From positions 219,329 through 282,963 of the forward strand of contig MGPQ01000019.1 of the NCBI GenBank assembly GCA_001797465.1: a DNA stretch of 63,635 nucleotides, in the 5' to 3' direction. Origin of the DNA: Deltaproteobacteria bacterium GWB2_55_19 (GTDB lineage: Bacteria > Desulfobacterota > GWC2-55-46). The notes beneath the pieces were generated by a model. The model was not told the origin of the DNA, searched no databases, and saw nothing but the letters and a program-made list of their open reading frames with translations. Within the stretch, counting starts at the first letter, position 1. Each line of letters begins with the position of its first letter. The position numbers and the translations under genes were made by a program. This document shows positions 1 to 63,635 of the stretch, piece after piece.

Positions 1-26
1 CTACCTTCGTCCTCTTCAATTGAGGG

Positions 27-2459
27 TCAGGGCCTTGCGGCCTTGTGCCGCGCGTTCTTGGCCTTCTTTACCTTCGAAGGCGCGGGCTTTCCGGGGGCCG
101 CCTTCTTCGGCATGCCCCTGAATATCGCCTTCAAGACCTCGTCCATGTGCTTTACGGGTATGAAGGTTAGCTGTTTCCTTATGTCCTTCGGGATCTCTTC
201 GAGGTCCTTTTTGTTGCGCTCCGGGATGATGATGGTGCGAATCTTGGCGCGGAGCGCCGCGAGACATTTTTCTTTTATGCCGCCTATGGGAAGGACCCTC
301 CCGCGGAGCGTTATCTCGCCGGTCATGGCGATGTCCTTATTTATAGGCCTCTGCGTGAGCGCCGAGATGAGCGCCGTCGCCATGGTGATGCCGGCGGACG
401 GGCCGTCCTTGGGTATGGCGCCTGACGGCACATGGATGTGCAGGTCGAGGTCCTTGTAGAAGTCGGGTTGCAAATTGAATTCCTTTGCCCTCGACCTCGC
501 GTAGCTCAGGGCCGCGTGCGCGGACTCCTTCATGACGTCGCCGAGGTGCCCGGTAAGGGTAAGCTGTCCCTTGCCGTTCATTATCGTAGCCTCGATGTGG
601 AGTATCTCTCCGCCTACCGGGGTCCAGGCAAGTCCGGTTGCCACGCCTATCTCGTCCGTCTCCTGCTCGGCCTCGGGGAGGTACTTGGGGATGCCGAGGA
701 GCTCCTGGAGGACCTTGGGCGTGATGGCCGTCAGCCCTGTCTTGCCTGAGGCGACCCTTTTGGCGACCTTCCTGCAAAGGGCGGCTACTTCTCTTTCGAG
801 GTTCCGGAGGCCGGCCTCGTGCGTGTAGCCGGAGATGACCAGCTTAAGCGTCTCGTCCTGGATGGTCAGGAGCTTTTTCGTAAGCCCGTGCTCCTTCACC
901 TGTCGCGGCACGATGTACTTTTTCGCGATCTCGAGCTTCTCTTCCTCGGTGTAGCCCGGGAGATTGATGAGCTCCATCCTGTCGAGGAGCGGCTCCGGGA
1001 TCGGGTCAGCCATGTTGGCGGTAGTAATGAACATCACCTTGGAGAGGTCAAAGGGGAGGTTCAGGTAGTGGTCGCTGAAGGCGTAGTTCTGCTCGGGGTC
1101 GAGGACCTCAAGGAGGGCCGAGGACGGGTCGCCTCTGAAGTCCATGCCGATTTTGTCTATCTCGTCCATCATGAAGACGGGGTTGTTGGTCCCGGCCTGC
1201 TTGATGCCCTGGATGATGCGTCCGGGGAGCGCGCCGACGTATGTCCGCCTGTGCCCCCTTATCTCAGCCTCGTCCTTTATTCCGCCGAGCGATATGCGGA
1301 CAAAGCCCCTGCCCATCGCCTTGGCGATCGACCTGCCGAGCGAGGTCTTGCCGACGCCCGGAGGGCCGACGAAGCAGAGTATAGGCCCCTTGGTCTTGGC
1401 CTGGAGTTTTCTTACCGCGAGGTACTCGAGTATCCTCTCTTTGATCTTCTCAAGGTCGTAGTGGTCGGTGTCGAGTACCTTTTTCGCCTTGTCAATGTCT
1501 ATGGTGTCCTTTGTCTGCTTTGACCAGGGGAGGTCCACGAGCCACTCGAGGTAGGTGCGGATCAGCGCGGCCTCAGCGGCGTCCGGGTGCATCATCTCGA
1601 GCCTGTCCGCCTGCTTGTACGCCTCTTTCTCCACCTCGGACGGCATCTTCGCCTTCCGGATCTTTTCCCTGAACTCCTCCATGTCCTCGGAGGACTCCTC
1701 GATATCGCCGAGTTCGTTCTTTATGGCGCGCATCTGCTCTCTAAGGTAATACTCGCGCTGGGTCTTGTCCATCTCCTCCTTTGCCTGGGACTGGATCTTG
1801 ACCTGCATCTGCGCGACCTGGAGCTCTTTTACGAGGAAGTCGTTGACCTTCTCAAGCCTTTTTATCGGCTCGAGGGTCTCAAGAACCGCCTGCGCCTCTT
1901 CGATCTTAAGGCCGAGGTTGGCGGCGACGAGGTCGGCCATCCTGCCGGGGTCGGTGATGTTGTCGAGCACCATCATCACTTCCTGGAATATGACCTTGCC
2001 GAGGGTGGAGAGCTTCTCGAGTTGCTCTTTCACGTTCCTCATGAGAGCCTCGACCTCGAGGGTCGGCGCGGGCGCGGGCGCCTCTTTTGTCTTCGAGATA
2101 TTTACGGTGTAAGAGGGCTTTGTCTGGGCGAAGCTCGTGACCTGGGCGCGCGTAAGCCCCTGGACGAGGATCTTCACGCGCCCGTCCGGGAGTTTAAGCA
2201 TACGCATTATCATGCAGACGGTCCCTGATGTGTAGAGGTCCTCGGGGTCCGGGTCCTCCTTTGAGATGTCCTTCTGCGTCGCGGTGAAGATGAGCCTGTC
2301 CTTAGTCAGCGCGGCGTCGACCGCGTTTATCGAGCGCTCCCTGCCAACGAATAGAGGCACTATCATGAAGGGGAATATCACCACATCCCGTACCGGCAGA
2401 AGCGGCAGCACCTCGGGTATGACGAGCTGTTCTTCTTCTCTTTTTTCTTCTTCAGCCAT
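27..2459 (-). CDS. lon: ATP-dependent protease La (Lon)
   Basis: Cytoplasmic homohexameric AAA+ serine protease that degrades misfolded and regulatory proteins. The 810-residue product has the LonA order: an N-terminal substrate-binding domain starting around [15 protein letters not shown], a coiled linker, an AAA+ module with Walker [10 protein letters not shown] near residue 360 and Walker B FMMDEID, and a protease domain. The catalytic Ser lies in PKDGPSAG (about residue 687) and the Lys in [10 protein letters not shown] (about 730). Length matches the family. The last 25 or so residues form a Lys/Ala/Pro-rich tail absent from E. coli Lon. The ATG is supported by GAGAGGA about 9 nt upstream. 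Hsp20 lies upstream on the same strand, separated by a dispersed repeat, so this is a protein quality-control neighbourhood. Confidence 0.98.
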
Positions 2460-2487
2460 TAACGGTATCCTCTCTTTAGGCTATCTT

Positions 2488-2611
2488 TAAAAATTGTTAT
2501 TTTTCCTGATCTCTGTGTCAGGGCGTAAATATAAATGCTCACATATTCCCATATATGCCGCGCTTTTTATTTTCGCCCTTCCTTGACCTCAGAAAAAATT
2601 CCTAATTTTTA
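2488..2611. repeat. Dispersed imperfect-palindrome repeat, copy A
   Basis: About 124 bp AT-rich element between lon and hsp20. It begins TAAAAATTGTTATTTTTCC and ends GAAAAAATTCCTAATTTTTA, so its ends are imperfect inverted repeats, and the interior is also roughly palindromic (GGGCGTAAATA towards TATTTTCGCCC). Near-identical sequence recurs at 39672-39797 and, inverted, at 51633-51847. Size, terminal inverted repeats and absence of a coding frame are MITE-like; no transposase is present in the window to test this. Confidence 0.85.
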
Positions 2612-2623
2612 TAGGCAGTCTTA

Positions 2624-3079
2624 TTATATGGAATCTATCGGGACCTTCTTAGCGCTCGAGCGTTTGTCCTCTATCCTCGGGAGCGTTATCTTCAGGACGC
2701 CGTCCCTGTACGCGGCCTTCACGCGCCCGGAGTCGACGGGAAAGGGCAGGTCTATGGCCCTGAATATCCTCCCGAAGGACCGCTCCATGCAGACGTAGTT
2801 TACCTTGTCCTCCTCAAAACACTCGAATTTCAACGCCTTTATCGTGAGCGTCTGCTTGTGGAGCGTTATCTCTATCTCGTCTTTTCTCACCCCCGGCAGT
2901 TCTGTCTCTATTATAACCTCGCGCGCGTTGGAGTAGACGTCGACGTTCGGCATCTGAGTGATCGGCTCCGGGTGGCTGAGGACCCCCGTATCCTCAATGC
3001 CTTCGAATATGAACTGGTTGATGTTGTCTATCTCGACGGCAGGGCCGCCGGAGGGCTTCTTCGATGAGATCTTAGCCAT
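2624..3079 (-). CDS. Small heat-shock protein, Hsp20/alpha-crystallin family
   Basis: ATP-independent holdase chaperone that binds unfolding proteins. The product starting MAKISSKK (151 residues) has a short N-terminal arm, then an alpha-crystallin domain from about residue 45 (PNVDVYSNAREVIIETELPG) with the typical hydrophobic stretch KDEIEITLHKQTLTIKA. The C-terminus is short (KKVPIDSI) and includes an I-x-I-like tail. I chose the ATG at 3079 because it has GAGGA upstream, although the spacing is long. An in-frame GTG at 3127 would add 16 residues but shows no ribosome-binding site. It is co-oriented with lon. Confidence 0.93.
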   Translation of the reverse strand: MAKISSKKPSGGPAVEIDNINQFIFEGIEDTGVLSHPEPITQMPNVDVYSNAREVIIETELPGVRKDEIEITLHKQTLTIKALKFECFEEDKVNYVCMERSFGRIFRAIDLPFPVDSGRVKAAYRDGVLKITLPRIEDKRSSAKKVPIDSI

Positions 3080-3151
3080 AGTGTCGATTCTTTTCCTCGC
3101 GTCTTCGGTGGGAATGCTGGCGGGCACGTTGGCCCGAATATCTCAAAAGGG

Positions 3152-3216
3152 GCGCTCTCCCCGCGGCGCCGGGCGCCTCGCCTCAACCGCGTCTTGGCCC
3201 GCGCCCCGGAGAGCGC
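3152..3216. repeat. Inverted repeat between hsp20 and galU
   Basis: Arms GCGCTCTCC (3152-3160) and GGAGAGCGC (3208-3216) flank a very GC-rich interior. It sits just downstream of galU on the minus strand and could fold in RNA, but no T-run follows, so a terminator role is only possible. Confidence 0.5.
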
Positions 3217-3221
3217 GGGGC

Positions 3222-4082
3222 TCAGAGGCCGAGGTCTTTCAGGAACTTTTTGAACTCGACCTTAAGGTCGGCCCTCTTGAGGGCGAACGATACGTTGGCC
3301 TTCAAAAACCCGAGCTTGTCCCCGGCGTCGTACCGGTTGCCCTCGAACTCGTAGGCGTATATCTCCTCGGTCTCAAGGAGGTGCTTAAGGGCGTCCGTAA
3401 GCTGTATTTCCCCGCCCTTTCCAGGCGCGGTCTTCTCGAGCGCCTTGAATATGCCCGGGGTCAGGATGTACCTGCCGATTATCGCCAGGTTCGAGGGCGG
3501 GTTCTCCCTGGGTTTTTCCACGAGGTCCAGCACCCTCCAGACCCCTGGAGATACTTTTTTACCTTTAATGACGCCGTAGAGGTGGGCGTCTTTCTTGCTC
3601 ACCTTCTGGACAGCGAGGATGGATGTGCCGTATTTTTCGAAGACCCCGGCCATCTGTTTCATGGCGGGCGTCTTCGAGTCTATTATATCATCTCCGAGAA
3701 AAACGGCAAACGCCTCGTCGTTTATGAGATTTTGGGTTATGGATATGGCGTGGCCGAGCCCGAGGGGCTTTTTCTGCCGGGTGTAGGCGAAGTGGACGAG
3801 GCCGGAGACGTTCTCTATCATATTAAGGAGGTCGAGCTTGCCCTTCTCCTTGAGCAATATCTCGAGCTCAAAGGAGGTGTCGAAGTGGTCCTCTATCGCG
3901 GTCTTGCCCATGCCTGTCACGATTATCATCTCTTCCAGTCCAGAGGCCTTTGCCTCCTCGACCGCGTACTGGATGAGGGGCTTGTCCACCAGCGGGAGCA
4001 TCTCCTTGGGGATGGCCTTTGTCGCCGGCAGGAACCGCGTGCCGAAGCCCGCGGCCGGAAATACCGCTTTTTTTAGTCTCAT
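3222..4082 (-). CDS. galU: UTP-glucose-1-phosphate uridylyltransferase
   Basis: Makes UDP-glucose from UTP and glucose-1-phosphate, the precursor for cell-envelope polysaccharides. The 286-residue protein has the nucleotidyltransferase start KKAVFPAAGFGTRFLPATKA with the GxGTRxLPxTK signature, then PKEMLPLVDKPLIQYAVEEA. It also has the metal-site region VFLGDDII and VEKP, all characteristic of bacterial GalU. Length is normal. AGGGAA lies 6 nt before the ATG. It appears to be a single-gene unit followed by hsp20 and lon on the same strand. Confidence 0.97.
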   Translation of the reverse strand: MRLKKAVFPAAGFGTRFLPATKAIPKEMLPLVDKPLIQYAVEEAKASGLEEMIIVTGMGKTAIEDHFDTSFELEILLKEKGKLDLLNMIENVSGLVHFAYTRQKKPLGLGHAISITQNLINDEAFAVFLGDDIIDSKTPAMKQMAGVFEKYGTSILAVQKVSKKDAHLYGVIKGKKVSPGVWRVLDLVEKPRENPPSNLAIIGRYILTPGIFKALEKTAPGKGGEIQLTDALKHLLETEEIYAYEFEGNRYDAGDKLGFLKANVSFALKRADLKVEFKKFLKDLGL

Positions 4083-4253
4083 TTTCTATTCCCTAAAAGT
4101 GTTTATGTCCGGCGAAAGCGGAGGACGTTTTTTTCTTAGACCCCGCCCTTGCCGAAGGCCGCGCTTTCAAGTGTTGATAGTAATAAGTTTCCGGTGATAA
4201 GTCAATAGAATGGGGCGGACCCCCTCAAGGTTTTACGGAGGCCTTTATGGGTG

Positions 4254-6431
4254 TCACGCGGGTGTAAGCGAGGCGTAGCGGACCGCGAGCTTCTTTACAC
4301 CGAAGTCCTTGAAGTTGACGGTCACTTTTGTGTCGTCCCCCCTGCCGATCCGGTCCTTTATTATGCCTATGCCGAAGGACGGGTGTACGACCTTGGCCCC
4401 TATCTTCCACGGGTCAGGGGAGTCGCAGGAGTCATAAGAGGGGTTGTGCCCGACCTGGCTGTCATCCCGCGTGTAGTAGACCTCGTTCGCCGTCATGCCC
4501 GTCGCCGTCTCGGATGAAGCCGAGGAGCAGAGGATGAACTCAGGGGCTATCTCGTCTATGAATCGGGAGCGTATCTGGCGGCGGGTCTCTCCGTATACGC
4601 TCCTGGTCTTCGCCGAAAAGAGGTAGAGGTCTTCGCGCGCCCTCGTCATCCCGACGTAGCAGAGCCGCCTTTCCTCTTCGAGAGAATCCGGGTCGTTTAT
4701 CGACCTTGAATGGGGGAAAAGCCCCTCTTCCATGCCCGAGAGGAAGACCACCTTGAATTCGAGTCCCTTGGCCGAGTGGAGGGTCATGAGGGTAAGCCTG
4801 TCGGAGTCCTCCTTGTAGGCGTCTATGTCGCTTATGAGGGCTACGTGGTCGAGGAAGTCCGCGAGGCTCGAGGACTGGTACGCGGTCTCGAAGTCCTTGA
4901 TCGCCGAGATGAACTCGAAGAGGTTCTCAACCCTCTCCTGGGCCTCTTCCGAGTTCTCTTCCTGCCACATGAGCATATAGCCGGAATCCTCCAGAAGACG
5001 TAGCGCCGCCTCATGCAGGGGCGTGGCGCCGAGGTTGCGTCGAAAATCCTCGCACGCCTCGAAAAAGGCGGAGGCGCGGGTCTTGCCGAGGACGCCCCTG
5101 GCGGACGCGGCGCTCCCGGCGGCGTACAGGCTTATTCCCGACTCCCGCGCGGTCGATTGCACCCGCTCCATCGTGGCTTTGCCTATGCCGCGGGGAGGCG
5201 TGTTTATGACGCGCTGGAGGCTCAAGTCGTCGTCGGTGTTGTTCATGAGGCGAAGATAAGCGAGCGCGTCCTTTATCTCTTTTCTGTCGTAGAACCTGAC
5301 CCCGCCGACTATCGTGTACGGGATGCCCTCACGGATGAGCTCTTCTTCAAATACCCTGGACTGGGCGTTCGTCCTGTAGAATACGGCCGCGTCCTTATAC
5401 GATATCGATTTTGCCGATAGCGCGGATTTGAGCCTCTTTATGATGCGCCGAGCCTCGTCGTACTCGTTGTCGGCCTCCTCGAATGTGAGCAGTTCCCCGG
5501 CGTGGTTCTCGGTCCAGAGGGTCTTTTTCAAGCGTTGCTGGTTCCTCTCGATGACCGAATTGGCGGCCGAGAGGATGTTCTTCGTTGAGCGGTAGTTCTG
5601 CTCGAGCCGCAGGACCGTCGCGTCCGCGTAGTCCTTCTCGAATTCGAGTATGTTGGAGATGTCGGCGCCCCTCCAGGCGTATATCGACTGGTCCGGGTCT
5701 CCGACGGCAAGGAGGTTCCGGGAGCCTCCGGCGAGGAGGTTCGTGAATATGTATTGCGCCTTGTTCGTGTCCTGGTACTCGTCAACCAGTATGTAAGAAA
5801 ACCTCTCCTGGTAATTCCTTAAGAGGGCGGGGTTCTGGCGCAGAAGATTCACCGGCTCGCAGATGAGGTCGCCGAAGTCCATGCAACCCATGTCACGGAG
5901 TTTTTTCTGGTAGAGGGAGTAGACCTTCGCGACGCGCTCGGACAAAAAGTCCCGCGCGTCTGCCTTGAATTCCGAAGGATAGACGTTTTCGTTCTTCGCC
6001 CCGTTTATGCGCGCGAGTATGGCCTTCGGCGCAAAGGCCTTGTCGCTTATGTTAAGCTCCTTCATCGCCTCTTTTATTAGCGAGAGCTGGTCGTCCTCTC
6101 CGTAGACGGTCAGCGCGTCCTTAAGGCCGAAGGCCTTCGATTCGCGCCTGAGTATCCGGAGCCCGAGCGAGTGGAACGTCCCGAGCCAGAGGGACCGGGC
6201 CTCACTGCCGATAAGGCGGCCGAGCCTCTCCCGCATCTCTCCGGCGGCCTTGTTCGTGAAGGTGACGGCGAGGATGGATTCCGGCGCGATGCCCTTATGC
6301 AAAACGAGGTAGGCGATGCGGGCGGTAAGGACGCGCGTCTTGCCGCTACCGGCGCCCGCGAGTATAAGAAGGGGCCCGTCGCCGAAAGTGACCGCCTCGG
6401 CCTGGGTTGGGTTCAGGTTTTTAAGGAACAT
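4254..6431 (-). CDS. pcrA: ATP-dependent DNA helicase, UvrD/PcrA/Rep family
   Basis: SF1A 3'-5' DNA helicase for repair and for removing proteins from DNA. Visible motifs in order are Walker A AGAGSGKT (residues 25-32), DEYQDTN (motif II), VGDPDQSIYAWRGAD (III), QNYRSTKNIL (IV), LMTLHSAKGLEFKVVFL (V) and LCYVGMTRAREDLYL (VI). The C-terminus has the PcrA/UvrD Tudor-like segment VVHPSFGIGIIKDR, which in PcrA contacts RNA polymerase. I chose the ATG at 6431 (MFLKNLNPTQAEAV, 725 aa), which gives the family-typical N-terminus with AGG 10 nt upstream. An ATG at 6485 would add 18 unconserved residues and has no ribosome-binding site. Confidence 0.95.
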   Translation of the reverse strand: MFLKNLNPTQAEAVTFGDGPLLILAGAGSGKTRVLTARIAYLVLHKGIAPESILAVTFTNKAAGEMRERLGRLIGSEARSLWLGTFHSLGLRILRRESKAFGLKDALTVYGEDDQLSLIKEAMKELNISDKAFAPKAILARINGAKNENVYPSEFKADARDFLSERVAKVYSLYQKKLRDMGCMDFGDLICEPVNLLRQNPALLRNYQERFSYILVDEYQDTNKAQYIFTNLLAGGSRNLLAVGDPDQSIYAWRGADISNILEFEKDYADATVLRLEQNYRSTKNILSAANSVIERNQQRLKKTLWTENHAGELLTFEEADNEYDEARRIIKRLKSALSAKSISYKDAAVFYRTNAQSRVFEEELIREGIPYTIVGGVRFYDRKEIKDALAYLRLMNNTDDDLSLQRVINTPPRGIGKATMERVQSTARESGISLYAAGSAASARGVLGKTRASAFFEACEDFRRNLGATPLHEAALRLLEDSGYMLMWQEENSEEAQERVENLFEFISAIKDFETAYQSSSLADFLDHVALISDIDAYKEDSDRLTLMTLHSAKGLEFKVVFLSGMEEGLFPHSRSINDPDSLEEERRLCYVGMTRAREDLYLFSAKTRSVYGETRRQIRSRFIDEIAPEFILCSSASSETATGMTANEVYYTRDDSQVGHNPSYDSCDSPDPWKIGAKVVHPSFGIGIIKDRIGRGDDTKVTVNFKDFGVKKLAVRYASLTPA

Positions 6432-6561
6432 AAGAGAGCCTGCGGATACAAGAGGTCTGGAATGCGTTACACCTATTTTTAACATAAAGGGGCGGGTGTA
6501 GGCAATCGGACTTTAGCGGGGGAGGAAAGATTCGGGATATGGAGAGGTGATTTTTCATATC

Positions 6562-6598
6562 CCCTGCGCCCCCTCCCGGAAAGGGAGGGGGCGCAGGG
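6562..6598. repeat. Perfect 16-bp hairpin between pcrA and the mtnA operon
   Basis: Arms CCCTGCGCCCCCTCCC and GGGAGGGGGCGCAGGG surround a GGAAA loop. It lies just beyond the end of the minus-strand moeA-mtnA operon and upstream of pcrA. It could end the operon transcript, but no T-run follows on that strand. Confidence 0.6.
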
Positions 6599-6616
6599 AG
6601 GAGTGAGATTACCGGA

Positions 6617-6880
6617 CTACTGTTTCTGCCCCTCTTCCATCTTGTCGTAGCCGTAGAAGAGGAAATAGATGACGACGCCTAAAAGCGTTACGATCATGTA
6701 TATGCCGTTGTGGAAGAGGTACCAGGCGACGCCCCCGATGATGCCTACGGCAAAGCCGACCCAGTTGAACTTCTTTACTACCTTCGGGTCCATCTTCTTT
6801 ATGGCCTTGTCCGCCCTCTTGTAGATGAACATGAGGGCGATGAAAACACCTATGATTATCAAGAAGCCTGTTAACGTCAT
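6617..6880 (-). CDS. Small membrane protein of unknown function
   Basis: 87-residue protein I do not recognise. It has three likely membrane segments: about residues 3-20 (LTGFLIIIGVFIALMFIYK), 43-58 (VGFAVGIIGGVAWYLF) and 60-77 (GIYMIVTLLGVVIYFLF). These are separated by a basic loop (ADKAIKKMDPKVVKKFN) and followed by a short charged tail. Its ATG directly abuts the mtnA stop codon, with AAAGGGAT upstream inside mtnA, so it is translated from the moeA-mtnA message, probably coupled. No function can be assigned. Confidence 0.8.
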   Translation of the reverse strand: MTLTGFLIIIGVFIALMFIYKRADKAIKKMDPKVVKKFNWVGFAVGIIGGVAWYLFHNGIYMIVTLLGVVIYFLFYGYDKMEEGQKQ

Positions 6881-7921
6881 CTATCCCTTTCTGAAGAGCC
6901 CCTTTATGGAGCGGCCGTACGGGGCCTTTGCTACGCCCGCCTCTGTGATAATCCCCGCGACGAGTCTATTCGGGGTGACGTCGAAGGCCGGATTCCTGAC
7001 GCCTACGCCTTCTGGAGCGATCCGTTTCCCGGCCAGGTGAGTGACCTCTTTCTCGTCCCGCTCTTCTATTGGTATCCGGTCGCCGTGATTTATCTTCAAA
7101 TCAATGGTCGAGAGCGGGGCCGCGACGTAAAACGGTATGCCGTGGGCCTTGGCGAGGATGGCGACCGAATAGGTCCCGATCTTGTTGGCGACGTCGCCGT
7201 TCGCCGCTATCCTGTCGGCCCCGACTACCACGGCGTCGATGAGCCCCTTTTTCATTATGTAACCGGCCATGTTGTCGGTTATGAGGGTTACGTCTATCTT
7301 GTCTTTTTTGAGCTCCCACGCGGTGAGCCTCGCGCCCTGGAGGAAGGGCCGAGTCTCGTCGGCGATGACCTTTACTTTCTTTCCGGCCTCTATCGCGCCC
7401 CGTATGACCCCGAGCGCCGTGCCGTAACCGGCTGTGGCGAGCGCGCCTGCGTTGCAGTGCGTCAACACCGTGGAATTGTTCTTTATGAGCCTGCCGCCGT
7501 GCCTTCCTATCGAGCGGTTTATCTCGATATCATCCCTGTGTATCTCTTTTGCCTCGGCTACGAGCCTGGCCTTGAGCCTGTCTATCGGAAGCGCCTTGTT
7601 CTCCTCGGCGACCCTCTTCATACGCTCTATGCCCCAGAAGAGGTTTACGGCCGTGGGCCGGGTGGACGCGAGGAGGTCGGCTACCTTGTCGAGCTCCTTT
7701 TTGAATGACGCGTAATCCTTTGCCTTGATCTTGAGCGCGCCCAACGCCACACCCATCGCAGCGGCGACCCCTATCGCCGGCGCGCCCCTTACGACCATGT
7801 CCTTTATGGCTCCCGCGACGGCCTTATAGTCCCTGTATGTCCTGTATACCTCTTTGCCGGGGAGTATACGCTGGTCTATCATTACAACGCTTGAGTTCTT
7901 CCACTCGACTGTCCTGAACAT
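6881..7921 (-). CDS. mtnA: Methylthioribose-1-phosphate isomerase
   Basis: Isomerises 5-methylthioribose-1-phosphate to methylthioribulose-1-phosphate in methionine salvage. The 346-residue product has the family hallmarks [13 protein letters not shown] near residue 45, the catalytic-Cys segment [10 protein letters not shown], and the catalytic-Asp region [16 protein letters not shown] followed by NKIGTYSVA. The alternative in the same fold, eIF2B/ribose-1,5-bisphosphate isomerase, is less likely because of [18 protein letters not shown] lies 6 nt before the ATG. The preceding pathway enzyme, a MtnP-like phosphorylase, is encoded separately at 41139. Confidence 0.95.
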
Positions 7922-7977
7922 TGGTTCTCTCCTGTACGCATGTTATAAGGAAAACGGCCTTGAGAGTATGACTTAAA

Positions 7978-9219
7978 TCAATACCCGGGGGTATCTTTCG
8001 TAAAGACAGACGGGTCGAAGGGCTGTACCTTTACTATTTCCCCGGCCTTGAAACCATCGGAATCCTTCGGGACCACTACGAACGAGTTGGCCCTGACCAT
8101 CGTGGAAATCACGCCCGATCCCTGGCCTTCGAGCGGGGTCGCGATGACGCCAGTTGAGTCTATCCTGACCTCGGCCCTTATGAAGTTCATCCTGCCGGGC
8201 TTTATCTTTATGTCTTTGGTGAGCGTTGCGTTAATGAGGGCGCCGAATATTTTTTTTCTGCCTGACATCTTCAGGAGCGCGGGGCGGACGAACTGTTCGA
8301 ACGCGACCATCGAGGAGATGGGGTTTCCGGGAAGCCCGAAGGCTGGTTTGCCGCCGATTATGCCGAAGGCGAGGGGTTTCCCCGGTTTCATCGCGACCTT
8401 CCAGAATATCATCTCGGAGCCGAGTTCCTTCAAGACGTCCTTTACGAAGTCGTAGTCTCCGACCGATACGCCGCCGGACGATATGATGGCGTCGCAGGTC
8501 ATGGCGACGGAGAGTTTTTCGCGGAGGCTCTCTTTTGTGTCGCGGGCGATGCCCAGGTTAATGGGGACCGCGCCGGAGTCCGTTGCGAGCGCTGAGAGCG
8601 CGTACCCGTTGCTGTTAGATATTTTTCCGAGGCCCGGTACTTCGTTTATGTCCACGAGCTCGTCGCCGGTCGAGAGCACGGCTACGCGCGGCCTCTTGTG
8701 GACGAGGACGAACGGAGCGCCGACTGTCGCTAGCATCGAGACCTCCGCGGGGCGGACAACTGAGCCGGCAGGGATGACTATGTCACCCTTTTTGAAGTCC
8801 TCACCGGAGCGCCTTACGTTCTCGCCCCTTCTGGCGCCCTCCTTTATGAGGACGAAGCCATCGGGGCCGCGCTCGGTCTTTTCGACCATAACGACCGCGT
8901 CGGCGCCAACTGGCACCGGAGCGCCCGTCATGATGCGGACAGCCTCGCCGTCTCCAACAAGACCCTTTGGCACCTGCCCGGCCGGGAGGTCGTAGATGAC
9001 TTTTAACTTTACGGGTAAATCTTTGGAAGCCTTTTCGATATCGGCGGATTTCAGCGCGTAGCCGTCCATCGCGGAGTTGTCCCAGGGAGGGTTGGGGCGA
9101 GTCGCGCGGATGTCTTTGCCAAGCACGCGGCCGAGCGCCGAGAGGGCGTCGACGGATTCGAGCTCCAATGGTTTTATTTCCTTCAAGATTATTTCGACGG
9201 CTGATTCGACGGTGATCAT
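7978..9219 (-). CDS. moeA: Molybdopterin molybdenumtransferase
   Basis: Inserts molybdate into adenylylated molybdopterin in molybdenum cofactor synthesis. The 413-residue protein shows MoeA motifs PPWDNSAMDGYALK near residue 45, AVLSTGDEL, the MoCF_biosynth motif ISSGGVSVGDYDFVK and MKPGKPLAFG. Domain IV lies at the C-terminus. Length and motif order are normal. It is the first gene of an apparent moeA-mtnA-small membrane protein operon. Molybdenum cofactor would serve enzymes encoded elsewhere; none is visible here. Confidence 0.96.
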   Translation of the reverse strand: MITVESAVEIILKEIKPLELESVDALSALGRVLGKDIRATRPNPPWDNSAMDGYALKSADIEKASKDLPVKLKVIYDLPAGQVPKGLVGDGEAVRIMTGAPVPVGADAVVMVEKTERGPDGFVLIKEGARRGENVRRSGEDFKKGDIVIPAGSVVRPAEVSMLATVGAPFVLVHKRPRVAVLSTGDELVDINEVPGLGKISNSNGYALSALATDSGAVPINLGIARDTKESLREKLSVAMTCDAIISSGGVSVGDYDFVKDVLKELGSEMIFWKVAMKPGKPLAFGIIGGKPAFGLPGNPISSMVAFEQFVRPALLKMSGRKKIFGALINATLTKDIKIKPGRMNFIRAEVRIDSTGVIATPLEGQGSGVISTMVRANSFVVVPKDSDGFKAGEIVKVQPFDPSVFTKDTPGY

Positions 9220-9304
9220 TATGGCACCTTTAGCGGGATTTTCAGCTAAAAGATAACACTATAAGGTTTTCAAGTAAATCCCTTTTAAGACATTCAGTCG
9301 GGAA

Positions 9305-9407
9305 GTTTCCGTGGGTTAGGTTGGCGAAGCGTAACCCAACACTGTTTTGCAGGTCTAATCTTGTTAGATCGTTGGGCTGAGCATGGCGAAGCCCAACCTA
9401 CGGAAAC
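9305..9407. repeat. Paired-hairpin repeat (GTTGGG type)
   Basis: Two adjacent hairpins, GGGTTA...TAACCC (9313-9337) and GTTGGGCT...AGCCCAAC (9371-9397), are framed by GTTTCCGT (9305) and ACGGAAAC (9400-9407). The outer ends therefore also pair. The sequence type resembles short palindromic repeats common between bacterial genes. No coding frame. Confidence 0.6.
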
Positions 9408-9423
9408 TATACGAACCTTCTGC

Positions 9424-9560
9424 CAAAGGCCCTTTTGCGCGCTCCGCGCACTTATCCGCAGGGGCTCCTAACGCTTCCTTCCCTACCCGCTCGCGCGCCC
9501 CTTAGAGCGCAAGCGTCTAATCTCCCTCGGCGCGCTCGCCTCTCCCTCCCTTATGCGTTC
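9424..9560. repeat. GC-rich dispersed intergenic repeat, copy 1
   Basis: Contains GCGCGCTCCGCGCA, then about 45 bp later GCTCGCGCGCCCCTTAGAGC, and then GCGTCTAATCTCC and CGGCGCGCTCGCCTC. The same ordered blocks recur at 32899-33050 and, inverted, at 36308-36420. It fills most of the otherwise gene-free stretch between moeA and uvrA. I see no open frame with coding character in it. Confidence 0.7.
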
Positions 9561-9625
9561 TCCGCCCTGCGCCTGTGTCTTGAGATTGCTTCGTCGCAGA
9601 TGCGCTCCTCGCAATGACAATTAGC

Positions 9626-9657
9626 CAAAGGGTTCAGTTTGCAACCTGAACCCTTTG
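9626..9657. repeat. GTTCAGG palindrome, copy 1
   Basis: Imperfect palindrome with outer arms CAAAGGGTTCAG and CTGAACCCTTTG around TTTGCAAC. It is related to 15865-15903, 32846-32872 and 36469-36489. It lies close to GC-rich repeat copy 1. Confidence 0.75.
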
Positions 9658-9769
9658 AATAGGCTGGACTAACGAGCCCCGACCTCCCCTTTCCTTCCTT
9701 CTGGAATTCCTCCCACCTTTAGGTTATACTTATAAGTTGCTCTATCCGACTTGAACGGGGTATTCGCAA

Positions 9770-12580
9770 ATGGCAAAGAAAAGGGCGCTGGCGGAGGATA
9801 TCCTCCCCGCGCCCGCGCTCGATAAGGACGCCCTCGTCATAGAGGGGCTCCGGCAGAACAACCTTAAGAACCTCTTTCTCCGCATACCCCACAACAAGGT
9901 CACGGCAATCGTCGGGCCTTCGGGTTCCGGCAAGTCCTCGCTCGCCTTTGACACGCTCTTCGCTGAGGGAAGGTGGCGGTTCATCGAGTCGCTCTCGACC
10001 TACACCCGCATGTTTTTAGAGCGCATGGACAGGCCGGACCTCGACGCCATCCGGAACATCCGCCCGGCGATCGCCGTCGAGCAGAAGAACCCGGTACGGG
10101 GGTCCCGCTCGACGGTCGGCACAACGACCGAGCTTAACGACTACCTCCGGGTTTTCTTTGCCCGCGTTGGACGCCTCTTCTGCGTGGAATGCGGCTCCCC
10201 TGTGCGGGAGGATAACCCCGCGAAGATATCGGAGCGGCTATGCGCGGAAAGACCCGGAGCGCGCCTGACCATAGGCTTTACAATCCCGTCAAATGGCAAG
10301 TCAGCGGACGAACTCGCCGGAGACCTCCTGAAAAAAGGCTTTATCCGCATCCGAGCCGCGGGGACTATATATAATATCGAGTATGATAGGCCCGCCACGC
10401 TCCCGGAGTCCGTCGAGGTCATAGCAGACAGGGTCGTTGTAAAGGAGACCGAGAGGCAGAGGGTCGCCGAGGCGCTGGAGACCTCCTTCCGCGAGGGCGC
10501 TGGAGAGGCGTGGGCCGAGGAGGCCGACAACGGAGCAGAGAGGTTCTCGACCGCGCCCATATGCGCGGCGTGCGGCACAAAGGCCGAGAGGCCGACACCT
10601 GTCGCCCTCTCCTTCAACCACCCGGTCGGCGCGTGCATCGAGTGCAAGGGCTTCGGCAACCTCCTCCACTATGACGAAGATAAGATAGTCCCCGACAGGA
10701 CGCTCTCTTTAAAAGACGGCGCCATCGAGCCCTGGACCAAGCCCTCGTACAAATGGTGGTACGAGGAGCTTGAAAAATACGCGCCCAGATACGGGATAGG
10801 CCTCGAAAAACCCTTCGAGAAGTTAACGGCCCGCGAACGCAAGGCCGTCTTCGAGGGGACCGGGGACTTCGACGGCATAGACGCATTCTTCGCATACCTC
10901 GAGACAAAAAAATACAAGCTCCATGTAAAGGTCTTCACCTCAAGGTACAAGGGGCAGGTGATATGCCCGGCGTGCCTCGGCGCCAGGTTGAAGAAGGCCG
11001 CGCTCTCGGTCCGGGTCGATGGCAGGACGATAGCGGACGTAAGCAGGATGTCGATAAGGGACGCGCACGCCTTCTTCAAGACCCTGAAGCTCACCTTGTT
11101 CGAGAAAGAGGTGTCGAAAGAGGTATTAAGACAGATAACCCTCAAGCTCGATTTCCTCACTGAAACGGGCCTCGGATATATTACCCTCGACAGGCTGACA
11201 AAGACCCTCTCCGGGGGCGAGGCCCAGCGGGTATCCATCGCGACCCAGCTCGCCTCTGCGCTTACCGGCGTCCTCTACATACTCGACGAGCCTTCCATCG
11301 GCCTCCACCCGATCGACATAGACACCCTCATCAATCAGGTCAGAAGGCTCGCCTCCCTCGGCAATACGGTCGTACTCGTGGAGCACGACCCCGCGATGAT
11401 ACTCGCGTCCGACAACATAGTGGAGCTCGGCCCCGGCGCCGGAGAGCGCGGGGGCCGCCTCGTCTTTTCCGGGCCAAAAGACGAGTTCATTAAAACCGCC
11501 AGGACCCTCACCTCGAACTACTTGACAGGCAGGGCGGTGATACATGTGCCCAGGTGGAGGAGGAACGGCTCAGGGAGGTTCATAACCCTTAAGGGGGCCT
11601 CAGGCAACAACCTCAAGTCCGTAGACCTGTCTATCCCCTTAAAGACCATGACCTGCGTGACCGGGGTCTCGGGCTCAGGGAAGTCCTCGCTTGTCGTGGA
11701 CACCTTCTACAACGCCTCGGCCCAGCGTTTCGGGGAATCCCGCGTCGACAAGCCCCTCCCGTACAGGTCTCTGGAGGGGCTCGGGTATATCTCGGGCTTA
11801 AAGCTCATAGACCAGTCCCCCATAGGCAGGACCCCGAGGTCTAACCCGCTTACCTATATCGGCGGCTTCGACGCCATCCGCAAACTCTATGCGTCGCTGC
11901 CCTCGGCAAAGGCGATGGGGCTCGCCCCAGGCCACTTCTCGTTCAATGTGGTTGGCGGCAGGTGCGAGGCCTGCAAGGGCGAGGGGGTTGAGAAGCTCGA
12001 GATGTACTTCCTCCCGGACGTATACGTGAAGTGCGCGGTTTGTGGCGGAAAAAGGTATAAAAATACGGTACTTGAGGCGAAATACCGGAGAAAATCGATC
12101 TTCGACTGCCTTGAGATGACCTTCGAGGAGACGCGGCACCTCTTTCCCCATGAAAGAGACCTCCAGAGGAGGTTCTCCATTCTGAGGGACGTCGGGCTCG
12201 GGTACTTGAAACTCGGCCAGTCGGCGACGACCCTCTCCGGGGGGGAGGCGCAGAGGCTGAAGATCGCCAGAGAGCTTGTCGAAGAGCCGAACGGGGATAT
12301 GCTCTATGTCCTGGACGAGCCTACGACCGGCCTCCACATGGACGACACACGGAAACTCCTCTCGGTATTGGGCAGGCTTGTCGACGCCGGAAACACGGTC
12401 CTCATCATCGAACACAACCTCGAGTGCATAAAGACCGCCGACCATATAATAGACCTCGGCCCTGGCGGAGGAGACGCGGGCGGCTCAATCGTCGCCTCCG
12501 GAAAGCCCGAGGAGGTGGCGGCGTCAAAATCGAGCCTCATCGCCGCATACCTTAAGGAAGCCCTCTCCCAGCCGATATAG
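9770..12580 (+). CDS. uvrA: UvrA-family excinuclease ABC ATPase
   Basis: DNA damage-recognition ATPase of nucleotide excision repair, or a close paralog. The 936-residue protein has two ABC modules: Walker A GPSGSGKSS near residue 49 and GVSGSGKSS near 631, with signatures LSGGEAQR near 480 and 821. Family phrases are present (RSTVGTTTEL, DQSPIGRTPRSNP, HFSFNVVGGRCEACKGEG, LYVLDEPTTGLH). Both Cys4 zinc modules are visible, and the stretch between RSTVGT and the first zinc module is about the length of a UvrB-binding domain. Sequence between motifs is more divergent than in ordinary UvrA, so a second UvrA-like protein cannot be excluded. No uvrB or uvrC is nearby. Confidence 0.88.
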   Translation: MAKKRALAEDILPAPALDKDALVIEGLRQNNLKNLFLRIPHNKVTAIVGPSGSGKSSLAFDTLFAEGRWRFIESLSTYTRMFLERMDRPDLDAIRNIRPAIAVEQKNPVRGSRSTVGTTTELNDYLRVFFARVGRLFCVECGSPVREDNPAKISERLCAERPGARLTIGFTIPSNGKSADELAGDLLKKGFIRIRAAGTIYNIEYDRPATLPESVEVIADRVVVKETERQRVAEALETSFREGAGEAWAEEADNGAERFSTAPICAACGTKAERPTPVALSFNHPVGACIECKGFGNLLHYDEDKIVPDRTLSLKDGAIEPWTKPSYKWWYEELEKYAPRYGIGLEKPFEKLTARERKAVFEGTGDFDGIDAFFAYLETKKYKLHVKVFTSRYKGQVICPACLGARLKKAALSVRVDGRTIADVSRMSIRDAHAFFKTLKLTLFEKEVSKEVLRQITLKLDFLTETGLGYITLDRLTKTLSGGEAQRVSIATQLASALTGVLYILDEPSIGLHPIDIDTLINQVRRLASLGNTVVLVEHDPAMILASDNIVELGPGAGERGGRLVFSGPKDEFIKTARTLTSNYLTGRAVIHVPRWRRNGSGRFITLKGASGNNLKSVDLSIPLKTMTCVTGVSGSGKSSLVVDTFYNASAQRFGESRVDKPLPYRSLEGLGYISGLKLIDQSPIGRTPRSNPLTYIGGFDAIRKLYASLPSAKAMGLAPGHFSFNVVGGRCEACKGEGVEKLEMYFLPDVYVKCAVCGGKRYKNTVLEAKYRRKSIFDCLEMTFEETRHLFPHERDLQRRFSILRDVGLGYLKLGQSATTLSGGEAQRLKIARELVEEPNGDMLYVLDEPTTGLHMDDTRKLLSVLGRLVDAGNTVLIIEHNLECIKTADHIIDLGPGGGDAGGSIVASGKPEEVAASKSSLIAAYLKEALSQPI

Positions 12581-12784
12581 TTAAAGGCCGTCCTCCGCCG
12601 GGGCGCTCCTTTTACGGCAAACCCCACCCCTCGCCAAGACCTTTCAAGGGTGCCTTTGCTCACATACATACCTTCTTTTTACGGCTATAATGGCCCTGCA
12701 TCGTGGGGCTCCAAATGGGGCAAAAACCCCTGAAAAAGCCCGTAAAATCGACCAAATTGGGGGTCCCGGAAAAAGGCTTTTTCC

Positions 12785-12813
12785 TTGACATGCCTGTCCC
12801 AAGCGGGTAAGAT
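12785..12813 (+). promoter_or_regulatory. Sigma-70 promoter for the radical SAM gene
   Basis: A consensus -35 TTGACA (12785-12790), 17-bp spacer and -10 TAAGAT (12808-12813) lie 34 nt before the chosen start codon of the downstream gene. Confidence 0.7.
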
Positions 12814-12846
12814 GTCTGGCATCTCAATTAAAAGAGGATGGCCACA

Positions 12847-14340
12847 ATGCGAAAGATCGTCTTCATCGAACCCAACCCGCCTGACCTGCACGTTTTCACG
12901 AGGATGCCGCTCCCAAGGCTCGGGACCGTGCTCCTCTCCACCATACTGAAGAAGAACGGATACGAGGTAAAGAGCTATGTCGAGTCCGTCGGAGCGCTCG
13001 ACCTCGAGGACATATTAAGCGCTGACGCCGTGGGCATCTCCACCATAACCTCGACCTCCCGGCGCTCTTACGAGATAGCGACGCTATTAAGGAAGATAGG
13101 GATACCGGTATTCATGGGCGGACCGCACGTTACATACATGCCTGACGAGGCGCTCGAGTACTGCGACTTCGTCATGCGCGGCGAGGCCGACGACCATATC
13201 GTCGACTTCATCAAGGCGCTCGAGAAGGGCTCCGGGTTCGAGAACATCCCCGGCCTCTCGTTCAGGCAGGACGGCAAGGTCCACCACAACAAACTCAACC
13301 CCTTTATGAAGGACATGGACTCGCTCCCCTGCCCGGACTTCAACCTGATCGCCGGGATGGAGACGATCGGCATAAAGAGGTTCTCCATAACCCCTGTCAT
13401 GACATCGAGGGGATGCCCCTACGACTGCAGTTTCTGCTCGGTCACCGGCATGTTCGGCCAGAAGTACAGATTCCGCTCAAAGGAACGCGTCATGGAAGAG
13501 GTCGAGAACATCCGGAAGGCCGGCAAGAACTGGGTCTTTTTCTACGACGACAACTTCTGCGCCCATAAGAAGCGCACCAAGGAGCTCCTCCACGCCATGA
13601 TAGAAAAGGGGCTCACCCCCAACTGGACGGCGCAGGTGAGGGTCGACGTCGCCAAGGACCCCGAGCTCCTCGACCTCATGAAGAAGTCCGGTTGCCATAC
13701 CGTCTACATTGGGCTCGAGTCGGTGAACCCGAAGACGCTCGAGGCCTACAACAAACAGCAGTCGGTCGAGGACATAACCAACTGTATAAAGGCGCTCCAC
13801 AAGAAGGGCATCCGGATACACGGGATGTTCGTATTCGGCTCCGACCTCGACACAACGGACACCATACAGGATACCGTCGCGTTCGCCAAGAAGAACGACC
13901 TCGACTCCGTCCAGTTCCTTATCCTTACGCCTCTGCCAGGCACCAAGTGTTACCGCGACCTCGACGCCGAAGGCCGGATCATCACAAAGGACTGGTCGAT
14001 ATACGACGCCCACCACGTCGTCTTCGAGCCGAAGCTCATGAATTATTACCAGCTCCAGACCGAGACGATGAGGGCGACGAAAGAATTCTACTCCATACCT
14101 CAGATAGCGAAGAGGGCGCTCCGTTTCGACCTCTTCAACGTCGGCATCAAGACCTACGGCCATAACCTCACGAAAAAGTGGATAAGGGACAACCAGTCCT
14201 TCGTCGAGTACACGCGGACCATCACCGGCGCGGGCAGGCACATCGAGCTCGCGGCGAAGAAGACCGCGGAAGACCTCAAGGAGAAGTTCCGTCTGCTGGA
14301 GCTCTCCGGCGCTATCCCGCGCCTCAGGCATAACAACTGA
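12847..14340 (+). CDS. B12-binding-domain radical SAM protein
   Basis: 497-residue enzyme with an N-terminal cobalamin-binding-type Rossmann domain (about residues 1-140: DAVGISTITSTSRRSYE, VFMGGPHVTYMPDEAL) and a radical SAM core with the Cx3Cx2C cluster in GCPYDCSFCSVTG near residue 200. Motifs YIGLESVNPKTLEAY and LTPLPGTKCY follow, then a C-terminal region of about 110 residues. The family covers methylases, cyclases and lipid-modifying enzymes; the substrate cannot be read from sequence. I chose the ATG at 12847 because AGAGG lies 9 nt upstream; an ATG at 12838 abuts that site. It has its own promoter and no biosynthetic partner genes. Confidence 0.88.
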   Translation: MRKIVFIEPNPPDLHVFTRMPLPRLGTVLLSTILKKNGYEVKSYVESVGALDLEDILSADAVGISTITSTSRRSYEIATLLRKIGIPVFMGGPHVTYMPDEALEYCDFVMRGEADDHIVDFIKALEKGSGFENIPGLSFRQDGKVHHNKLNPFMKDMDSLPCPDFNLIAGMETIGIKRFSITPVMTSRGCPYDCSFCSVTGMFGQKYRFRSKERVMEEVENIRKAGKNWVFFYDDNFCAHKKRTKELLHAMIEKGLTPNWTAQVRVDVAKDPELLDLMKKSGCHTVYIGLESVNPKTLEAYNKQQSVEDITNCIKALHKKGIRIHGMFVFGSDLDTTDTIQDTVAFAKKNDLDSVQFLILTPLPGTKCYRDLDAEGRIITKDWSIYDAHHVVFEPKLMNYYQLQTETMRATKEFYSIPQIAKRALRFDLFNVGIKTYGHNLTKKWIRDNQSFVEYTRTITGAGRHIELAAKKTAEDLKEKFRLLELSGAIPRLRHNN

Positions 14341-14369
14341 AACAAGGTTGCAGAAGACGAGAGGACCGT

Positions 14370-15791
14370 ATGAAGAGAAAGTTTACAACGCTATTTTTCT
14401 GCCTGGCCCTCCTGGGCGCGCTTCCTGCGGTCTCCCTTGCCGCCGGCGCGAGTGATGCGGCCCCGCAGGGGGCGTTGACGGCCGCGGAGATCCGCCTTGA
14501 AGCCGGATGCGCCGGGTCGAACGACGCCGCATCCGAGTTCGAAGGGCTTGAAAAAGGAGACTGCGCGAATGAGGACGGGGGCCTGGCGTACTCCGAGCTC
14601 ATCGTCGATACGGCATCGTTTGAGGCCTGCGAGCTCGAGGCAGAGGACAAAGTGGCCGACGGGTTCTCGGGAGAGGACGCCCTACCCGCCTGCGTTAACC
14701 CGGCGCCGTCTGCTGTCTCTTCGCTCGACGGGACCGGGGCGGTTGCCTCGCTCTCCGAAGACGACGGCATGCCTGAAGTCCCCATCGTAGTCAACAAGAG
14801 CGTCGAATCCTTCATCAACTATTTTCAGACGAGGGGCAGGAAGTACTTCGAGCGCTGGTGGGACAGGTCAGAGGATTACATGACCATGCTCCAGTCGATA
14901 CTGCGCGAGGAGGGGCTTCCCGAGGAGCTCTCCTACATCGCCTTCATAGAGAGCGGACTTAACCCCAGGGCGCGCTCAAAGGCGAATGCCGTCGGCATGT
15001 GGCAGTTTATAAGGGGCACGGCCCTCCGGTACGGCCTCAGGGTCGATTGGTGGATAGACGAGCGCATGGACCCCGAGAAGGCGACATACGCCGCGGCAAA
15101 ATACTTCAAGAACCTCTACGGCCAGTTCGGGTCGTGGTACCTGGCCGCCGCCGGATACAACGCCGGCGAGGGCAAGGTAGCCCGCGCCGTAAGGAAGCAC
15201 AATACCGAAGACTTCTGGGAGCTAGCGAGCCACAAGAGGCCCTTCAGGCGTGAGACCAAGGAGTACGTGCCCAAGTACCTGGCCGCCCTCCTCATCGCGA
15301 AAGACCCGGTAAGCTACGGCTTCGAGCCGGCCGCATACAACGACGCGGTCCTTTACGAGAAGGTCCGCATATCGCAGGCTACCGATCTTCGCGTCATAGC
15401 GGACGCCGCAGGGACTACCGTAGACGAGATACAGAGGCTGAACCCCGAACTCCTCCGCTGGTTCACGCCGCCCAACTACCCGGACTACGAGATAAAGGTC
15501 CCGACAGGCACCGCGCAGACGCTCGTTGAGAACATGGAGAAGCTCCCGCCTTCCAGGCGGATAGCCTTCCAGATGCACAAGGTAAGGCGCGGCGAGACCT
15601 TCGCCAAGATAGCCAGGAAGTACGGCACCTCGGTAGGGCCGATACTCTACATCAACAACATGAAGAGCGCCAAATACTTAAAGCCAGGGACCGTCATAGC
15701 CGTGCCTGTCAGGTCCGACGGCGTCGCAAGGTCCAAAGGTACCAAGAAGGACGTGGCCTTCGTCTACATGCACGAGGACTTCCAGAGCTGA
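14370..15791 (+). CDS. Lytic transglycosylase with SLT and LysM domains (MltD-like)
   Basis: Envelope enzyme that cleaves peptidoglycan glycan strands with formation of 1,6-anhydro-muramyl ends. The 473-residue precursor has a signal peptide (MKRKFTTLFFCLALLGALPA...SLAAG) and a low-complexity acidic segment to about residue 145. The SLT domain follows, with the catalytic Glu in FIESGLNPRA (about residue 192), AVGMWQFIRGTA and AAAGYNAGEGKV. A degenerate LysM (ATDLRVIADAAGTTVDEIQ) and a clear C-terminal LysM (HKVRRGETFAKIARKYGTS, about residue 400) follow. No lipobox is seen, so it is probably periplasmic. AGAGGA precedes the ATG. Confidence 0.94.
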   Translation: MKRKFTTLFFCLALLGALPAVSLAAGASDAAPQGALTAAEIRLEAGCAGSNDAASEFEGLEKGDCANEDGGLAYSELIVDTASFEACELEAEDKVADGFSGEDALPACVNPAPSAVSSLDGTGAVASLSEDDGMPEVPIVVNKSVESFINYFQTRGRKYFERWWDRSEDYMTMLQSILREEGLPEELSYIAFIESGLNPRARSKANAVGMWQFIRGTALRYGLRVDWWIDERMDPEKATYAAAKYFKNLYGQFGSWYLAAAGYNAGEGKVARAVRKHNTEDFWELASHKRPFRRETKEYVPKYLAALLIAKDPVSYGFEPAAYNDAVLYEKVRISQATDLRVIADAAGTTVDEIQRLNPELLRWFTPPNYPDYEIKVPTGTAQTLVENMEKLPPSRRIAFQMHKVRRGETFAKIARKYGTSVGPILYINNMKSAKYLKPGTVIAVPVRSDGVARSKGTKKDVAFVYMHEDFQS

Positions 15792-15822
15792 GGGGCGCTC
15801 AGGTCCATAAAACAAGGCTGAC

Positions 15823-15856
15823 AAAAGGCGGGGAGCGAGAGCTTCCCGCCTTTTTT
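15823..15856 (+). terminator. Intrinsic terminator after the transglycosylase gene
   Basis: GGCGGG (15827-15832) pairs with CCCGCC (15845-15850) and is followed by TTTTTT. It lies 30 nt beyond the stop codon. Confidence 0.85.
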
Positions 15857-15864
15857 AATTCACC

Positions 15865-15903
15865 CTTTTGCGGTTTCAGGTTTGTAACCTGAGCCCGCAA
15901 AAG
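15865..15903. repeat. GTTCAGG palindrome, copy 2
   Basis: CTTTTGCGG and TTCAGGTT pair with AACCTGA and CCCGCAAAAG around a short loop. It is a diverged member of the palindrome family at 9626, 32846 and 36469, placed between two plus-strand genes. Confidence 0.7.
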
Positions 15904-15980
15904 CTATAAAAAACAATAATGCTCATAATTTTCCCCCTCTTCTCCTTGAATCCCTCCCTCTTTTCTGTTAAGTTCTGCCT

Positions 15981-17477
15981 ATGGGTTTGAAGGTAGCGTT
16001 CATAGCGCCTGAGGCCGCGCCGTTCTCCAAGACCGGCGGGCTCGCGGACGTCGCCGGGTCGCTCCCGAAGGCATTGAAACGCCTCGGGGCCGACGTCGCG
16101 CTCTTCGTCCCTTTCCACCGGGAGACCGCTGAGAGCAATTTGAAGTTCGAGACTACCGGCATAGATATTACGGTACCGCTCTGGAGGAGGAGGATAAAGG
16201 CGGAGGTCCTCTCATACACCGGAGGCGAGGTCCCGGTCTACTTCATAAAAAGGGACGAGCTCTTTGACAGGTCCTTTCTCTACGGCACCCCGGAGGGCGA
16301 CTACTACGACAACCTGGAGAGGTTCGCCTTCTTCTCAAGGGCGGTGCTGGAAGCGCTCAAGGAGGGTGGCTTCTCCCCGGATATTGTCCACTGCAACGAC
16401 TGGCAGACAGGGCTCGTGCCCGCGTATTTAAAAGACGCTTACAGGGGAGACCCGTACTTCGCGAAGACCGCCTCTGTCTTTACGGTCCACAATATCGCCT
16501 ACCAGGGGCTCTTTGACTGGAAGCTCTACGAGCTCATGAACCTGGGGCCGCACCTCTTCAACCCCGAGGGGCTCGAGTTCTGGGGCAAGGTAAACCTCCT
16601 TAAGGCGGGGCTCGCGTACTCGGAGATTATAACTACCGTCAGCGAGGGCTACGGCCGGGAGATACAGACCGAGGAGTACGGCTACGGGCTCGAAGGGTTA
16701 TTAAGGAACAGGAAGGAATCCCTCCACGGGGTCATAAACGGCATCGATTACAGCGAGTGGGACCCTGAGATAGACCCGCTCATCCCCTCGCGCTACTCAT
16801 CCAGCGACCTTAAGGGAAAAAAGGCGTGCAGGCGGGCCCTCCTTAAGGAGTTCGGGCTGAAACTCAAGCCCAGGACCCCCGTCATAGGCATCATATCGAG
16901 GCTCGCGGCCCAGAAAGGCGTCGATATATTGGCAGAGGCTATGCCCGCCCTCATGGAGCTCGACCTGGCCCTCGTTGTCCTCGGCTCAGGGGACAGGCAG
17001 TACAGCGACTTGATCGAGGGACTCGCCGCGAGATACCCTGAGAAGCTCTCGGTAAAAATAGCCTTCGACCACAAACTCTCGCACCTCGTAGAGGCGGGGA
17101 GCGACATCTTCCTCATGCCCTCCAGATACGAGCCCTGCGGCTTGAACCAGATATACAGCCTCAAATACGGGACCGTCCCCGTGGTCCGCGCAACCGGCGG
17201 CCTCGATGACACGGTACGCGGCTATGCCGTAGGCGAAGGCACCGGGTTCAAGTTCAGGGAATACTCGGCAAAGGCGCTCGTAGATAAGGTAAAAGAGGCG
17301 CTCGCGGTCTTTGCGGAGAAGGAGGCGTGGAAAGAGTTGCAGGTCCGCGGCATGAGGGAGGATTTTTCGTGGGAGAGGTCGGCCAGAAAGTATATGGAAC
17401 TCTATCGCATTGCCCAGAGGTGTCTAAAAGTTAGTCACCTGAGCCCCAAAAACGCGCACCCTGCCGGCAGACGATGA
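15981..17477 (+). CDS. glgA: Glycogen (starch) synthase, GT5 family
   Basis: Extends alpha-1,4-glucan chains from ADP-glucose (UDP-glucose in some relatives). The 498-residue GT-B enzyme has the N-terminal donor-site motif FSKTGGLADV (K17), HCNDWQTGLVPAYL and, in the C-terminal Rossmann domain, SRYEPCGLNQIYSLKYGT with the catalytic Glu-x7-Glu region. ATGGLDDTV follows. These are standard GlgA signatures and the length is normal. No other glycogen gene is adjacent. The ribosome-binding site is weak. Two hairpins follow the gene. Confidence 0.95.
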   Translation: MGLKVAFIAPEAAPFSKTGGLADVAGSLPKALKRLGADVALFVPFHRETAESNLKFETTGIDITVPLWRRRIKAEVLSYTGGEVPVYFIKRDELFDRSFLYGTPEGDYYDNLERFAFFSRAVLEALKEGGFSPDIVHCNDWQTGLVPAYLKDAYRGDPYFAKTASVFTVHNIAYQGLFDWKLYELMNLGPHLFNPEGLEFWGKVNLLKAGLAYSEIITTVSEGYGREIQTEEYGYGLEGLLRNRKESLHGVINGIDYSEWDPEIDPLIPSRYSSSDLKGKKACRRALLKEFGLKLKPRTPVIGIISRLAAQKGVDILAEAMPALMELDLALVVLGSGDRQYSDLIEGLAARYPEKLSVKIAFDHKLSHLVEAGSDIFLMPSRYEPCGLNQIYSLKYGTVPVVRATGGLDDTVRGYAVGEGTGFKFREYSAKALVDKVKEALAVFAEKEAWKELQVRGMREDFSWERSARKYMELYRIAQRCLKVSHLSPKNAHPAGRR

Positions 17478-17482
17478 AATAC

Positions 17483-17516
17483 CTGGGGGAAACTTTTTGT
17501 AGAAAGTTCCCCCCAG
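17483..17516. terminator. Stem-loop downstream of glgA
   Basis: CTGGGGGAAACTTT pairs with GAAAGTTCCCCCCAG across a 5-nt loop, 5 nt after the glgA stop. It lacks a T-run but is well placed to end the glgA transcript or protect its 3' end. Confidence 0.55.
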
Positions 17517-17538
17517 ACCCCCTTCAAAGACGTTCAGC

Positions 17539-17580
17539 TCCGTACAAAACCCCCCGACAAAAATGGGGGTTTTGTACGGA
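17539..17580. repeat. Perfect 16-bp inverted repeat before the ANTAR regulator
   Basis: TCCGTACAAAACCCCC (17539-17554) pairs exactly with GGGGGTTTTGTACGGA (17565-17580) across a 10-nt loop. The sequence is not seen elsewhere in the window. It lies about 90 bp upstream of the sigma-54 promoter of the ANTAR gene. It could be a terminator stem or a protein-binding dyad. Confidence 0.65.
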
Positions 17581-17668
17581 AAACCCTGAAATCCATCAAA
17601 CGGAACAATGGGTCCTTTATTAAGAAAGGTCTCCTTCAGGTAGATTCGCAAGGTCCCCGTTGCCCTGA

Positions 17669-17684
17669 TGGCACTAATCTTGCT
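17669..17684 (+). promoter_or_regulatory. Sigma-54 promoter of the ANTAR regulator gene
   Basis: TGGCAC-N5-TTGCT matches the -24/-12 consensus exactly (GG at 17670-17671, GC at 17682-17683). The predicted start, 12 nt after the -12 C, is near 17695, only about 3 nt before the ATG at 17698. The transcript would therefore be almost leaderless. Confidence 0.75.
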
Positions 17685-17697
17685 TTTCTACTATCAC

Positions 17698-18273
17698 ATG
17701 AGAAAAATAGCCATAGTAGACGACGACGCATCTGAAAGAATTGTGCTTAAGGGCCTGCTCATGGAGAACGGCTTTTCTGTCGTGGCAGAGGGTAAGAGCG
17801 GGCTTGAGGCCATCGATATTTGCCGGTCGAGCACCCCGGACCTGATCATCATGGATGTAAGGATGCCGGGAAAGGACGGCATATCGGCGGCCTTTGAGAT
17901 CAGCAAGATCTGCCCGACGCCGGTCGTGTTGCTCACCGCGAGCGACGACGAGGAGACGATACGCCGCGCCGCCGAGGCAGGGGTCATGGGGTTTCTCCTG
18001 AAGCCCATAAGGGAGGAGGGGCTCGTCCCGGCCATTGAGCTCGCCATCTCGCGTTTTGAGGAGTTTGTGATGCTCCGGAAGGAGAACGCTGAGCTGAAGG
18101 ACGCGCTCAAGGCGAGAAAGACCATCGAAAAGGCCAAGGGGCTCCTCATGGAGAGGGATAAGCTCTCCGAGGCCGAGGCATTCGCGAGGATAAGGAAGAT
18201 AGCGATGGACAAGCGGAAATCGATGACAGATATAGCGGAAGTGATAATACTCGCCTTTGAAAAGGAAGTCTGA
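17698..18273 (+). CDS. Response regulator with ANTAR RNA-binding output domain
   Basis: 191-residue antiterminator regulator. Residues 1-120 form a receiver domain with the acidic pocket D8-D9-D10, phospho-acceptor D53 (LIIMDVRMPG), T80 and K102 (GFLLKP). Residues 135-190 form the ANTAR domain (ARKTIEKAKGLLMERDKLSE, AFARIRKIA, MTDIAEVII). ANTAR proteins bind two-hairpin RNA leaders and prevent termination; such leaders precede four downstream genes here. Context resembles the Geobacter GnfR/NasT type. I chose the ATG at 17698 because it gives the family N-terminus MRKIAIVDDD and lies just after a sigma-54 promoter. An ATG at 17668 lies upstream of that promoter. No partner kinase is recognisable. 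Confidence 0.93.
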   Translation: MRKIAIVDDDASERIVLKGLLMENGFSVVAEGKSGLEAIDICRSSTPDLIIMDVRMPGKDGISAAFEISKICPTPVVLLTASDDEETIRRAAEAGVMGFLLKPIREEGLVPAIELAISRFEEFVMLRKENAELKDALKARKTIEKAKGLLMERDKLSEAEAFARIRKIAMDKRKSMTDIAEVIILAFEKEV

Positions 18274-18971
18274 TGATGTCGAAGATACTTGTAGTAGAGC
18301 ATGTGCCACACGAGGGGCTGGGTATGATAGGCCAGGCGTTATCCGGCTTCGACCTCGAATACATGAGGGTCTACGAGACCGGAAAGGCGGGGGAGTCGGC
18401 CGAAGGCTACTCGGCGCTCATCGTCATGGGCGGGCCGATGGGGGTGTATGAATCCGACATCCATCCGTTCATAAACGACGAGATGGAATTGATAAGAGAG
18501 GCGATAAAAAAGGACGTCCCGGTCCTCGGCGTATGCCTCGGCTCCCAGCTCCTTGCCGCCTCTGCCGGCGCGCGCGTCTATAAGGGCGGGAAGAAGGAGA
18601 TAGGCTGGTACAACGTCTCGCTTACGGACGAGGGCGCGACTGAGAGGCTCTTTCTGGGCCTGCCTGACGAGTTCCCGGTATTCCAGTGGCACGGGGACAC
18701 CTTCGACGTGCCGTCTAACGCGGTCAATCTCGCCTCATCGGACCTCTTCCCCAATCAGGTGATAAAGGTGGGCAAAAGGGCCTATGGCTTCCAGTTCCAC
18801 TTTGAGGTGACTGCGAAGATGATAGCGGAGTGGATAGAGATAAACGCGGAAGAGCTCAAGGCCGCCGATATCGACCCCATGCAGATACTAAAGGAGACCC
18901 CGGAGAAGATAGAGGGGCTACACAGGCTCGGCAGGGCCATAGTCCAGAGGTTCGCCCGCCTGATCGATTAA
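18273..18971 (+). CDS. Class I glutamine amidotransferase (GMP synthase-like GATase1)
   Basis: 232-residue stand-alone glutaminase domain. The catalytic Cys88 is in GVCLGSQLLA and the His176/Glu178 pair in FQFHFEVT, so the triad is intact. GGPMGVYE near residue 53 is the oxyanion-loop region. Proteins of this type resemble the GMP synthase amidotransferase half but lack the synthetase; they release ammonia from glutamine or act on gamma-glutamyl substrates. The start overlaps the ANTAR gene stop (TGATG), so the two are co-translated. This links it to nitrogen control. The acceptor substrate is unknown. Confidence 0.88.
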   Translation: MMSKILVVEHVPHEGLGMIGQALSGFDLEYMRVYETGKAGESAEGYSALIVMGGPMGVYESDIHPFINDEMELIREAIKKDVPVLGVCLGSQLLAASAGARVYKGGKKEIGWYNVSLTDEGATERLFLGLPDEFPVFQWHGDTFDVPSNAVNLASSDLFPNQVIKVGKRAYGFQFHFEVTAKMIAEWIEINAEELKAADIDPMQILKETPEKIEGLHRLGRAIVQRFARLID

Positions 18972-19049
18972 TAGGCAGTCCCTGCTCATAATTGAAGCAG
19001 TGCGGCCACAAGGGGTTTGTAATCGCGAGTATTTGAGGGGATTCGCGGT

Positions 19050-19065
19050 TGGCATTGAAGTTGCA
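19050..19065 (+). promoter_or_regulatory. Sigma-54 promoter of the barrel protein-amt operon
   Basis: TGGCAT-N5-TTGCA has the invariant GG (-24) and GC (-12) at the required spacing. It predicts transcription from about 19076, giving a leader of about 150 nt before the ATG at 19227. An imperfect dyad CGCGA...TCGCG (19025-19047) lies directly upstream. Confidence 0.75.
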
Positions 19066-19092
19066 AAATAAGGCAGTGTGCCCGTTGGGCAT

Positions 19093-19152
19093 GGTTACAA
19101 AGGAGTAACCGGCGATAGTAATCTTAAGCGAGACAAAGGCAAAGGCGCCTTT
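19093..19152 (+). promoter_or_regulatory. ANTAR two-hairpin antitermination target, leader 1
   Basis: Hairpin P1 is GGTTAC-AAAGGA-GTAACC (19093-19110) and P2 is AAAGGC-AAAGGC-GCCTTT (19135-19152). Both have perfect 6-bp stems and hexaloops with A at position 1 and G at position 4, the established ANTAR recognition features. The P2 3' arm is also the 5' arm of the terminator at 19142-19178, so the two folds exclude each other. The 24-nt linker is longer than in leader 2. Confidence 0.85.
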
Positions 19153-19178
19153 CCTTGAATAAAGGGGGCGCCTTTTTT
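19142..19178 (+). terminator. Leader terminator before the barrel protein gene
   Basis: GGCGCC (19144-19149) pairs with GGCGCC (19167-19172) and is followed by TTTTTT, 49 nt before the start codon. It is a 5' attenuator, not the end of a gene. Confidence 0.85.
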
Positions 19179-19226
19179 ATCCTGCCCTCGAAAAAAAATC
19201 AGAAAGAGAAGAGGGAGGAGAAAAAA

Positions 19227-19976
19227 ATGAAGTCGATGAAAAAGGTTTTTGTAGCAACTCTGGCATTGGGTGGGGTCCTGGTGTTCTCGAATTTCGCTTC
19301 GGCCACCCCGACGACTCACATCTGGTCGCCTTCGACCGACGTGCAGGCGTACGGCGTGTTTCATCTTACGAGCGACATCTACATCCCGGTAGACAGGCCG
19401 ACCGGCGCGAGGCCAGGGACGATAACGAACCTGGGGCTCACAACCGGCATCCTCCCGTACGAGAAGATCAACGCCGAGATCGGCTTCGACCACATCGAGG
19501 GCTCGTACCCTGTCTTCTTTAACGCCAAGGTCGGGACACCCGAGGGGGCTTTCGGCGCATTCTCCCCGGCGCTCGCCGTCGGCGGCTACTCCTTCGGCAC
19601 CAAGGAGGACTCGACCGATTACAACGTCTATTATGTAAAGGCCGCCAAGACCTTCGACAAGCTCGGCAGGTTCTCGGTCGGCTACTACACCGGGAACGAC
19701 CGGCTTTTGCTTGACGAGAACGGGGCCGCCGACGAGAACGGAGTGCTTCTCGCGTGGGAGAGGACATTGAGCGAATTGTCCGAGAACCTCTGGGTCTCCG
19801 TAGACTATCAGGGCGGGGACAACAACCTGGGGGTATTGAGCTACGGCTTTTCATGGAAGTTCGCCCCGAATACCTCGGTCATATTCGGCTTCGTCGACCA
19901 GAACAACGACAACCTTAACCCCGGCGACACGTTCACTGTCCAGGTGGACATAGATTTCAACGTGTTCGGGAAGTAG
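19227..19976 (+). CDS. Predicted outer-membrane beta-barrel protein
   Basis: 249-residue protein without a family I can name. A signal peptide (MKSMKKVFVATLALGGVLVF...FASA) precedes a mature part rich in alternating aromatic/hydrophobic strands (VQAYGVFHLTSDIYIPV, YEKINAEIGFDHIEG, RFSVGYYTGN, LWVSVDYQGG, TSVIFGFVDQNND). It ends in TVQVDIDFNVFGK, consistent with a small barrel of perhaps 10-12 strands. The ATG at 19227 has GGAGG just upstream. It is transcribed with amt1 behind an ANTAR attenuator and a sigma-54 promoter, so passage of ammonium or a small nitrogen compound is a fair inference but not shown. Confidence 0.75.
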   Translation: MKSMKKVFVATLALGGVLVFSNFASATPTTHIWSPSTDVQAYGVFHLTSDIYIPVDRPTGARPGTITNLGLTTGILPYEKINAEIGFDHIEGSYPVFFNAKVGTPEGAFGAFSPALAVGGYSFGTKEDSTDYNVYYVKAAKTFDKLGRFSVGYYTGNDRLLLDENGAADENGVLLAWERTLSELSENLWVSVDYQGGDNNLGVLSYGFSWKFAPNTSVIFGFVDQNNDNLNPGDTFTVQVDIDFNVFGK

Positions 19977-20086
19977 AGTCCAGTTTTAAAAATAAGTGGA
20001 GCTTGTTTGGCCGGCACCGACGCCCTTTGGCCCTTTGGGGCGGCCAGGCAAGCTCAGATCAAAGACGATCGAAGGAGGAAGCAGAG

Positions 20087-21415
20087 ATGGATGCGTGTGT
20101 CTCAAGGGCATTATCCTGGCCAATGGGTTCATTGAGAAAAGGGTTCCTGATGTTTTCACTACTGCTCATAATCCAGGCGATATCGGCGCCGTTTTCCTTA
20201 GCGGCCGAGGCGGCCAATGAAATAAACAAGGCCGACACCGCCTGGATATTGGTATCCACCGCGATGGTCATGTTCATGACCCCGGGGCTCGCGATATTCT
20301 ACGCCGGGATGGCGAGGAAGAAGAACGTCCTCTCCACCATGATGCAGAGTTTCTTTATACTCTGCCTCATTTCGATTCAGTGGATACTCGTCGGGTACAC
20401 GCTGAGCTTCGGGCCGGACGTGGGCGGCTTCATAGGCTCGCTCGACTTCCTCGGCCTTGAAAACGTCGGCGTTGAGGCAAAGGGGACTATCCCGCACCTC
20501 TTATTCATGATGTTCCAGGGGATGTTCGCGGCCATAACCGTTGCGCTCATCACCGGCGCGTTCGCAGAGAGGATCAAGTTTTCAGCCGTAGTCGTCTTCA
20601 GCCTCCTCTGGGCGACACTCATATACGACCCCCTCTGCCACTGGGTATGGGGCGGCGGCTGGCTGCAGAAGCTCGGGGTCCTTGATTTTGCCGGAGGCAT
20701 AGTTGTCCATATAAGCTGCGGGCTCTCGGCGCTTGTCGCCGCCATATACGTAGGCAAGAGGAAGGGCTTTCCGAGAGAGCTCATGGCCCCGCACAACCTG
20801 ACGCTAACGGTCATCGGCATGGGCATACTCTGGTTCGGGTGGTTCGGCTTCAACGCCGGTAGCGCTCTGGCGAGCGACGGGGCCGCGGTGATAGCCTTTG
20901 TCACGACCAACACGGCGGCCGCGGCAGGGACCCTCACCTGGGCCTTTATAGAGTGGGGGCACAGGGGCAAGCCCACGATGCTCGGAGCGATGTCCGGGGC
21001 CGTAGCCGGCCTCGGCTCCATAACCCCGGCTTCCGGGTTCGTGACCCCGGGCTCGGCGATTATTATCGGCATAGCCGGAGGCGCCCTCTGCTACATGGCG
21101 GTCACCATGTTGAAGCCCAGGCTCGGCTACGACGACACCCTCGACGTATTCGGCATACACGGCATAGCCGGGACATGGGGGACGATAGCGACCGGCATAT
21201 TCGCGACCATCGGCGCGCAGGGGCTCATAGCGGGAAACCCGGCACAGCTTGGGAAACAGGCCATAGGCGCCCTCGTCACCGTTCTGCTGTCTGTCGTCGG
21301 CACCTACGTACTCCTTAAGATAGTCGACCTCGTAATAGGCATACGCGTAACGACAGAACAGGAGATAGAAGGGCTCGACCTCTCCCAGCACGAGGAGAGC
21401 GGGTATACGATGTAG
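20087..21415 (+). CDS. amt: Ammonium transporter, Amt family (first copy)
   Basis: Inner-membrane ammonium channel, 443 residues from the ATG at 20087, which has AAGGAGGA 7 nt upstream. A signal-like segment (FSLLLIIQAISAPFSLAAE) precedes about 11 membrane helices. Amt hallmarks are ADTAWILVSTAMVMFMTPGL, FYAGMARKKNVLSTMMQ, the first pore His in [22 protein letters not shown], and the second pore His in FGIHGIAGTWGTIATGIFA. It lies 110 bp behind the barrel protein gene in the same predicted operon. It is closer to the second Amt (21940) than to the third (23807). Confidence 0.96.
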   Translation: MDACVSRALSWPMGSLRKGFLMFSLLLIIQAISAPFSLAAEAANEINKADTAWILVSTAMVMFMTPGLAIFYAGMARKKNVLSTMMQSFFILCLISIQWILVGYTLSFGPDVGGFIGSLDFLGLENVGVEAKGTIPHLLFMMFQGMFAAITVALITGAFAERIKFSAVVVFSLLWATLIYDPLCHWVWGGGWLQKLGVLDFAGGIVVHISCGLSALVAAIYVGKRKGFPRELMAPHNLTLTVIGMGILWFGWFGFNAGSALASDGAAVIAFVTTNTAAAAGTLTWAFIEWGHRGKPTMLGAMSGAVAGLGSITPASGFVTPGSAIIIGIAGGALCYMAVTMLKPRLGYDDTLDVFGIHGIAGTWGTIATGIFATIGAQGLIAGNPAQLGKQAIGALVTVLLSVVGTYVLLKIVDLVIGIRVTTEQEIEGLDLSQHEESGYTM

Positions 21416-21440
21416 AAAGCCCCGCGGCATTTATATAAAC

Positions 21441-21491
21441 CCGGCCACATCGGCGTGGTCCGGCATCGATTGTAAAGGCAAAGGCGCCTTT
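21441..21491 (+). promoter_or_regulatory. ANTAR two-hairpin antitermination target, leader 2
   Basis: P1 has stem CCAC/GTGG extended by CCGG/CCGG with one bulged T, and hexaloop ATCGGC (21449-21454). P2 is AAAGGC-AAAGGC-GCCTTT (21474-21491). Both loops have A1 and G4, and the linker is 10 nt. This is the closest match to the published two-hairpin ANTAR motif in the window. The P2 3' arm overlaps the terminator 5' arm. No promoter is seen between amt1 and this leader. Confidence 0.88.
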
Positions 21492-21534
21492 TGAGGAAGC
21501 GTTGGTTCGCGTCCCGAAGGCGCTTTTATATTTT
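21484..21534 (+). terminator. Leader terminator before glnB1
   Basis: GCGCCTT (21484-21490) pairs with AAGGCGC (21517-21523) and is followed by TTTTATATTTT, ending 15 nt before the glnB1 start codon. Formation of ANTAR hairpin P2 would disrupt it. Confidence 0.82.
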
Positions 21535-21536
21535 AG

Positions 21537-21887
<351 letters not shown>

Positions 21888-21939
21888 GAGTATAAACACA
21901 ATGCAGTGTGAAAAAAAGTCGAAGCCGACTGGAGGAAGT

Positions 21940-23256
21940 ATGTTAAGGAAGATCCTATTACTGGTTCTCATGTATCTGTTAGTGCCGCTCTCAGCTCTTG
22001 CGGAGGAGGCGGCGGCTGTCGCGCCGAAGATAGACACCGGTGACACTGCCTGGGTCCTTACGTCCACGGCGCTCGTGCTCCTCATGACCGCGCCGGGGCT
22101 CGCGTTGTTTTATTCGGGGATGGTCAGAAGAAAAAACGTACTCGCTACCATCATGCAGAGCTTCGTGATCCTCTGCGTCATAAGCATACAGTGGGTGCTC
22201 TGGGGCTACAGCGTCTCTTTCGGCCCGGACAAGTTCGGGCTCTTCGGAGGGCTCGAGTGGGCGGGGCTTAACGGCGTCGGGCTTGAGCCTTACCCTGACT
22301 ACGCGGCGACCATCCCGCACCAGGCCTTCATGATATTCCAGATGATGTTCGCGGTCATAACGCCCGCGCTAATCGCCGGGGCGTTCGCCGAGAGGATGAA
22401 GTTCAGCGCGTTCCTGGTATTCACCATACTATGGTCGACCTTCGTGTACGACCCCATAGCGCACTGGGTCTGGGGCATAGGCGGCTGGCTCCGCGTCATG
22501 GGTGCGCTCGATTTTGCGGGGGGCACGGTCGTCCACATAAGCTCCGGGGTCTCGGCGCTCGCAACCGCCCTCTACATAGGCAAGAGGAAGGGATACATGA
22601 CGGAGATAATGGCGCCGCACAACCTGCCGCTTACCGTTATCGGGGCCGGGCTCCTCTGGTTCGGCTGGTTCGGGTTCAACGCCGGTAGCGCCCTCGGCGC
22701 GAACGGGCTTGCGACCTCGGCCTTTGTCGTAACGAACACCGCCGCGGCGGCCGCCGCGCTCTCGTGGCTCTTTGCCGAGTGGATACACAGGGGGAAACCG
22801 ACGCTTTTAGGGCTCGCCTCCGGGCTTGTAGCCGGGCTCGTCTCGATCACCCCGGCCTCTGGGTTCGTTGGGCCCGTCGCGGCGATCATACTCGGGTTGC
22901 TCGCCGGCGTCATCTGCTACATATCCGTCAGCTACATAAAGCCCTTCTTCAAATATGACGACTCGCTCGACGCATTCGGCATACACGGCGTCGGCGGCAT
23001 CTGGGGCGCGCTCGCAACAGGCATATTCGCGACGGTCGCCGTCAACGCCGCCGGGGCCGACGGCCTCATCTACGGGTCGGCCGCGCTCCTCTGGAAACAG
23101 TTTATAGCGATAGCGGCAAGCGGCGCGTATTCCTTTATCGTGACGCTCATAATACTTAAAGTCGTGGACATGGCGATAGGGCTCCGCGTCTGCCAGGAGG
23201 ACGAGGTTCAGGGGCTCGACCTCACACAGCACAGCGAGAGCGGGTACAACCTGTAA
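21940..23256 (+). CDS. amt: Ammonium transporter, Amt family (second copy)
   Basis: 438 residues from the ATG at 21940 ([20 protein letters not shown], a signal sequence), with GGAGG 4 nt upstream. An upstream ATG at 21901 would add 13 polar residues. It has [36 protein letters not shown], pore His in [26 protein letters not shown] and [19 protein letters not shown]. It ends in a short cytoplasmic tail ([13 protein letters not shown]) very like that of the first Amt (LDLSQHEESGYTM), suggesting tandem duplication. It is co-transcribed with glnB1. Confidence 0.96.
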
Positions 23257-23328
23257 TTCGAAGGGCAGAGCAATAAGACAGGGGCTACAAAAAAACAGCG
23301 GGGCCTTTGCGGAGGCCCTCTCATAATA

Positions 23329-23360
23329 GACCGTTACGCGGTTGTAACGGTCAAACCGGC

Positions 23361-23372
<12 letters not shown>
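23329..23372 (+). promoter_or_regulatory. ANTAR-type antitermination target, leader 3
   Basis: P1 is a perfect 9-bp stem GACCGTTAC/GTAACGGTC with hexaloop GCGGTT (23338-23343); it has G4 but G instead of A at position 1. P2 has GGC-AAAGGC-GCC (23358-23369) extended by AAA/TTT across a CC bulge, and its hexaloop has A1 and G4. P2 overlaps the terminator 5' arm. Only 5 nt separate P1 and the GGC stem. Confidence 0.75.
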
Positions 23373-23774
<402 letters not shown>

Positions 23775-23806
23775 GAAACCAGCAGGAAACGTCAAAGGAG
23801 GCAGTC

Positions 23807-25303
23807 ATGTTCAAGAAAATCTTTTTTACAATCTTACTGCTCGCGGGCCTGCTGTCCCCGGCGATATCTTTCGGGGAGGAAGGCGTTGCGCCGGGGTCCC
23901 AGGCCCCGGCGATAGCAGGGGCGGTCGAGGCGGCGGCGCCTGTCGCTGTGGACATAGGCGCGAAGCTCGAAGAGACGATCAGCATTAACAAGGTCGCGCT
24001 CGATACCGTCTGGGTGCTCGTAGCCGCTTTCCTTGTATTCTGGATGAACGCCGGGTTCGCGCTCGTGGAGTCGGGCCTCTGCAGGGCGAAGAACACCATA
24101 AACATACTCGCCAAGAACTTCGTAGTCTTTGCCATAGCCTCGATCGCCTTTTACATCATAGGCTGGGGGCTCATGTTCGGGGACGGCAATTCGTTCTTCG
24201 GGATCGAGGGGCTCTTCATGCTACACGGCGCTGACAACAGCCCGGCCACAGGGGCGGCGTACCAGGGGGTGTACTCGTCGATGAACTGGACCGGCGTGCC
24301 TCTCTACGCCAAGTTCTTCTTCCAGCTCGTCTTCGCAGGCACCGCCGCCACGATCGTCTCAGGGGCGGTCGCCGAGAGGATCAAGTTCATGAGCTTCATA
24401 GTGTTTTCCTTCATCATAGTCGGCTTCATCTATCCCGTGGTAGGCCACTGGATATGGGGCGGCGGATGGCTCGCCAAATTGGGGATGTTCGACTTCGCCG
24501 GCTCGACGGTAGTCCATTCCGTCGGCGGCTGGGCCGCGCTCGCGGGCGTCATGGTCCTCGGGCCGAGGCTCGGCAAGTTCGGCAAGACCGGGAAGGTAAA
24601 CCCCATACCAGGCCACAACATGTCGATGGCGACCCTCGGGGCGCTGATACTATGGCTCGGATGGTTCGGATTCAACCCCGGCTCGACGATGGCCGCTGAC
24701 GCGGGCGCTATTGCGCGCGTGGCCCTTACGACCAACATGGCCGCCGCGGCCGCGACATTGACTGCGACGGCAACGGCGTGGCTCCTCATAGGGAAACCCG
24801 ACCTCTCGATGATATTGAACGGCACGCTCGCGGGACTCGTGGCCGTCACCGCCCCGTGCGCCTTCATAAGCGTGGAGAGCTCGCTTATCATAGGCCTTAT
24901 AGCCGGCGTGCTGGTAGTCGTAGCCGTGATGTTCTTTGACAAGGTCAAGCTCGACGACCCGGTCGGCGCTCTCTCTGTCCACCTCGTGAACGGCGTCTTC
25001 GGCACGCTCGCGCTCGGCCTCTTCGCCGAGGACAGGTTCATGCCCGGCACGACCGGCGACGGCCTCTTTTTCGGCAGTTCCAAGCTCTTCGTCTCGCAGC
25101 TCGCGGCCGTAGTAGGCGTGGGCGTCTTCACCTTTGTCGTCAGCATCATAGCCTGGTACGTGATAAAGGCCGTCATAGGCCTGCGTGTGAGCGAAGAAGA
25201 GGAGATGATAGGGCTTGACATCGGCGAGCACGGGGCCGAAGCCTATCATATAGGGCCGGGCGATACATACCAGGCGGTAAAGACCGGGGAGAGGCACAAA
25301 TAG
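23807..25303 (+). CDS. amt: Ammonium transporter, Amt family (third, divergent copy)
   Basis: 498 residues, about 55 longer than the other two. It has a signal sequence (MFKKIFFTILLLAGLLSPAI), an Ala/Pro-rich N-terminal spacer of about 40 residues, then the Amt core: DTVWVLVAAFLVFWMNAGFA, VESGLCRAKNTINILAKN, pore His in TVVHSVGGWAAL, GWFGFNPGSTMAADAGA and ALSVHLVNGVFGTLALG. The second pore His sits in VHLVNG rather than HGxxG. A longer C-terminal tail (EHGAEAYHIGPGDTYQAVKT) follows. It belongs to a different Amt subgroup from the first two copies. Confidence 0.95.
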   Translation: MFKKIFFTILLLAGLLSPAISFGEEGVAPGSQAPAIAGAVEAAAPVAVDIGAKLEETISINKVALDTVWVLVAAFLVFWMNAGFALVESGLCRAKNTINILAKNFVVFAIASIAFYIIGWGLMFGDGNSFFGIEGLFMLHGADNSPATGAAYQGVYSSMNWTGVPLYAKFFFQLVFAGTAATIVSGAVAERIKFMSFIVFSFIIVGFIYPVVGHWIWGGGWLAKLGMFDFAGSTVVHSVGGWAALAGVMVLGPRLGKFGKTGKVNPIPGHNMSMATLGALILWLGWFGFNPGSTMAADAGAIARVALTTNMAAAAATLTATATAWLLIGKPDLSMILNGTLAGLVAVTAPCAFISVESSLIIGLIAGVLVVVAVMFFDKVKLDDPVGALSVHLVNGVFGTLALGLFAEDRFMPGTTGDGLFFGSSKLFVSQLAAVVGVGVFTFVVSIIAWYVIKAVIGLRVSEEEEMIGLDIGEHGAEAYHIGPGDTYQAVKTGERHK

Positions 25304-25329
25304 CTGTAGGCAAAAACGGTAAAAAGGCA

Positions 25330-25343
25330 AGGCAATGGCGCCT
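25330..25343 (+). promoter_or_regulatory. Single ANTAR-like hairpin, leader 4
   Basis: AGGC-AATGGC-GCCT (25330-25343) has a hexaloop with A1 and G4 and shares its 3' arm with the terminator at 25334-25371, as in the other leaders. I could not find a first hairpin in the 27 nt between the amt3 stop and this one. Either P1 lies inside the amt3 coding end, or this is a reduced or decayed target. Confidence 0.6.
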
Positions 25344-25371
25344 CGAATACCGGGGCGCCATTTTTATTTTT
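25334..25371 (+). terminator. Leader terminator before nirB
   Basis: AATGGCGCC (25334-25342) pairs with GGCGCCATT (25354-25362) and is followed by TTTATTTTT. It lies between the amt3 stop and the nirB start, so it may both end the amt operon and attenuate nirB. Confidence 0.85.
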
Positions 25372-25400
25372 CGAGTTCTAAAGGAAAGAAAGGGGGGACC

Positions 25401-27788
25401 ATGAGGGAGAGAAACGGAAAAGAACGCATCGTCGTAATAGGGAACGGCATGGCGGGGACGGCGTGCGTCGAGGAGATACTGAAACTCGCGCCCGCGCGCT
25501 TCGATGTGACGGTTTTCGGGGCGGAGCGGCACAGCTACAACAGGGTGCTCCTTGCGCAGGTGCTCACCGGGGAGAAGACACTTGAGGACATTTCGCTCCA
25601 TAACAGGGAGTGGTACGCCGGGAAGGGAATAAACCTCCACGCCGGGGCGAGGATAACGGAGATAAAGAGGTGGAGCCGCGTGGTAGTGACGGAGAGCGGG
25701 CTTGAAGCCCCCTACGACAGGCTCATATTCGCAACCGGGTCGTTGCCCGTCATGCCGCCCATCCCCGGGATAGATAAGGAAGGCGTACTCCCGTTCAGAA
25801 ACATCGGCGACTGCGAGAGGATAGCTTCCTTCTGCAGGGCCGGTGGAAGGGCCGTTGTAATAGGCGGGGGTCTCCTTGGGCTCGAGGCCGCCTGGTCGCT
25901 TAAAAAGCTCGGGATGGAGACGACGCTCGTGCATATCATGGACCGTCTTATGGAGAGACAGCTCGATCTGCGGGCCGCGTCGTTCCTTAAGGACGATATC
26001 GACAAGACAGGCATAAAGGTACTGCTGAATAAAAAAACAGAGGGCCTCCTTGGTAACGGAAGGGTCGAGGGACTTAAGCTCAGCGACGGTTCCACGATAC
26101 CAGCCGACCTCGTGGTGGTATCGACCGGGATAAGGCCTAACGCGGAGCTCGCGAGGTCCGCCGGGATATACTGCAACAGGGGGATAGTCGTAAGCGACTG
26201 CATGCAGACTTACGACCCGGCGGTCTTCGCCGTCGGGGAGTGCGTGGAGCACAGGGGAGCGACCTTCGGCCTCGTCGGGCCCATCTTCGATCAGGCGCGG
26301 GTATTGGCGAACCACCTCGCCGGCGACGCGAGGCTTGTCTTCAAATCGCAGACTACGTCCGTCCGGCTCAAGGTCCCAGGCATAGAGCTCTATTCCGCCG
26401 GTGAGGTGGAAGAGACCGAAGGGGTCGAGGCCATCGAGTACCTGGATAAGGGTGCGAGGACGTACAAGAAGCTGCTCGTCTCGGAGGGGAGGCTCAAGGG
26501 CATCGTGATGTACGGGGATACGCACGACGGGCCGAGGCTCTTCTCGTCGCTCCTGGAAGGAGAGGATATCTCCCACAAGAGGAAGACGATTTTCGCCGCG
26601 GAATCCGCGAGGGGGAGCGCGGACTCGATAGAGGCGATGCCGGACAACGCCATCGTTTGCGGGTGCAGGGGCGTGACAAAAAAGGCGATAGTGGACGCCA
26701 TAACCACCAAGGGGCTGTTTACGAGGGAGGACATAAAAAGGGAGACCGGCGCAAGCTCCTCCTGCGGGGGGTGCGCCCCTCTTGTCGAAAGGATACTCGA
26801 GGCGACACTCGGCTCCGACTTTAATCCGTCCTCTAAGCAAGGGCTATGCGCATGCACGAGGTACACGAGGGACGACGTCGTCAAAAACATACGGGAGCTC
26901 GGCCTCAGAAACGTCGCCGAGGTGCTCTCGACGCTCGGGTGGGAGGGCGTGGGATGCGAGGAGTGCAGGCCGGCGATCAACTACTACGGGTACATGGCTA
27001 ACCCGTCCGGCTGGGAGGACGACCCCGGGTCGAGGCTCGTGAACGAGCGGGCGAAGGCGAACATACAGAACGACGGCACCTTTTCGGTCGTGCCGAGGAT
27101 ATACGGGGGTGTCGTGACGCCGGGGGAGCTTAAGAAGATAGCCGACGCGGCAGTGAAGTTCGACGTCCCGCTTGTAAAGATAACCGGCGGGCAGAGGATC
27201 GCGCTCGTAGGGGTCAAAAGGACGGACCTCAAGCCGATATGGGAGGACCTCGGCATGAGGTCAGGCGCGGCCTACGCCAAGGCCGTCAGGACCGTCAAGA
27301 CCTGTGTCGGCTCCACGCATTGCAGGTACGGCACACAGGACTCGATGTCCTTCGGCATGGAGCTTGAAAAGAGGTACGAGGGGGTCTGGACCCCGGCGAA
27401 GGTGAAGATGGGTGTGAGCGGTTGTCCCAGGAACTGCGCCGAGGCCGGGATAAAGGACATCGGGATAGTTGGGTTGAGCGGCGCCTGGGAAATATACGCA
27501 GGGGGCTCAGGGGGCATAGAGGTCGCGCGGGCGCGGAAGCTCTCATCCGTTAAGACGAGTGACGAGGCTGTCGCTATCGCGGACGCGCTCCTGCAACTTT
27601 ACAGGGAAGAGGCTGAATACGGCGAGAGGTTGTTCAAGTGGATGGAGAGGGAGGGTGTAGAGTCCATAAAAAAGACCCTGGCTAACGATGAAAAAAGCGG
27701 GGGGCTGAGGAAACGGCTCGAGATATCGCTCGCATCGCTTTCAGACCCTTGGAAAGAGAAGGCGTTAGAGAGGCCCCCGGCCGCCTGA
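25401..27788 (+). CDS. nirB: Nitrite reductase (NAD(P)H) large subunit
   Basis: Cytoplasmic siroheme enzyme reducing nitrite to ammonium. The 795-residue product has an FAD/NAD(P) oxidoreductase module (IVVIGNGMAGTACVEEIL, GGGLLGLEAAWSLKKLG), two BFD-type Cys4 [2Fe-2S] segments (CGCRGVTKKAI with SSCGGCAP near residues 420-460, then LCACTRYT with GCEECRP), and a sulfite/nitrite reductase domain. Its [4Fe-4S]-siroheme ligands are in TCVGSTHC and GCPRNCAEAG (about residues 634-679). GGGGGG precedes the ATG at 25401. No small subunit (nirD) follows; the next gene is on the opposite strand. The ANTAR-type leader places it in the nitrogen regulon. Confidence 0.93.
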   Translation: MRERNGKERIVVIGNGMAGTACVEEILKLAPARFDVTVFGAERHSYNRVLLAQVLTGEKTLEDISLHNREWYAGKGINLHAGARITEIKRWSRVVVTESGLEAPYDRLIFATGSLPVMPPIPGIDKEGVLPFRNIGDCERIASFCRAGGRAVVIGGGLLGLEAAWSLKKLGMETTLVHIMDRLMERQLDLRAASFLKDDIDKTGIKVLLNKKTEGLLGNGRVEGLKLSDGSTIPADLVVVSTGIRPNAELARSAGIYCNRGIVVSDCMQTYDPAVFAVGECVEHRGATFGLVGPIFDQARVLANHLAGDARLVFKSQTTSVRLKVPGIELYSAGEVEETEGVEAIEYLDKGARTYKKLLVSEGRLKGIVMYGDTHDGPRLFSSLLEGEDISHKRKTIFAAESARGSADSIEAMPDNAIVCGCRGVTKKAIVDAITTKGLFTREDIKRETGASSSCGGCAPLVERILEATLGSDFNPSSKQGLCACTRYTRDDVVKNIRELGLRNVAEVLSTLGWEGVGCEECRPAINYYGYMANPSGWEDDPGSRLVNERAKANIQNDGTFSVVPRIYGGVVTPGELKKIADAAVKFDVPLVKITGGQRIALVGVKRTDLKPIWEDLGMRSGAAYAKAVRTVKTCVGSTHCRYGTQDSMSFGMELEKRYEGVWTPAKVKMGVSGCPRNCAEAGIKDIGIVGLSGAWEIYAGGSGGIEVARARKLSSVKTSDEAVAIADALLQLYREEAEYGERLFKWMEREGVESIKKTLANDEKSGGLRKRLEISLASLSDPWKEKALERPPAA

Positions 27789-27833
27789 GGCGTTCAGGGC
27801 CCTGGCCGTCTGTCCCGGGCGCGTCCGTCAGCG

Positions 27834-28802
27834 TCAGGCCGGGCGGACGGGTGCGAGGAGGCGTATCTGCCTGAGCGAGCAGGCAATGCTCTCAGAGGCC
27901 GCGCGGATCTCCTCTGCGGAGGTTTTAAGGCGCTCATCATCCGATTTACGGGCGAGTTCCGAGAGGGAGGGTAGCGCCGCCATAATCCTGTCAAGGCCGT
28001 CTGAAGCGCCGAGGGAGAGCTTCTCGACCGTTTCCGCAAGGCGGGTTTTTGCGGCGGCCTCCTCATTGAGCCTGTCGTTCAGCGCGACGAGGACCGAGGT
28101 CCGCTCATCGACCTTTCTTTCAAGGACGCGGTTCGCGCGAAGCAGGACCTCCTCGGCGAGCTTCTTCTCCGACCTCTCTATTACCTCAAGACGTCCCCGC
28201 CTCTTTATGAGCGCGAACCGGTGGGTGGAGACGATGTCGAGGAGCTCCTCGGCCCCGCAACTATCGAGCGAATAGGAGCAGAGGGCGAGCATCCTGTACG
28301 AGCCGATGACGTTGTCGACCTCCCTCTCGTACCGGATGAAGGCATCCCAATCCTCTTTGTTAAGCCAGGAGGTGTTGCCGCTTGCCCGGAGCCCCTGGCA
28401 ACCCCTGGCGAGGCCCTGTATGTACTTGGAGACCCAGCCTTCGAGGACCGTCTGCGCATCGAAGGACATTCCCTTCGTGTACCATTCGGTATGGGGGATG
28501 ATCTCTATCTGCTCCTTCGAGAGGTAGTATTCGAAGTCCGGCATGGCCAGACGCATCGCCTTTTTCACGTCCTCGACGCCGATAGGGTCGGCGATGATCC
28601 ACACGCAGAATTCGTTTGATTCGAGCCCGGTCTTGAAGAACGGGACGAGGACGGCGAAAAGGCTCTCCCTATCCTCGTATAAGTGGGCGAAGTGGGCGCC
28701 CCACGGCAGGTCTCCGATTGCGTCGATCCCCGTCCTTCTAAGCCCAACCTGGTCTTCTTCCCCGGCCTTTAAGGCCGCCCGCCTCTCCATAATATAATGC
28801 AC
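27834..28802 (-). CDS. MEDS-domain sensory protein with C-terminal coiled coil
   Basis: 322 residues. The N-terminal half (about 30-210: LPWGAHFAHLYEDRESLFAV, GLESNEFCVWIIADPIGVED, YERLVDNVIGS-like segments, LCSYSLDSCGAEELLDIVSTH) matches the MEDS/DcmR sensory domain found at the N-terminus of some histidine kinases. The C-terminal third (EKKLAEEVLLRANRVLERKV onward) is a long helical, probably coiled-coil region. No ATPase domain or HAMP follows, so this is not a complete kinase as encoded. A GTG at 28802 has AAAGGG 6 nt upstream; an ATG at 28790 is the alternative. Ligand and partner are unknown. Confidence 0.7.
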   Translation of the reverse strand: MHYIMERRAALKAGEEDQVGLRRTGIDAIGDLPWGAHFAHLYEDRESLFAVLVPFFKTGLESNEFCVWIIADPIGVEDVKKAMRLAMPDFEYYLSKEQIEIIPHTEWYTKGMSFDAQTVLEGWVSKYIQGLARGCQGLRASGNTSWLNKEDWDAFIRYEREVDNVIGSYRMLALCSYSLDSCGAEELLDIVSTHRFALIKRRGRLEVIERSEKKLAEEVLLRANRVLERKVDERTSVLVALNDRLNEEAAAKTRLAETVEKLSLGASDGLDRIMAALPSLSELARKSDDERLKTSAEEIRAASESIACSLRQIRLLAPVRPA

Positions 28803-28915
28803 CGAAAACCCTTTCTCTATTTTTTTTACTTAGATTTTGCGTCCCGCTGGGAGCGTAAGTTTTCCACCCAAGCCCCATGCAGACGCTCAAGCATATCGTA
28901 AAAACGGGAATCCGG

Positions 28916-29566
28916 CTAACGAGAAGGGTGTATCTTCGATATGTTGGATATGATGGAAGCGGTTTTTTTGCAGGTGTCAACAGAGAGGAGGACTTCGGAT
29001 ATCATGGCGACTGCCGTTGCCCCGTAGGCGAGCACTTCCCCCATGTTGTCCTCGGTAATGCCGCCGATCGCGACGATCGGGAGGGAGGTCATTCCGCGGG
29101 CCTTTCTGAGGGCCGGGAGGCCCTTGGGCGTCTCGGCGTCTTTCTTAGTGGCGGTGGCAAAGACAGGCCCGAAGGAGATATAGTCCGCGCCCCGTGAGAG
29201 CGCCTCTTTCGCCTCTCCCTCATTATGGGTCGAGAGGCCTATGATGGCATTCGGGCCGAGCGCCTTCCTCGCCTCAAGCGGCGGGATGTCGTCCTGCCCG
29301 AGGTGGACCCCGTCGGCCTCCGAGAGTAGCGCGATATCGACCCGGTCGTTCACTATGAATACGGCCCCGTAAGAGGCGGCAAGCCTTTTTATTTCGATTG
29401 CGGCGGAGAGCAGGTCCCTGCCGTTGAGGCCCTTTGCCCGGAGCTGGATTATTGAGGCCCCGCCTTTGAGGAGCTTTGAGCCGGCCAGGGAGAGCTCGTC
29501 GGGTAAGAGGTACGCGGTGTCGATTACGGCGTAGAACCCCCGGATAAGCTCTGCCCTGCCGCTCAT
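28916..29566 (-). CDS. thiE: Thiamine-phosphate synthase
   Basis: Joins the pyrimidine and thiazole phosphates to make thiamine monophosphate. The 216-residue TIM-barrel protein shows GGASIIQLRAKGLNGRDL near residue 37, FIVNDRVDIALLSEADGVHLGQDDIP, IGLSTHNEGEA, YISFGPVFATATK and IVAIGGITEDNMGEVLAYGA, the standard ThiE pattern. Its start overlaps the end of the upstream NtrC gene by 4 nt (ATGA). It is therefore the last gene of the ntrB-ntrC-thiE unit although functionally unrelated. No TPP riboswitch is visible nearby. Confidence 0.95.
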   Translation of the reverse strand: MSGRAELIRGFYAVIDTAYLLPDELSLAGSKLLKGGASIIQLRAKGLNGRDLLSAAIEIKRLAASYGAVFIVNDRVDIALLSEADGVHLGQDDIPPLEARKALGPNAIIGLSTHNEGEAKEALSRGADYISFGPVFATATKKDAETPKGLPALRKARGMTSLPIVAIGGITEDNMGEVLAYGATAVAMISEVLLSVDTCKKTASIISNISKIHPSR

Positions 29567-30990
29567 TCCTTGAACTTCCCCGGCTGGATGTTAAGCTCCT
29601 TGATTTTTTTGCGGAGCGTATTCCGGTTGATGCCCAGTACCTCGGCGGCCTGCACCTGGTTGCCACGGGTCTTTTCGAGGACGAGCCTTATCAGCGGCCT
29701 TTCCATGAAGGGCATTATGAAGTCGTAGAGGTCCTGCTTGCCCTTGTGGTCGGTCTTTTCGATAAAGGGCTTGAGGCGCGCGGCTATTATATCCTCAAGC
29801 GATTCCTTCTTGTGCCTTGAGGCCGGCAGGGCGAGGTCGTCGGGCGAGAGGTTGAGGGAAGGGGAGAGGAGGACGGCTCTGCGGAGCGTGTTCTCAAGCT
29901 CTCTCACGTTCCCCGGCCACCTGTAGGCATCGATCGCCTCGAGGGCCTTCTGCGAAAGCGACTTTCTCGCCACCTTGAACTCGTTCGCGAACTTATCGAG
30001 AAAGTACTCGGAGAGGAGCGCAGCGTCGCCCTTCCTGTCACGCAGGGGCGGGAGTGTGATTGTGACGCCGTTTAATCTGAAGAGGAGGTCCTCCCTGAAC
30101 TTCTTTTCGGATACGGCCTTGTCAAGGTCCTGGTTCGTCGCGGCGATTATCCTCACGTCGACCTTGACGGGCTCCTTGCCGCCGACCTTGTAGAACTCCT
30201 TCTCCTGTATTACCCGCAGTAACCTTGCCTGGAGGTCGAGCGCCATGTCGCCGACCTCGTCCATAAACAGCGTGCCGTTGTCGGCGAGCTCGAACTTGCC
30301 TTTTTTGGCCTCAACCGCCCCGGTGAACGCGCCCTTTTCAAACCCGAATAGCTCGCTCTCCATTAGGTCTCTGGGTATCGCCGCCGAGTTTATGGCGACG
30401 AACGGACGCTCCGCGCGCAGGCTATTCGCGTGTATGAGCCGGGCAAGCAACTCTTTGCCGGTGCCGCTCTCCCCGAGCACGAGGACCGTAACGTCCTTTT
30501 CCGCGACCTTGCCGACGGTCTTGAATACCGACTGCACCGCCTTTGACTTCCCTATGAAGACCGCCTCGGCGGAGAGTTTCTCCCTGAGGATCCCGGTAAG
30601 GGTCGAGACCTTCTCTTTGAGCTTGAGGTTCTCTATCGCCTTTTCAACTATTATCTCGAGCTCGCCAAGGTCGAACGGCTTCGTCACGTAGTCGAAGGCC
30701 CCGAGCTTCATCGCCTCCAGCGCGTTTTTTGTGGTGGTCTCGGCGGTCATGATGATGATATAGGTCTCTCCGTGCTCTTCGCGGGCGCTCTTCAATAATT
30801 CGAGCCCGCCGCCGCCGGGCATGTTGATGTCGATGACGGCGAGCGATGGGGCCTCACTCCGGAGCAGTTCCCCGGCGGTTTTGCCGTCAGAGGCCTTCAG
30901 GGCCTTTATCCCCTTTTCCTCGAAGAACCTCTCGAGTACCCAGAGGATCGATTCGTCGTCGTCGGCTATGAGCGCCTTTATACCCTGCAT
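29563..30990 (-). CDS. ntrC: NtrC-family sigma-54-dependent response regulator
   Basis: 475-residue enhancer-binding activator. The receiver domain has D10/D11, phospho-acceptor D54 (AVIDINMPG) and K104. The AAA+ domain has Walker A GESGTGKE (173-180), the sigma-54-contacting loop GAFTGA (220-225) and GTLFMDEVGDM. A C-terminal Fis-type HTH (QAAEVLGINRNTLRKKIKEL) completes it. It follows its kinase with a 13-nt overlap. Given the nitrogen genes nearby and the sigma-54 promoters at 17669 and 19050, it is the natural candidate activator of those promoters (comparable to NtrC or Geobacter GnfM). Confidence 0.95.
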   Translation of the reverse strand: MQGIKALIADDDESILWVLERFFEEKGIKALKASDGKTAGELLRSEAPSLAVIDINMPGGGGLELLKSAREEHGETYIIIMTAETTTKNALEAMKLGAFDYVTKPFDLGELEIIVEKAIENLKLKEKVSTLTGILREKLSAEAVFIGKSKAVQSVFKTVGKVAEKDVTVLVLGESGTGKELLARLIHANSLRAERPFVAINSAAIPRDLMESELFGFEKGAFTGAVEAKKGKFELADNGTLFMDEVGDMALDLQARLLRVIQEKEFYKVGGKEPVKVDVRIIAATNQDLDKAVSEKKFREDLLFRLNGVTITLPPLRDRKGDAALLSEYFLDKFANEFKVARKSLSQKALEAIDAYRWPGNVRELENTLRRAVLLSPSLNLSPDDLALPASRHKKESLEDIIAARLKPFIEKTDHKGKQDLYDFIMPFMERPLIRLVLEKTRGNQVQAAEVLGINRNTLRKKIKELNIQPGKFKE

Positions 30991-32063
30991 GTGGTTTCCT
31001 GTCTCTCGGCTATGGGGAGGTATACGGTGACAACGGTCCCCTCGCCGGGCGTCGAGTCGATTTTCAGGAGCCCGTTGTGCTCCTTGACGATCTTCAGCGT
31101 TATAGCCATGCCGAGCCCGCTCCCTTTGGGCTTGGTCGTGAAGAACGGGGTGAAAATCTGCTCAAGGTCCTCTTCCTTTATGCCGCACCCGTTGTCCCTC
31201 ACTTCGATTGAGACCATCTTCCCCGTTGCCGAGCCGTCTCCTATCAGGTGGAACTCGGTGATTATCCGGGTTGATATCCTTATCTCGCCGTTTTTGTCGA
31301 GCGCCTCTTTGGCGTTTTTGACGAGGTTCAGGAATACCTGCGTAAGCTGGCCCTCGTCGCCGTCGACGTCCGGGATGGAGGGGTCGTAGGCCTTTACTAA
31401 GGCCTCGGGTGTGAGCCCGTCTTTCAGGAGCAAGACGACCGAATCGAGGACCTTGTGTATGTTAAGGGGCTTTTTCTCCAGCCGCGCGGGCCGGGCGAAG
31501 TCGAGCATGTCGTTAAGTATCAGGTTCAGCCTGTCCGCCTCCTTCATGATGACGTTCATGTAGTCGGAGAGAGACTCGTCCTTGACCTTCTTTGCGAGGA
31601 GCTGGGCCGCGCCCCTGATGCCGCTCAAGGGGTTTTTTATCTCGTGCGCGAGGTTCGCCGCGAACGTGCCGATGTATGCGAGCCGCTCCTTATGGAGCGA
31701 CCCGGCCTCCAGCGACTTTATGCCGGAGAGGTCCTTTATGAGGGCGACGGCGCCCGTGAGGTTGCCGTCAGGGTCGAAGACCTGGCTCGTAGTTATGCCG
31801 ACCGGGGTCGTGCCGCCGAGCCTCCTGTGGAGCTTCTCCTCGTACTCGGCGAAGAGCCTGCCCTCTTTGAGGGTCTTTGTCAGCATATCCACAAGGCGCT
31901 CGTCACGCTTGAAGGCGTCCTTTAATTCCCTGCCGATTACGAGCGACCTCGAAACCCCGGCCATCTTCTCCGCCGACTGGTTGAATATCGAGACCCTCCC
32001 GCCCATGTCAACGGCGATGAGCCCCTCGGAGAGGTTCTCAAGTATGTCTTCATATGACGCCAT
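30978..32063 (-). CDS. ntrB: NtrB-family PAS-domain histidine kinase
   Basis: 361-residue soluble sensor kinase with no membrane segment. A PAS domain occupies residues 1-115 (ILENLSEGLIAVDMGGRVSIFN), then a HisKA dimerisation domain with phospho-acceptor His140 in LAHEIKNPLSGIRGAAQLL. The ATPase domain has N box NLVKNAKEAL, VRDNGCGIKEED, FTPFFTTKPKGSGLGMAI and G2 motifs. This matches NtrB/GlnL, whose activity is normally set by PII; two PII genes lie about 8-10 kb away. It is the first gene of the minus-strand ntrB-ntrC-thiE unit. Confidence 0.94.
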   Translation of the reverse strand: MASYEDILENLSEGLIAVDMGGRVSIFNQSAEKMAGVSRSLVIGRELKDAFKRDERLVDMLTKTLKEGRLFAEYEEKLHRRLGGTTPVGITTSQVFDPDGNLTGAVALIKDLSGIKSLEAGSLHKERLAYIGTFAANLAHEIKNPLSGIRGAAQLLAKKVKDESLSDYMNVIMKEADRLNLILNDMLDFARPARLEKKPLNIHKVLDSVVLLLKDGLTPEALVKAYDPSIPDVDGDEGQLTQVFLNLVKNAKEALDKNGEIRISTRIITEFHLIGDGSATGKMVSIEVRDNGCGIKEEDLEQIFTPFFTTKPKGSGLGMAITLKIVKEHNGLLKIDSTPGEGTVVTVYLPIAERQETTCRV

Positions 32064-32182
32064 CTTAGTCCGCCTGTCTGCCTAAATAATAGGCATAATA
32101 GCAGTCCGGGCCGATAATGGCAAGCGAATAACCGCAGTCGTTGCCCCCGGAATACCGTCTGATCCAAAGGCCTTTAAGCGGC

Positions 32183-32210
32183 TTGACCGGACGCGCCTTT
32201 TCGCTATAAT
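32183..32210 (+). promoter_or_regulatory. Sigma-70 promoter of the Nudix gene
   Basis: -35 TTGACC (32183-32188), 16-bp spacer and a perfect -10 TATAAT (32205-32210). Transcription should begin near 32217-32218, at the A of the chosen ATG, implying a leaderless message. Confidence 0.75.
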
Positions 32211-32217
32211 GGCTCCC

Positions 32218-32637
32218 ATGAAAAGGGAGATGTCAGCGGGGCTCGTCATAAGGGGAGGGAGGCTCCTCCTCGTCCATAACTCAAAGCACGGGTTACGCAT
32301 AGAGCCGCCCGGCGGGAAGAAAGAGCCTGATGAGACATGGGAGAGGTCGGTTGAGAGGGAGTTCGAGGAAGAGCTCGGGGTGAAGGTGCGGGTCGTTATG
32401 TTGCTCGGCGTCTATGACACGCACTCGCCAGAGGGAGAGTTCTCTGTGCACCTCTATATCTCCGAGATTACCGAAGGCGAGCCGATGGTAATGGAGCCCG
32501 ATAAGATACCCGGCTTCGGCTGGTATACGATTGCGGAAATCGAAATGATAAAGGCAAGGGGAGAGCTCGTCCCTAACATGGTGGAGGCGCTCGAAGACAT
32601 AAGGCCGCTCATGGAAAAAAAAGACCCTTTTCCCTAA
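32218..32637 (+). CDS. Nudix hydrolase
   Basis: 139-residue pyrophosphohydrolase. The Nudix box is perfect: G33-x5-E39-x7-R47-E48-x2-E51-E52-x-G54 within PGGKKEPDETWERSVEREFE. The N-terminal strand MSAGLVIRGGRLLLVHNS and the C-terminal FGWYTIAEIEMIKARGELVP resemble MutT/DR1025-type members that act on nucleotides or related diphosphates. The substrate is not assignable. The ATG at 32209 overlaps the -10 box and cannot be used from this promoter, so I chose 32218, with no leader. It is divergent from ntrB. Confidence 0.9.
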   Translation: MKREMSAGLVIRGGRLLLVHNSKHGLRIEPPGGKKEPDETWERSVEREFEEELGVKVRVVMLLGVYDTHSPEGEFSVHLYISEITEGEPMVMEPDKIPGFGWYTIAEIEMIKARGELVPNMVEALEDIRPLMEKKDPFP

Positions 32638-32694
32638 TCCCTCCTTAATCCCTCTTTTTGTATCATGGCGCTGTAAGAAAGGAGGGATGGCGTC

Positions 32695-32778
32695 ATGAAA
32701 AAACTTGCAGGGATAGCCCCCATAGACGTACTCGCCGCCACGATTGTAGCTGTTACCATCACCATGTCGATCCTCTGA
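32695..32778 (+). CDS. Candidate 27-residue small membrane protein
   Basis: Encodes MKKLAGIAPIDVLAATIVAV followed by TITMSIL and a TGA stop. It has a near-perfect Shine-Dalgarno GGAGGG 8 nt before the ATG, a two-Lys N-terminus and one hydrophobic stretch long enough to span a membrane. It starts 58 bp after the Nudix stop. Coding status is an inference from the strong ribosome-binding site; no homolog is recognised. Confidence 0.45.
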   Translation: MKKLAGIAPIDVLAATIVAVTITMSIL

Positions 32779-32845
32779 GGCGCGCGGACCATGCCGATGA
32801 CAGGCGGGAGAAACTGGCCTTGCCTGTCGCGCCCCATTATTCTGG

Positions 32846-32872
32846 CTGGTGCAGGTTGCAAACCTGCACCAG
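32846..32872. repeat. GTTCAGG-type palindrome, copy 3
   Basis: Perfect 12-bp arms CTGGTGCAGGTT and AACCTGCACCAG around GCA. It shares the core AGGTTGCAAACCT with the copy at 36469, but the flanking arm bases differ in a compensated way (TGCAGG/CCTGCA instead of TTCAGG/CCTGAA). Confidence 0.8.
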
Positions 32873-32898
32873 CAAAGAAACTGATACATTTTTTCTTC

Positions 32899-33050
32899 AG
32901 CAAAGGGCTTTTTTCGCGCTCCGCGCGTTTTTGGGCATAGGATTCGCTCGCTTTCTTCCTCCCCCTTCCGCTCGCGCGCCCCTTAGAGCGCTTCGCGTCT
33001 AATCTCCTCGGCGCGCTCGCCTCTTCCTCCCTTAGGCTTCGCTCACCTAT
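32899..33050. repeat. GC-rich dispersed intergenic repeat, copy 2
   Basis: Contains CGCGCTCCGCGCG, then GCTCGCGCGCCCCTTAGAGC (from about 32970), GCGTCTAATCTCC and CGGCGCGCTCGCCTC in the same order and orientation as copy 1 at 9424-9560. The outermost part (TGGGCATAGG...CCTATGCCC, 32932-33053) forms an inverted repeat. The gap 32779-33157 holds this repeat, palindrome copy 3 and a CCCCTCCC/GGGAGGGG hairpin (33084-33105), and no gene. Confidence 0.7.
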
Positions 33051-33157
33051 GCCCGGGGTTTTTAAAAAACTTAAAACAAAAACCCCCTCCCTTGATGGGA
33101 GGGGATGAAGGGGAGGATGAGTCTCTTGCAAAAGAAAGAACTGGAGTAGAGAAAGAT

Positions 33158-33733
33158 TTACTGCAACGTCCTCGTATCCACCCTGTACGGCTCTATCCCG
33201 AGCTCCCTTAATATCCGCTCGGCCTGGCGGGACTTGGTGCGGAGCCACCTTTCGTAGACCCGGAGGATGTCCTTCGACGATGTCAGGCGGGACTTCTCGC
33301 TCACTTCAGTCAGCACGTCTACAAAGGCGTTGAACTTGCCGGCGAGCTCGGAAAAAAGAGAGGTCATCGGGTTCTCTGTTCCGTGCTCCTTATGGAGGGA
33401 GGCGACATAGGAGTAAGAGGTCACGCCCATCGAGATATAGTAGTCTATGTCCACGACCTTTCGTTTCAGGCTGTCGGAGAAGAAGCCGGATGTGAAGAGG
33501 GAGATGTCTCCGAGCTGTCTCATGAGGCGCGCCTGGACCTCGCGCCCGGAGGACAAGGCCTTGAAGTAGGTTATCGCGAGCGGCTCGGAAGACATCTTTT
33601 CCGTGAGGACGTAATCGGCGAGGAGTGACGAGAGGTAGTACTCCGCCATCTCGTTCGTGCAGACCTTCTGGCGTTTGATAGCCGTCGCCACAAGTTCTTT
33701 GAAGTGGTCTATGGGCCTTATCTCAGTAAGCAT
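33158..33733 (-). CDS. Conserved-looking protein of unknown function
   Basis: 191-residue, helix-rich soluble protein that I do not recognise. Visible features are EIRPIDHFKELVATAIKRQK, a region resembling ferritin-like or helical-bundle packing (MAEYYLSSLLADYVL, FKALSSGREVQARLMRQLGD), SMGVTSYSYVASLHKEHG and a charged C-terminus (RTKSRQAERILRELGIEPY). There is no signal peptide, membrane segment or Cys motif. The ATG at 33733 has AAGGGA upstream; a GTG at 33769 would add 12 residues. It stands alone between repeats and the groESL control region. Confidence 0.7.
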   Translation of the reverse strand: MLTEIRPIDHFKELVATAIKRQKVCTNEMAEYYLSSLLADYVLTEKMSSEPLAITYFKALSSGREVQARLMRQLGDISLFTSGFFSDSLKRKVVDIDYYISMGVTSYSYVASLHKEHGTENPMTSLFSELAGKFNAFVDVLTEVSEKSRLTSSKDILRVYERWLRTKSRQAERILRELGIEPYRVDTRTLQ

Positions 33734-34080
33734 GTCCCTTGCCTCAATTATGGTTAAGAACTTCCACAATCGCCAGAACTGCTTCCACGAACCCGCCAGT
33801 GTGTCGCCAGATGGGTGGCGGTTACATTAGTTATACTAATTATACTTTATCTGCCTGCCAGGGGGCAAGATAAAATTGTATCCGCTGGCGCCCCTCGGCC
33901 GTAACCTTCCAAATTCCTTATCTTTAATATCGGCAGTACCTGCCCCGGACTTAAGGGGTCACTTCAAATGCGTATGCCAAAATCGTACTCTATCGAAGGT
34001 ATGAGCGCCTTCGCCTATTTTGGGCCGTTTTTTTTGGTTACCGGGCCGGTCAGGCAAAAAATATATTGTAATTCAGCCAC
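33734..34080. other. Gene-free stretch upstream of groESL
   Basis: About 350 bp without a convincing gene. It holds an AT-rich segment (TTAGTTATACTAATTATACT, 33827-33846) that could be promoter DNA for the minus-strand gene, but I see no clear -35/-10 pair. Nothing else stands out until the CIRCE element. Confidence 0.5.
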
Positions 34081-34107
34081 TTAGCACTCATTAAAAAAGA
34101 GTGCTAA
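34081..34107 (+). promoter_or_regulatory. CIRCE operator (HrcA site)
   Basis: TTAGCACTC-N9-GAGTGCTAA, a perfect match to the CIRCE consensus with the standard 9-nt spacer. HrcA binding here represses groESL until heat stress. It lies just upstream of the -35 box, with 7 nt between. Confidence 0.97.
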
Positions 34108-34114
34108 AATGGGC

Positions 34115-34143
34115 TTGACAAACCGCTGGTCGGGCCATATATT
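34115..34143 (+). promoter_or_regulatory. Sigma-70 promoter of groESL
   Basis: -35 TTGACA (34115-34120), 17-bp spacer, -10 TATATT (34138-34143). The leader to the groES ATG at 34214 is about 65 nt. Confidence 0.85.
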
Positions 34144-34213
34144 TATGGCACATTAATCGCCAACCTAAGGTTAACAAACAATACCTTAAAATTGAAGGAG
34201 GAAGGAAAAGAGT

Positions 34214-34501
34214 ATGAAGATTAAACCGCTTCATGACCGCGTAATCGTTAAGAGACTCGCCGAGGAAGAGAAGACCAAGGGAGGCATCATCATCCCTGAC
34301 TCAGCCAAGGAGACCCCGGCAGAGGGCAAGGTTATAGCGGCCGGCCCCGGCAAGCGCGAGGACGGAAAGTTCACCCCGCTTGACGTCAAGGTCAACGACA
34401 GGATCATATTCAGCAAGTACGCCGGGTCCGAGATAAAGATCGAAGGCGAAGAGTTCCTCATAATGAGGGAAGAGGATATTCTCGGCATCGTCGAGAAGTA
34501 A
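34214..34501 (+). CDS. groES: Co-chaperonin GroES
   Basis: 95-residue Hsp10 that caps the GroEL ring. It shows [18 protein letters not shown], the mobile loop [20 protein letters not shown], the roof region [10 protein letters not shown] and the C-terminal [20 protein letters not shown], all standard. GGAGGAAGG precedes the ATG. First gene of the CIRCE-controlled groESL operon, 46 bp before groEL. Confidence 0.99.
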
Positions 34502-34544
34502 GCGCCAAACAACAACATAACTGACAATAATAAGGAGAACATAG

Positions 34545-36197
<1,653 letters not shown>

Positions 36198-36243
36198 TCC
36201 CGGGCCAGAGGGGACAAGCCCTCAGGCGCGGTAAAGGAATACG

Positions 36244-36275
36244 ACGGGGCGGCCTAAAGGCCGCCCCGTTTTTTT
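36244..36275 (+). terminator. Intrinsic terminator of groESL
   Basis: Perfect 11-bp stem ACGGGGCGGCC/GGCCGCCCCGT with TAAA loop, followed by TTTTTT. Confidence 0.95.
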
Positions 36276-36307
36276 GTAAGAAAATATTATAAAGAGGAGA
36301 GCGTGCC

Positions 36308-36420
36308 GGGGCGGATTAGACGCGTCGCGCTCTAAGGGGCGCGCGAGCGGGTGGGGGAGGATGAAAGCGCTCGGAGCCATCGCCGAAAGCGCGCGGAGCG
36401 TGCAAAAGGGCTTCAGGCAG
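36308..36420. repeat. GC-rich dispersed intergenic repeat, copy 3 (inverted)
   Basis: GGATTAGACGCG (36313), GCGCTCTAAGGGGCGCGCGAGC and GCGCGCGGAGCG (36390) are the reverse complements, in reversed order, of the blocks at 9424 and 32899. As at those sites, a GTTCAGG palindrome lies within about 200 bp. The stretch 36276-36568 holds only these repeats. Confidence 0.7.
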
Positions 36421-36468
36421 AGGATTCGAAAAAGTCAGACGAGCCGCAGTCGGGTCACGACTCAAAGG

Positions 36469-36489
36469 GTTCAGGTTGCAAACCTGAAC
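36469..36489. repeat. GTTCAGG palindrome, copy 4
   Basis: Perfect 9-bp arms GTTCAGGTT/AACCTGAAC around GCA, preceded by CAAAGG and followed by a CGCAAAGG block. Confidence 0.8.
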
Positions 36490-36568
36490 ACGCAAAGGCG
36501 TGCAAAGAGGCTTTCAGCGATAACATAACCTTCTTTGATTTTTCTTCATCCCATAGTAATATTCCACC

Positions 36569-37222
36569 ATGATTGCCAAAGACATCCCATCAGTAATAAG
36601 AATATTAAGGTCCGAGGTAAAAAGGCTCAAGACCCCGTATGTGACAGAGGTCGCGGAGGGGAGAGACCCCTTCCGGGTCCTCATATCCTGCATCATCTCG
36701 TTGAGGACAAAGGACGAGACGACAAGGCAGGCATCCGAGAGACTCTTCGCCCTCGCAGTAACACCTGAGGCTATCAACAGGCTCGATGAAAAGGCGATAG
36801 AGAAGGCCATCTACCCCGCCGGGTTTTACAGGACAAAGGCCCGGACTATTAAAGCGATTGCGAGGGAGCTCATCACCAAATACCGGAGGAGGGTCCCTGA
36901 CGAGATAGACGAGCTTCTAAAGCTGAAGGGTGTCGGGAGAAAGACCGCCAACCTCGTCGTCACCATTGGCTTTGGCAAGCCAGGCATCTGCGTCGATACC
37001 CATGTGCACAGGATAACGAACCGATGGGGGTTCGTATCCACAAAAACCCCCGAGGAGACGGAATTCGTGCTCCGTGAGAAGCTCCCGAAGAGGTACTGGA
37101 TAGAGATAAACGACCTCCTCGTCGCATACGGCCAGAACGTCTGCTCTCCGGTCTCGCCCTTCTGCTCGATCTGCCGCCTTAACGAGATGTGTCCGAGAAG
37201 AGGCGTCGGTAAAAGCAGATGA
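36569..37222 (+). CDS. nth: Endonuclease III
   Basis: DNA glycosylase/AP lyase that removes oxidised pyrimidines. The 217-residue protein has the helix-hairpin-helix LKGVGRKTANLV with catalytic Lys125, Asp143 in CVDTHVHRI, and the C-terminal [4Fe-4S] loop Cys192-x6-Cys199-x2-Cys202-x5-Cys208. All catalytic and cluster residues are present and length is normal. The ribosome-binding site is weak. It stands alone between repeats and the selenoprotein gene. Confidence 0.96.
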   Translation: MIAKDIPSVIRILRSEVKRLKTPYVTEVAEGRDPFRVLISCIISLRTKDETTRQASERLFALAVTPEAINRLDEKAIEKAIYPAGFYRTKARTIKAIARELITKYRRRVPDEIDELLKLKGVGRKTANLVVTIGFGKPGICVDTHVHRITNRWGFVSTKTPEETEFVLREKLPKRYWIEINDLLVAYGQNVCSPVSPFCSICRLNEMCPRRGVGKSR

Positions 37223-37390
37223 GTCGGCGCCGCCCCCGCACATAACCCTTGTAAAACCCTCGTCACCCGTTGTATATTCAGTAGGCCAATTTCCGGGCAT
37301 TCCACCGGGATATCGTGTATAATCAAGAAGAGTGGCCCTGCTGTTTGTAATCTTCCGTTTCCGTATCGTCCCTGAGAGTGGAGGCTAAAT

Positions 37391-37615
37391 ATGCGCGAGA
37401 AGGTCATCATATTCGGCAAGGACACCTGACCATATACAAACGCGGCCCGTGAGGAATTCGCGAAAAAAGGTTACGACGTCGAGTACGTGAACGTCAATGC
37501 CTCTCCAGAGAACATGGAGAGGATGATGAAGCTCTCCAAGGGCTCAAGGAACGTCCCGGTAATCGTCGAAGGCGGGATGGTAGTCGTCGGTTACGGCGGC
37601 ACCTGAGGGGTTTAA
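37391..37615 (+). CDS. Glutaredoxin-like selenoprotein with two UGA (Sec) codons, Uxx-star type
   Basis: A 74-codon frame reading MREKVIIFGKDT-U-PYTN, then a thioredoxin-fold body (AAREEFAKKGYDVEYVNVNA, SKGSRNVPVIVEGGMVVVGY) and ending GGT-U-GV-stop. TGA codons at 37427-37429 (residue 13) and 37604-37606 (residue 72) are read through in this model; TAA at 37613 ends it. U13 occupies the first Cys position of the glutaredoxin CPYC motif (here UPYT), and the C-terminal U-x-x-stop matches what I know as the Uxx-star (seleno)protein family. GGAGG lies 6 nt before the ATG. Routine gene calling would miss it because of the stops. Role: probably thiol/selenol redox chemistry; partner unknown. Confidence 0.85.
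37441..37462 (+). promoter_or_regulatory. Candidate SECIS hairpin for the first UGA
   Basis: CGCG (37441-37444) pairs with CGCG (37459-37462), and CC/GG inside closes a GTGA apical loop at 37449-37452, 20-23 nt after the UGA. Bacterial SECIS elements lie directly downstream of the codon in this distance range. The stem is short, so this is tentative. Confidence 0.45.
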
Positions 37616-37618
37616 TCG

Positions 37619-37636
37619 GCCGGCAGGTCTGCCGGC
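37619..37636 (+). promoter_or_regulatory. Candidate SECIS hairpin for the second UGA
   Basis: GCCGGCAG (37619-37626) pairs with CTGCCGGC (37629-37636), leaving a GT-containing apical loop about 20 nt after the second UGA and just beyond the TAA stop. A strong stem at SECIS distance; without a T-run it is less likely a terminator. Confidence 0.5.
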
Positions 37637-37672
37637 AAAGCAATTGATCGTCAAACCGCGCCATAAAAGGCC

Positions 37673-38320
37673 ATGAAAAAACTTATCCTGGTTCTGGCTC
37701 TATCAGCCGGGCTACTTGCCTCGTGCGCTGGAGACCCCCTCCGGCAGGCGAACCTCGGCGTCAGGGAGACATACAGGTCCCCGGCCTTCACTGAAAGATA
37801 CAACGGCAACGCGCTCGGCCTCCTGACCGCGGCCGGCGGCGACGGGAGGCAGGAATACAAGAATATCCTCGGGGAGTTCGTAGAGGAGGCGCTCAAAAAA
37901 GAGCGCCCGGACCTGAAGATCGTCCCGTACTGGGAGTCGCTCTCCAGCATAAACAGCAAGGGGTTCACGCCTGACTACGCCGAGATGCTCCACGCCTACG
38001 CCACGACCGGCATACTCGACAGGGACAGGCTCAAAAAGCTGGGCATCGCGCTCGACGTCAGGTACTTCGTCCAGCCGAGGCTCATAAACTTTCAGCAGAG
38101 GCAGTCGACGAGGTTCTCGCTCTTAGGGCTCACGCTATTCAAGACCCACGAGTCCGAGATAAAGATATACCTCGAGATGTGGGACGCGCATACCGGGAAC
38201 GTCGTCTGGATAGGGGTCGCCGAGACGAACATGGCCTCCGAAAAATTCATGGCCCGCCCCATACCCTTCGAGGAAGTGGCCAGATACGCGATAGAAAATC
38301 TGATTAAGAAAATGCCTTAA
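37673..38320 (+). CDS. Putative lipoprotein of unknown function
   Basis: 215-residue protein with a lipoprotein signal (MKKLILVLALSAGLLASCAG, lipobox LASC, Cys18). The mature part has no motif I can name; it contains EYKNILGEFVEEALKKERPD, LDVRYFVQPRLINFQQR and YLEMWDAHTGNVVWIGVAET. The last of these resembles segments in envelope lipoproteins of the LpoB/CsgG-like kind, where a periplasmic alpha-beta fold assembles. That resemblance is weak. It is followed by ndk 29 bp downstream. Confidence 0.8.
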   Translation: MKKLILVLALSAGLLASCAGDPLRQANLGVRETYRSPAFTERYNGNALGLLTAAGGDGRQEYKNILGEFVEEALKKERPDLKIVPYWESLSSINSKGFTPDYAEMLHAYATTGILDRDRLKKLGIALDVRYFVQPRLINFQQRQSTRFSLLGLTLFKTHESEIKIYLEMWDAHTGNVVWIGVAETNMASEKFMARPIPFEEVARYAIENLIKKMP

Positions 38321-38349
38321 TATAATAAAAAGGAGGAAGTACCCGTAAG

Positions 38350-38766
38350 ATGGAAAGGACCCTTTCAATAGTAAAGCCGGACGGCGTAAGGAAGAACGTA
38401 ATAGGGGATGTCATAGGCAGGTTCGAGAAGCAGGGGCTTAAGGTCGTCGCGCTCAAGATGGCGAGCCTCTCAAAGGCCGAGGCCGAGGGGTTCTACGCGG
38501 TCCACAGCGCGCGTCCGTTCTTCGCATCGCTGACCGAGTTCATGTCCTCAGGCCCGGTCGTCCTCATGGCCTTGTCAGGCGAAGGCGCGATAAAGAAGGT
38601 GAGGGACGCGATGGGGGCTACGGACCCGGCAAAGGCCGCCCCTGGCACCATAAGGAAGGACCTCGCCGACTCGATCGAATCGAACATAGTCCACGGCTCT
38701 GACGCCCCGGAGACGGCCGCGTTCGAGATAGGGTATTTTTTCAACGCGTTAGAGATTAAAAGATAG
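38350..38766 (+). CDS. ndk: Nucleoside diphosphate kinase
   Basis: Balances nucleoside triphosphate pools by phosphate transfer through an active-site His. The 138-residue protein has the start [53 protein letters not shown] and the catalytic His115 in [11 protein letters not shown]. Complete and normal length. AAAAAGGAGG lies upstream with a slightly long spacing. Confidence 0.98.
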
Positions 38767-38782
38767 CGGCCGTTAGGTCCTG

Positions 38783-39667
38783 ATGGAGACGATAGAAAAA
38801 ATAAAGTCCCACTACAACTTCACCGCCGGGGATGTGAAAAACCTCCAGTCGTTGAAGCCAGTGATGGAGAAGTACCGCGACGCCTTTGTCGTGGAGTTCT
38901 ATAATTACGTCAAGAACTTCGACGACGCCGGCAGGTTCCTTAAGGACGAGGCGACGGTCAGGAGGCACCAGGACTTCCTTAAGATCTGGTTCATAAGGCT
39001 CTTCGAGGGCGAGTACGGGCCCATGTACTTGAAGGAGCTCGAAAAGGTCGGGATGGCCCACGTGAAGATAACCCTCCCGGCCCACTACGTCAACGCCGCC
39101 TTCCACTTCGTCAAGCGGTACACCCACGATATCATCGTAAAGGAGCTCGACGGCAACGGAGACAGGGCCTACCTGGAACGCTCGGTAGAGAAGATACTCG
39201 ACATAAACCTCGACGTCTTCACGAGCTCGTACATAGAGGAGGAGAAGAAGTTCTTCCTCTCGCAGAAGGTCGAATCCTACCTCATACAGCTCGCGAACAG
39301 GTACTCGCACGGCTTGAACCTCGTCCTCGTCCTCGGGCTCGTAGTCCTCGGGATCATGGTCATGGGGCTCTTCGTCTATGACATGATGCACATACTCGAC
39401 GGCAACATCGAGAAGGGGTTGCTGAGTACTTTGGGCTCGCTCCTCATGCTCTGGGTGGTCATCGAGCTAATGGACACCGAGATAAAACACCTCAAGGGCG
39501 GCAAGTTCGCGATAAAGGTCTTCATAAGTGTCGCGCTCGTCGCCATGATCAGGAAGATACTTGTGACGAGCCTTAAGTCCGACGCGGTCGAGGCGCAGGT
39601 ATCGCTCGTCGCCGCGGTGGCCGTGTTGGGCGCTGTTTACTGGCTTGTATCGAAGGTCGACCACTGA
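38783..39667 (+). CDS. Protoglobin-type heme domain fused to a PsiE-like membrane domain
   Basis: 294 residues. Residues 1-165 look like a globin-coupled sensor/protoglobin domain: FLKIWFIRLFEGEYG, then VGMAHVKITLPAHYVNAAFH, where His93 fits the proximal heme ligand of the family pattern (H-x-x-x-x-LP-x-x-Y). Residues 178-290 contain four hydrophobic helices with the PsiE-type sequence LGSLLMLWVVIELMDTEIKHL. The arrangement suggests that a cytoplasmic gas- or redox-sensing heme domain controls or reports to a small membrane domain. PsiE function is unknown. It starts 17 bp after ndk. Confidence 0.8.
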   Translation: METIEKIKSHYNFTAGDVKNLQSLKPVMEKYRDAFVVEFYNYVKNFDDAGRFLKDEATVRRHQDFLKIWFIRLFEGEYGPMYLKELEKVGMAHVKITLPAHYVNAAFHFVKRYTHDIIVKELDGNGDRAYLERSVEKILDINLDVFTSSYIEEEKKFFLSQKVESYLIQLANRYSHGLNLVLVLGLVVLGIMVMGLFVYDMMHILDGNIEKGLLSTLGSLLMLWVVIELMDTEIKHLKGGKFAIKVFISVALVAMIRKILVTSLKSDAVEAQVSLVAAVAVLGAVYWLVSKVDH

Positions 39668-39671
39668 GGCG

Positions 39672-39797
39672 CTAAAAATTGTTATTTTTCCCGATCTCTG
39701 CGTCAGGGCGAAAATAAAAATGCTCACATATTCCCATATATGCTACGCTTTTTATTTCCACCCTTCCTTGACCTCGGGAAAAATTCCTAATTTTTAG
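39672..39797. repeat. Dispersed imperfect-palindrome repeat, copy B
   Basis: 126 bp, starting CTAAAAATTGTTATTTTTCC and ending GGAAAAATTCCTAATTTTTAG, directly after the globin-PsiE stop. It is very similar to copy A (same orientation) and to copy C (inverted). The two halves are imperfect reverse complements (GGGCGAAAATAAAAATGC towards GCTTTTTATTTCCACCC). This is the most complete copy and defines the element ends. Confidence 0.88.
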
Positions 39798-39813
39798 AAG
39801 TGCCTTCAACCGT

Positions 39814-39844
39814 AAAAGGCGGGGTTATCCGACCCGCCTTTTTT
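39814..39844 (+). terminator. Intrinsic terminator downstream of copy B
   Basis: AAAGGCGGG pairs with CCCGCC plus T-run (TTTTTT) around GTTATCCGA. It would end the ndk/globin-PsiE transcript after the repeat. Confidence 0.8.
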
Positions 39845-39859
39845 GCATATAGAAATGTG

Positions 39860-39918
39860 GGTGCGCCGTGCGCACCGGATTCATCAAATATTTTTTAAAA
39901 TGGTGCGCGAAGCGCACC
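39860..39918. repeat. Two tandem GGTGCGC/GCGCACC hairpins
   Basis: GGTGCGC-CGT-GCGCACC (39860-39876) and GGTGCGC-GAA-GCGCACC (39902-39918) are separated by an AT-rich 25 bp. The stems are identical and only the loops differ. A short palindromic repeat pair between a terminator and rlmN. Confidence 0.7.
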
Positions 39919-39996
39919 CTACCCCCTGTCGATAAAATTTTTGGGCCGATATATGCGCCATAATACCGGCAAGCACAGCCGCCGGGGAGAGACTCC

Positions 39997-41031
39997 ATGA
40001 GAAACCTAAGGGACATGACATACGAGGACCTCTCGGCAGAGGCCAAGCGCCTCGAAGAAAAGCCGTACAGGGCGGAACAGCTCTTTGCATGGATATACCA
40101 GAGGCGCGCCGTTGATATCGACGAGATGACTGACGTCTCCAAGGCCTTCAGGGCGCGTCTCAAGGAGGAGTTCTTTATCGGCGGCGGCAACGTACTTGAA
40201 GTGCGGAAGGCCGCGGACGGGACCCGGAAGTTCCTCTCAGAGCTTGAGGACGGCGCGAGGATAGAGTCCGTCATAATACCGGAGACGGAGAGGCTAACGC
40301 TCTGCGTCTCGTCGCAGGCCGGGTGCGCCCTCGGGTGCAGGTTCTGCATGACCGGCATGGCCGGGTTCACGAGGAACTTAACCCTCTCGGAGCTCACGAA
40401 CCAGGTCTTCTCGGCGATGGGTATTCTCGATAACGGGGAAAGGCTTACGAACATCGTTCTCATGGGCATGGGCGAGCCTTTGAACAACTACGACAATGTG
40501 CTCAAATTCACCAAGATACTAATTGCCCCGAGGGGCTTCGGCTTCTCGCACAACAAGGTTACGCTCTCGACAGCCGGGCTCGTCCCTGGCATAAAGAAGC
40601 TCGGCGAGGAGTCGAATGTAAACCTCGCGGTCTCCTTGAACGCGACTACGGACGAAGTCAGAGACCGGATAATGCCCATCAACAAGAAGTACCCGCTCGA
40701 CGAGCTCATCGCCGCCTTAAGGTACTATCCGCTCAAGGGCAATAGGCACATGACGATAGAGTACGTGGTCTTGAAGGATGTGAACGATTCAATCGAGGAC
40801 GCAAAGAGGCTCGTAAGGCTCCTTCACGGCATACCGTGCAAGATAAACCTTATCCCGTTTAATGCCTTCCCCGGCGCGGCGTTCAAGTCCCCGGAGACCG
40901 AGCGTGTGCTTAGGATGCACGATTTTCTTAAAGAAGCCGGGTTCGTGGTCATCGTCCGCTCGTCCAAGGGCTCGGAGATACAGGCCGCGTGCGGCCAGCT
41001 CAAGGGCTGGTATGAGGCGAAAGGCGCGTAA
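39997..41031 (+). CDS. rlmN: Dual-specificity RNA methyltransferase RlmN
   Basis: Radical SAM enzyme that methylates C2 of A2503 in 23S rRNA and A37 of some tRNAs. The 344-residue protein has the cluster motif Cys110-x3-Cys114-x2-Cys117 in GCALGCRFCMTG, the family phrase NIVLMGMGEPLNNYDNV, and the catalytic Cys332 near the C-terminus (AACGQLKG). Length normal. GGGGAGAG lies 6 nt before the ATG. Confidence 0.97.
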   Translation: MRNLRDMTYEDLSAEAKRLEEKPYRAEQLFAWIYQRRAVDIDEMTDVSKAFRARLKEEFFIGGGNVLEVRKAADGTRKFLSELEDGARIESVIIPETERLTLCVSSQAGCALGCRFCMTGMAGFTRNLTLSELTNQVFSAMGILDNGERLTNIVLMGMGEPLNNYDNVLKFTKILIAPRGFGFSHNKVTLSTAGLVPGIKKLGEESNVNLAVSLNATTDEVRDRIMPINKKYPLDELIAALRYYPLKGNRHMTIEYVVLKDVNDSIEDAKRLVRLLHGIPCKINLIPFNAFPGAAFKSPETERVLRMHDFLKEAGFVVIVRSSKGSEIQAACGQLKGWYEAKGA

Positions 41032-41050
41032 AGGCTACCTCTAATAATTG

Positions 41051-41079
41051 TTGACCCAAGGCGGTTGTAATGATAAATG
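41051..41079 (+). promoter_or_regulatory. Possible sigma-70 promoter of mtnP
   Basis: TTGACC, 17-bp spacer, TAAATG, about 60 nt before the mtnP start. The -10 match is partial. Confidence 0.4.
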
Positions 41080-41138
41080 TTGAAGTTGCTTTTGTTGGGA
41101 AATGTTTTGAAAATCATCGGGCTTAAGGAGTATCGAGG

Positions 41139-41996
41139 ATGAAGGTTGTAGGCGTAATAGGCGGCAGCGGCCTCTATGAGATGGACGGCCTCACAGACAT
41201 AAAGTCGGTAAAGGTGGAGACCCCGTTCGGAGACCCGTCGGATGAGTACTTGACCGGCATGTTAGGCGATACGAAAATGGTGTTTCTGCCGAGGCACGGG
41301 CGCGGCCACAGGTTCACGCCCTCCGAGGTCAACTACCGCGCCAATATTTACGGCATGAAGAAGCTCGGGGTCGAGTGGATAATCTCGGTCTCCGCCGTCG
41401 GCTCGATGAAGGAAAAGATTGCGCCGGGGCACATCGTCATCGTTGACCAGTTCTTCGACAGGACCAAGGGGAGGCCGTCGAGCTTTTACGGCAACGGCGT
41501 CGTCGGCCACGTCGAGTTCGCCGACCCGGTCTGCTCCCCATTGAGCGACGTCTTGTATTCCGCCGCAAAGGAAGCTGGCGCGATAGTACATAAGGGCGGC
41601 ACATACATCTGCATAGAGGGGCCGCAGTTCTCGACAAGGGCGGAATCCAACATATACAGGTCCTGGGGGGTGGACGTCATAGGCATGACGAACATACCGG
41701 AAGCGAAGCTCGCAAGAGAGGCCGAGATATGCTACGCGACCGTCGCGCTTTCGACCGACTACGACTGCTGGCACACGACAGAGGAGTCCGTCACCGTCGA
41801 GATGATAATAGAGACGCTCAGGAAGAACGTCGCTACGGCCAGAGAGATAATAAAGAAGGCTGTGCCGGGGATAGGACGCGAGCGCGGCTGCAAGTGCGCG
41901 AGCGCGTTGAAGTACGCGACGATCACAGACCCGAAAAGGATACCCGCGAAGACGCTCAAGGACTTGGCCCCGCTTCTCGGCAAATATATAAAGTAA
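41139..41996 (+). CDS. mtnP: 5'-Methylthioadenosine phosphorylase (purine phosphorylase family)
   Basis: Splits methylthioadenosine with phosphate to adenine and methylthioribose-1-phosphate, the substrate of the MtnA at 6881. The 285-residue protein has VGVIGGSGLYEMDGL, LPRHGRGHRFTPSEVNYRAN, the purine/ribose-site segment YICIEGPQFSTRAESNIYR, VIGMTNIPEAKLAREAEICY and TDYDCW. These fit MTAP rather than PNP, although some members prefer other nucleosides (inosine or adenosine). AAGGAG precedes the ATG. It is followed 10 bp later by a PfkB kinase in an apparent operon. Confidence 0.93.
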   Translation: MKVVGVIGGSGLYEMDGLTDIKSVKVETPFGDPSDEYLTGMLGDTKMVFLPRHGRGHRFTPSEVNYRANIYGMKKLGVEWIISVSAVGSMKEKIAPGHIVIVDQFFDRTKGRPSSFYGNGVVGHVEFADPVCSPLSDVLYSAAKEAGAIVHKGGTYICIEGPQFSTRAESNIYRSWGVDVIGMTNIPEAKLAREAEICYATVALSTDYDCWHTTEESVTVEMIIETLRKNVATAREIIKKAVPGIGRERGCKCASALKYATITDPKRIPAKTLKDLAPLLGKYIK

Positions 41997-42006
41997 GGAG
42001 CAAGAG

Positions 42007-42915
42007 ATGTCCATATTAGTAGTTGGTTCAGTAGCCTTCGATTCCGTCGAGACCCCGTTCGGTAAAGCCGACGAGGTCCTGGGCGGCTCGGCGACATATT
42101 TTTCCACATCCGCGAGCTACTTTACGGACGTGAAGCTCGTGGCTGTAGTCGGCGAGGACTTCCCGGATGAGCACATAGCCGGGCTTAAGGAAAAAGGCAT
42201 AGACCTCGCCGGGCTCAAAAAAGTCCCTGGCAAGACCTTCAGGTGGAAGGGGCGCTACGACTACGATTTAAACCAGGCGCACACCCTTGAGACGCACTTG
42301 AATGTCTTCAGCGCCTTCAACCCAGAGGTCCCCGAGAGCTACAAGGACTCCCCCTTCGTCTTCCTCGCGAACATCGACCCCGAACTCCAGATGAAGGTGC
42401 TCGAACAGGTGAGAAAGCCCAAGCTCATCGCGTGCGACACCATGAACTTCTGGATAGAAGGCAAACCAGACGCCCTTCGGAAACTCCTTAAGAACGTCGA
42501 CCTCTTCGTCATAAACGAGGGGGAGGCGAGGGAGTTCTCAGGTCACGCGAGCCTTGTCAAGGCCGCGAAGGCGATACTCTCCTGCGGCCCTAAGACGCTC
42601 ATCATAAAGAGGGGCGAGTACGGCGCGCTCATGTTCAACGGGGGTGAGATGTTCTCCGCGCCGGCCTATCCGCTTGAAGAGATATTCGACCCCACAGGCG
42701 CGGGCGACACCTTTGCCGGAGGCCTCATGGGGTATCTGGCGAACACAGGGGACTTAAGCGAGGAGAACATCAGGAAGGCGATCATATTCGGAAGCGTCAT
42801 GGCCTCCTTTAACGTCGAGGCCTTCAGCCTTAACCGCCTTAAGACGCTCACGCTCCCGGAGATAAAGGCCAGGTACTCGGAGTTTAAGCGGTTGACCCAT
42901 TTTGAAGATATATGA
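42007..42915 (+). CDS. PfkB-family carbohydrate/nucleoside kinase
   Basis: 302-residue ribokinase-fold enzyme. The N-terminal LGGSATYFSTSASYF is the substrate-lid region, and the C-terminal DPTGAGDTFAGGL (about residue 228 on) holds the catalytic Asp and anion hole. Proteins of this subgroup often sit beside mtnP-type phosphorylases, which suggests a purine or pentose substrate such as adenosine, but the specificity is not readable. AAGGAG lies 6 nt before the ATG. Its 3' end runs into the upstream region of the TPR lipoprotein gene. Confidence 0.9.
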   Translation: MSILVVGSVAFDSVETPFGKADEVLGGSATYFSTSASYFTDVKLVAVVGEDFPDEHIAGLKEKGIDLAGLKKVPGKTFRWKGRYDYDLNQAHTLETHLNVFSAFNPEVPESYKDSPFVFLANIDPELQMKVLEQVRKPKLIACDTMNFWIEGKPDALRKLLKNVDLFVINEGEAREFSGHASLVKAAKAILSCGPKTLIIKRGEYGALMFNGGEMFSAPAYPLEEIFDPTGAGDTFAGGLMGYLANTGDLSEENIRKAIIFGSVMASFNVEAFSLNRLKTLTLPEIKARYSEFKRLTHFEDI

Positions 42916-43021
42916 GATAATTCAAAGAGTTGCAAGCTCAGCGCGCTTCGTGCGGCAGAAAACGGGCGCGCCCGGTTCAATAAAAACAAATCCAACAGAC
43001 CACCAGGAAAGACAGCTCCTA

Positions 43022-43786
43022 ATGAAGGTGCCCACCAATACGCTCCTTAAGGGGGTCTTCCTCCTCCTCTTCGCCTCAACGCTCATCTCCTGCGGGTCCA
43101 CGCTCGCGCAGAAGAGGGAGGAGGCCGAGATACACTTCAGGCTCGGCTCCGTCCATCTCAACGAGAGGAACTACACGGACGCGCTGAAGGAGCTGACGGC
43201 CGCCGTGGAGATGCACCCAGGAGAGCCTTCCTATCACAACGCCCTCGGGCTCGCCTACTTCGCCAGGAACATGAACTCCGAGGCTATAAAGGAGATGAAG
43301 AAGGCTATCGAGTTGAACCCCAAGTTCTCCGAGGCCCACGTTGCGTTGTCAGCGGTATACATCGTCGACGGCAGGTGGGACGCGGCTATTCAATCCGCGC
43401 GCGCGGCGCTCGATAACATCTTCTACGGGACCCCGCAGTTCGCCCATTACAACATGGGGCAGGCGTTCTTCAACAAAGGGGATTACAAGGCCGCGCTCGA
43501 GAGTTACAGGAAGGCGGCTGACGAGGACCCGAGGTACGCGCTTGCCTATTACAGCATGGGTCTTACGCTCGACAAGATGAACAACTACAGGGATTCAGCT
43601 GAGGCGTATGAAAGGGCCGTGAAGGCCGCCCCCGCCTTTGCCAATGCCTGGTTCAACCTCGGCGTGGCCCTTTTAAAGCAGAATGACAAGGCCGGGGCGC
43701 AGAAGGCCTTTGAGAAGGCGATCGAGGTAGCGCCCGAAGGAGAGAGGGCACAGGCCGCGAGGGACTACATAAGGCTTCTTAAATGA
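43022..43786 (+). CDS. TPR-repeat lipoprotein (PilF/NlpI-like)
   Basis: 254 residues from the ATG at 43022 (MKVPTNTLLKGVFLLLFAST, lipobox LISC), with AGGAAAG upstream. An in-frame ATG at 42902 would place the signal internally. About six tetratricopeptide repeats follow (AEIHFRLGSVHLNERNYTDA, YHNALGLAYFARNMNSEAIK, FAHYNMGQAFFNKGDYKAAL, ALAYYSMGLTLDKMNNYRDS, ANAWFNLGVALLKQNDKAGA). Outer-membrane-anchored TPR proteins like PilF/PilW assist type IV pilus secretin assembly; no pilus gene is adjacent, so the role is open. Confidence 0.9.
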   Translation: MKVPTNTLLKGVFLLLFASTLISCGSTLAQKREEAEIHFRLGSVHLNERNYTDALKELTAAVEMHPGEPSYHNALGLAYFARNMNSEAIKEMKKAIELNPKFSEAHVALSAVYIVDGRWDAAIQSARAALDNIFYGTPQFAHYNMGQAFFNKGDYKAALESYRKAADEDPRYALAYYSMGLTLDKMNNYRDSAEAYERAVKAAPAFANAWFNLGVALLKQNDKAGAQKAFEKAIEVAPEGERAQAARDYIRLLK

Positions 43787-43888
43787 GGTTTTTTGGCGGC
43801 CTGTTCCTGCATGAGGCCGCTCTTTCCGGCCATAGAACCGCCATTAGGGCGGGGCAGGGCTTTTTGGTTTCATAAGAGAGGTAAGAGG

Positions 43889-44995
43889 ATGGAGAGTCCG
43901 GGAGAATACCTGAGGAGGGAGCGGGAGCTAAGGGGAGTATCTATTGGTAAGATCTACGAGGCTACGAGGGTGCCGATCAAGTACCTCGAAGCGTTAGAAG
44001 CCGACGAGTACGACTCCATGCCCCATCCCACGTTTGTAAAGGGCTACATAAAGACGTACTGCAAGGCGCTCGGCCTTGACGAGACGGACGCGGTATTGCG
44101 CTTCGAGGTCTTCTTAAGGGAGAAGAACGAGAAGGAGCACCCCGAGGAGTACAGGCGCGGAAACCTGAGGAAAAAGACGAAGACCGCCGCCATCCCGGTG
44201 CAGGTGTCCGAGGGGCTTAAAAAGAACGCCGCCTACGCCGTAGGCGCGGCAATTGTAGCCGTTATAATAATATTATATATCGCGTTCGGCGGGAAACAGG
44301 CCGAAGAGCCCGCCCCGGCGGCCATGCCTCAAGCGACGGAGCCCCTGGTCCAGGCCCCGGTGGATACGACGATTGCAGTGCCGCCGGATGCGCTTACGCA
44401 AGTCCCGGCTACTACCGTTCCCCCTCCCCAGAATCAGAGGGAGGCCGTGGCAACGACCAGGCCGGCAGAGCAGGCCTTGGTCCAGCCAAAAGCTCCGGAG
44501 AGGGCTCTCCAGCAGTTGAAGGCAGAGGCTAAAGAGGCCCTGAAACCTCTTCCGTCTACGCAGACAACGGCTCAGCAGGCCCTCCAGCCTCCTGCGCAGG
44601 CCGCCCCGGTGGTTCAGCCGGTCGAGGTCGAGGAGAGCCATACGTTGTCCGTCACGGCTACGGACGTCGCCTGGGTAAAGATACGGATAGACAGCGGAGA
44701 GCCGTTCGAGGTCTATCTTCGTCCCGGGGAGTCGGTATCGTGGAAGGCGAGGGAGATCTTCTCCCTCATAGTCGGCAACGCCGGCGGCGTAGCCCTCTCC
44801 CATGACGGCAGGAAGATGCCGCCTCTCGGCAAGGCCGGCGAGGTCGTCAGCTTCAAGGTGTCGAAGGACGGCTCTATCCAGATAAACCAGGGGTTGCCAA
44901 GGCCGAGGCCGGTTTCGCCGGCTGAGACCGTTCAGCCGCGGACGCCAGCTGAAAATAGCGCGCCTGCGGCCCCGGCGACGGAAGCGAAGCCGTAG
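43889..44995 (+). CDS. rodZ: RodZ-like cell-shape protein with HTH and DUF4115
   Basis: 368 residues from the ATG at 43889 (MESPGEYLRRERELRGVSI), with AGAGAGG 7 nt upstream. The cytoplasmic Xre-type helix-turn-helix (residues 5-75, TRVPIKYLEALEADEYDSMP, TFVKGYIKTYCKALGLD) is followed by a basic linker, one membrane helix (AAYAVGAAIVAVIIILYIAF), a Pro/Ala/Gln-rich periplasmic linker of about 120 residues and a C-terminal beta domain (LSVTATDVAWVKIRIDSGEP, VYLRPGESVSWKA). This is the RodZ layout, which links MreB to the elongation machinery. It follows the TPR lipoprotein gene closely. Confidence 0.88.
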   Translation: MESPGEYLRRERELRGVSIGKIYEATRVPIKYLEALEADEYDSMPHPTFVKGYIKTYCKALGLDETDAVLRFEVFLREKNEKEHPEEYRRGNLRKKTKTAAIPVQVSEGLKKNAAYAVGAAIVAVIIILYIAFGGKQAEEPAPAAMPQATEPLVQAPVDTTIAVPPDALTQVPATTVPPPQNQREAVATTRPAEQALVQPKAPERALQQLKAEAKEALKPLPSTQTTAQQALQPPAQAAPVVQPVEVEESHTLSVTATDVAWVKIRIDSGEPFEVYLRPGESVSWKAREIFSLIVGNAGGVALSHDGRKMPPLGKAGEVVSFKVSKDGSIQINQGLPRPRPVSPAETVQPRTPAENSAPAAPATEAKP

Positions 44996-45043
44996 GCCCG
45001 CGCGGAAGACAATCAGGGGCGATCGCCACTCAAGGAGACCTTT

Positions 45044-45757
45044 ATGATGGAATCTATTATCAGGTGCAGGAAATGCGGGAAGAAGATGAAGTCCGCGAGG
45101 GTGGACGATTACAGGATAAAGCTCTCCTGCACGTGCGGCTTCTCCGAGTACAGGACCGCGCCATCGGCGACAAAGGCCATTAACCCCCATTTCTCAAAAG
45201 AGAGCCTCCTGCCGCTCACGTTTGACGACAGCGGTAGGTTTTTCTTCGAGCAGAGGGCCGACAGGGAGCAGAAGGAGATAATTACCCTCGAAGAGATATC
45301 CATGCTCGCCTCATCCGACTATAACCTCGAAGAGGTATTAAAGGCCGTCGTGGAAAAGACGGCCAGAAGGCTCGGGGTCGACATCTGCTCCATCTATCTC
45401 TGGGACGGCGAGTACATGGTGCTCCGCGCCACGCACGGCCTTGCGCAGGAGGCGGTCGGCAAGGCCCGGCTTAAGATAGGCGAGGGCATAACCGGGTCAG
45501 CGGTCGACGCCAAAAAGCCGCTACTCATCCCAGACGTCTCCACTGACAAACGCTACATGTACTTCCCGGAGACCAGGGAGGAGCAGTACAGGATAAAGAC
45601 GATGTACTCGTACCCGATATTTTCGGGGACCGAGCCCTTCGGGGTCCTGAACGCCCAGACCGTCGTTTCAAGGGAGTTCAGCGACGACGAGATATACTTC
45701 GTCTCCGTCATCGCTAACCTTATACTCGGCGCTGTTAAGATGAGGAAAAAGCGCTGA
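45044..45757 (+). CDS. Zinc-ribbon plus GAF domain protein
   Basis: 237 residues. The N-terminus has a Cys4 zinc ribbon (CRKCGKKM...SCTCGF, residues 8-34). A linker and a GAF domain (about 80-235: EEVLKAVVEKTARRLGVDIC, SIYLWDGEYMVLRATHGL, LKIGEGITGSAVDAKKPLLI, TMYSYPIFSGTEPFGVLNAQ) follow. The GAF part is most like the N-terminal GAF of PtsP-type phosphotransferases and of sigma-54 activators, but no catalytic domain is attached. AAGGAG precedes the ATG. Ligand unknown; it could be an adaptor binding a small molecule and a protein or nucleic acid through the ribbon. Confidence 0.85.
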   Translation: MMESIIRCRKCGKKMKSARVDDYRIKLSCTCGFSEYRTAPSATKAINPHFSKESLLPLTFDDSGRFFFEQRADREQKEIITLEEISMLASSDYNLEEVLKAVVEKTARRLGVDICSIYLWDGEYMVLRATHGLAQEAVGKARLKIGEGITGSAVDAKKPLLIPDVSTDKRYMYFPETREEQYRIKTMYSYPIFSGTEPFGVLNAQTVVSREFSDDEIYFVSVIANLILGAVKMRKKR

Positions 45758-45779
45758 GCGGTTTTTAAGAAAGAGAAGC

Positions 45780-47189
45780 TTGCCGAAACTCTCAGGTCCG
45801 ATAAAAGGCCGCGCCCGTCCGATCTCTTACGGACGGCTCATCCGTTTCTCAGGCGAGGACGGCAGGGCATCCACCCTAATCGTCATCGCCGTTACTGTTT
45901 TCGCACTCCTCGCCTTTTGGCAATATTCCGGAAAAACACCGAAGTCCCCGAATTACGAAGGAGCCGTCTATTCCGGCAAAGGGCAGATAGAGGCAGGCCC
46001 ACTCGCCTCTATCCCGCTGGAGGCGGCCCAGTCCGACCCGAATGCCAGGGCGGCCTTTGAGGCGTATAAGGCGGGCGAGTTCACGAGAGCCGTCGCCCTA
46101 TACAGGGCCGCGTACAAGGACAGCCCGTCAGAAGGAGCTGGGGCCTCCCTTGCGAAGGCATTGAACGGCGCGGCTACTGTTGAGTACGCATCCGGCAACT
46201 ACGCGCTCGCCAAAGAGATGCTGACAGAGGCGCTCTCGCTCTCCAAAGACCCCGTATTCTTCAGGAACCTCGCCAACGCGCAGATAAAGCTCCAGGATTT
46301 CGAAGGCGCTGTATCGTCTCTTGAGGAGATTAAAGACCTCCCTGACGTAAGGGGGAGGCTTAAAAACGTCTATGTGAGGATCGCCGAGGAGAGGCTCAAC
46401 AAAGGAGAGAGGGACGGGGCGATAGAGGGCCTTGAGAAGGGGTTTGAGATCGACCCGGACGACCGCTCTTTGAAAGAGAGGCTCTCAAAGCTCAAGGCGG
46501 AAAACGCATTCGAGTCCGGGATGGGCAGTAGAGACGGCTCCCGTTTCCTCGTGAAGTACGAGGGCGGGGAGAACGCCGTCGCAGGCCACCTCATAGGGAT
46601 ACTCCTCGAAGAGGCGTATCTTAAGATAGGCTCTGACCTCGCCTTCTACCCCGAGGACAGGATAGAGGCGCTGCTCTACACAAAAGAGACCTTCAGGGAC
46701 GTTACAAGGAGCCCTTCCTGGGCTGGGGCCGTATACGACGGCAGGATAAAGATACCCGCTGGCGGGCTTACTGACAAGACTTCGGAGCTTGAGAAGGTCG
46801 TCTTCCATGAATATACCCACGCGCTCGTGCACAGGATATCGAAGGGCAGGGCGCCGACGTGGCTGAACGAAGGGATAGCGCAGTACGAGGAGGGGAAAAG
46901 CTCGTCCGCACTATCTCTGGAAATAAAAGAGGCGCTCGCTTCCGGCGGCTTAAGACTTAAAGGCCTCGAGGGCTCGTTCATGGGGTACAATTCGAACGCC
47001 GCGCATACCGCGTACCTCCTGAGCCTCTCGGCAACGGAGTACATCATAAGGGAGTTCGGGGCGTCCGCGGTCAAGAGGATACTTGAGGACCTGGGCTCCG
47101 GCATGTCCGTGGACGACTCGCTCAAGGCCGTCCTCTATATGGGCTACGATGAGCTGGACAGGGACTGGCAAAGAGACGCCGGGAGGTAG
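45780..47189 (+). CDS. Membrane-anchored TPR protein with gluzincin (peptidase MA-like) domain
   Basis: 469 residues from a TTG start at 45780 with AGAAAGAGAAG upstream. A basic N-terminus and one membrane helix (STLIVIAVTVFALLAFWQYS) are followed by TPR-like helices (ARAAFEAYKAGEFTRAVALY, NYALAKEMLTEALSLSKDPV). The metalloprotease domain has zinc motif H343-E-Y-T-H347 and the downstream ligand Glu in WLNEGIAQYEE. This is the peptidase MA pattern; the catalytic Glu in HEYTH is intact. It probably works in the periplasm; substrate unknown. It starts 23 bp after the GAF gene. Confidence 0.85.
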   Translation: MPKLSGPIKGRARPISYGRLIRFSGEDGRASTLIVIAVTVFALLAFWQYSGKTPKSPNYEGAVYSGKGQIEAGPLASIPLEAAQSDPNARAAFEAYKAGEFTRAVALYRAAYKDSPSEGAGASLAKALNGAATVEYASGNYALAKEMLTEALSLSKDPVFFRNLANAQIKLQDFEGAVSSLEEIKDLPDVRGRLKNVYVRIAEERLNKGERDGAIEGLEKGFEIDPDDRSLKERLSKLKAENAFESGMGSRDGSRFLVKYEGGENAVAGHLIGILLEEAYLKIGSDLAFYPEDRIEALLYTKETFRDVTRSPSWAGAVYDGRIKIPAGGLTDKTSELEKVVFHEYTHALVHRISKGRAPTWLNEGIAQYEEGKSSSALSLEIKEALASGGLRLKGLEGSFMGYNSNAAHTAYLLSLSATEYIIREFGASAVKRILEDLGSGMSVDDSLKAVLYMGYDELDRDWQRDAGR

Positions 47190-47288
47190 CGCAAGAGGTC
47201 TTTCTAAAAAACCTTTTGTTTTCGGCATGGATATGTTATCTATTATCCTTGAATTTCTAAAACCAACATGGAGGGAGAGTTTAAAACC

Positions 47289-47876
47289 ATGAGATTGCTC
47301 AAGAGTTCCAGGTTTCTATTGATCGCGGGGGCTGTCGCGATGCTTACGATATCCGGTTGCAAGGGCAAGGAGCAGACGGCACAACCACAGCCCCAGCAGG
47401 AGCAGGGCGCTGTAAGCCAGCAGGCCACACCCCCCGGGCATCCTCCGACCGGCGACCAGACCGTGACGGACATCAACAAGGCCGCGCATGCGAACATAAA
47501 GACGCAGAAAGAGGTAAGCCTCTCGCCAGAAGTAAAGGCTAAGTGGAAGGAGGTAAAGCTCGACATCACGGACGCTTCCTCCAACTCTTCTCAGGTGGTC
47601 ACCATAACCGTAGGCAACGCCGTTACGCTTAAGCCCGGGGTGAAGCTCAAGGTCGAGGCGTTTGTCCCGGACTACGCGATATCGGACAACAGGATTGAGT
47701 CGAGGTCGAACGAGGCTAAGAACCCGGCCGTTCTCGTTGAGTTGCAGGAGAACGACAAGGCCGTCGCAAAGGGATGGGTCTTCAAGGAGTTTCCGGAGTT
47801 CAACTCCTACACCGACGCGAGGTTTCCGATGAAGCTCGTAGCCCCTGGGACAGCCAAGGCGGCTCAGAAGAAATAA
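47289..47876 (+). CDS. Lipoprotein with DUF2155-like domain
   Basis: 195 residues from the ATG at 47289 (MRLLKSSRFLLIAGAVAMLT, lipobox ISGC), with GGAGGGAG 11 nt upstream. A Gln/Pro-rich spacer follows. The C-terminal half has PAVLVELQENDKAVAKGWVF and FPEFNSYTDARFPMKLV, which resembles DUF2155 (ligand unknown). It is likely anchored in the outer membrane facing the periplasm. An ATG at 47268 overlaps the ribosome-binding site and is unlikely. Confidence 0.82.
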   Translation: MRLLKSSRFLLIAGAVAMLTISGCKGKEQTAQPQPQQEQGAVSQQATPPGHPPTGDQTVTDINKAAHANIKTQKEVSLSPEVKAKWKEVKLDITDASSNSSQVVTITVGNAVTLKPGVKLKVEAFVPDYAISDNRIESRSNEAKNPAVLVELQENDKAVAKGWVFKEFPEFNSYTDARFPMKLVAPGTAKAAQKK

Positions 47877-47911
47877 GACGGTCTCTTTGACCGGTTTTGC
47901 GGGGTATCTTT

Positions 47912-47945
47912 AAAAGGCCCCTGCCCATAAGGGCAGGGGCCTTTT
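47912..47945 (+). terminator. Intrinsic terminator, 15-bp stem
   Basis: AAAAGGCCCCTGCCC pairs perfectly with GGGCAGGGGCCTTTT across ATAA. The symmetric A/T ends would let it work in both directions. It lies 35 nt after the lipoprotein stop. Confidence 0.95.
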
Positions 47946-47983
47946 GATTAGCCCGTTCCGCCTGCCGGGGCTTTTAAATACTT

Positions 47984-48012
47984 TTGACATCCGGCATAAA
48001 ATATGCTTAATT
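47984..48012 (+). promoter_or_regulatory. Promoter of tRNA-Ser(GGA)
   Basis: A consensus -35 TTGACA (47984-47989), a 17-bp spacer and a weak -10 (TTAATT) within an AT-rich stretch, about 55 nt before the tRNA. Confidence 0.5.
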
Positions 48013-48066
48013 AAATAGTCCGGGTTCAAGGGCTTGGATAGTATTTTTACATTGGTCGAATAACAC

Positions 48067-48153
48067 GGAGAGATGCCCGAGTGGCCGAAGGGGTACGACT
48101 GGAAATCGTATGTACAATAAAATGTACCGAGGGTTCGAATCCCTCTCTCTCCG
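48067..48153 (+). tRNA. tRNA-Ser (GGA anticodon)
   Basis: An 87-nt class II tRNA. Acceptor GGAGAGA/TCTCTCC, anticodon stem TACGA/TCGTA with loop CTGGAAA (anticodon GGA), a long variable arm closed by GTAC/GTAC, and T-arm GAGGG-TTCGAAT-CCCTC. Discriminator G at 48153; CCA is encoded at 48154-48156. It reads UCC and UCU Ser codons. Confidence 0.97.
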
Positions 48154-48361
48154 CCATAAATAAGCAAGAGAGCCGGAAGGGATTCGAAACCGTCTGAACG
48201 CCGAACGTATGTGAGGATGAGGCCGCTGGATGCGGCCGGAAGTGAAGATGGCCGGGCTGGAATGCGAGGCAGGAGGCCGAAGCGTGGAAGCCGAATCCCT
48301 CTCTCTCCGCCATAAATAAGCAAGAGAGCCGGAAGGGATTCGAAACCGTCTGAACGCCGAA
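48136..48361 (+). repeat. tRNA-Ser(GGA)-linked 156-bp repeat
   Basis: The last 18 nt of the tRNA plus its trailer (48136-48205, 70 bp) recur exactly at 48292-48361, giving a 156-bp unit and a partial second one. The trailer contains GGGATTCGAA (48179-48188), the reverse complement of T-arm sequence TTCGAATCCC (48134-48143). The 86-bp interior (ACGTATGTGAGG...AAGC) has a counterpart about 80% similar after the second tRNA-Ser. No convincing coding frame. The layout resembles the E. coli tyrT locus, whose 178-bp repeats carry the tRNA 3' end. Confidence 0.9.
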
Positions 48362-48443
48362 TTTTTCTATTTAAGATAGAATATTGACGAGAGACCCAGG
48401 GGGTTTTGGCCGTTACGGGCCTTGGTTATATAGAAATTTTTAC

Positions 48444-48530
48444 GGAGAGATGACCGAGAGGCTGAAGGTGGCTGACTCGAAATCAGCTGTGCTGGAAACG
48501 GCACCGGGGGTTCAAATCCCTCTCTCTCCG
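48444..48530 (+). tRNA. tRNA-Ser (CGA anticodon)
   Basis: An 87-nt class II tRNA with the same acceptor stem GGAGAGA/TCTCTCC. Anticodon stem GCTGA/TCAGC, loop CTCGAAA (anticodon CGA), long variable arm (GTGC...GCAC), T-arm GGGGG-TTCAAAT-CCCTC with one G-T pair. CCA encoded at 48531-48533. It reads UCG. Confidence 0.97.
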
Positions 48531-48718
48531 CCAGAAACATCATAGGCGCTCGAAGGGATTTGAACCGTCTGAGCGCCGAGCGGATGCGAGGAAGAGGCCG
48601 CAGGGACGCGGCCGGAAGCGAAAGACGGCAGGGCTGGAATGCGAGGCAGGATGCCGAGCGTGGAAGACAAATCCCTCTCTGTGCCAGAAACATCATAGGC
48701 GCTCGTGGGGATTTGAAC
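48513..48718 (+). repeat. tRNA-Ser(CGA)-linked 155-bp repeat
   Basis: CAAATCCCTCTCT...GCGCTCG (48513-48552) recurs at 48668-48705, a 155-bp period; the second copy has lost a few bases of the acceptor stem. The trailer carries GGGATTTGAA (48555-48564), the exact reverse complement of this tRNA's TTCAAATCCC (48511-48520). The interior (CCGTCTGAGCGCCGAGCGGA ... GGGCTGGAATGCGAGGCAGG) is homologous to that after tRNA-Ser(GGA). Confidence 0.88.
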
Positions 48719-48755
48719 AGCCCCGGCGGCCTCAAGGGCTTTTTGGTTTTTCAGG

Positions 48756-48887
48756 CTTGCGGGCCCTGTTGATAGCTGGGTCTTGCGCAATGGTACGCTG
48801 TAAACCCCGCCAGGTCCGGAAGGAAGCAACGGTAGCAGTTTTATCCATGTGCCGCAAGGGTGCCTAGCTATCAACAGGACCCGCAAG
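48756..48887 (+). ncRNA. ffs: Signal recognition particle RNA (4.5S type)
   Basis: About 132 nt. Ends pair through TTGATAGCT (48769-48777) and AGCTATCAA, extended outwards by CTTGCGGG and CCCGCAAG. The apical Ffh-binding domain has the conserved CAGGTCCGGAAGGAAGCA (48811-48828) and GTAGCAG. It pairs with Ffh to target membrane proteins. Its position directly upstream of dnaX-ybaB-recR and downstream of tRNA-Ser matches the order known in Firmicutes and others. Exact ends are approximate. Confidence 0.95.
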
Positions 48888-48989
48888 AAGATTTGGAGGA
48901 AGTCCTTCTCCGTAGCGCCTCTGGTTCGGGGCGACCCGCTCGGCGGGCCCCGGTTTTATTCCCCAACATAACTTCAGCCAGGGGATCCG

Positions 48990-50639
48990 ATGTCCTCGTA
49001 CCTGGTAATCGCAAGAAAATGGAGACCGAGCCTCTTTGAGGAGATAGTCGGGCAGGGTCACGTGACAAGGACCCTCCGGAACGCCATCTCCTCTGGAAGG
49101 GTCGCGCACGCGTACCTCTTTTCCGGCCCGAGGGGCGTGGGCAAGACTACCGCGGCCCGTATCCTCGCAAAGGGGCTCAATTGCGCAAAGGGGCCTACGC
49201 CGGTCCCTTGCAACGAGTGCTCATCCTGCAAGGGCATAGCCGCAGGCTCCTCTGTCGACGTCTTCGAGATAGACGGCGCCTCGAACAACAGCGTCGATAA
49301 CGTAAGAGAGCTTACCGAGAGCGTAAGGTACGTCCCCACCCAGGGCAAATACAAGGTCTACATAATAGACGAAATCCACATGTTGTCCACGGCGGCCTTC
49401 AATGCGCTTTTAAAGACGCTTGAGGAGCCTCCCCCCCACGCCGTATTCATCTTCGCCACGACCGAGGTCCACAAAATACCCCTTACGATACTATCCAGGT
49501 GCCAGAGGTTTGACTTTAAGCGCATCCCCTTCAGGGAACTCCAGGGGCATCTTAAGAAGATAGTCGAGGAAGAGGGGGTAAGCTACGAGGAAAAGGCCGT
49601 CTTCCAGCTCGCGAGGGAGGCGGACGGGTCTTTGAGGGACGGGCAATCCCTCCTGGAGCAGGTGCTGGCCTACTCCGGAGGGGACCTGAAAGAGTCGGAC
49701 GTCTCTGGCGCATTGGGCCTCATGGACCGCTCAGTCCTCTACGACCTCCTTACCGCGGTCATCCGGAAAGACCCTGCAACGGCTCTGAATATTGTTGAAA
49801 AGATATATGATTTTGGTTATGATTTAAAAAGGGGTTGTAGCGAGCTTCTTGAACATATAAGGGATCTTACGGTGCTTAAATCCACGGGGGAAAAGTCCCT
49901 CCTGGACCTCCCCGAGAGCGAGATAGCGTGTCTTAGCGTACTTGCCGAGGCGGTGGAGTTGCCGCGGCTACACATGTTTTTCAGCATAATCTCGAGGGGG
50001 TACGAGGAAGTCGTAAAGGGCGCCTCTCCGAGATTTTCTTTTGAGATGTCGCTCCTTAAGGCCGCGGAGTTCGACGACCTCAGGCCCGTTGAGGAACTCA
50101 TCTCAAGGATAGAAGGCTTAAGACAAAAGATCGAAGTTTCGGGCGGAGCCAATATGGCGAGGACTGAGGCGCCAAGGGCGGCAGGACTGGCTGGAACAGG
50201 CGGGAAGCCCCCGGAAAGGCCGACTTTTGTGAGAAAGGCCGAGGCGCAGGCACCCGCGCCCGCCTCACCGCCCAGGGCCTCAGAGGCTACGGCCGTTTAC
50301 GCGGCGCCGCCTGTATCTCAAGGTTGCTCCGATTTTATAAGTTACATAAGGTCGAGGAGCGCGGAGATGGCGGAGCCTTTCGCGGCGGCGACCCTCAGGC
50401 TCGACGGCGACTGTCTTGATGTGAGCGCGCCAGGAAGGGCAGGCGGGAAGATACTCGCTAACAAGGGCGCGATAGAGGCGGCGTTAGTGGATTTTTACAA
50501 GAGGCCCGTAAGGATCAGGCTGAACGGGTCAGGCTCGGCTGAAAAGAAAAAAGAGGACCCGGCGGTCGCGGATGCCAGACGCATCCTCGGCGCAAGGGTC
50601 ATAGAGGACCGGGAGAACCGGAGGAGGACCGATGTCTAA
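48990..50639 (+). CDS. dnaX: DNA polymerase III subunit gamma/tau
   Basis: Clamp-loader ATPase. The 549-residue protein has Walker A GPRGVGKTTAARILAKGL near residue 45, the Cys4 zinc module (CNECSSCKGIAAG), Walker B IIDEIHMLS, LKTLEEPPPHAVFIFATTEV and SRCQRFDFKRI, then domain III and a Pro/Ala-rich linker with a short tau-like C-terminal domain. A low-GC patch near 49790-49860 encodes normal-looking sequence. AGGGGAT lies 5 nt before the ATG. First gene of dnaX-ybaB-recR, overlapping ybaB by 8 nt. Confidence 0.97.
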   Translation: MSSYLVIARKWRPSLFEEIVGQGHVTRTLRNAISSGRVAHAYLFSGPRGVGKTTAARILAKGLNCAKGPTPVPCNECSSCKGIAAGSSVDVFEIDGASNNSVDNVRELTESVRYVPTQGKYKVYIIDEIHMLSTAAFNALLKTLEEPPPHAVFIFATTEVHKIPLTILSRCQRFDFKRIPFRELQGHLKKIVEEEGVSYEEKAVFQLAREADGSLRDGQSLLEQVLAYSGGDLKESDVSGALGLMDRSVLYDLLTAVIRKDPATALNIVEKIYDFGYDLKRGCSELLEHIRDLTVLKSTGEKSLLDLPESEIACLSVLAEAVELPRLHMFFSIISRGYEEVVKGASPRFSFEMSLLKAAEFDDLRPVEELISRIEGLRQKIEVSGGANMARTEAPRAAGLAGTGGKPPERPTFVRKAEAQAPAPASPPRASEATAVYAAPPVSQGCSDFISYIRSRSAEMAEPFAAATLRLDGDCLDVSAPGRAGGKILANKGAIEAALVDFYKRPVRIRLNGSGSAEKKKEDPAVADARRILGARVIEDRENRRRTDV

Positions 50640-50952
50640 GCAATTGGGAAACCTGATGAGGCAGGCCCAGAAGATGCAGGAGAAGATGGGCGAGGTGCAA
50701 AAAGAGCTCGCGACCAGAACGATCGAGGCCTCTTCCGGGGGCGGCATGGTAACGGCGACGGTCAACGGAGCGCAGGAGCTCGTCTCCGTGAAGATCGACC
50801 CGTCGGTCGTCGACCCAAAGGACATAGAGATGCTCCAGGACCTCGTCACCGCGGCTGTGAACGAGGGCCTTCGCAGAAGTAAGCAGATGGTGTCGGATGA
50901 GATGGGCAAGCTCACCGCCGGTCTCGGGATGAACATCCCCGGGCTCTTTTAG
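50632..50952 (+). CDS. ybaB: Nucleoid-associated protein YbaB/EbfC
   Basis: 106-residue DNA-binding dimer. QLGNLMRQAQKMQEKMGEVQ begins the long helix; the sheet region SSGGGMVTATVNGAQELVSV and VDPKDIEMLQDLVTAAVNEG are typical. The start lies inside the end of dnaX (ATG within GATGTCTAA), so translation is coupled. The dnaX-ybaB-recR order is conserved across bacteria. Confidence 0.96.
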   Translation: MSKQLGNLMRQAQKMQEKMGEVQKELATRTIEASSGGGMVTATVNGAQELVSVKIDPSVVDPKDIEMLQDLVTAAVNEGLRRSKQMVSDEMGKLTAGLGMNIPGLF

Positions 50953-50963
50953 GTTTTCGAGGG

Positions 50964-51563
50964 ATGCAGTACGCCGAGCCCATAAACAACCTTATAAAGG
51001 CGATATCGAGGCTCCCTGGTATCGGCGAAAAGACGGCGACAAGGCTCGCCCTCTACATACTGAACGCCAAAAGGGAGTATGTAGACGAGCTCTCGAACTG
51101 TCTTCGGAACGTGAAGGAAAAGGTCGCGCTCTGCTCCGTCTGCATGACCTTTTCGGACACGGACCCGTGCTCGATATGCGATGACGCGGGCAGAGACCCG
51201 TCGACCGTCTGCGTGGTATCTGACTACAAGGATATGATGGCGCTGGAATCGATGGGCGGCTACAAGGGGAGGTATCATATCCTCCACGGAAGCCTCGCTC
51301 CGCTTAAGGGCGTCGGCCCCGACGACATACGCCTGGGCGAGCTCGTAGCGAGGGTAGAGGCCTCCGGCGTAAAAGAGGTGATACTCGCAACCGGCTTTGA
51401 CGCCGAAGGCGAGGCGACTTCGGCCTATCTTGCAAGGCTCCTAAAGCCGTATGATTTAAGGGTGACGAGGCTCGCCTCAGGCATCCCGGTAGGGAGCTTC
51501 GTCGAGTTCATGGACGGGGCGACACTCGGCAGGGCGCTGGACGGAAGAAGGGACGTGTCGTAA
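50964..51563 (+). CDS. recR: Recombination protein RecR
   Basis: 199-residue protein of the RecFOR pathway that loads RecA at gaps. It has the N-terminal helix-hairpin-helix ISRLPGIGEKTATRLALYIL, the Cys4 zinc finger (CSVCMTFSDTDPCSICDD), the Toprim domain (VCVVSDYKDMMALE) and the C-terminal GEATSAYLARLLKPYDLRVT plus ASGIPVGSF. Around the usual ATNPTVEGEAT motif the sequence reads ATGFDAEGEAT, a mild variant. GAGGG abuts the ATG. Confidence 0.96.
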   Translation: MQYAEPINNLIKAISRLPGIGEKTATRLALYILNAKREYVDELSNCLRNVKEKVALCSVCMTFSDTDPCSICDDAGRDPSTVCVVSDYKDMMALESMGGYKGRYHILHGSLAPLKGVGPDDIRLGELVARVEASGVKEVILATGFDAEGEATSAYLARLLKPYDLRVTRLASGIPVGSFVEFMDGATLGRALDGRRDVS

Positions 51564-51632
51564 GCCCACCCCTCAACTTTATAATCGCGGAACCAACAGT
51601 GTCTTCGGGCACAATACACATAAAGGGTGTCT

Positions 51633-51847
51633 CTAAAAATCAGGAATTTTTTCCGAGGTCAAGGAAGGGTGAAAATAAAAAGCGGAGCATATATGGTAAT
51701 ATGTGAGCATTTTTATTTTCGCCCTGACGCAGTCCTGGCCGGACGGGCAAATTCGTTTCAAACGGCTGAACATATGATCGCCTCAAAGGCTCCGTTCGAG
51801 ACTTTGCCCTGCGCATAGCAGAGATCGGGAAAAAGGACAATTTTTAG
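51633..51847. repeat. Dispersed imperfect-palindrome repeat, copy C (inverted, interrupted)
   Basis: Begins CTAAAAATCAGGAATTTTTT and ends GGACAATTTTTAG, the inverse orientation of copies A and B. After about 100 bp matching copy B the element is interrupted at GACGCAG by 89 bp (51733-51821), then resumes at AGATCGGGA. Lies between recR and porC. Confidence 0.85.
51733..51821. mobile_element. 89-bp palindromic insertion nested in repeat copy C
   Basis: The insert is flanked by GCAG on both sides (51729-51732 and 51818-51821), which looks like a 4-bp target duplication. It is itself an imperfect palindrome: GGGCAAA (51745-51751) faces TTTGCCC (51803-51809), and AAACGG faces CCGTT. It carries no frame. 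A second small MITE-like element is the simplest reading; no other copy is in this window. Confidence 0.55.
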
Positions 51848-51870
51848 AGATAGCCAAAAGGACGGAAGAG

Positions 51871-52449
51871 ATGGAAAACTATATAGAGGTCAGATGGCAC
51901 GGCAGGGCCCAGCAGGGCGTTGTCACGGCGGCCAAGGTCTTGGGCGAGGCGTGTCTCCATTCAGGGAAGTTCGTGCAGGCCTTCCCGGAGTTCGGCCCCG
52001 AGAGAATGGGCGCGCCTGTGCGCGCGTTCAACAGGATATCGGACGAGCCCATCAGGCTACATTGCCAGGTGACGGACCCGAGGTACGTGCTCATAGCCGA
52101 CCCGACGCTCATAGGCACGGTGGACGTCACCGCCGGCACGCCCGAGGACGCGGTCTTTATAGTCAACACTCCGAAGCCGGCGACAGAAATGAGAGCGGTG
52201 CTCGGGATAAAGTCGAAGACCGTAAAGGTATTCACGCTCGACGCGGGAAAGATATCGTTTGAGACCATAGGCAGGGTGATGCCGAACACCCCGATGCTGG
52301 GGGCGCTGGCGAAGGCGACCGGCTTTATCACCCTCGATGCCCTTGTCGATAACTTCAAGGAGAACTACTCGAAGAAGTTCGCGCCCAAGGTCATCGAAGG
52401 CAACGTAGCCGCGATGAACAGGGGATTCAACGAAGTAAAGGGAGAGTAA
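51871..52449 (+). CDS. porC: 2-oxoacid (pyruvate) ferredoxin oxidoreductase, gamma subunit
   Basis: 192-residue gamma subunit of a four-subunit, TPP-dependent oxidoreductase. Family sequence: EVRWHGRAQQGVVTAAKVLG, FPEFGPERMGAPVRAFNRIS, YVLIADPTL and MPNTPMLGALAKATG. First gene of the porCDAB cluster. Without the substrate loops being decisive, pyruvate is the likely but not proven substrate; 2-oxoglutarate or a branched 2-oxoacid remain possible. Confidence 0.93.
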   Translation: MENYIEVRWHGRAQQGVVTAAKVLGEACLHSGKFVQAFPEFGPERMGAPVRAFNRISDEPIRLHCQVTDPRYVLIADPTLIGTVDVTAGTPEDAVFIVNTPKPATEMRAVLGIKSKTVKVFTLDAGKISFETIGRVMPNTPMLGALAKATGFITLDALVDNFKENYSKKFAPKVIEGNVAAMNRGFNEVKGE

Positions 52450-52518
52450 GGGCCGAGGGGGCCGGGGGCTGCTCCGGGGGCCGGGACAGCAGGGTTTAGT
52501 AAGATGCTATACAGGCTG

Positions 52519-52537
52519 TCTATAAAAATAACAATTT
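52519..52537. repeat. Possible end fragment of the dispersed palindromic repeat
   Basis: TATAAAAATAACAATTTTTG is close to the reverse complement of the outer end of copy B (AAAAATTGTTATTTTT). Only about 19 bp match, so this may be a remnant between porC and porD or a chance AT-rich match. Confidence 0.35.
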
Positions 52538-52598
52538 TTGAAGTAGCATGCAAAGAATCCTCATCCGGACGAACCGGAGTGAAAGGGGCTTATAAGAG

Positions 52599-52880
52599 AT
52601 GGCAGACAAGAAGGCAGTGCCCCTTGGAGGGGTCATCCCGGAGGGCGGCACGGCAGACGGGTATTCGACTGGAGGGTGGAGGAAGCTCCGCCCGGTTCTG
52701 AATAAGGAAAAATGTACCAACTGCCTTATCTGCTGGGTCATGTGCCCGGATTCCGCGGTCATAACCGAAGACGGCAAGATGATAGGCTTCGACCTCGAGC
52801 ACTGCAAGGGGTGCGGCATATGCGCCATGGAGTGCCCTGACAAGGTTAAGGCGATAAAGATGGAAGAGGAGGCCGACTGA
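52599..52880 (+). CDS. porD: 2-oxoacid ferredoxin oxidoreductase, delta subunit (2[4Fe-4S])
   Basis: 93-residue ferredoxin-like electron-transfer subunit. Two Cx2Cx2Cx3C motifs are present: CTNCLICWVMCP and CKGCGICAMECP. The N-terminal LGGVIPEGGTADGYSTGGWR is the usual docking extension. It overlaps the alpha-subunit start by one base and passes electrons from the TPP site to external ferredoxin. Confidence 0.96.
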   Translation: MADKKAVPLGGVIPEGGTADGYSTGGWRKLRPVLNKEKCTNCLICWVMCPDSAVITEDGKMIGFDLEHCKGCGICAMECPDKVKAIKMEEEAD

Positions 52881-54070
52881 TGGCTATCACGATGACAAAA
52901 GGCCAGGCCGGACTTACCGGGAACTCGGCTATCGCCTACGCGATGAAGCAGATAAACCCGGACGTCTGCCCCGCCTACCCCATAACGCCCTCGACGGCGG
53001 TTATCGAGGAGTTCGCAAGCTACGTCGCCGACGGCGCTGTCACTACCGAGCTCATAACGGTTGAGAGCGAGCACTCGGCGATGTCCGCCTGCATTGGCGC
53101 CGCCGCGGCAGGGGCGAGGGTCATGACCGCGACCTCGTCGCAGGGGCTCGCCCTTATGTGGGAGATGCTCTACATAGCCTCGGGCATGAGGCTCCCCATA
53201 ATACTCACGGACGTCAACAGGGCGCTTTCGGCCCCTATAAACATACACTGCGACCACTCGGACTCGATGGGCGCGCGCGACTCGGGCTGGATACAGTTAT
53301 ACTCCGAGACCGTCCAGGAGGCCTACGACAACCTCATACAGGCGGTGCGCATAGCCGAGGACGAAACAGTGCAGTTGCCGGTCATGGTCTGCCTCGACGG
53401 CTTCATCACGAGCCACGCGATAGAGAACATAACGCTCCTCTCAGATGAAGAGGTCCAGGGGTTTGTCGGCGAGTACAACGCGAAGACGACCCTTCTGGAC
53501 ATAGACCACCCGGTCACCATGGGCGCGATGTCTCTGCCGGAAAACTACATTGACTTCAAATTCCAGCAGTCGGAGGCGATCGCCCGTTCAAAGGATACGG
53601 TCTTAAAGGTCGCCGAGGACTTCGAAAAGAGGTTCGGGAGAAAGTACGGCTTATTTGAGGGATACAGGCTTGAAGACGCGGAGATCGCTATCGTGATACT
53701 CAACTCCGCTGCGGGCACCACAAAGGTCGCGGTAGACGAGCTCCGGAAAAAGGGGCTCAAGGCCGGCTTACTCCGCCCCCGTCTCTTCAGGCCCTTCCCG
53801 TTTAAGGAGCTCGCCGAGGCGTTGAAGGACAAGAAGGCAATAGCCGTACTCGACAGGGCGGACTCCATGAACGGTTTCGGTGGCCCGGTCTTCAACGAGC
53901 TCCGCTCCGCGCTCTACGATGTTCCGAAGAGGCCGAAGGTCGTAAGCAGGATATACGGGCTCGGCGGCAGGGACTACAAGGTGAAGGACGCAATCGCCGT
54001 ATTCGAGGAGCTGAAGACCATAGCCGAGACGGGCATGGTGGATACGCTCCAGAAGTACATCACCATCTAA
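52880..54070 (+). CDS. porA: 2-oxoacid ferredoxin oxidoreductase, alpha subunit
   Basis: 396 residues; the pyrimidine-binding half of the TPP site. GQAGLTGNSAIAYAMKQINP, CPAYPITPSTAVIEEF, TVESEHSAMSACIGAAAAGA, TATSSQGLALMWEMLYIASG and HCDHSDSMGARDSGW are PorA/VorB signatures. ILNSAAGTTK and RPRLFRPFPFKELAEAL form domain II. Complete. Cluster order C-D-A-B fits pyruvate oxidoreductases in Desulfobacterota, Nitrospirota and Aquificota. Confidence 0.95.
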   Translation: MAITMTKGQAGLTGNSAIAYAMKQINPDVCPAYPITPSTAVIEEFASYVADGAVTTELITVESEHSAMSACIGAAAAGARVMTATSSQGLALMWEMLYIASGMRLPIILTDVNRALSAPINIHCDHSDSMGARDSGWIQLYSETVQEAYDNLIQAVRIAEDETVQLPVMVCLDGFITSHAIENITLLSDEEVQGFVGEYNAKTTLLDIDHPVTMGAMSLPENYIDFKFQQSEAIARSKDTVLKVAEDFEKRFGRKYGLFEGYRLEDAEIAIVILNSAAGTTKVAVDELRKKGLKAGLLRPRLFRPFPFKELAEALKDKKAIAVLDRADSMNGFGGPVFNELRSALYDVPKRPKVVSRIYGLGGRDYKVKDAIAVFEELKTIAETGMVDTLQKYITI

Positions 54071-54137
54071 GGCCTCACCCACGGCGAATAAATAAAAACC
54101 GCGCCGGCCTCTAAGGCCGTGCTTAAAAGGACGAAAA

Positions 54138-55073
54138 ATGGCGACCCTTAAGGAGCTTTCGAAACAGAACGAACTCTTGACCGGAGGGCACAGGCTCTGC
54201 TCCGGGTGCGGCATCCCTCCGATAGTGAGGCTGGTGCTCCGGGCGGCCGGCGGGCCGGTAGTTGCCACCACCGCGACCGGGTGCCTCGAGGTCGGCACCA
54301 CCATATACCCGTACACCGCGTGGAGGATCCCGTGGATACACTCCGCGTTCGAGAACGCCGCGGCGACCATAAGCGGCATAGAGACGGCCTACCGGGCGCT
54401 TAAGAAAAAGGGAAAGCTCCCGGGCGGTGACAGAGACATAAAGTTCATCGCCTTCGGCGGCGACGGCGGCACCTACGATATCGGCCTTCAGGCGCTCTCC
54501 GGCGCCCTTGAGCGCGGGCATAACTTCCTGTACCTCTGCTACGACAACGGCGCGTACATGAACACCGGCATACAGAGGTCGAGCGCGACCCCGTTCTTCT
54601 CGAACACCACGACCTCCCCGGCCGGGGAGGTGATACCCGGAAAGCAGGAGTGGAGGAAGGACCTGACGAGGATTGTGGCGGCCCACAACATCCCTTACGC
54701 CGCGCAGGCCTCCCCGCACAACTGGGCCGACCTCTCCAGAAAGGCCGAGAAGGCGTTGAGGATCCAGGGCCCGACCTTCATGAACGTCATGTCCCCGTGC
54801 CCGCTCGGCTGGTACACCAAGCCCGAGGACTCGATAAAGTGGGCGAAGCTCTCGGTAGACACCTGCTACTGGCCCCTTTATGAGATAGAGGACGGCATAC
54901 TTAAGATCACTTACAAGCCGAAGGAGAAAAAGCCGCTCGAGGAGTGGCTGAAACCCCAGGGCAGGTTCAAGCACCTGCTGAAGCCCGAGAACAGGAACCT
55001 GCTTGACAAGTTCCAGGCGAGGGTCGACCTCGAGTGGCAGAGGCTCCTCGACCTCGACGGCAAGCGCATATAA
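54138..55073 (+). CDS. porB: 2-oxoacid ferredoxin oxidoreductase, beta subunit (TPP-binding)
   Basis: 311 residues; the pyrophosphate-binding half of the TPP site. CSGCGIPPIVRLVLRA, ATGCLEVGTTIYPYTAW, the TPP motif FGGDGGTYDIGLQALSGALE and CYDNGAYMNTGIQRSSATP are visible. The proximal-cluster cysteines (CSGCG and a downstream CPLGWYT) are consistent with a [4Fe-4S] cluster. It oxidatively decarboxylates a 2-oxoacid to acyl-CoA with ferredoxin, or fixes CO2 in reverse. Last gene of the cluster. Confidence 0.95.
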   Translation: MATLKELSKQNELLTGGHRLCSGCGIPPIVRLVLRAAGGPVVATTATGCLEVGTTIYPYTAWRIPWIHSAFENAAATISGIETAYRALKKKGKLPGGDRDIKFIAFGGDGGTYDIGLQALSGALERGHNFLYLCYDNGAYMNTGIQRSSATPFFSNTTTSPAGEVIPGKQEWRKDLTRIVAAHNIPYAAQASPHNWADLSRKAEKALRIQGPTFMNVMSPCPLGWYTKPEDSIKWAKLSVDTCYWPLYEIEDGILKITYKPKEKKPLEEWLKPQGRFKHLLKPENRNLLDKFQARVDLEWQRLLDLDGKRI

Positions 55074-55084
55074 GGAAGGTATAG

Positions 55085-55567
55085 ATGCCTCAGAGTTCTT
55101 TCGTGATGTTCGAGGAGGAGTACCGCGAGATCACCGCCGCGGTCGAAAAGCTCCTCAGGGAATCCAACGCCAAGTGCGTCTACCTTGTAGACAAGGACGG
55201 ACAGCTCATCTCATCGAGCGGGGACACGAAGGACATAGACGCGACTTCGCTCGCGTCGCTCACCGCCGGGAACATCGCGGCGACCGGCGGGCTCGCCAAG
55301 CTCATAGGCGAGAAGGAGTTCTCGATCCTCTTCCACGAAGGGGAGCGGGACAACCTCCACATCTCGGTCGTGGGCCAGAGGGTCATCCTCCTCGTCATAT
55401 TCGATAAGAGGTCCTCGCTCGGGCTCGTGAGGCTCCGGGTGAAAAAGGCGAGCGAGGAGCTCGGCAGGTCCATACAGAAGCTCCTCGACAGGATGGCCGC
55501 CGACGTGGACAAGGAAAACCTCCTTAAGGAGATTACGGACGACGATATCGAGAGGCTCTTCCATTGA
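55085..55567 (+). CDS. mglB: Roadblock/LC7-domain protein, MglB-like
   Basis: 160 residues. A short N-terminal segment precedes a roadblock domain (SNAKCVYLVDKDGQLISSSG, SLASLTAGNIAATGGLAKLI, LHISVVGQRVILLVIFDKRS), with a helical C-terminal extension ending EITDDDIERLFH. Proteins of this type act as GTPase-activating partners for MglA, whose gene follows 169 bp later. GGAAGG lies 5 nt before the ATG. Confidence 0.9.
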   Translation: MPQSSFVMFEEEYREITAAVEKLLRESNAKCVYLVDKDGQLISSSGDTKDIDATSLASLTAGNIAATGGLAKLIGEKEFSILFHEGERDNLHISVVGQRVILLVIFDKRSSLGLVRLRVKKASEELGRSIQKLLDRMAADVDKENLLKEITDDDIERLFH

Positions 55568-55736
55568 GGGCCGGCCTTAAGTCCTTTTCTTAAATAAGCC
55601 AGTCAAATATAACCGGGCCAGGAGAGCGGCGGAGGGCGGACCCCCGGCGCCCGTCTCATCCGGCCCGCATCCTTAGCCGCGCGTTGAAAGAAAGCGCCAG
55701 ACCGCGCCGCGGCCGTGCATAACCCGAAACCAAAAG

Positions 55737-56324
55737 ATGTCATTCATAAATTACTCCTCAAGGGAAATAAACTGCAAGATCGTCTACTACGGGCCTGGCC
55801 TTTGCGGCAAGACCACGAACCTGCAGTTCATTTACAGGAAGACGAGGCCGGAGGCGAAGGGGAAGATGATAACCCTCGCGACCGAAACGGAGCGGACGCT
55901 CTTCTTCGACTTCCTGCCGCTCTCGCTCGGCGACATCAAGGGCTTCAAGACCCGCTTCCACTTATATACCGTGCCGGGGCAGATATTCTACGACGCGTCC
56001 CGCAAGCTCATATTGAAGGGCGTTGACGGCATAGTCTACGTCGCCGACTCGCAGGTCGAGAGGATGGACGCTAACATCGAGTCCTTCGACAACATGAAGA
56101 TAAACCTCGAGGAGCAGGGTTACAGCTTGAGCGAGATACCTTACGTCGTGCAGTACAACAAGAGGGACCTCACGAACATCGTCCCTGTCTCTGAGCTTAA
56201 GAAGGTGCTGAACGCGAACGGCGTCCCCGACTTCGAGGCTGTCGCGAGCGACGGCCTCGGGGTGTTTGAGACGCTCAAGGCCATCGTAAAGCTCGTCCTC
56301 ATAGAGCTTAAAAAAGGGGCTTAA
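55737..56324 (+). CDS. mglA: Small Ras-like GTPase MglA (gliding/polarity)
   Basis: 195 residues. P-loop GPGLCGKT (19-26), switch II region with TVPGQ (78-82), NKRD (141-144) as the guanine-specificity motif, and the MglA phrase SREINCKIVYYGPGLCGKTTN. The PM3 motif reads TVPGQ, the form seen in MglA. With MglB it sets cell polarity and controls pilus or gliding motility in other bacteria; here no motility gene is adjacent. Confidence 0.94.
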   Translation: MSFINYSSREINCKIVYYGPGLCGKTTNLQFIYRKTRPEAKGKMITLATETERTLFFDFLPLSLGDIKGFKTRFHLYTVPGQIFYDASRKLILKGVDGIVYVADSQVERMDANIESFDNMKINLEEQGYSLSEIPYVVQYNKRDLTNIVPVSELKKVLNANGVPDFEAVASDGLGVFETLKAIVKLVLIELKKGA

Positions 56325-56414
56325 CGCGGCAAGGCCGGAAAACCCCGGCCTTTCGGGCAGGCGGGACTGCACGGCCCCGGTCTGCATTTATACACTTTCA
56401 AAGGAGCCGATCAA

Positions 56415-56861
56415 ATGGCACTGCGTGACGATATCTCCAAAGACGTCTCTGCCGCTCTTAAGGCGGGGGAGAAGGAAAAGCTCTCGACGATAAGGATGCT
56501 CCTTAGCGCCGTTAAGTACAAAGAGGTCGATTTAAGGAGGCCGCTTAACGACGAGGAGGTGCAAGGCGTGGCCGGGACGCTCATCCGCCAGAGGCAGGAT
56601 TCCGTCGAGCAGTTCAGGAAGGGCAACCGCCCCGAGCTCGCCGATAAAGAGGAGAGGGAGATAGAGGTGCTGAAGGCGTATCTCCCGCCGCAGATGTCCG
56701 CCGAAGTTCTCCGCGCGCTCATAAAAAAACTCGCAACCGAAGCCGGCGCCATTGGCCAGAAGGACATGGGCAAGCTCATGAAGGCCGTCATGCCGCATGT
56801 GAAGGGCAAGGCCGACGGCAAGCTCGTAAACGATATCGTAAAAGAGGTCCTTGGGGCCTGA
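56415..56861 (+). CDS. yqeY: GatB/YqeY-domain protein
   Basis: 148-residue helical protein: RDDISKDVSAALKAGEKEKL, STIRMLLSAVKYKEVDLRRP, LIRQRQDSVEQFRKGNRPEL and YLPPQMSAEVLRALI. The family shares the tail domain of GatB, the tRNA amidotransferase subunit; its own function is not firmly known. AAGGAG lies 9 nt before the ATG. It commonly sits near rpsU/dnaG/rpoD, as here. Confidence 0.95.
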   Translation: MALRDDISKDVSAALKAGEKEKLSTIRMLLSAVKYKEVDLRRPLNDEEVQGVAGTLIRQRQDSVEQFRKGNRPELADKEEREIEVLKAYLPPQMSAEVLRALIKKLATEAGAIGQKDMGKLMKAVMPHVKGKADGKLVNDIVKEVLGA

Positions 56862-56970
56862 AAAAAGGCCCCACTCTTTCTTAAAGAGGGGCGGGTGGTG
56901 GGAGATTATAAAAAAGCCTTTTCTAATCCACCTCAATCCCCGTGCGTAAAATCAAACCCAAGGGAATAAA

Positions 56971-57927
56971 ATGAAGATAAGGGAATTATACGAGAAGGCC
57001 ATAGCAAAGGGGATCGAGCTCGACCCGAGGGGAGAGGCCGAGGTAAGGAAAGAGCTTGAGAGGGAGAAAAAGGACTTTGAGGCCCTCAAAGACAGGGACA
57101 AGAGGTTCTTCGACAAGGACAAGCTCTCTAACCCGTACGCCGACTCCCGCATACTCTACGGAGACCCTGAGAAGGACGTCAAGCGCGTCCTCGTCGGCAT
57201 CGACATGGAGATAGGCGAGGTGTTGCTCGCCGACAGGCTCCGCGAGCGCGGCAGGCCCATCGATCTCATTCTCGCCCACCACCCCGAAGGCAGGGCGATG
57301 GCCAACCTCTATGACGTCATGGACATGCAGTCAGGGATACTCCTTAAGTACGGCGTCCCGATAAACATAGCCGAAGGCATAATGGATGAGCGGATAAGGG
57401 AGGTAGAGCGCAGGCTCATGCCCGCGAACCACACGAGGGCCGTCGACGCGGCGCGTCTCCTTGACATCCCCATCATGTGCGTCCATACGCCCACCGACAA
57501 CGCAGTGACCGAGTTCCTCCAGAGGGCGTTTGATGAGAGGAAACCGTACCTCATTTCTGATATAATCGAGATACTCAGGGATATACCGGAATACGCGGCC
57601 TCCGCGAGCGAGACAGGCATGGGCCCCAAGGTCGTCTCAGGGTCTGAAAAGAGAAAGGCCGGCAGGGTCTTCGTAGACATGACCGGAGGGACCGGCGGCT
57701 CCAAGAAGGTATTCGAGAGCCTTGCCACAGCCGGAATCGGCACGGTCGTCGGGATGCACATAAGCGAGGACCACAGGAAAGAGGCAGAAAAGCACCACGT
57801 CAACGTGGTCATCGCCGGCCACATCTCGAGCGACACGCTTGGCATAAACCTCCTCTTGGACAAGGTCCTTTCGAATGACGTTGAAGTTGTCGAGACCTCC
57901 GGCTTCAGGAGGGTGATAAGGACCTAA
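56971..57927 (+). CDS. NIF3/YbgI-like metal-binding protein
   Basis: 318 residues. An N-terminal helical extension (REAEVRKELEREKKDFEALK-like) precedes the NIF3 core: VLVGIDMEIGEVLLADRLRE, DLILAHHPEGRAMANLY (paired His metal ligands), ANHTRAVDAARLLDIPIMCV with HTPTD, and the C-terminal GMHISEDHRKEAEKHHVNVV and AGHISSDTLGINLLLDK, which provides further ligands. NIF3 proteins bind a dinuclear metal centre; the in vivo substrate is unsettled. AAGGGAAT precedes the ATG. Confidence 0.9.
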   Translation: MKIRELYEKAIAKGIELDPRGEAEVRKELEREKKDFEALKDRDKRFFDKDKLSNPYADSRILYGDPEKDVKRVLVGIDMEIGEVLLADRLRERGRPIDLILAHHPEGRAMANLYDVMDMQSGILLKYGVPINIAEGIMDERIREVERRLMPANHTRAVDAARLLDIPIMCVHTPTDNAVTEFLQRAFDERKPYLISDIIEILRDIPEYAASASETGMGPKVVSGSEKRKAGRVFVDMTGGTGGSKKVFESLATAGIGTVVGMHISEDHRKEAEKHHVNVVIAGHISSDTLGINLLLDKVLSNDVEVVETSGFRRVIRT

Positions 57928-57932
57928 GGACA

Positions 57933-60257
57933 GTGGACGCGACTACGCTTGAAACCCTCGAATACGGCGCGGTATTAAAAGAGATCGCCGCGTTCGCCTC
58001 AAACCCGCTCGGGGAGGCGGGGGTCCTTAACACAAGGCCCTTTGCCTCCCTCCAGAAAATAGAAGAGACCTTCCGCGAATTTAAAGAAGTAAGGGACTGC
58101 GTACTGGAAACAGGGAAGCTCCCGCTCTCGGGTGTCGTTGACCTCGCCCCCCTCTTTGCGCGCGCCGAGCCAGAGGGGGCGTACCTCCTGCCTGAGGACC
58201 TCGTCGTCGTAAAGGGGAACCTCGAGGCAACGGTCGCGCTTAAGGCCCTCATAACCCCCGCCTTCGAGCGCGCATATCAGAGGACAGCCGAAAAGATAAA
58301 CTCGTTATCCGAGGTCTCCTTCCCGTTATCCGAAATAGAGAGGACGCTGGACGAGCGCGGCGATATCAGGGACAGCGCCTCTACAGAACTCCGGAGGATC
58401 AGGAAGGAGATACGCGCCGGCAGGGAGCGGGCGCGCTCCATCATCGAGCGCGTCTCTACCGACAAAAAGACCAGGGAGATACTCCAGGACGATATTATTA
58501 CGATAAGGGACGACCGCTATGTCCTCTGCATAAAGGCCTCGGCCCACACCGCGTTCGATGGGATCATACACGGCAGGTCCATAAGCGCCCAGACGTATTT
58601 CATAGAGCCGCTTGAGCTCGTGGAGCTCAATAACCGGGTCGCTATACTTAAGAAAGAGGAGCGCGCCGAGGAGATCGAGATATTGAAGGCACTGACCTCG
58701 GTCGTCAAATCCCACAAGGACGGGGTATTGAGCGACCAGGGGATAGCCGCCGGACTCGACGATCTCCAGGCAAAGGCGCTCTTCGGAAAAGAGACCGGGG
58801 CTGTCATACCGGCGATGAAGAGGGAAGGGGAGATAGGGCTTTACGGCGCGAGGCACCCGCTCCTCGTCCTGAAAGAAAGGCGCGGCGGCCCCCCTGTCGT
58901 GCCAGTAGACATAGCCATACCCGAGGGCTGTATGGCCCTCGTCATCTCGGGCGCGAATACCGGCGGCAAGACCGTCGCGCTAAAGACGCTGGGACTCCTG
59001 ACCCTCATGGCCCTCTCATCGATCCCGGTCACGGCGGACGAAGGGAGCGTGGCAATCGTCTTCACCGGCATATTCTCCGACATCGGCGACAGGCAGGATA
59101 TTATCGCGTCTCTTTCCACCTTTTCCGCGCATGTAAAGAGGCTGAAGGGTTTTCTCTCAGAGGCCGGTCCGGGCGCGCTCGTCCTTGTTGACGAGATAGG
59201 CGCGGGCACCGACCCCTCCGAGGGCGGGGCCTTGGCGCTTGCGGCGCTGGAAACGCTCCGCGCCCAGGGCGCGAAGACCATCGTGACGACGCACCTCAAT
59301 CTGCTGAAGGCCCACGCCCAGGTCGACCGGGCTTACCTTAACGCGTCCGTGGAATTTGATGAAAAGACCTTAAAACCCCTGTACAGGCTCCACTACGGGG
59401 TGCCGGGCCCGTCCCTCGGGCTTTCCATCGCCGAGTCCCTCGGCATCCCGCACGCAGTTATAGAGCTCGCGCGCAAAAACATCAGGGACAAGGAAGGGGC
59501 GTTTATCAATTCCATCCGGCTTCTCGAAGAGGAGAAGGAAGAGATACGAGGCCTTAAGACGCGTCTCTCGGTCCTCGAAGGCAGGAGGAACGAGGCGGTA
59601 AAGAAGCTCCGGGGAGAGAGGGCCTTGATGCTTGAAAAGGCGCGCGCAAGGGTTGACTCCCTCGTCTCGGAGGCGAGGCGGGATATGAGAGAGGCCATAG
59701 AGAAGCTCCGGGAAGAGGGGGCGGACAGAGGCGGAAAGTCCGCTCAATCGAGGATAGAGTCGATATCCGCAAGGGCGCTCTCCCGCCTGCGCGCGCCCGG
59801 AAAAGAGATATACGCGCCTGCCCCGGGCGACAAGGTCGCGATAGAAGGCTCCAGCTCCAGGGGAACCGTATTGAGCGTGGACGCCAATGCCAGGAAGGCC
59901 GAGCTCTCGGTGGGGGGGCTGAAGGTATGGGTCGCCTTCGAGAAGCTCGTCAAAAGGGGAGGGACGGAGAGGGCAAGGGCCGCTCAAGGGATAACGATAA
60001 ACGCCGATATGGATGTTGCCTCGACAATTAATGTGATAGGCCAGAGGGCGGAGCCCGCCCTCGAAGCGGTGGCTAAATTCCTCGACAACGCGCACGCAAA
60101 CGGTCTGCAGAGGGTAGAGATAATCCACGGTGTGGGCACAGGGAGGCTCGCGAAGGTTATAGAGGAGTACCTTAAGGGCAACACCCTCGTAAAGGGCTTT
60201 TCCCACGGCGATAGCGCTCGTGGCGGGGCCGGGGTTACCGTAGTGGAGCTTAAGTAA
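57933..60257 (+). CDS. mutS2: Endonuclease MutS2
   Basis: 774 residues from a GTG at 57933 (AAGGA 4 nt upstream), starting 6 bp after the NIF3 stop. MutS-type core and clamp domains are followed by an ATPase with Walker A GANTGGKT near residue 340, DEIGAGTDPSEGGALA and TTHLNLLKAHA. A long coiled segment and a C-terminal Smr domain (INVIGQRAEPALEAVAKFL, VEIIHGVGTGRLAKVIEEYL) complete it. The usual LDLxG start of Smr reads INVIG here, which may affect nuclease activity. MutS2 acts on branched DNA and collided ribosomes in other bacteria. Confidence 0.95.
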   Translation: MDATTLETLEYGAVLKEIAAFASNPLGEAGVLNTRPFASLQKIEETFREFKEVRDCVLETGKLPLSGVVDLAPLFARAEPEGAYLLPEDLVVVKGNLEATVALKALITPAFERAYQRTAEKINSLSEVSFPLSEIERTLDERGDIRDSASTELRRIRKEIRAGRERARSIIERVSTDKKTREILQDDIITIRDDRYVLCIKASAHTAFDGIIHGRSISAQTYFIEPLELVELNNRVAILKKEERAEEIEILKALTSVVKSHKDGVLSDQGIAAGLDDLQAKALFGKETGAVIPAMKREGEIGLYGARHPLLVLKERRGGPPVVPVDIAIPEGCMALVISGANTGGKTVALKTLGLLTLMALSSIPVTADEGSVAIVFTGIFSDIGDRQDIIASLSTFSAHVKRLKGFLSEAGPGALVLVDEIGAGTDPSEGGALALAALETLRAQGAKTIVTTHLNLLKAHAQVDRAYLNASVEFDEKTLKPLYRLHYGVPGPSLGLSIAESLGIPHAVIELARKNIRDKEGAFINSIRLLEEEKEEIRGLKTRLSVLEGRRNEAVKKLRGERALMLEKARARVDSLVSEARRDMREAIEKLREEGADRGGKSAQSRIESISARALSRLRAPGKEIYAPAPGDKVAIEGSSSRGTVLSVDANARKAELSVGGLKVWVAFEKLVKRGGTERARAAQGITINADMDVASTINVIGQRAEPALEAVAKFLDNAHANGLQRVEIIHGVGTGRLAKVIEEYLKGNTLVKGFSHGDSARGGAGVTVVELK

Positions 60258-60268
60258 AACTTATCCGT

Positions 60269-62011
60269 ATGAACATTCCGAAGGAAAAGATAGAGGAGGT
60301 AAGGGAGAGGGCCAATATAGTCCAGGTCATCTCCGAGTACCTCCCGCTTACGAAGCGGGGGCAGAACCACCTCGGCCTCTGCCCGTTCCATTCCGAGAAG
60401 ACCCCTTCGTTTACCGTAAGCGAGACAAAGGGGATATACTACTGTTTCGGGTGCAACGCCACGGGCAACGTCATCACCTTTCTCATGAAGAGGGACGGCA
60501 TGTCCTTCCCCGACGCGGTAAAGACGCTCGCGAGGCGCTACGGCGTGAGTATCCCCGAGGTGCAGAGGTCCGGGCCCGACCCCCGCGACCTCCTCTTCCA
60601 GGCGTTAAGGGCCTCGATGGAATATTTCCTGCGGGAGCTGAAAGGGCCGGGGGGGGGTGAAGCGCGCGAGTACATCAGGAGGCGCGGCTTCGACGGCGAG
60701 ATAGCCCAGAGGTTCAACCTCGGGTACGCCCCGGATGTCTGGGAAGGGCTCACCGGGTTCCTGAGGAAAAAAGGCATCGCGGACGAGGCGTCGCTCTCTT
60801 CGGGCGTCGTCATAAAAAAGGAAAAGGGCGTCTACGACAGGTTCCGCGGAAGGGTCGTATTCCCCATAACCGACGTAAGGGGCAGGATCGTCGGCTTCGG
60901 CGGGAGGTCCATTAACGGCAAGGACCCGAAGTATCTCAACTCGCCGGAGTCCCAGGTATTCAAGAAAGGCGAGACGCTCTACGGCTTCTATCAGGCCAAA
61001 CAGCAGATGGCTTCGGCAGGCGCGATATTCGTGGAAGGGTACTTCGACCTCCTCGCGCTCCACAAGCACGGGTTCACGAACGCCGTCGCCACGATGGGTA
61101 CGGCGCTAACGAAGGAGCACCTGAGGCTCGTAAAGGGGCATACCAACCTCGTATACGCGCTCTTCGATTCCGACGCGGCGGGCAGGAACGCCTCCATCAG
61201 GGCGCTGGACATCGCGATAGACGAGGAGATGGACCTGCGCGCAGTGATATTGAAGGGCGGCAAGGACCCGGACGAGTTCCTCGTCAAATTCGGGGCAGAG
61301 GCGATGAGAGAGGCTATCGCGAAGGCCGAGCCTTTGATGGAGTTTTTTTTAAAGGACCTCGGCGCGAGGCTCGACCTCAAGACCCCGGCCGGGAAGAGGA
61401 AGTACCTCGACTCCGTAGTCCCGATGTTAACGCGGATAAGGAATGTCGCGGAAAGGGGGCATTATGCCGCGTTTGTCGCCACCGTTCTCAACATCCCGCA
61501 GGAATCGGTCTACGAAGCGCTAAAGATACCGCGAGGAACCGCCGAAAAGCCGGTGAAGGGGGCGATGGAGGCGCGGGAGGCGGTGGACATGAAGGGCGCG
61601 AGGCTTTCGGAGCTTACGGTCGTCAAAGTCGTGGCCAGACACCCCGAGCTTTTAAGCGACGCCGTCTCTGTCGCTATGGAGTCCTTCAGCGACCCTGTTT
61701 TAAAGAAGGCGGGGGCGATAATCGCCGGGTCCATCCTGCGGTCCAAACCGCTCGACGCATCGTCCCTCATGGACGAGGCGGACGACGAGCCGACGCGCAT
61801 CCTCATAGCCGGGCTCCTCATAAAGGACGACGACGGGTTCATAGAGGACCCGGCACGGATGCTCGAGGACAGTTTGAAAAGGGTCATGAATAGGGGTAAT
61901 ATAAAAGAGACCACTATGCGCATGATCGAGAGGCTCGAGGAGATGGGCAGGACCGAAGTCGCTTCCGACATAAGAAAAAGAATGGGCACGGGGGCTAAGA
62001 GACAGCCTTGA
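60269..62011 (+). CDS. dnaG: DNA primase
   Basis: 580 residues. The N-terminal zinc-binding domain has Cys38, His41, Cys59 and Cys62 in [13 protein letters not shown] and [12 protein letters not shown]. The Toprim catalytic core has [17 protein letters not shown] and ALFDSDAAG, and [12 protein letters not shown] follows. A helical C-terminal helicase-interaction domain ends the protein. It starts 11 bp after mutS2 and its stop overlaps the upstream region of rpoD (macromolecular-synthesis cluster). Confidence 0.97.
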
Positions 62012-62019
62012 AGGCAGTT

Positions 62020-63573
62020 ATGATCGAAGACATAAAGGATATAGCCGAAGAGGAAGACTCCGAAGACAGCGGTCTCGACCTCGACGAGGAAGAGCTCGAG
62101 GAAGAGGTCTCCGTTGAGCCTTCCGAGGAGCCCCGGCCTTCGGATTACGAGCACGCGCCCAGCGCGCTCGCCGACCCGGTAAAGGCGTACCTCCGGGAGA
62201 TGGGGGCGGTCTTTCTTCTCTCAAGGGAGGAGGAGGTGGGGCTTGCCAAGAGGATAGAGGAAGGAAAGCTCGCCATCACGAGGGAGTTCCTCGGCTCGAA
62301 TATCATAATCGAAGAGCTCAAGAGCCTTGAGGCCCGCCTCTCCGAGAGGAGGGGCGGCGAAGAGGTCCTCGGCTTCGACGACGACGAGGGCTTTCTGACA
62401 GAGGACGAACAGGACCTCCGGGAGGTATTGGGCGAGATAAACGAGGCTGTAAAACTCTTCTCCAGGTCCTCGAACGCAAGGTACGCGGCCAAAGACGAGG
62501 CGAAGCTCGTAAAGATACTCCTCGATATCGAGAAGCGGGCCAATATCTGCGAGAGGACTATCGAGAGGCTCAAGAAAAGGGTCAGCGAGATACGTAGGCA
62601 GAGGAAGAAGAAGGCCGCCGTGGAAAAGGCGCTCGGCATGACCGAGCGGGAGATATTGAAGGCGGCGGCGGACCTCGCGAAGGGGAAGGATGCCGCGGAC
62701 GCGGCGCTCTCTCTCGCCTTCGACGCGGGCCTTAAGGAGATCGAGTCTCTGAACGCCGAGATAGCCTCGCTTGAAGAGAGGAGCGGCCTCGACTACCACG
62801 GCCTGAACGCCATGGCCAGGTCCCTTTCCGTCTGGATAGGGCAGGTGGAGGCCGCCAAGGAAAAACTCATAAAGGCCAACCTGCGCCTCGTTGTAAGCAT
62901 CGCCCGCCGGTACACGAACAGGGGGCTCCAGTTCCTCGACCTCGTCCAGGAGGGCAACATCGGCCTCATGAGGGCGGTCGAGAAGTTCGAGTACAGGAGG
63001 GGGTACAAGTTCTCGACATACGCGACCTGGTGGATACGCCAGGCGATATCGCGCTCCATAGCCGACCAGGCGCGGACCATACGCATCCCCGTCCACATGA
63101 TAGAGACGATAAACAAGCTCGTCCGCATCTCCCACTACCTCGTGCAGGATACCGGCAAGGAGCCGACGCCCGAGGAGCTCGCCGAGAAGATGAGCCTCCC
63201 CATAGACAAGATAAGAAAGATAATGAAGATAGCCAAGGAGCCGATATCCCTTGAGACGCCGGTGGGGGAGGACGGCGACAGCATGCTCGGCGACTTCATC
63301 GAGGACAAGGAGGCGGCTGTCCCGCACGACGAGATGATCTCAAACGACCTTACCGGCCACATGAACGAGGTGCTCTCTACCCTCTCCCCGAGGGAGGAGA
63401 AGGTGCTCCGCATGAGGTTCGGCATCGGCGAGAACAAGGACCACACGCTCGAAGAGGTCGGCGAGTACTTCAACGTGACGAGGGAGCGCATACGCCAGAT
63501 AGAGGCGAAGGCGCTCCGTAAACTCAGGCACCCGAAGAGGTGCAAGAAGCTCAAGACCTTCTCGGAGAGGTGA
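62020..63573 (+). CDS. rpoD: Primary sigma factor RpoD (sigma-70)
   Basis: 517 residues from the ATG at 62020 (AAGG 5 nt upstream); a TTG at 62008 would add four residues. A very acidic N-terminal region 1.1 is followed by region 1.2 ([20 protein letters not shown]), a non-conserved insert, region 2 ([40 protein letters not shown]), region 3, and region 4 ([40 protein letters not shown]). The invariant [16 protein letters not shown] is present, identifying the housekeeping sigma factor. About 60 bp of sequence follow to the window end without a recognised feature. Confidence 0.98.
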
Positions 63574-63635
63574 CAAGGATCTGTCGTTTTTTTGAGGGCC
63601 GGCAGGCAGATTATGGCGGGCAAGGCCCTGGAACG

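Follow-up and report, generated by a model that had tools for sequence, protein, structure and literature searches.

Positions 37391-37615 of the window (the whole stretch of 63,635 nucleotides that was analysed) almost certainly carry a glutaredoxin-like selenoprotein gene of UXX-star family 1 with two selenocysteine (Sec) residues. Comparative sequence analysis shows the reading frame, Sec at the two positions and the presence of the insertion machinery, and it shows that the 3' hairpin is a conserved RNA structure. The interest of the gene lies in a putative second SECIS element beyond the stop codon and, in relatives, in the close neighbourhood of a Sec-UGA and a stop-UGA.

The reading frame, its relatives and the Sec machinery

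With TGA read as U, the frame translates as MREKVIIFGKDTUPYTNAAREEFAKKGYDVEYVNVNASPENMERMMKLSKGSRNVPVIVEGGMVVVGYGGTUGV. It is free of frameshifts and contains TGA exactly twice, at codons 13 and 72, giving the redox motif U13-P-Y-T16 and a tail, U72-G-V-TAA, of the C-terminal U-x-x-stop type. The first-pass annotation had described the frame in these terms, as a glutaredoxin-like protein behind a good ribosome-binding site and a member of the Uxx-star family. The translation, the GGAGG sequence (Table 1) and a match to Pfam Glutaredoxin (PF00462, 7e-13, above cut-off) bear this out, and the family assignment is borne out by the NCBIfam model NF041114, 'UXX-star selenoprotein family 1', which is matched over model positions 1-70 of 70 with 117.5 bits against a cut-off of 72 (2.3e-34). 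The broader NCBIfam model NF041212 gave 95 bits against a cut-off of 66. The gene had also been said to escape ordinary gene calling. A standard gene caller does miss it, since translation by table 11 stops after 12 codons, and no plus-strand ORF of at least 60 aa is listed in the interval that separates nth (36569-37222) from the lipoprotein gene (37673-38320); the statement is to be qualified all the same, as NCBI curates a model for this very family.

Table 1. Features of the selenoprotein gene and its surroundings in window coordinates
Feature	Position	Strand	Details and basis
Ribosome-binding site GGAGG	37380..37384	+	6 nt 5' of ATG; sequence
UXX-star family 1 selenoprotein gene, glutaredoxin-like	37391..37615	+	74 codons + TAA; translation, family model
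UGA codon 13, Sec of UPYT motif	37427..37429	+	UGA in 32/40, Cys in 8/40 distinct genes
SECIS-like hairpin 1, within coding region	37441..37462	+	Loop GUGA 37449-37452, 19 nt past UGA13; fold, Arg20 codon, partial covariation
UGA codon 72, Sec of C-terminal U-x-x-stop	37604..37606	+	UGA in 39/40 distinct genes; Cys in G043 gene
Terminator TAA	37613..37615	+	Translation; equivalent codon TGA in 15/40 genes
SECIS-like hairpin 2, 3' of stop	37619..37636	+	7-bp GC stem, loop GGUC 37626-37629, 19 nt past UGA72; fold, covariation

In many relatives nth (5') and ndk (3') also lie close to the gene, as they do here (window 36569-38766), and in fewer of them a lipoprotein gene precedes ndk. Elsewhere in the window, two tRNA genes and a bacterial small SRP RNA are clustered at 48067-48872 (+).

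The genome (2.6 Mb, 100% complete) holds the Sec-insertion genes that had been proposed as a check, all above curated cut-offs: selA (573 bits), selB (350 bits), tRNA-Sec or selC (72 bits) and selD (372 bits). SelD, too, is a selenoprotein here, its in-frame UGA standing in CAGUAAK, where this enzyme usually has its Sec. No second copy of UXX-star family 1 was found in this genome. An improvised glutaredoxin query, which was a poor one, gave no match there, and the family model was used instead.

When 59 genomes (own and related) were searched with the family model, 39 had a gene above cut-off. Gene and selA occurred together in 33 genomes, neither was present in 13, six had the gene with no selA found and seven had selA only (Fisher p 2e-4, which is optimistic since the relatives are not independent). 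Four of the six have UGA-bearing genes and all four also have selB above cut-off, so their lack of selA probably reflects a gap in the assembly. In G043 and G044, neither selA nor selB was found above cut-off, and their family genes hold no internal UGA: the G043 gene reads KDTCPYT...GFGGACGV, with Cys13 and Cys72, and the G044 gene has Cys13 and Ser72. Most of the named relatives are MAGs of Deltaproteobacteria from groundwater; others belong to Acidobacteria and Nitrospirae.

Codons 13 and 72 were compared in 40 distinct genes, that of the window included. The combination was UGA/UGA in 32, Cys/UGA in seven and Cys/Ser in one, and codon 13 was never anything other than UGA or Cys. The sequence past both UGAs is conserved in this set, and the alignment of homologs that had been suggested thus turned out as predicted, the two places being held by Sec or Cys and in one case by Ser. 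Between the UGAs, changes fall mostly in third positions and, where dS could be estimated, dN is far below it (0.0075 vs 0.11 for the congener L043 and 0.15 vs 1.06 for L027).

Some loci depart from the single-copy pattern. One genome holds two different copies of the gene, each with two UGA codons (L031 of G015; L057 and L063, which both come from isolate NC_groundwater_1645_Pr3_B-0.1um_57_199). In a selA-positive genome, L084 (G054:C5:7300-8200) matches only the last 20 model positions. It retains U72 with the hairpin, while its N-terminal part is unrelated sequence; it is a truncated or rearranged copy.

Fold and likely role of the protein

An AlphaFold model built on the alignment (pLDDT 91.7) has the order beta-alpha-beta-alpha-beta-beta and matches glutaredoxin and NrdH (1h75, TM 0.76, rmsd 1.6). 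The final helix of glutaredoxin is absent from its fold, and a GG-T-U-G-V tail stands in its stead. The protein would most likely be a small reductase, with the selenol of U13 as the nucleophile that attacks the substrate. Thr16 stands where a CxxC motif would have its second Cys, and U72 at the C-terminal tip is for this reason proposed as the resolving partner (forming a diselenide or selenenylsulfide).

We lean towards such a redox role, without great confidence. In the same selenoprotein the two Sec residues might instead form a ligand pair for a soft metal or metalloid (e.g., Hg or As). This would suit a UPYT motif lacking the second Cys of dithiol glutaredoxins and a Sec72 that is more constant among the 40 genes than Sec13, and a 2026 review (PMC13188914) suggests that in UXX-star proteins Sec may coordinate metals or else interact with some unknown substrate. 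Fold and motif position, however, are those of glutaredoxin and NrdH, and no metal-resistance gene was seen adjacent to the gene, its neighbours being nth, the lipoprotein gene and ndk. We hold metal binding to be a tentative and rather unlikely explanation, and the redox couple remains our preferred reading.

Two hairpins and the probable double meaning of UGA

The first-pass annotation had placed a hairpin near each UGA, and this stood well for one of them and with qualification for the other. The bacterial SECIS model given in PMC13188914 has a loop of 3-9 nt with an early G, a stem of 4-16 bp, 16-37 nt between UGA and loop, and an energy of -7.5 kcal/mol or lower. Hairpin 2, with its GGUC loop, 7 bp, spacing of 19 nt and -14.2 kcal/mol (z -2.3), lies within all of these ranges. 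On 35 distinct sequences, 96% of the cells pair and compensatory changes occur in 8/8 pairs; the compensatory cells number 28, whereas shuffles give an expectation of 6.4 and sliding one arm by 1-3 columns leaves 0-12. This covariation strongly supports hairpin 2 as a conserved RNA structure. In most genes its loop starts with GG or GU and lies 17-24 nt from UGA72, while the gene with Ser72 (L053) has a shorter 3' hairpin without such a loop. A search of the window with Rfam at gathering scores gave no SECIS match, which says little, as bacterial SECIS elements vary widely.

A strong GC hairpin directly 3' of a stop codon might also serve to end transcription and not be a SECIS element at all. 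Hairpin 2 is followed by no T-run, and for lack of a U-run it is not an intrinsic terminator; no terminator-like site was found, and the GG/GU loop at a set distance from UGA72, with its loss in the Ser72 gene, also speaks against termination. This reading is very improbable and was rejected.

Hairpin 1 is of ordinary stability (-7.8 kcal/mol, z about -0.4 to -0.6). Loop, spacing and energy fit the bacterial SECIS model, but the stem adjacent to the loop has just 2 bp and is followed by an internal loop. Doubly changed cells number 17 against 7.9 in shuffles, and are confined to two pairs. Codon choice backs this hairpin despite its weak folding energy: the second and third bases of the Arg20 codon open the loop, and this codon is CGT in all 32 Sec13 genes and in 3 of the 8 Cys13 genes, CGT being rare among the other Arg codons of these genes (8/108). 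Two species of one genus differ accordingly, L048 having Sec13 with CGT and L039 Cys13 with CGC.

Hairpins 1 and 2 may both work as SECIS elements. Hairpin 1, inside the coding region, would bring SelB with its Sec-tRNA to UGA13, and hairpin 2, in the 3' untranslated region, would do so for UGA72; translation ends at the TAA of codon 75.

In relatives the terminator itself is often UGA. Codon 75 is UAA or UAG in 25 of the 40 genes and UGA in 15 (L026, L029, L032, L033, L037, L039, L045, L046, L051, L052, L053, L065, L067, L068, and L073), and all of the latter but L053 carry a Sec-UGA at codon 72, three codons upstream. These UGA terminators lie 5' of the counterpart of hairpin 2, and they are about as frequent as in the background (15/40 family genes vs 39/111 among long frames at these loci). 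The family shows no sign of avoiding UGA as a terminator. The frame past the codon-75 UGA is not conserved, and this codon is accordingly a stop. With hairpins picked by best score (that of L069 is doubtful), the loop lies 17-24 nt from UGA72 and 8-14 nt from the UGA stops; the 9-nt difference is by construction, and every UGA stop is closer to the loop than the model's lower limit of 16 nt. In 14 of the 40 genes, UGA would probably have two readings in one mRNA, Sec at codon 72 and stop at codon 75, the meaning being set by the spacing to the loop of a single 3'-UTR hairpin. Once codon 75 reaches the A site, the base of the hairpin is probably already inside the ribosome, and the UGA would be read as stop. 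As the gene of the window ends with TAA, this pairing concerns the family and not the present copy. A literature search, which did not cover 10.1128/msystems.01417-24, found no description of a Sec-UGA and a stop-UGA nine bases apart.

The comparisons also refute two readings of the internal UGAs that dispense with Sec. A glutaredoxin gene that had decayed into a pseudogene through two nonsense mutations would account for the two internal stops of the table 11 frame, but most of the 40 genes have UGA at the identical two positions, UAA or UAG never occurs there, the region between them is under purifying selection, relatives have Cys at the same places and the hairpins are conserved; we give this reading practically no credence. 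Equally negligible is a genome-wide reassignment of UGA (e.g., to Trp or Gly) without selenium, which would leave the window gene and SelD open but is contradicted by UGA being the commonest terminator of long open frames in the window (22/49) and by relatives replacing both UGAs with Cys, once Ser, and not with Trp or Gly.

Comparison with known systems

The gene belongs to an already catalogued family, so the first-pass annotation overstated its novelty: PMC13188914 lists it as 'Distant Grx-like protein 1', gives UxxT as its motif and two as its number of Sec, and refers to a marine metagenome study of 2008. No passage on UXX-star family 1 was found in the main text of that study (PMC2398784). 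The product of the window gene is probably a tiny redox protein. Between NF041114 and the window gene we saw no essential difference, the full-length match, UxxT, the two Sec and the C-terminal U-x-x-stop all being common to both. In the literature examined for the family, no description was found of a second SECIS placed in the 3' UTR or of a UGA terminator in some members. The present analysis confirms a gene lost by standard calling and adds relatives with natural Sec-to-Cys replacements. UXX-star family 1 would offer a compact natural assay of how the ribosome tells a Sec-UGA from a stop-UGA nine bases away, and would likewise be useful for studying SECIS elements sited past the stop codon.

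UXX-star families 2 and 3 (NF041211, NF047338) and the HUGP/GUXX-star fusion (NF045501) share the small domain of family 1 as well as a Sec at the C-terminal end, but the window protein reaches only 60-61 bits with these models, far below their cut-offs of 97-325. With Glutaredoxin 3 and NrdH it shares the fold and the position of the CPY-type motif. It differs from them in having Sec for the nucleophilic Cys and Thr for the second Cys, and in place of their last helix it has a short tail ending in U-G-V.

Follow-up and report, generated by a model that had tools for sequence, protein, structure and literature searches.

Two tRNA-Ser genes of the window (by which we mean the whole stretch of 63,635 nucleotides that was analysed) are each followed by a unit of approximately 153–156 bp, whose core is a conserved, covarying structure and whose two ends are matched to the local tRNA and not to other isotypes. 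Units of this kind have been acquired at tRNA genes that have no unit in related genomes, and the tRNA stays intact; units also occur in tandem and can disappear again. We lean, with some reserve, towards the reading that they are small non-autonomous structured insertion elements, whose target is the T-arm found at the end of every tRNA and tmRNA, and we propose to call them RtT-like T-arm insertion elements.

The original prediction described a 70-bp repeat behind tRNA-Ser(GGA), a decayed one behind tRNA-Ser(CGA), and homologous interiors. All three are borne out. Behind tRNA-Ser(GGA), positions 48136–48205 recur at 48292–48361 with 100% identity and a spacing of 156. Behind tRNA-Ser(CGA), 48522–48565 matches 48675–48718 at 91% (44 bp) with a spacing of 153, and the period becomes approximately 153–155 if small indels are allowed, in line with the predicted figure. 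The interiors of the two units share 85% identity by BLAST over query positions 20–160. Two features had been overlooked: an antisense copy of the T-arm in each trailer, and a truncated further unit after each tRNA 3′-end copy. The right end of both repeats continues into a solo arm, and behind tRNA-Ser(GGA) also into a piece of core. All features are listed in Table 1. The SRP RNA gene is a neighbour outside the element and serves as an orthology marker.

Table 1. Positions of the parts of the two tRNA-Ser loci, numbered along the window.
Feature	Position	Strand	Basis and remarks
tRNA-Ser(GGA)	48067–48156	+	target of element 1; ARAGORN, Rfam RF00005
Copied part of tRNA-Ser(GGA), CGAATCCCTCTCTCTCCGCCA, 3′ end from the T-loop	48136–48156	+	direct-repeat search
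Trailer between tRNA-Ser(GGA) and arm, element 1	48157–48177	+	read off the sequence
Arm AGGGATTCGAA, element 1	48178–48188	+	antisense to tRNA-Ser(GGA) T-loop/T-stem TTCGAATCCCT; inverted repeat I5, arm/junction analysis
Structured core, element 1	48189–48291	+	R1 match, covariation, fold z −2.2
Exact copy of tRNA-Ser(GGA) 3′ end, including CCA	48292–48312	+	repeat D2; 0 mismatches over 20 nt
Truncated second unit behind tRNA-Ser(GGA): trailer, solo arm (48334–48344), first part of core	48313–48361	+	repeat D2, inverted repeat I6
tRNA-Ser(CGA)	48444–48533	+	target of element 2; ARAGORN, Rfam
Arm AGGGATTTGAACC, element 2	48554–48566	+	antisense to tRNA-Ser(CGA) T-arm TTCAAATCCCT; inverted repeat I7, 100%
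Structured core, element 2	48567–48667	+	R1 match 48548–48686, 116.5 bits; fold z −2.6
Copy of tRNA-Ser(CGA) 3′ end, CAAATCCCTCTCTGTGCCA, slightly decayed	48668–48686	+	repeats D3, D6
Second trailer behind tRNA-Ser(CGA), with solo arm GGGGATTTGAAC (48707–48718)	48687–48718	+	comparison with G001 (L206)
Bacterial small SRP RNA gene	48774–48872	+	Rfam RF00169, 76.1 bits

Read 5′ to 3′, a unit consists of a trailer, which in some members of the family contains a terminator, an arm antisense to the T-arm, a core of approximately 105 nt, and a copy of the tRNA 3′ end that runs from the T-loop through the CCA or beyond. Folded as single sequences, both units reach about −60 kcal/mol (z scores in Table 1), with a long P1 helix, made of arm and copy, that encloses a branched core. 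In element 1, P1 is closed by the tRNA-Ser(GGA) copy and the arm AGGGATTCGAA, which spans the junction where that copy starts, and the core contains five covarying helices and tandem G-A motifs; by eye, these motifs and the purine-rich conserved loops are RNA-like. The arm AGGGATTTGAACC of element 2 was also set against GGTTCAAATCCCT of the tRNA-Ser(CGA) T-arm (inverted repeat I7). Differences between the two arms mirror those between the two tRNA-Ser genes.

None of the findings named beforehand as speaking against the original prediction (a known attachment region or coding gene in the interior, or confinement to this genome) was encountered. Rfam gives only tRNA and SRP RNA in the window region, where weak sX4 and plastid matches, below threshold and lying over the tRNAs, were discarded; no phage or plasmid match to the elements was found; and the elements occur outside this genome too. 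No integrase gene or cargo was found such as an integrase-mediated island bounded by attL and attR would have, and between the repeats lies a structured core of approximately 100 bp. In genomes G014 and G007 (L213 and L220), two short open frames that look HicB/HicA-like by eye lie between tRNA-Ser(GGA) and tRNA-Ser(CGA).

Genomes were searched for the interior beside tRNA genes, and the same unit appeared behind many isotypes in relatives. The trailer-region search matched nearly all of them, and many genomes had several strong copies, part of the weak matches being tRNA ends only. At the loci so collected, the unit stands behind Ser, Tyr, Trp, Pro, Leu, Val, SeC and Arg tRNAs, and in many cases the last 20 nt of the local tRNA are copied without mismatch. 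Because exact 20-nt copies of local tRNA ends are found behind many isotypes in other genomes, the repeats are far beyond chance. From 31 aligned units and their folded alignment we built a covariance model, R1. It recognises element 1 at 48172–48312 with 142.7 bits, and yields 143 distinct elements over the collected loci and 12 copies in this genome; the targets comprise at least 15 tRNA isotypes and also tmRNA. Within the class, R1 matched 37 of 63 genomes. Among sampled genomes, it matched 26 of 395 from the phylum and 18 of 198 from Spirochaetota, to which Treponema belongs; all three counts are lower bounds due to fast filters. The element is thus spread over at least two phyla, Deltaproteobacteria and Spirochaetota (Treponema), its carriers being uncultured Deltaproteobacteria, Treponema zioleckii, T. 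sp. JC4 and rumen Treponema MAGs.

For at least 117 of the 142 longer R1 matches, a tRNA gene lies upstream on the same strand; among the others, some are behind tmRNA and some at contig ends. Units follow tmRNA at L055 of this genome, L079 of a named Deltaproteobacterium MAG and L165 of a Treponema genome, so that the common denominator of the targets is a tRNA-type T-arm with its 3′ end. The statement that no such element was known for tRNA-Ser beside the SRP RNA gene stands, whereas specificity to tRNA-Ser or to SRP does not. Copy number is uneven even inside genera: 2 in G003 and 10 in G002 (genus g1), 8 or more in G009 and 0 in G024 (genus g6). At two loci (L092, L042) a unit ends in a tRNA-Pro copy and no tRNA is recognisable upstream; these units are possibly separated from their tRNA, or chimeric. 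Dispersed repeats of the form GTCATTCTGAG...GAAGAATCTC at L040 and L215 carry a GAGCG-n-AGCGA hairpin motif, as do the cores described here and RtT (see below), and the three are possibly one superfamily.

The match of arm and copy to the target was analysed in 85 elements that have a tRNA a short way upstream. The longest match of the copy averaged 18.2 consecutive nt to the element's own tRNA versus 5.8 to other isotypes, and was higher for the own tRNA in all 85. Complementarity of the arm was 10.5 to the own tRNA versus 6.1 to other isotypes (higher in 84 of 85). The interval covered by the arm is fixed relative to the start of the copy, from about −2/−4 to about +7/+10, and shifts along with it in Treponema Thr, Ala, Gly and Glu elements, whose copy begins further upstream. 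Evidence that the arm spans the junction comes mainly from these few shifted elements and from E. coli RtT, since in Deltaproteobacteria the left-hand match is mostly the invariant TTC of the T-loop. The arm forms a more stable duplex with the intact tRNA than with the downstream copy (means of −20.0 and −15.4 kcal/mol), the tRNA being preferred in 84 of 85. At the tRNA-Pro/tRNA-Arg locus of G009 (L040), a unit behind tRNA-Arg has an Arg-type arm and a copy of the 3′ end of the upstream tRNA-Pro; this chimera may show which end is borne by the element.

At the tRNA-Trp-secE locus, approximately two dozen genomes of many genera have no arm, core or copy, and only G015 and G022, of one genus, are occupied; there, the flank of the empty relatives, GCTTTTTC, resumes past the copied CCA. 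Units therefore really insert, and the part of the original prediction that proposed a mini-element inserting at tRNA ends is upheld by these empty and occupied sites. At the Ser-Ser-SRP locus, sister genome G001 has, behind tRNA-Ser(CGA), the window locus minus exactly one unit, with the solo arm kept: sequence nearly identical to 48687–48718 follows the tRNA directly. From this we conclude that units are also lost between direct repeats. Behind tRNA-Ser(GGA), G001 keeps a longer second unit than the window. Tandem units with a truncated last copy are found in the window, L047 and L143. In a Treponema locus behind tRNA-Met (L280), the tRNA end and the whole terminator are duplicated while arm and core are single, an arrangement that has the appearance of a target-site duplication. 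Intrinsic-terminator-like hairpins between tRNA and element are present in Treponema and at several Pro, Leu and tmRNA loci.

Cores cluster by target isotype more than expected by chance, with 36 label changes versus 57.8 after shuffling, although isotype switches are still many. This suggests spread that is largely isotype-bound or vertical, rather than free hopping. At four loci (L074, L104, L106, L112) a second core is nested in a first one near a GCCGAGC motif, and a GGCGnCGnAGnCGC hairpin stands at the left end of the nested core. Insertion of elements into elements thus seems to occur.

Covariation was counted on the core helices alone, leaving out the tRNA-derived P1. In the alignment, 95.8% of cells were paired, and 16 of 24 pairs showed two-sided change. 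Two-sided cells numbered 135, versus 37.5 in shuffles (0 of 500 as high), and sliding the partners by 1–3 columns lowered pairing to 32–40%. The structured element of the original prediction is in this way confirmed by strong covariation. G.U pairs made up 1.9% of element pairs versus 6.7% in the tRNA stems of the same loci (Fisher p ~8×10−13), which is unexpected under purely RNA-level selection. On the sense strand, G.T exceeded A.C modestly in A2 (35 versus 15, p=0.007), and not significantly in A3 (33 versus 22). Given the rare G.U pairs and this modest G.T excess, it may be in the DNA, in addition to or instead of the RNA, that the structure matters or is maintained.

The comparison with the E. 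coli tyrT locus, made in the original prediction, was the right lead. The tandem repeats of tyrT/tyrV, which carry the annotation RttR and match Rfam RF00391 (RtT), are built alike. Both RtT and the window units lie directly behind tRNA genes, RtT behind Tyr in K-12 and behind Pro in E. coli CKJ_1000_3.1, and both end in the local tRNA 3′-end copy including CCA. Both have a 5′ arm antisense to the same tRNA that forms the closing helix with the copy; an inner CGAGCG..AGCGAG hairpin and a second hairpin, followed by a CCGAAGGGCGAG-like strand; and tandem units of which the last is truncated. Of 24 nt in the tyrT arm comparison, 20 are antisense to tRNA-Tyr, whereas the best of 60 shuffles reached 15. 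In CKJ_1000_3.1, arm, copy and duplicated terminator are all of Pro type, and the arm match is weakly above shuffles (15 versus a best of 14). At NZ_CM176478.1, 2128256–2128500 (L296), where E. coli RtT lies behind tRNA-Pro, the duplicated terminator is of intrinsic type and is doubled along with the tRNA end.

The window units differ from RtT by an extra GGCC-closed domain in the core, and the window-type elements by a far broader range, with many more isotypes, tmRNA, and other phyla. RF00391 gave no sequence or structure match in the window region, even at E values up to 1, and R1 scored only 13 bits on the RtT repeats. As these bits come mostly from tRNA-derived ends, core homology by covariance model was dropped, and the window units are filed as a variant of the RtT kind outside RF00391. 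E. coli RtT is thus the known example of this kind of element, in the sense of a shared anatomy rather than of established common descent. Behind tRNA-Ser(GGA) in G010 (L215), a different core lies between the tRNA end and its exact copy; it is RtT-like by eye, yet unscored by RF00391, and was not accepted as RtT.

If the units are T-arm insertion elements, the arm would act as a guide, base-pairing with the intact tRNA gene or its transcript across the insertion point in the T-loop. An enzyme would open the T-loop junction and copy arm and core into it, and the target sequence to the right would be duplicated. Such target-primed copying would give the observed order of target end, trailer, arm, core and target end. 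Read-through transcripts of some units would be trimmed like a tRNA into RNAs ending in CCA, by analogy with E. coli RttR. In its full form, this reading, which we advance tentatively and consider doubtful, makes the units RNA-guided mobile elements. Their antisense arm of 10–21 nt would base-pair with a tRNA or tmRNA over the precise point of insertion and direct the copying there, with target-site duplication, and the core might be a new ribozyme or serve an enzyme as its docking site. Of candidate enzymes, RVT_1 (PF00078) was undetected in element-rich genomes G000, G009, G013 and G015, and Y1_Tnp (PF01797) in these four and G017. DEDD_Tnp_IS110 (PF01548) was undetected in G000, G002 and G009 and present in G013, G015 and G017. 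In the complete, element-rich genome G009, none of these three candidates for the mobilising enzyme was detected, and for these reasons the mechanism is given as a candidate scheme. The grouping of cores by isotype and the scarcity of G.U pairs also weigh against the insertion-element reading; the patchy distribution over genomes is in its favour.

Several known systems share parts of this anatomy. Integrative elements that target tRNA genes use the T-loop junction, duplicate the tRNA 3′ end and leave a functional tRNA. Our units do likewise, but in approximately 155 bp they have neither integrase nor cargo, and an antisense arm with a covarying, RNA-like core is no feature of att sites. The internal guide sequence of group I introns is complementary to the sequence on either side of the junction, pairing with the right side through its 5′ part and with the left side through its 3′ part, and the arm resembles it in being antisense to both sides of the insertion junction. 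However, no intron is matched in Rfam, the core is far too small, and the tRNA is intact upstream, so that splicing is unneeded. REP/BIME-type repeats, associated with Y1 (RAYT) transposases, are likewise short, palindromic, non-coding and present several times per genome, whereas our units have target-matched ends and, at the loci examined, lie behind tRNA-type ends only.

The main rival to an insertion element is a host-functional, processed trailer RNA of the RttR type, kept for a stable small RNA ending in CCA, with mobility incidental. Arm and copy would then be selected to form a P1 that mimics the acceptor/T-stem for tRNA-processing enzymes. The annotated RttR RNA, with its start 8 nt past tyrV and its end at the copied CCA, fits this, as do the conserved structure and the slight sense-strand excess of G.T over A.C, found in A2 only. 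Northern blots have shown RtT RNAs in Actinobacillus; such RNAs are reported to be released from tRNA transcripts, and in E. coli they are connected with amino-acid limitation (PMC4986893). A Thioalkalivibrio RtT was upregulated at low temperature (PMC8092127). Against it, presence is patchy even within a genus and units stand behind almost any tRNA, the terminator-like hairpins at many loci mean that co-transcription would need read-through, and the arm is a better fit to the tRNA than to the copy, though P1 requires the copy alone. Terminators, patchiness and the preference of the arm for intact tRNA argue against a trailer-RNA role as the full account, and we hold it to be a possible explanation, on the doubtful side.

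Alternatively, the units could act at the DNA level: a recombinase would recognise a single-stranded or cruciform hairpin, or shared tRNA ends would recombine with one another, and the RNA would be a by-product. As in integrating islands, the tRNA 3′ end may then be part of the element itself. The scarcity of G.T pairs, with compensatory changes almost all Watson-Crick, is in its favour, as are the position of the copy start, close to the dyad in the T-loop palindrome, the precise gain and loss that direct repeats make possible, and the isotype-bound lineages. But the right end has no integrase-type core site, and the paired partner of the copy is the arm approximately 100 nt away rather than an adjacent sequence. 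The failure to detect Y1 transposase or IS110 recombinase in G000 and G009, and the RNA-like look of the conserved loops and G-A motifs, also count against a DNA-level element, which we judge unlikely. Plain tandem duplication, in which slippage or unequal crossing-over doubles the tRNA 3′ end with its trailer and no element is involved, would account for tandem units with truncated last copies, but is rejected as extremely improbable, because homologous, covarying cores lie behind unrelated tRNAs in distant phyla and empty tRNA-Trp sites have neither core nor arm.

The E. coli tyrT repeats are a decades-old oddity of one operon. They now become one case of a widespread kind, that of structured units behind almost any T-arm-bearing RNA gene, with ends matched to it, and the old tyrT puzzle gains a testable origin, with many natural replicates and their empty sites. 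The outcome suggests either that an RNA-guided mobile element has so far gone unrecognised or that these units form a new class of tRNA-trailer RNAs. If the latter is true, this class has been missed by current RNA libraries in Deltaproteobacteria and spirochaetes; if the RNA-guided reading is true, the E. coli tyrT repeats would be its first-seen relic.
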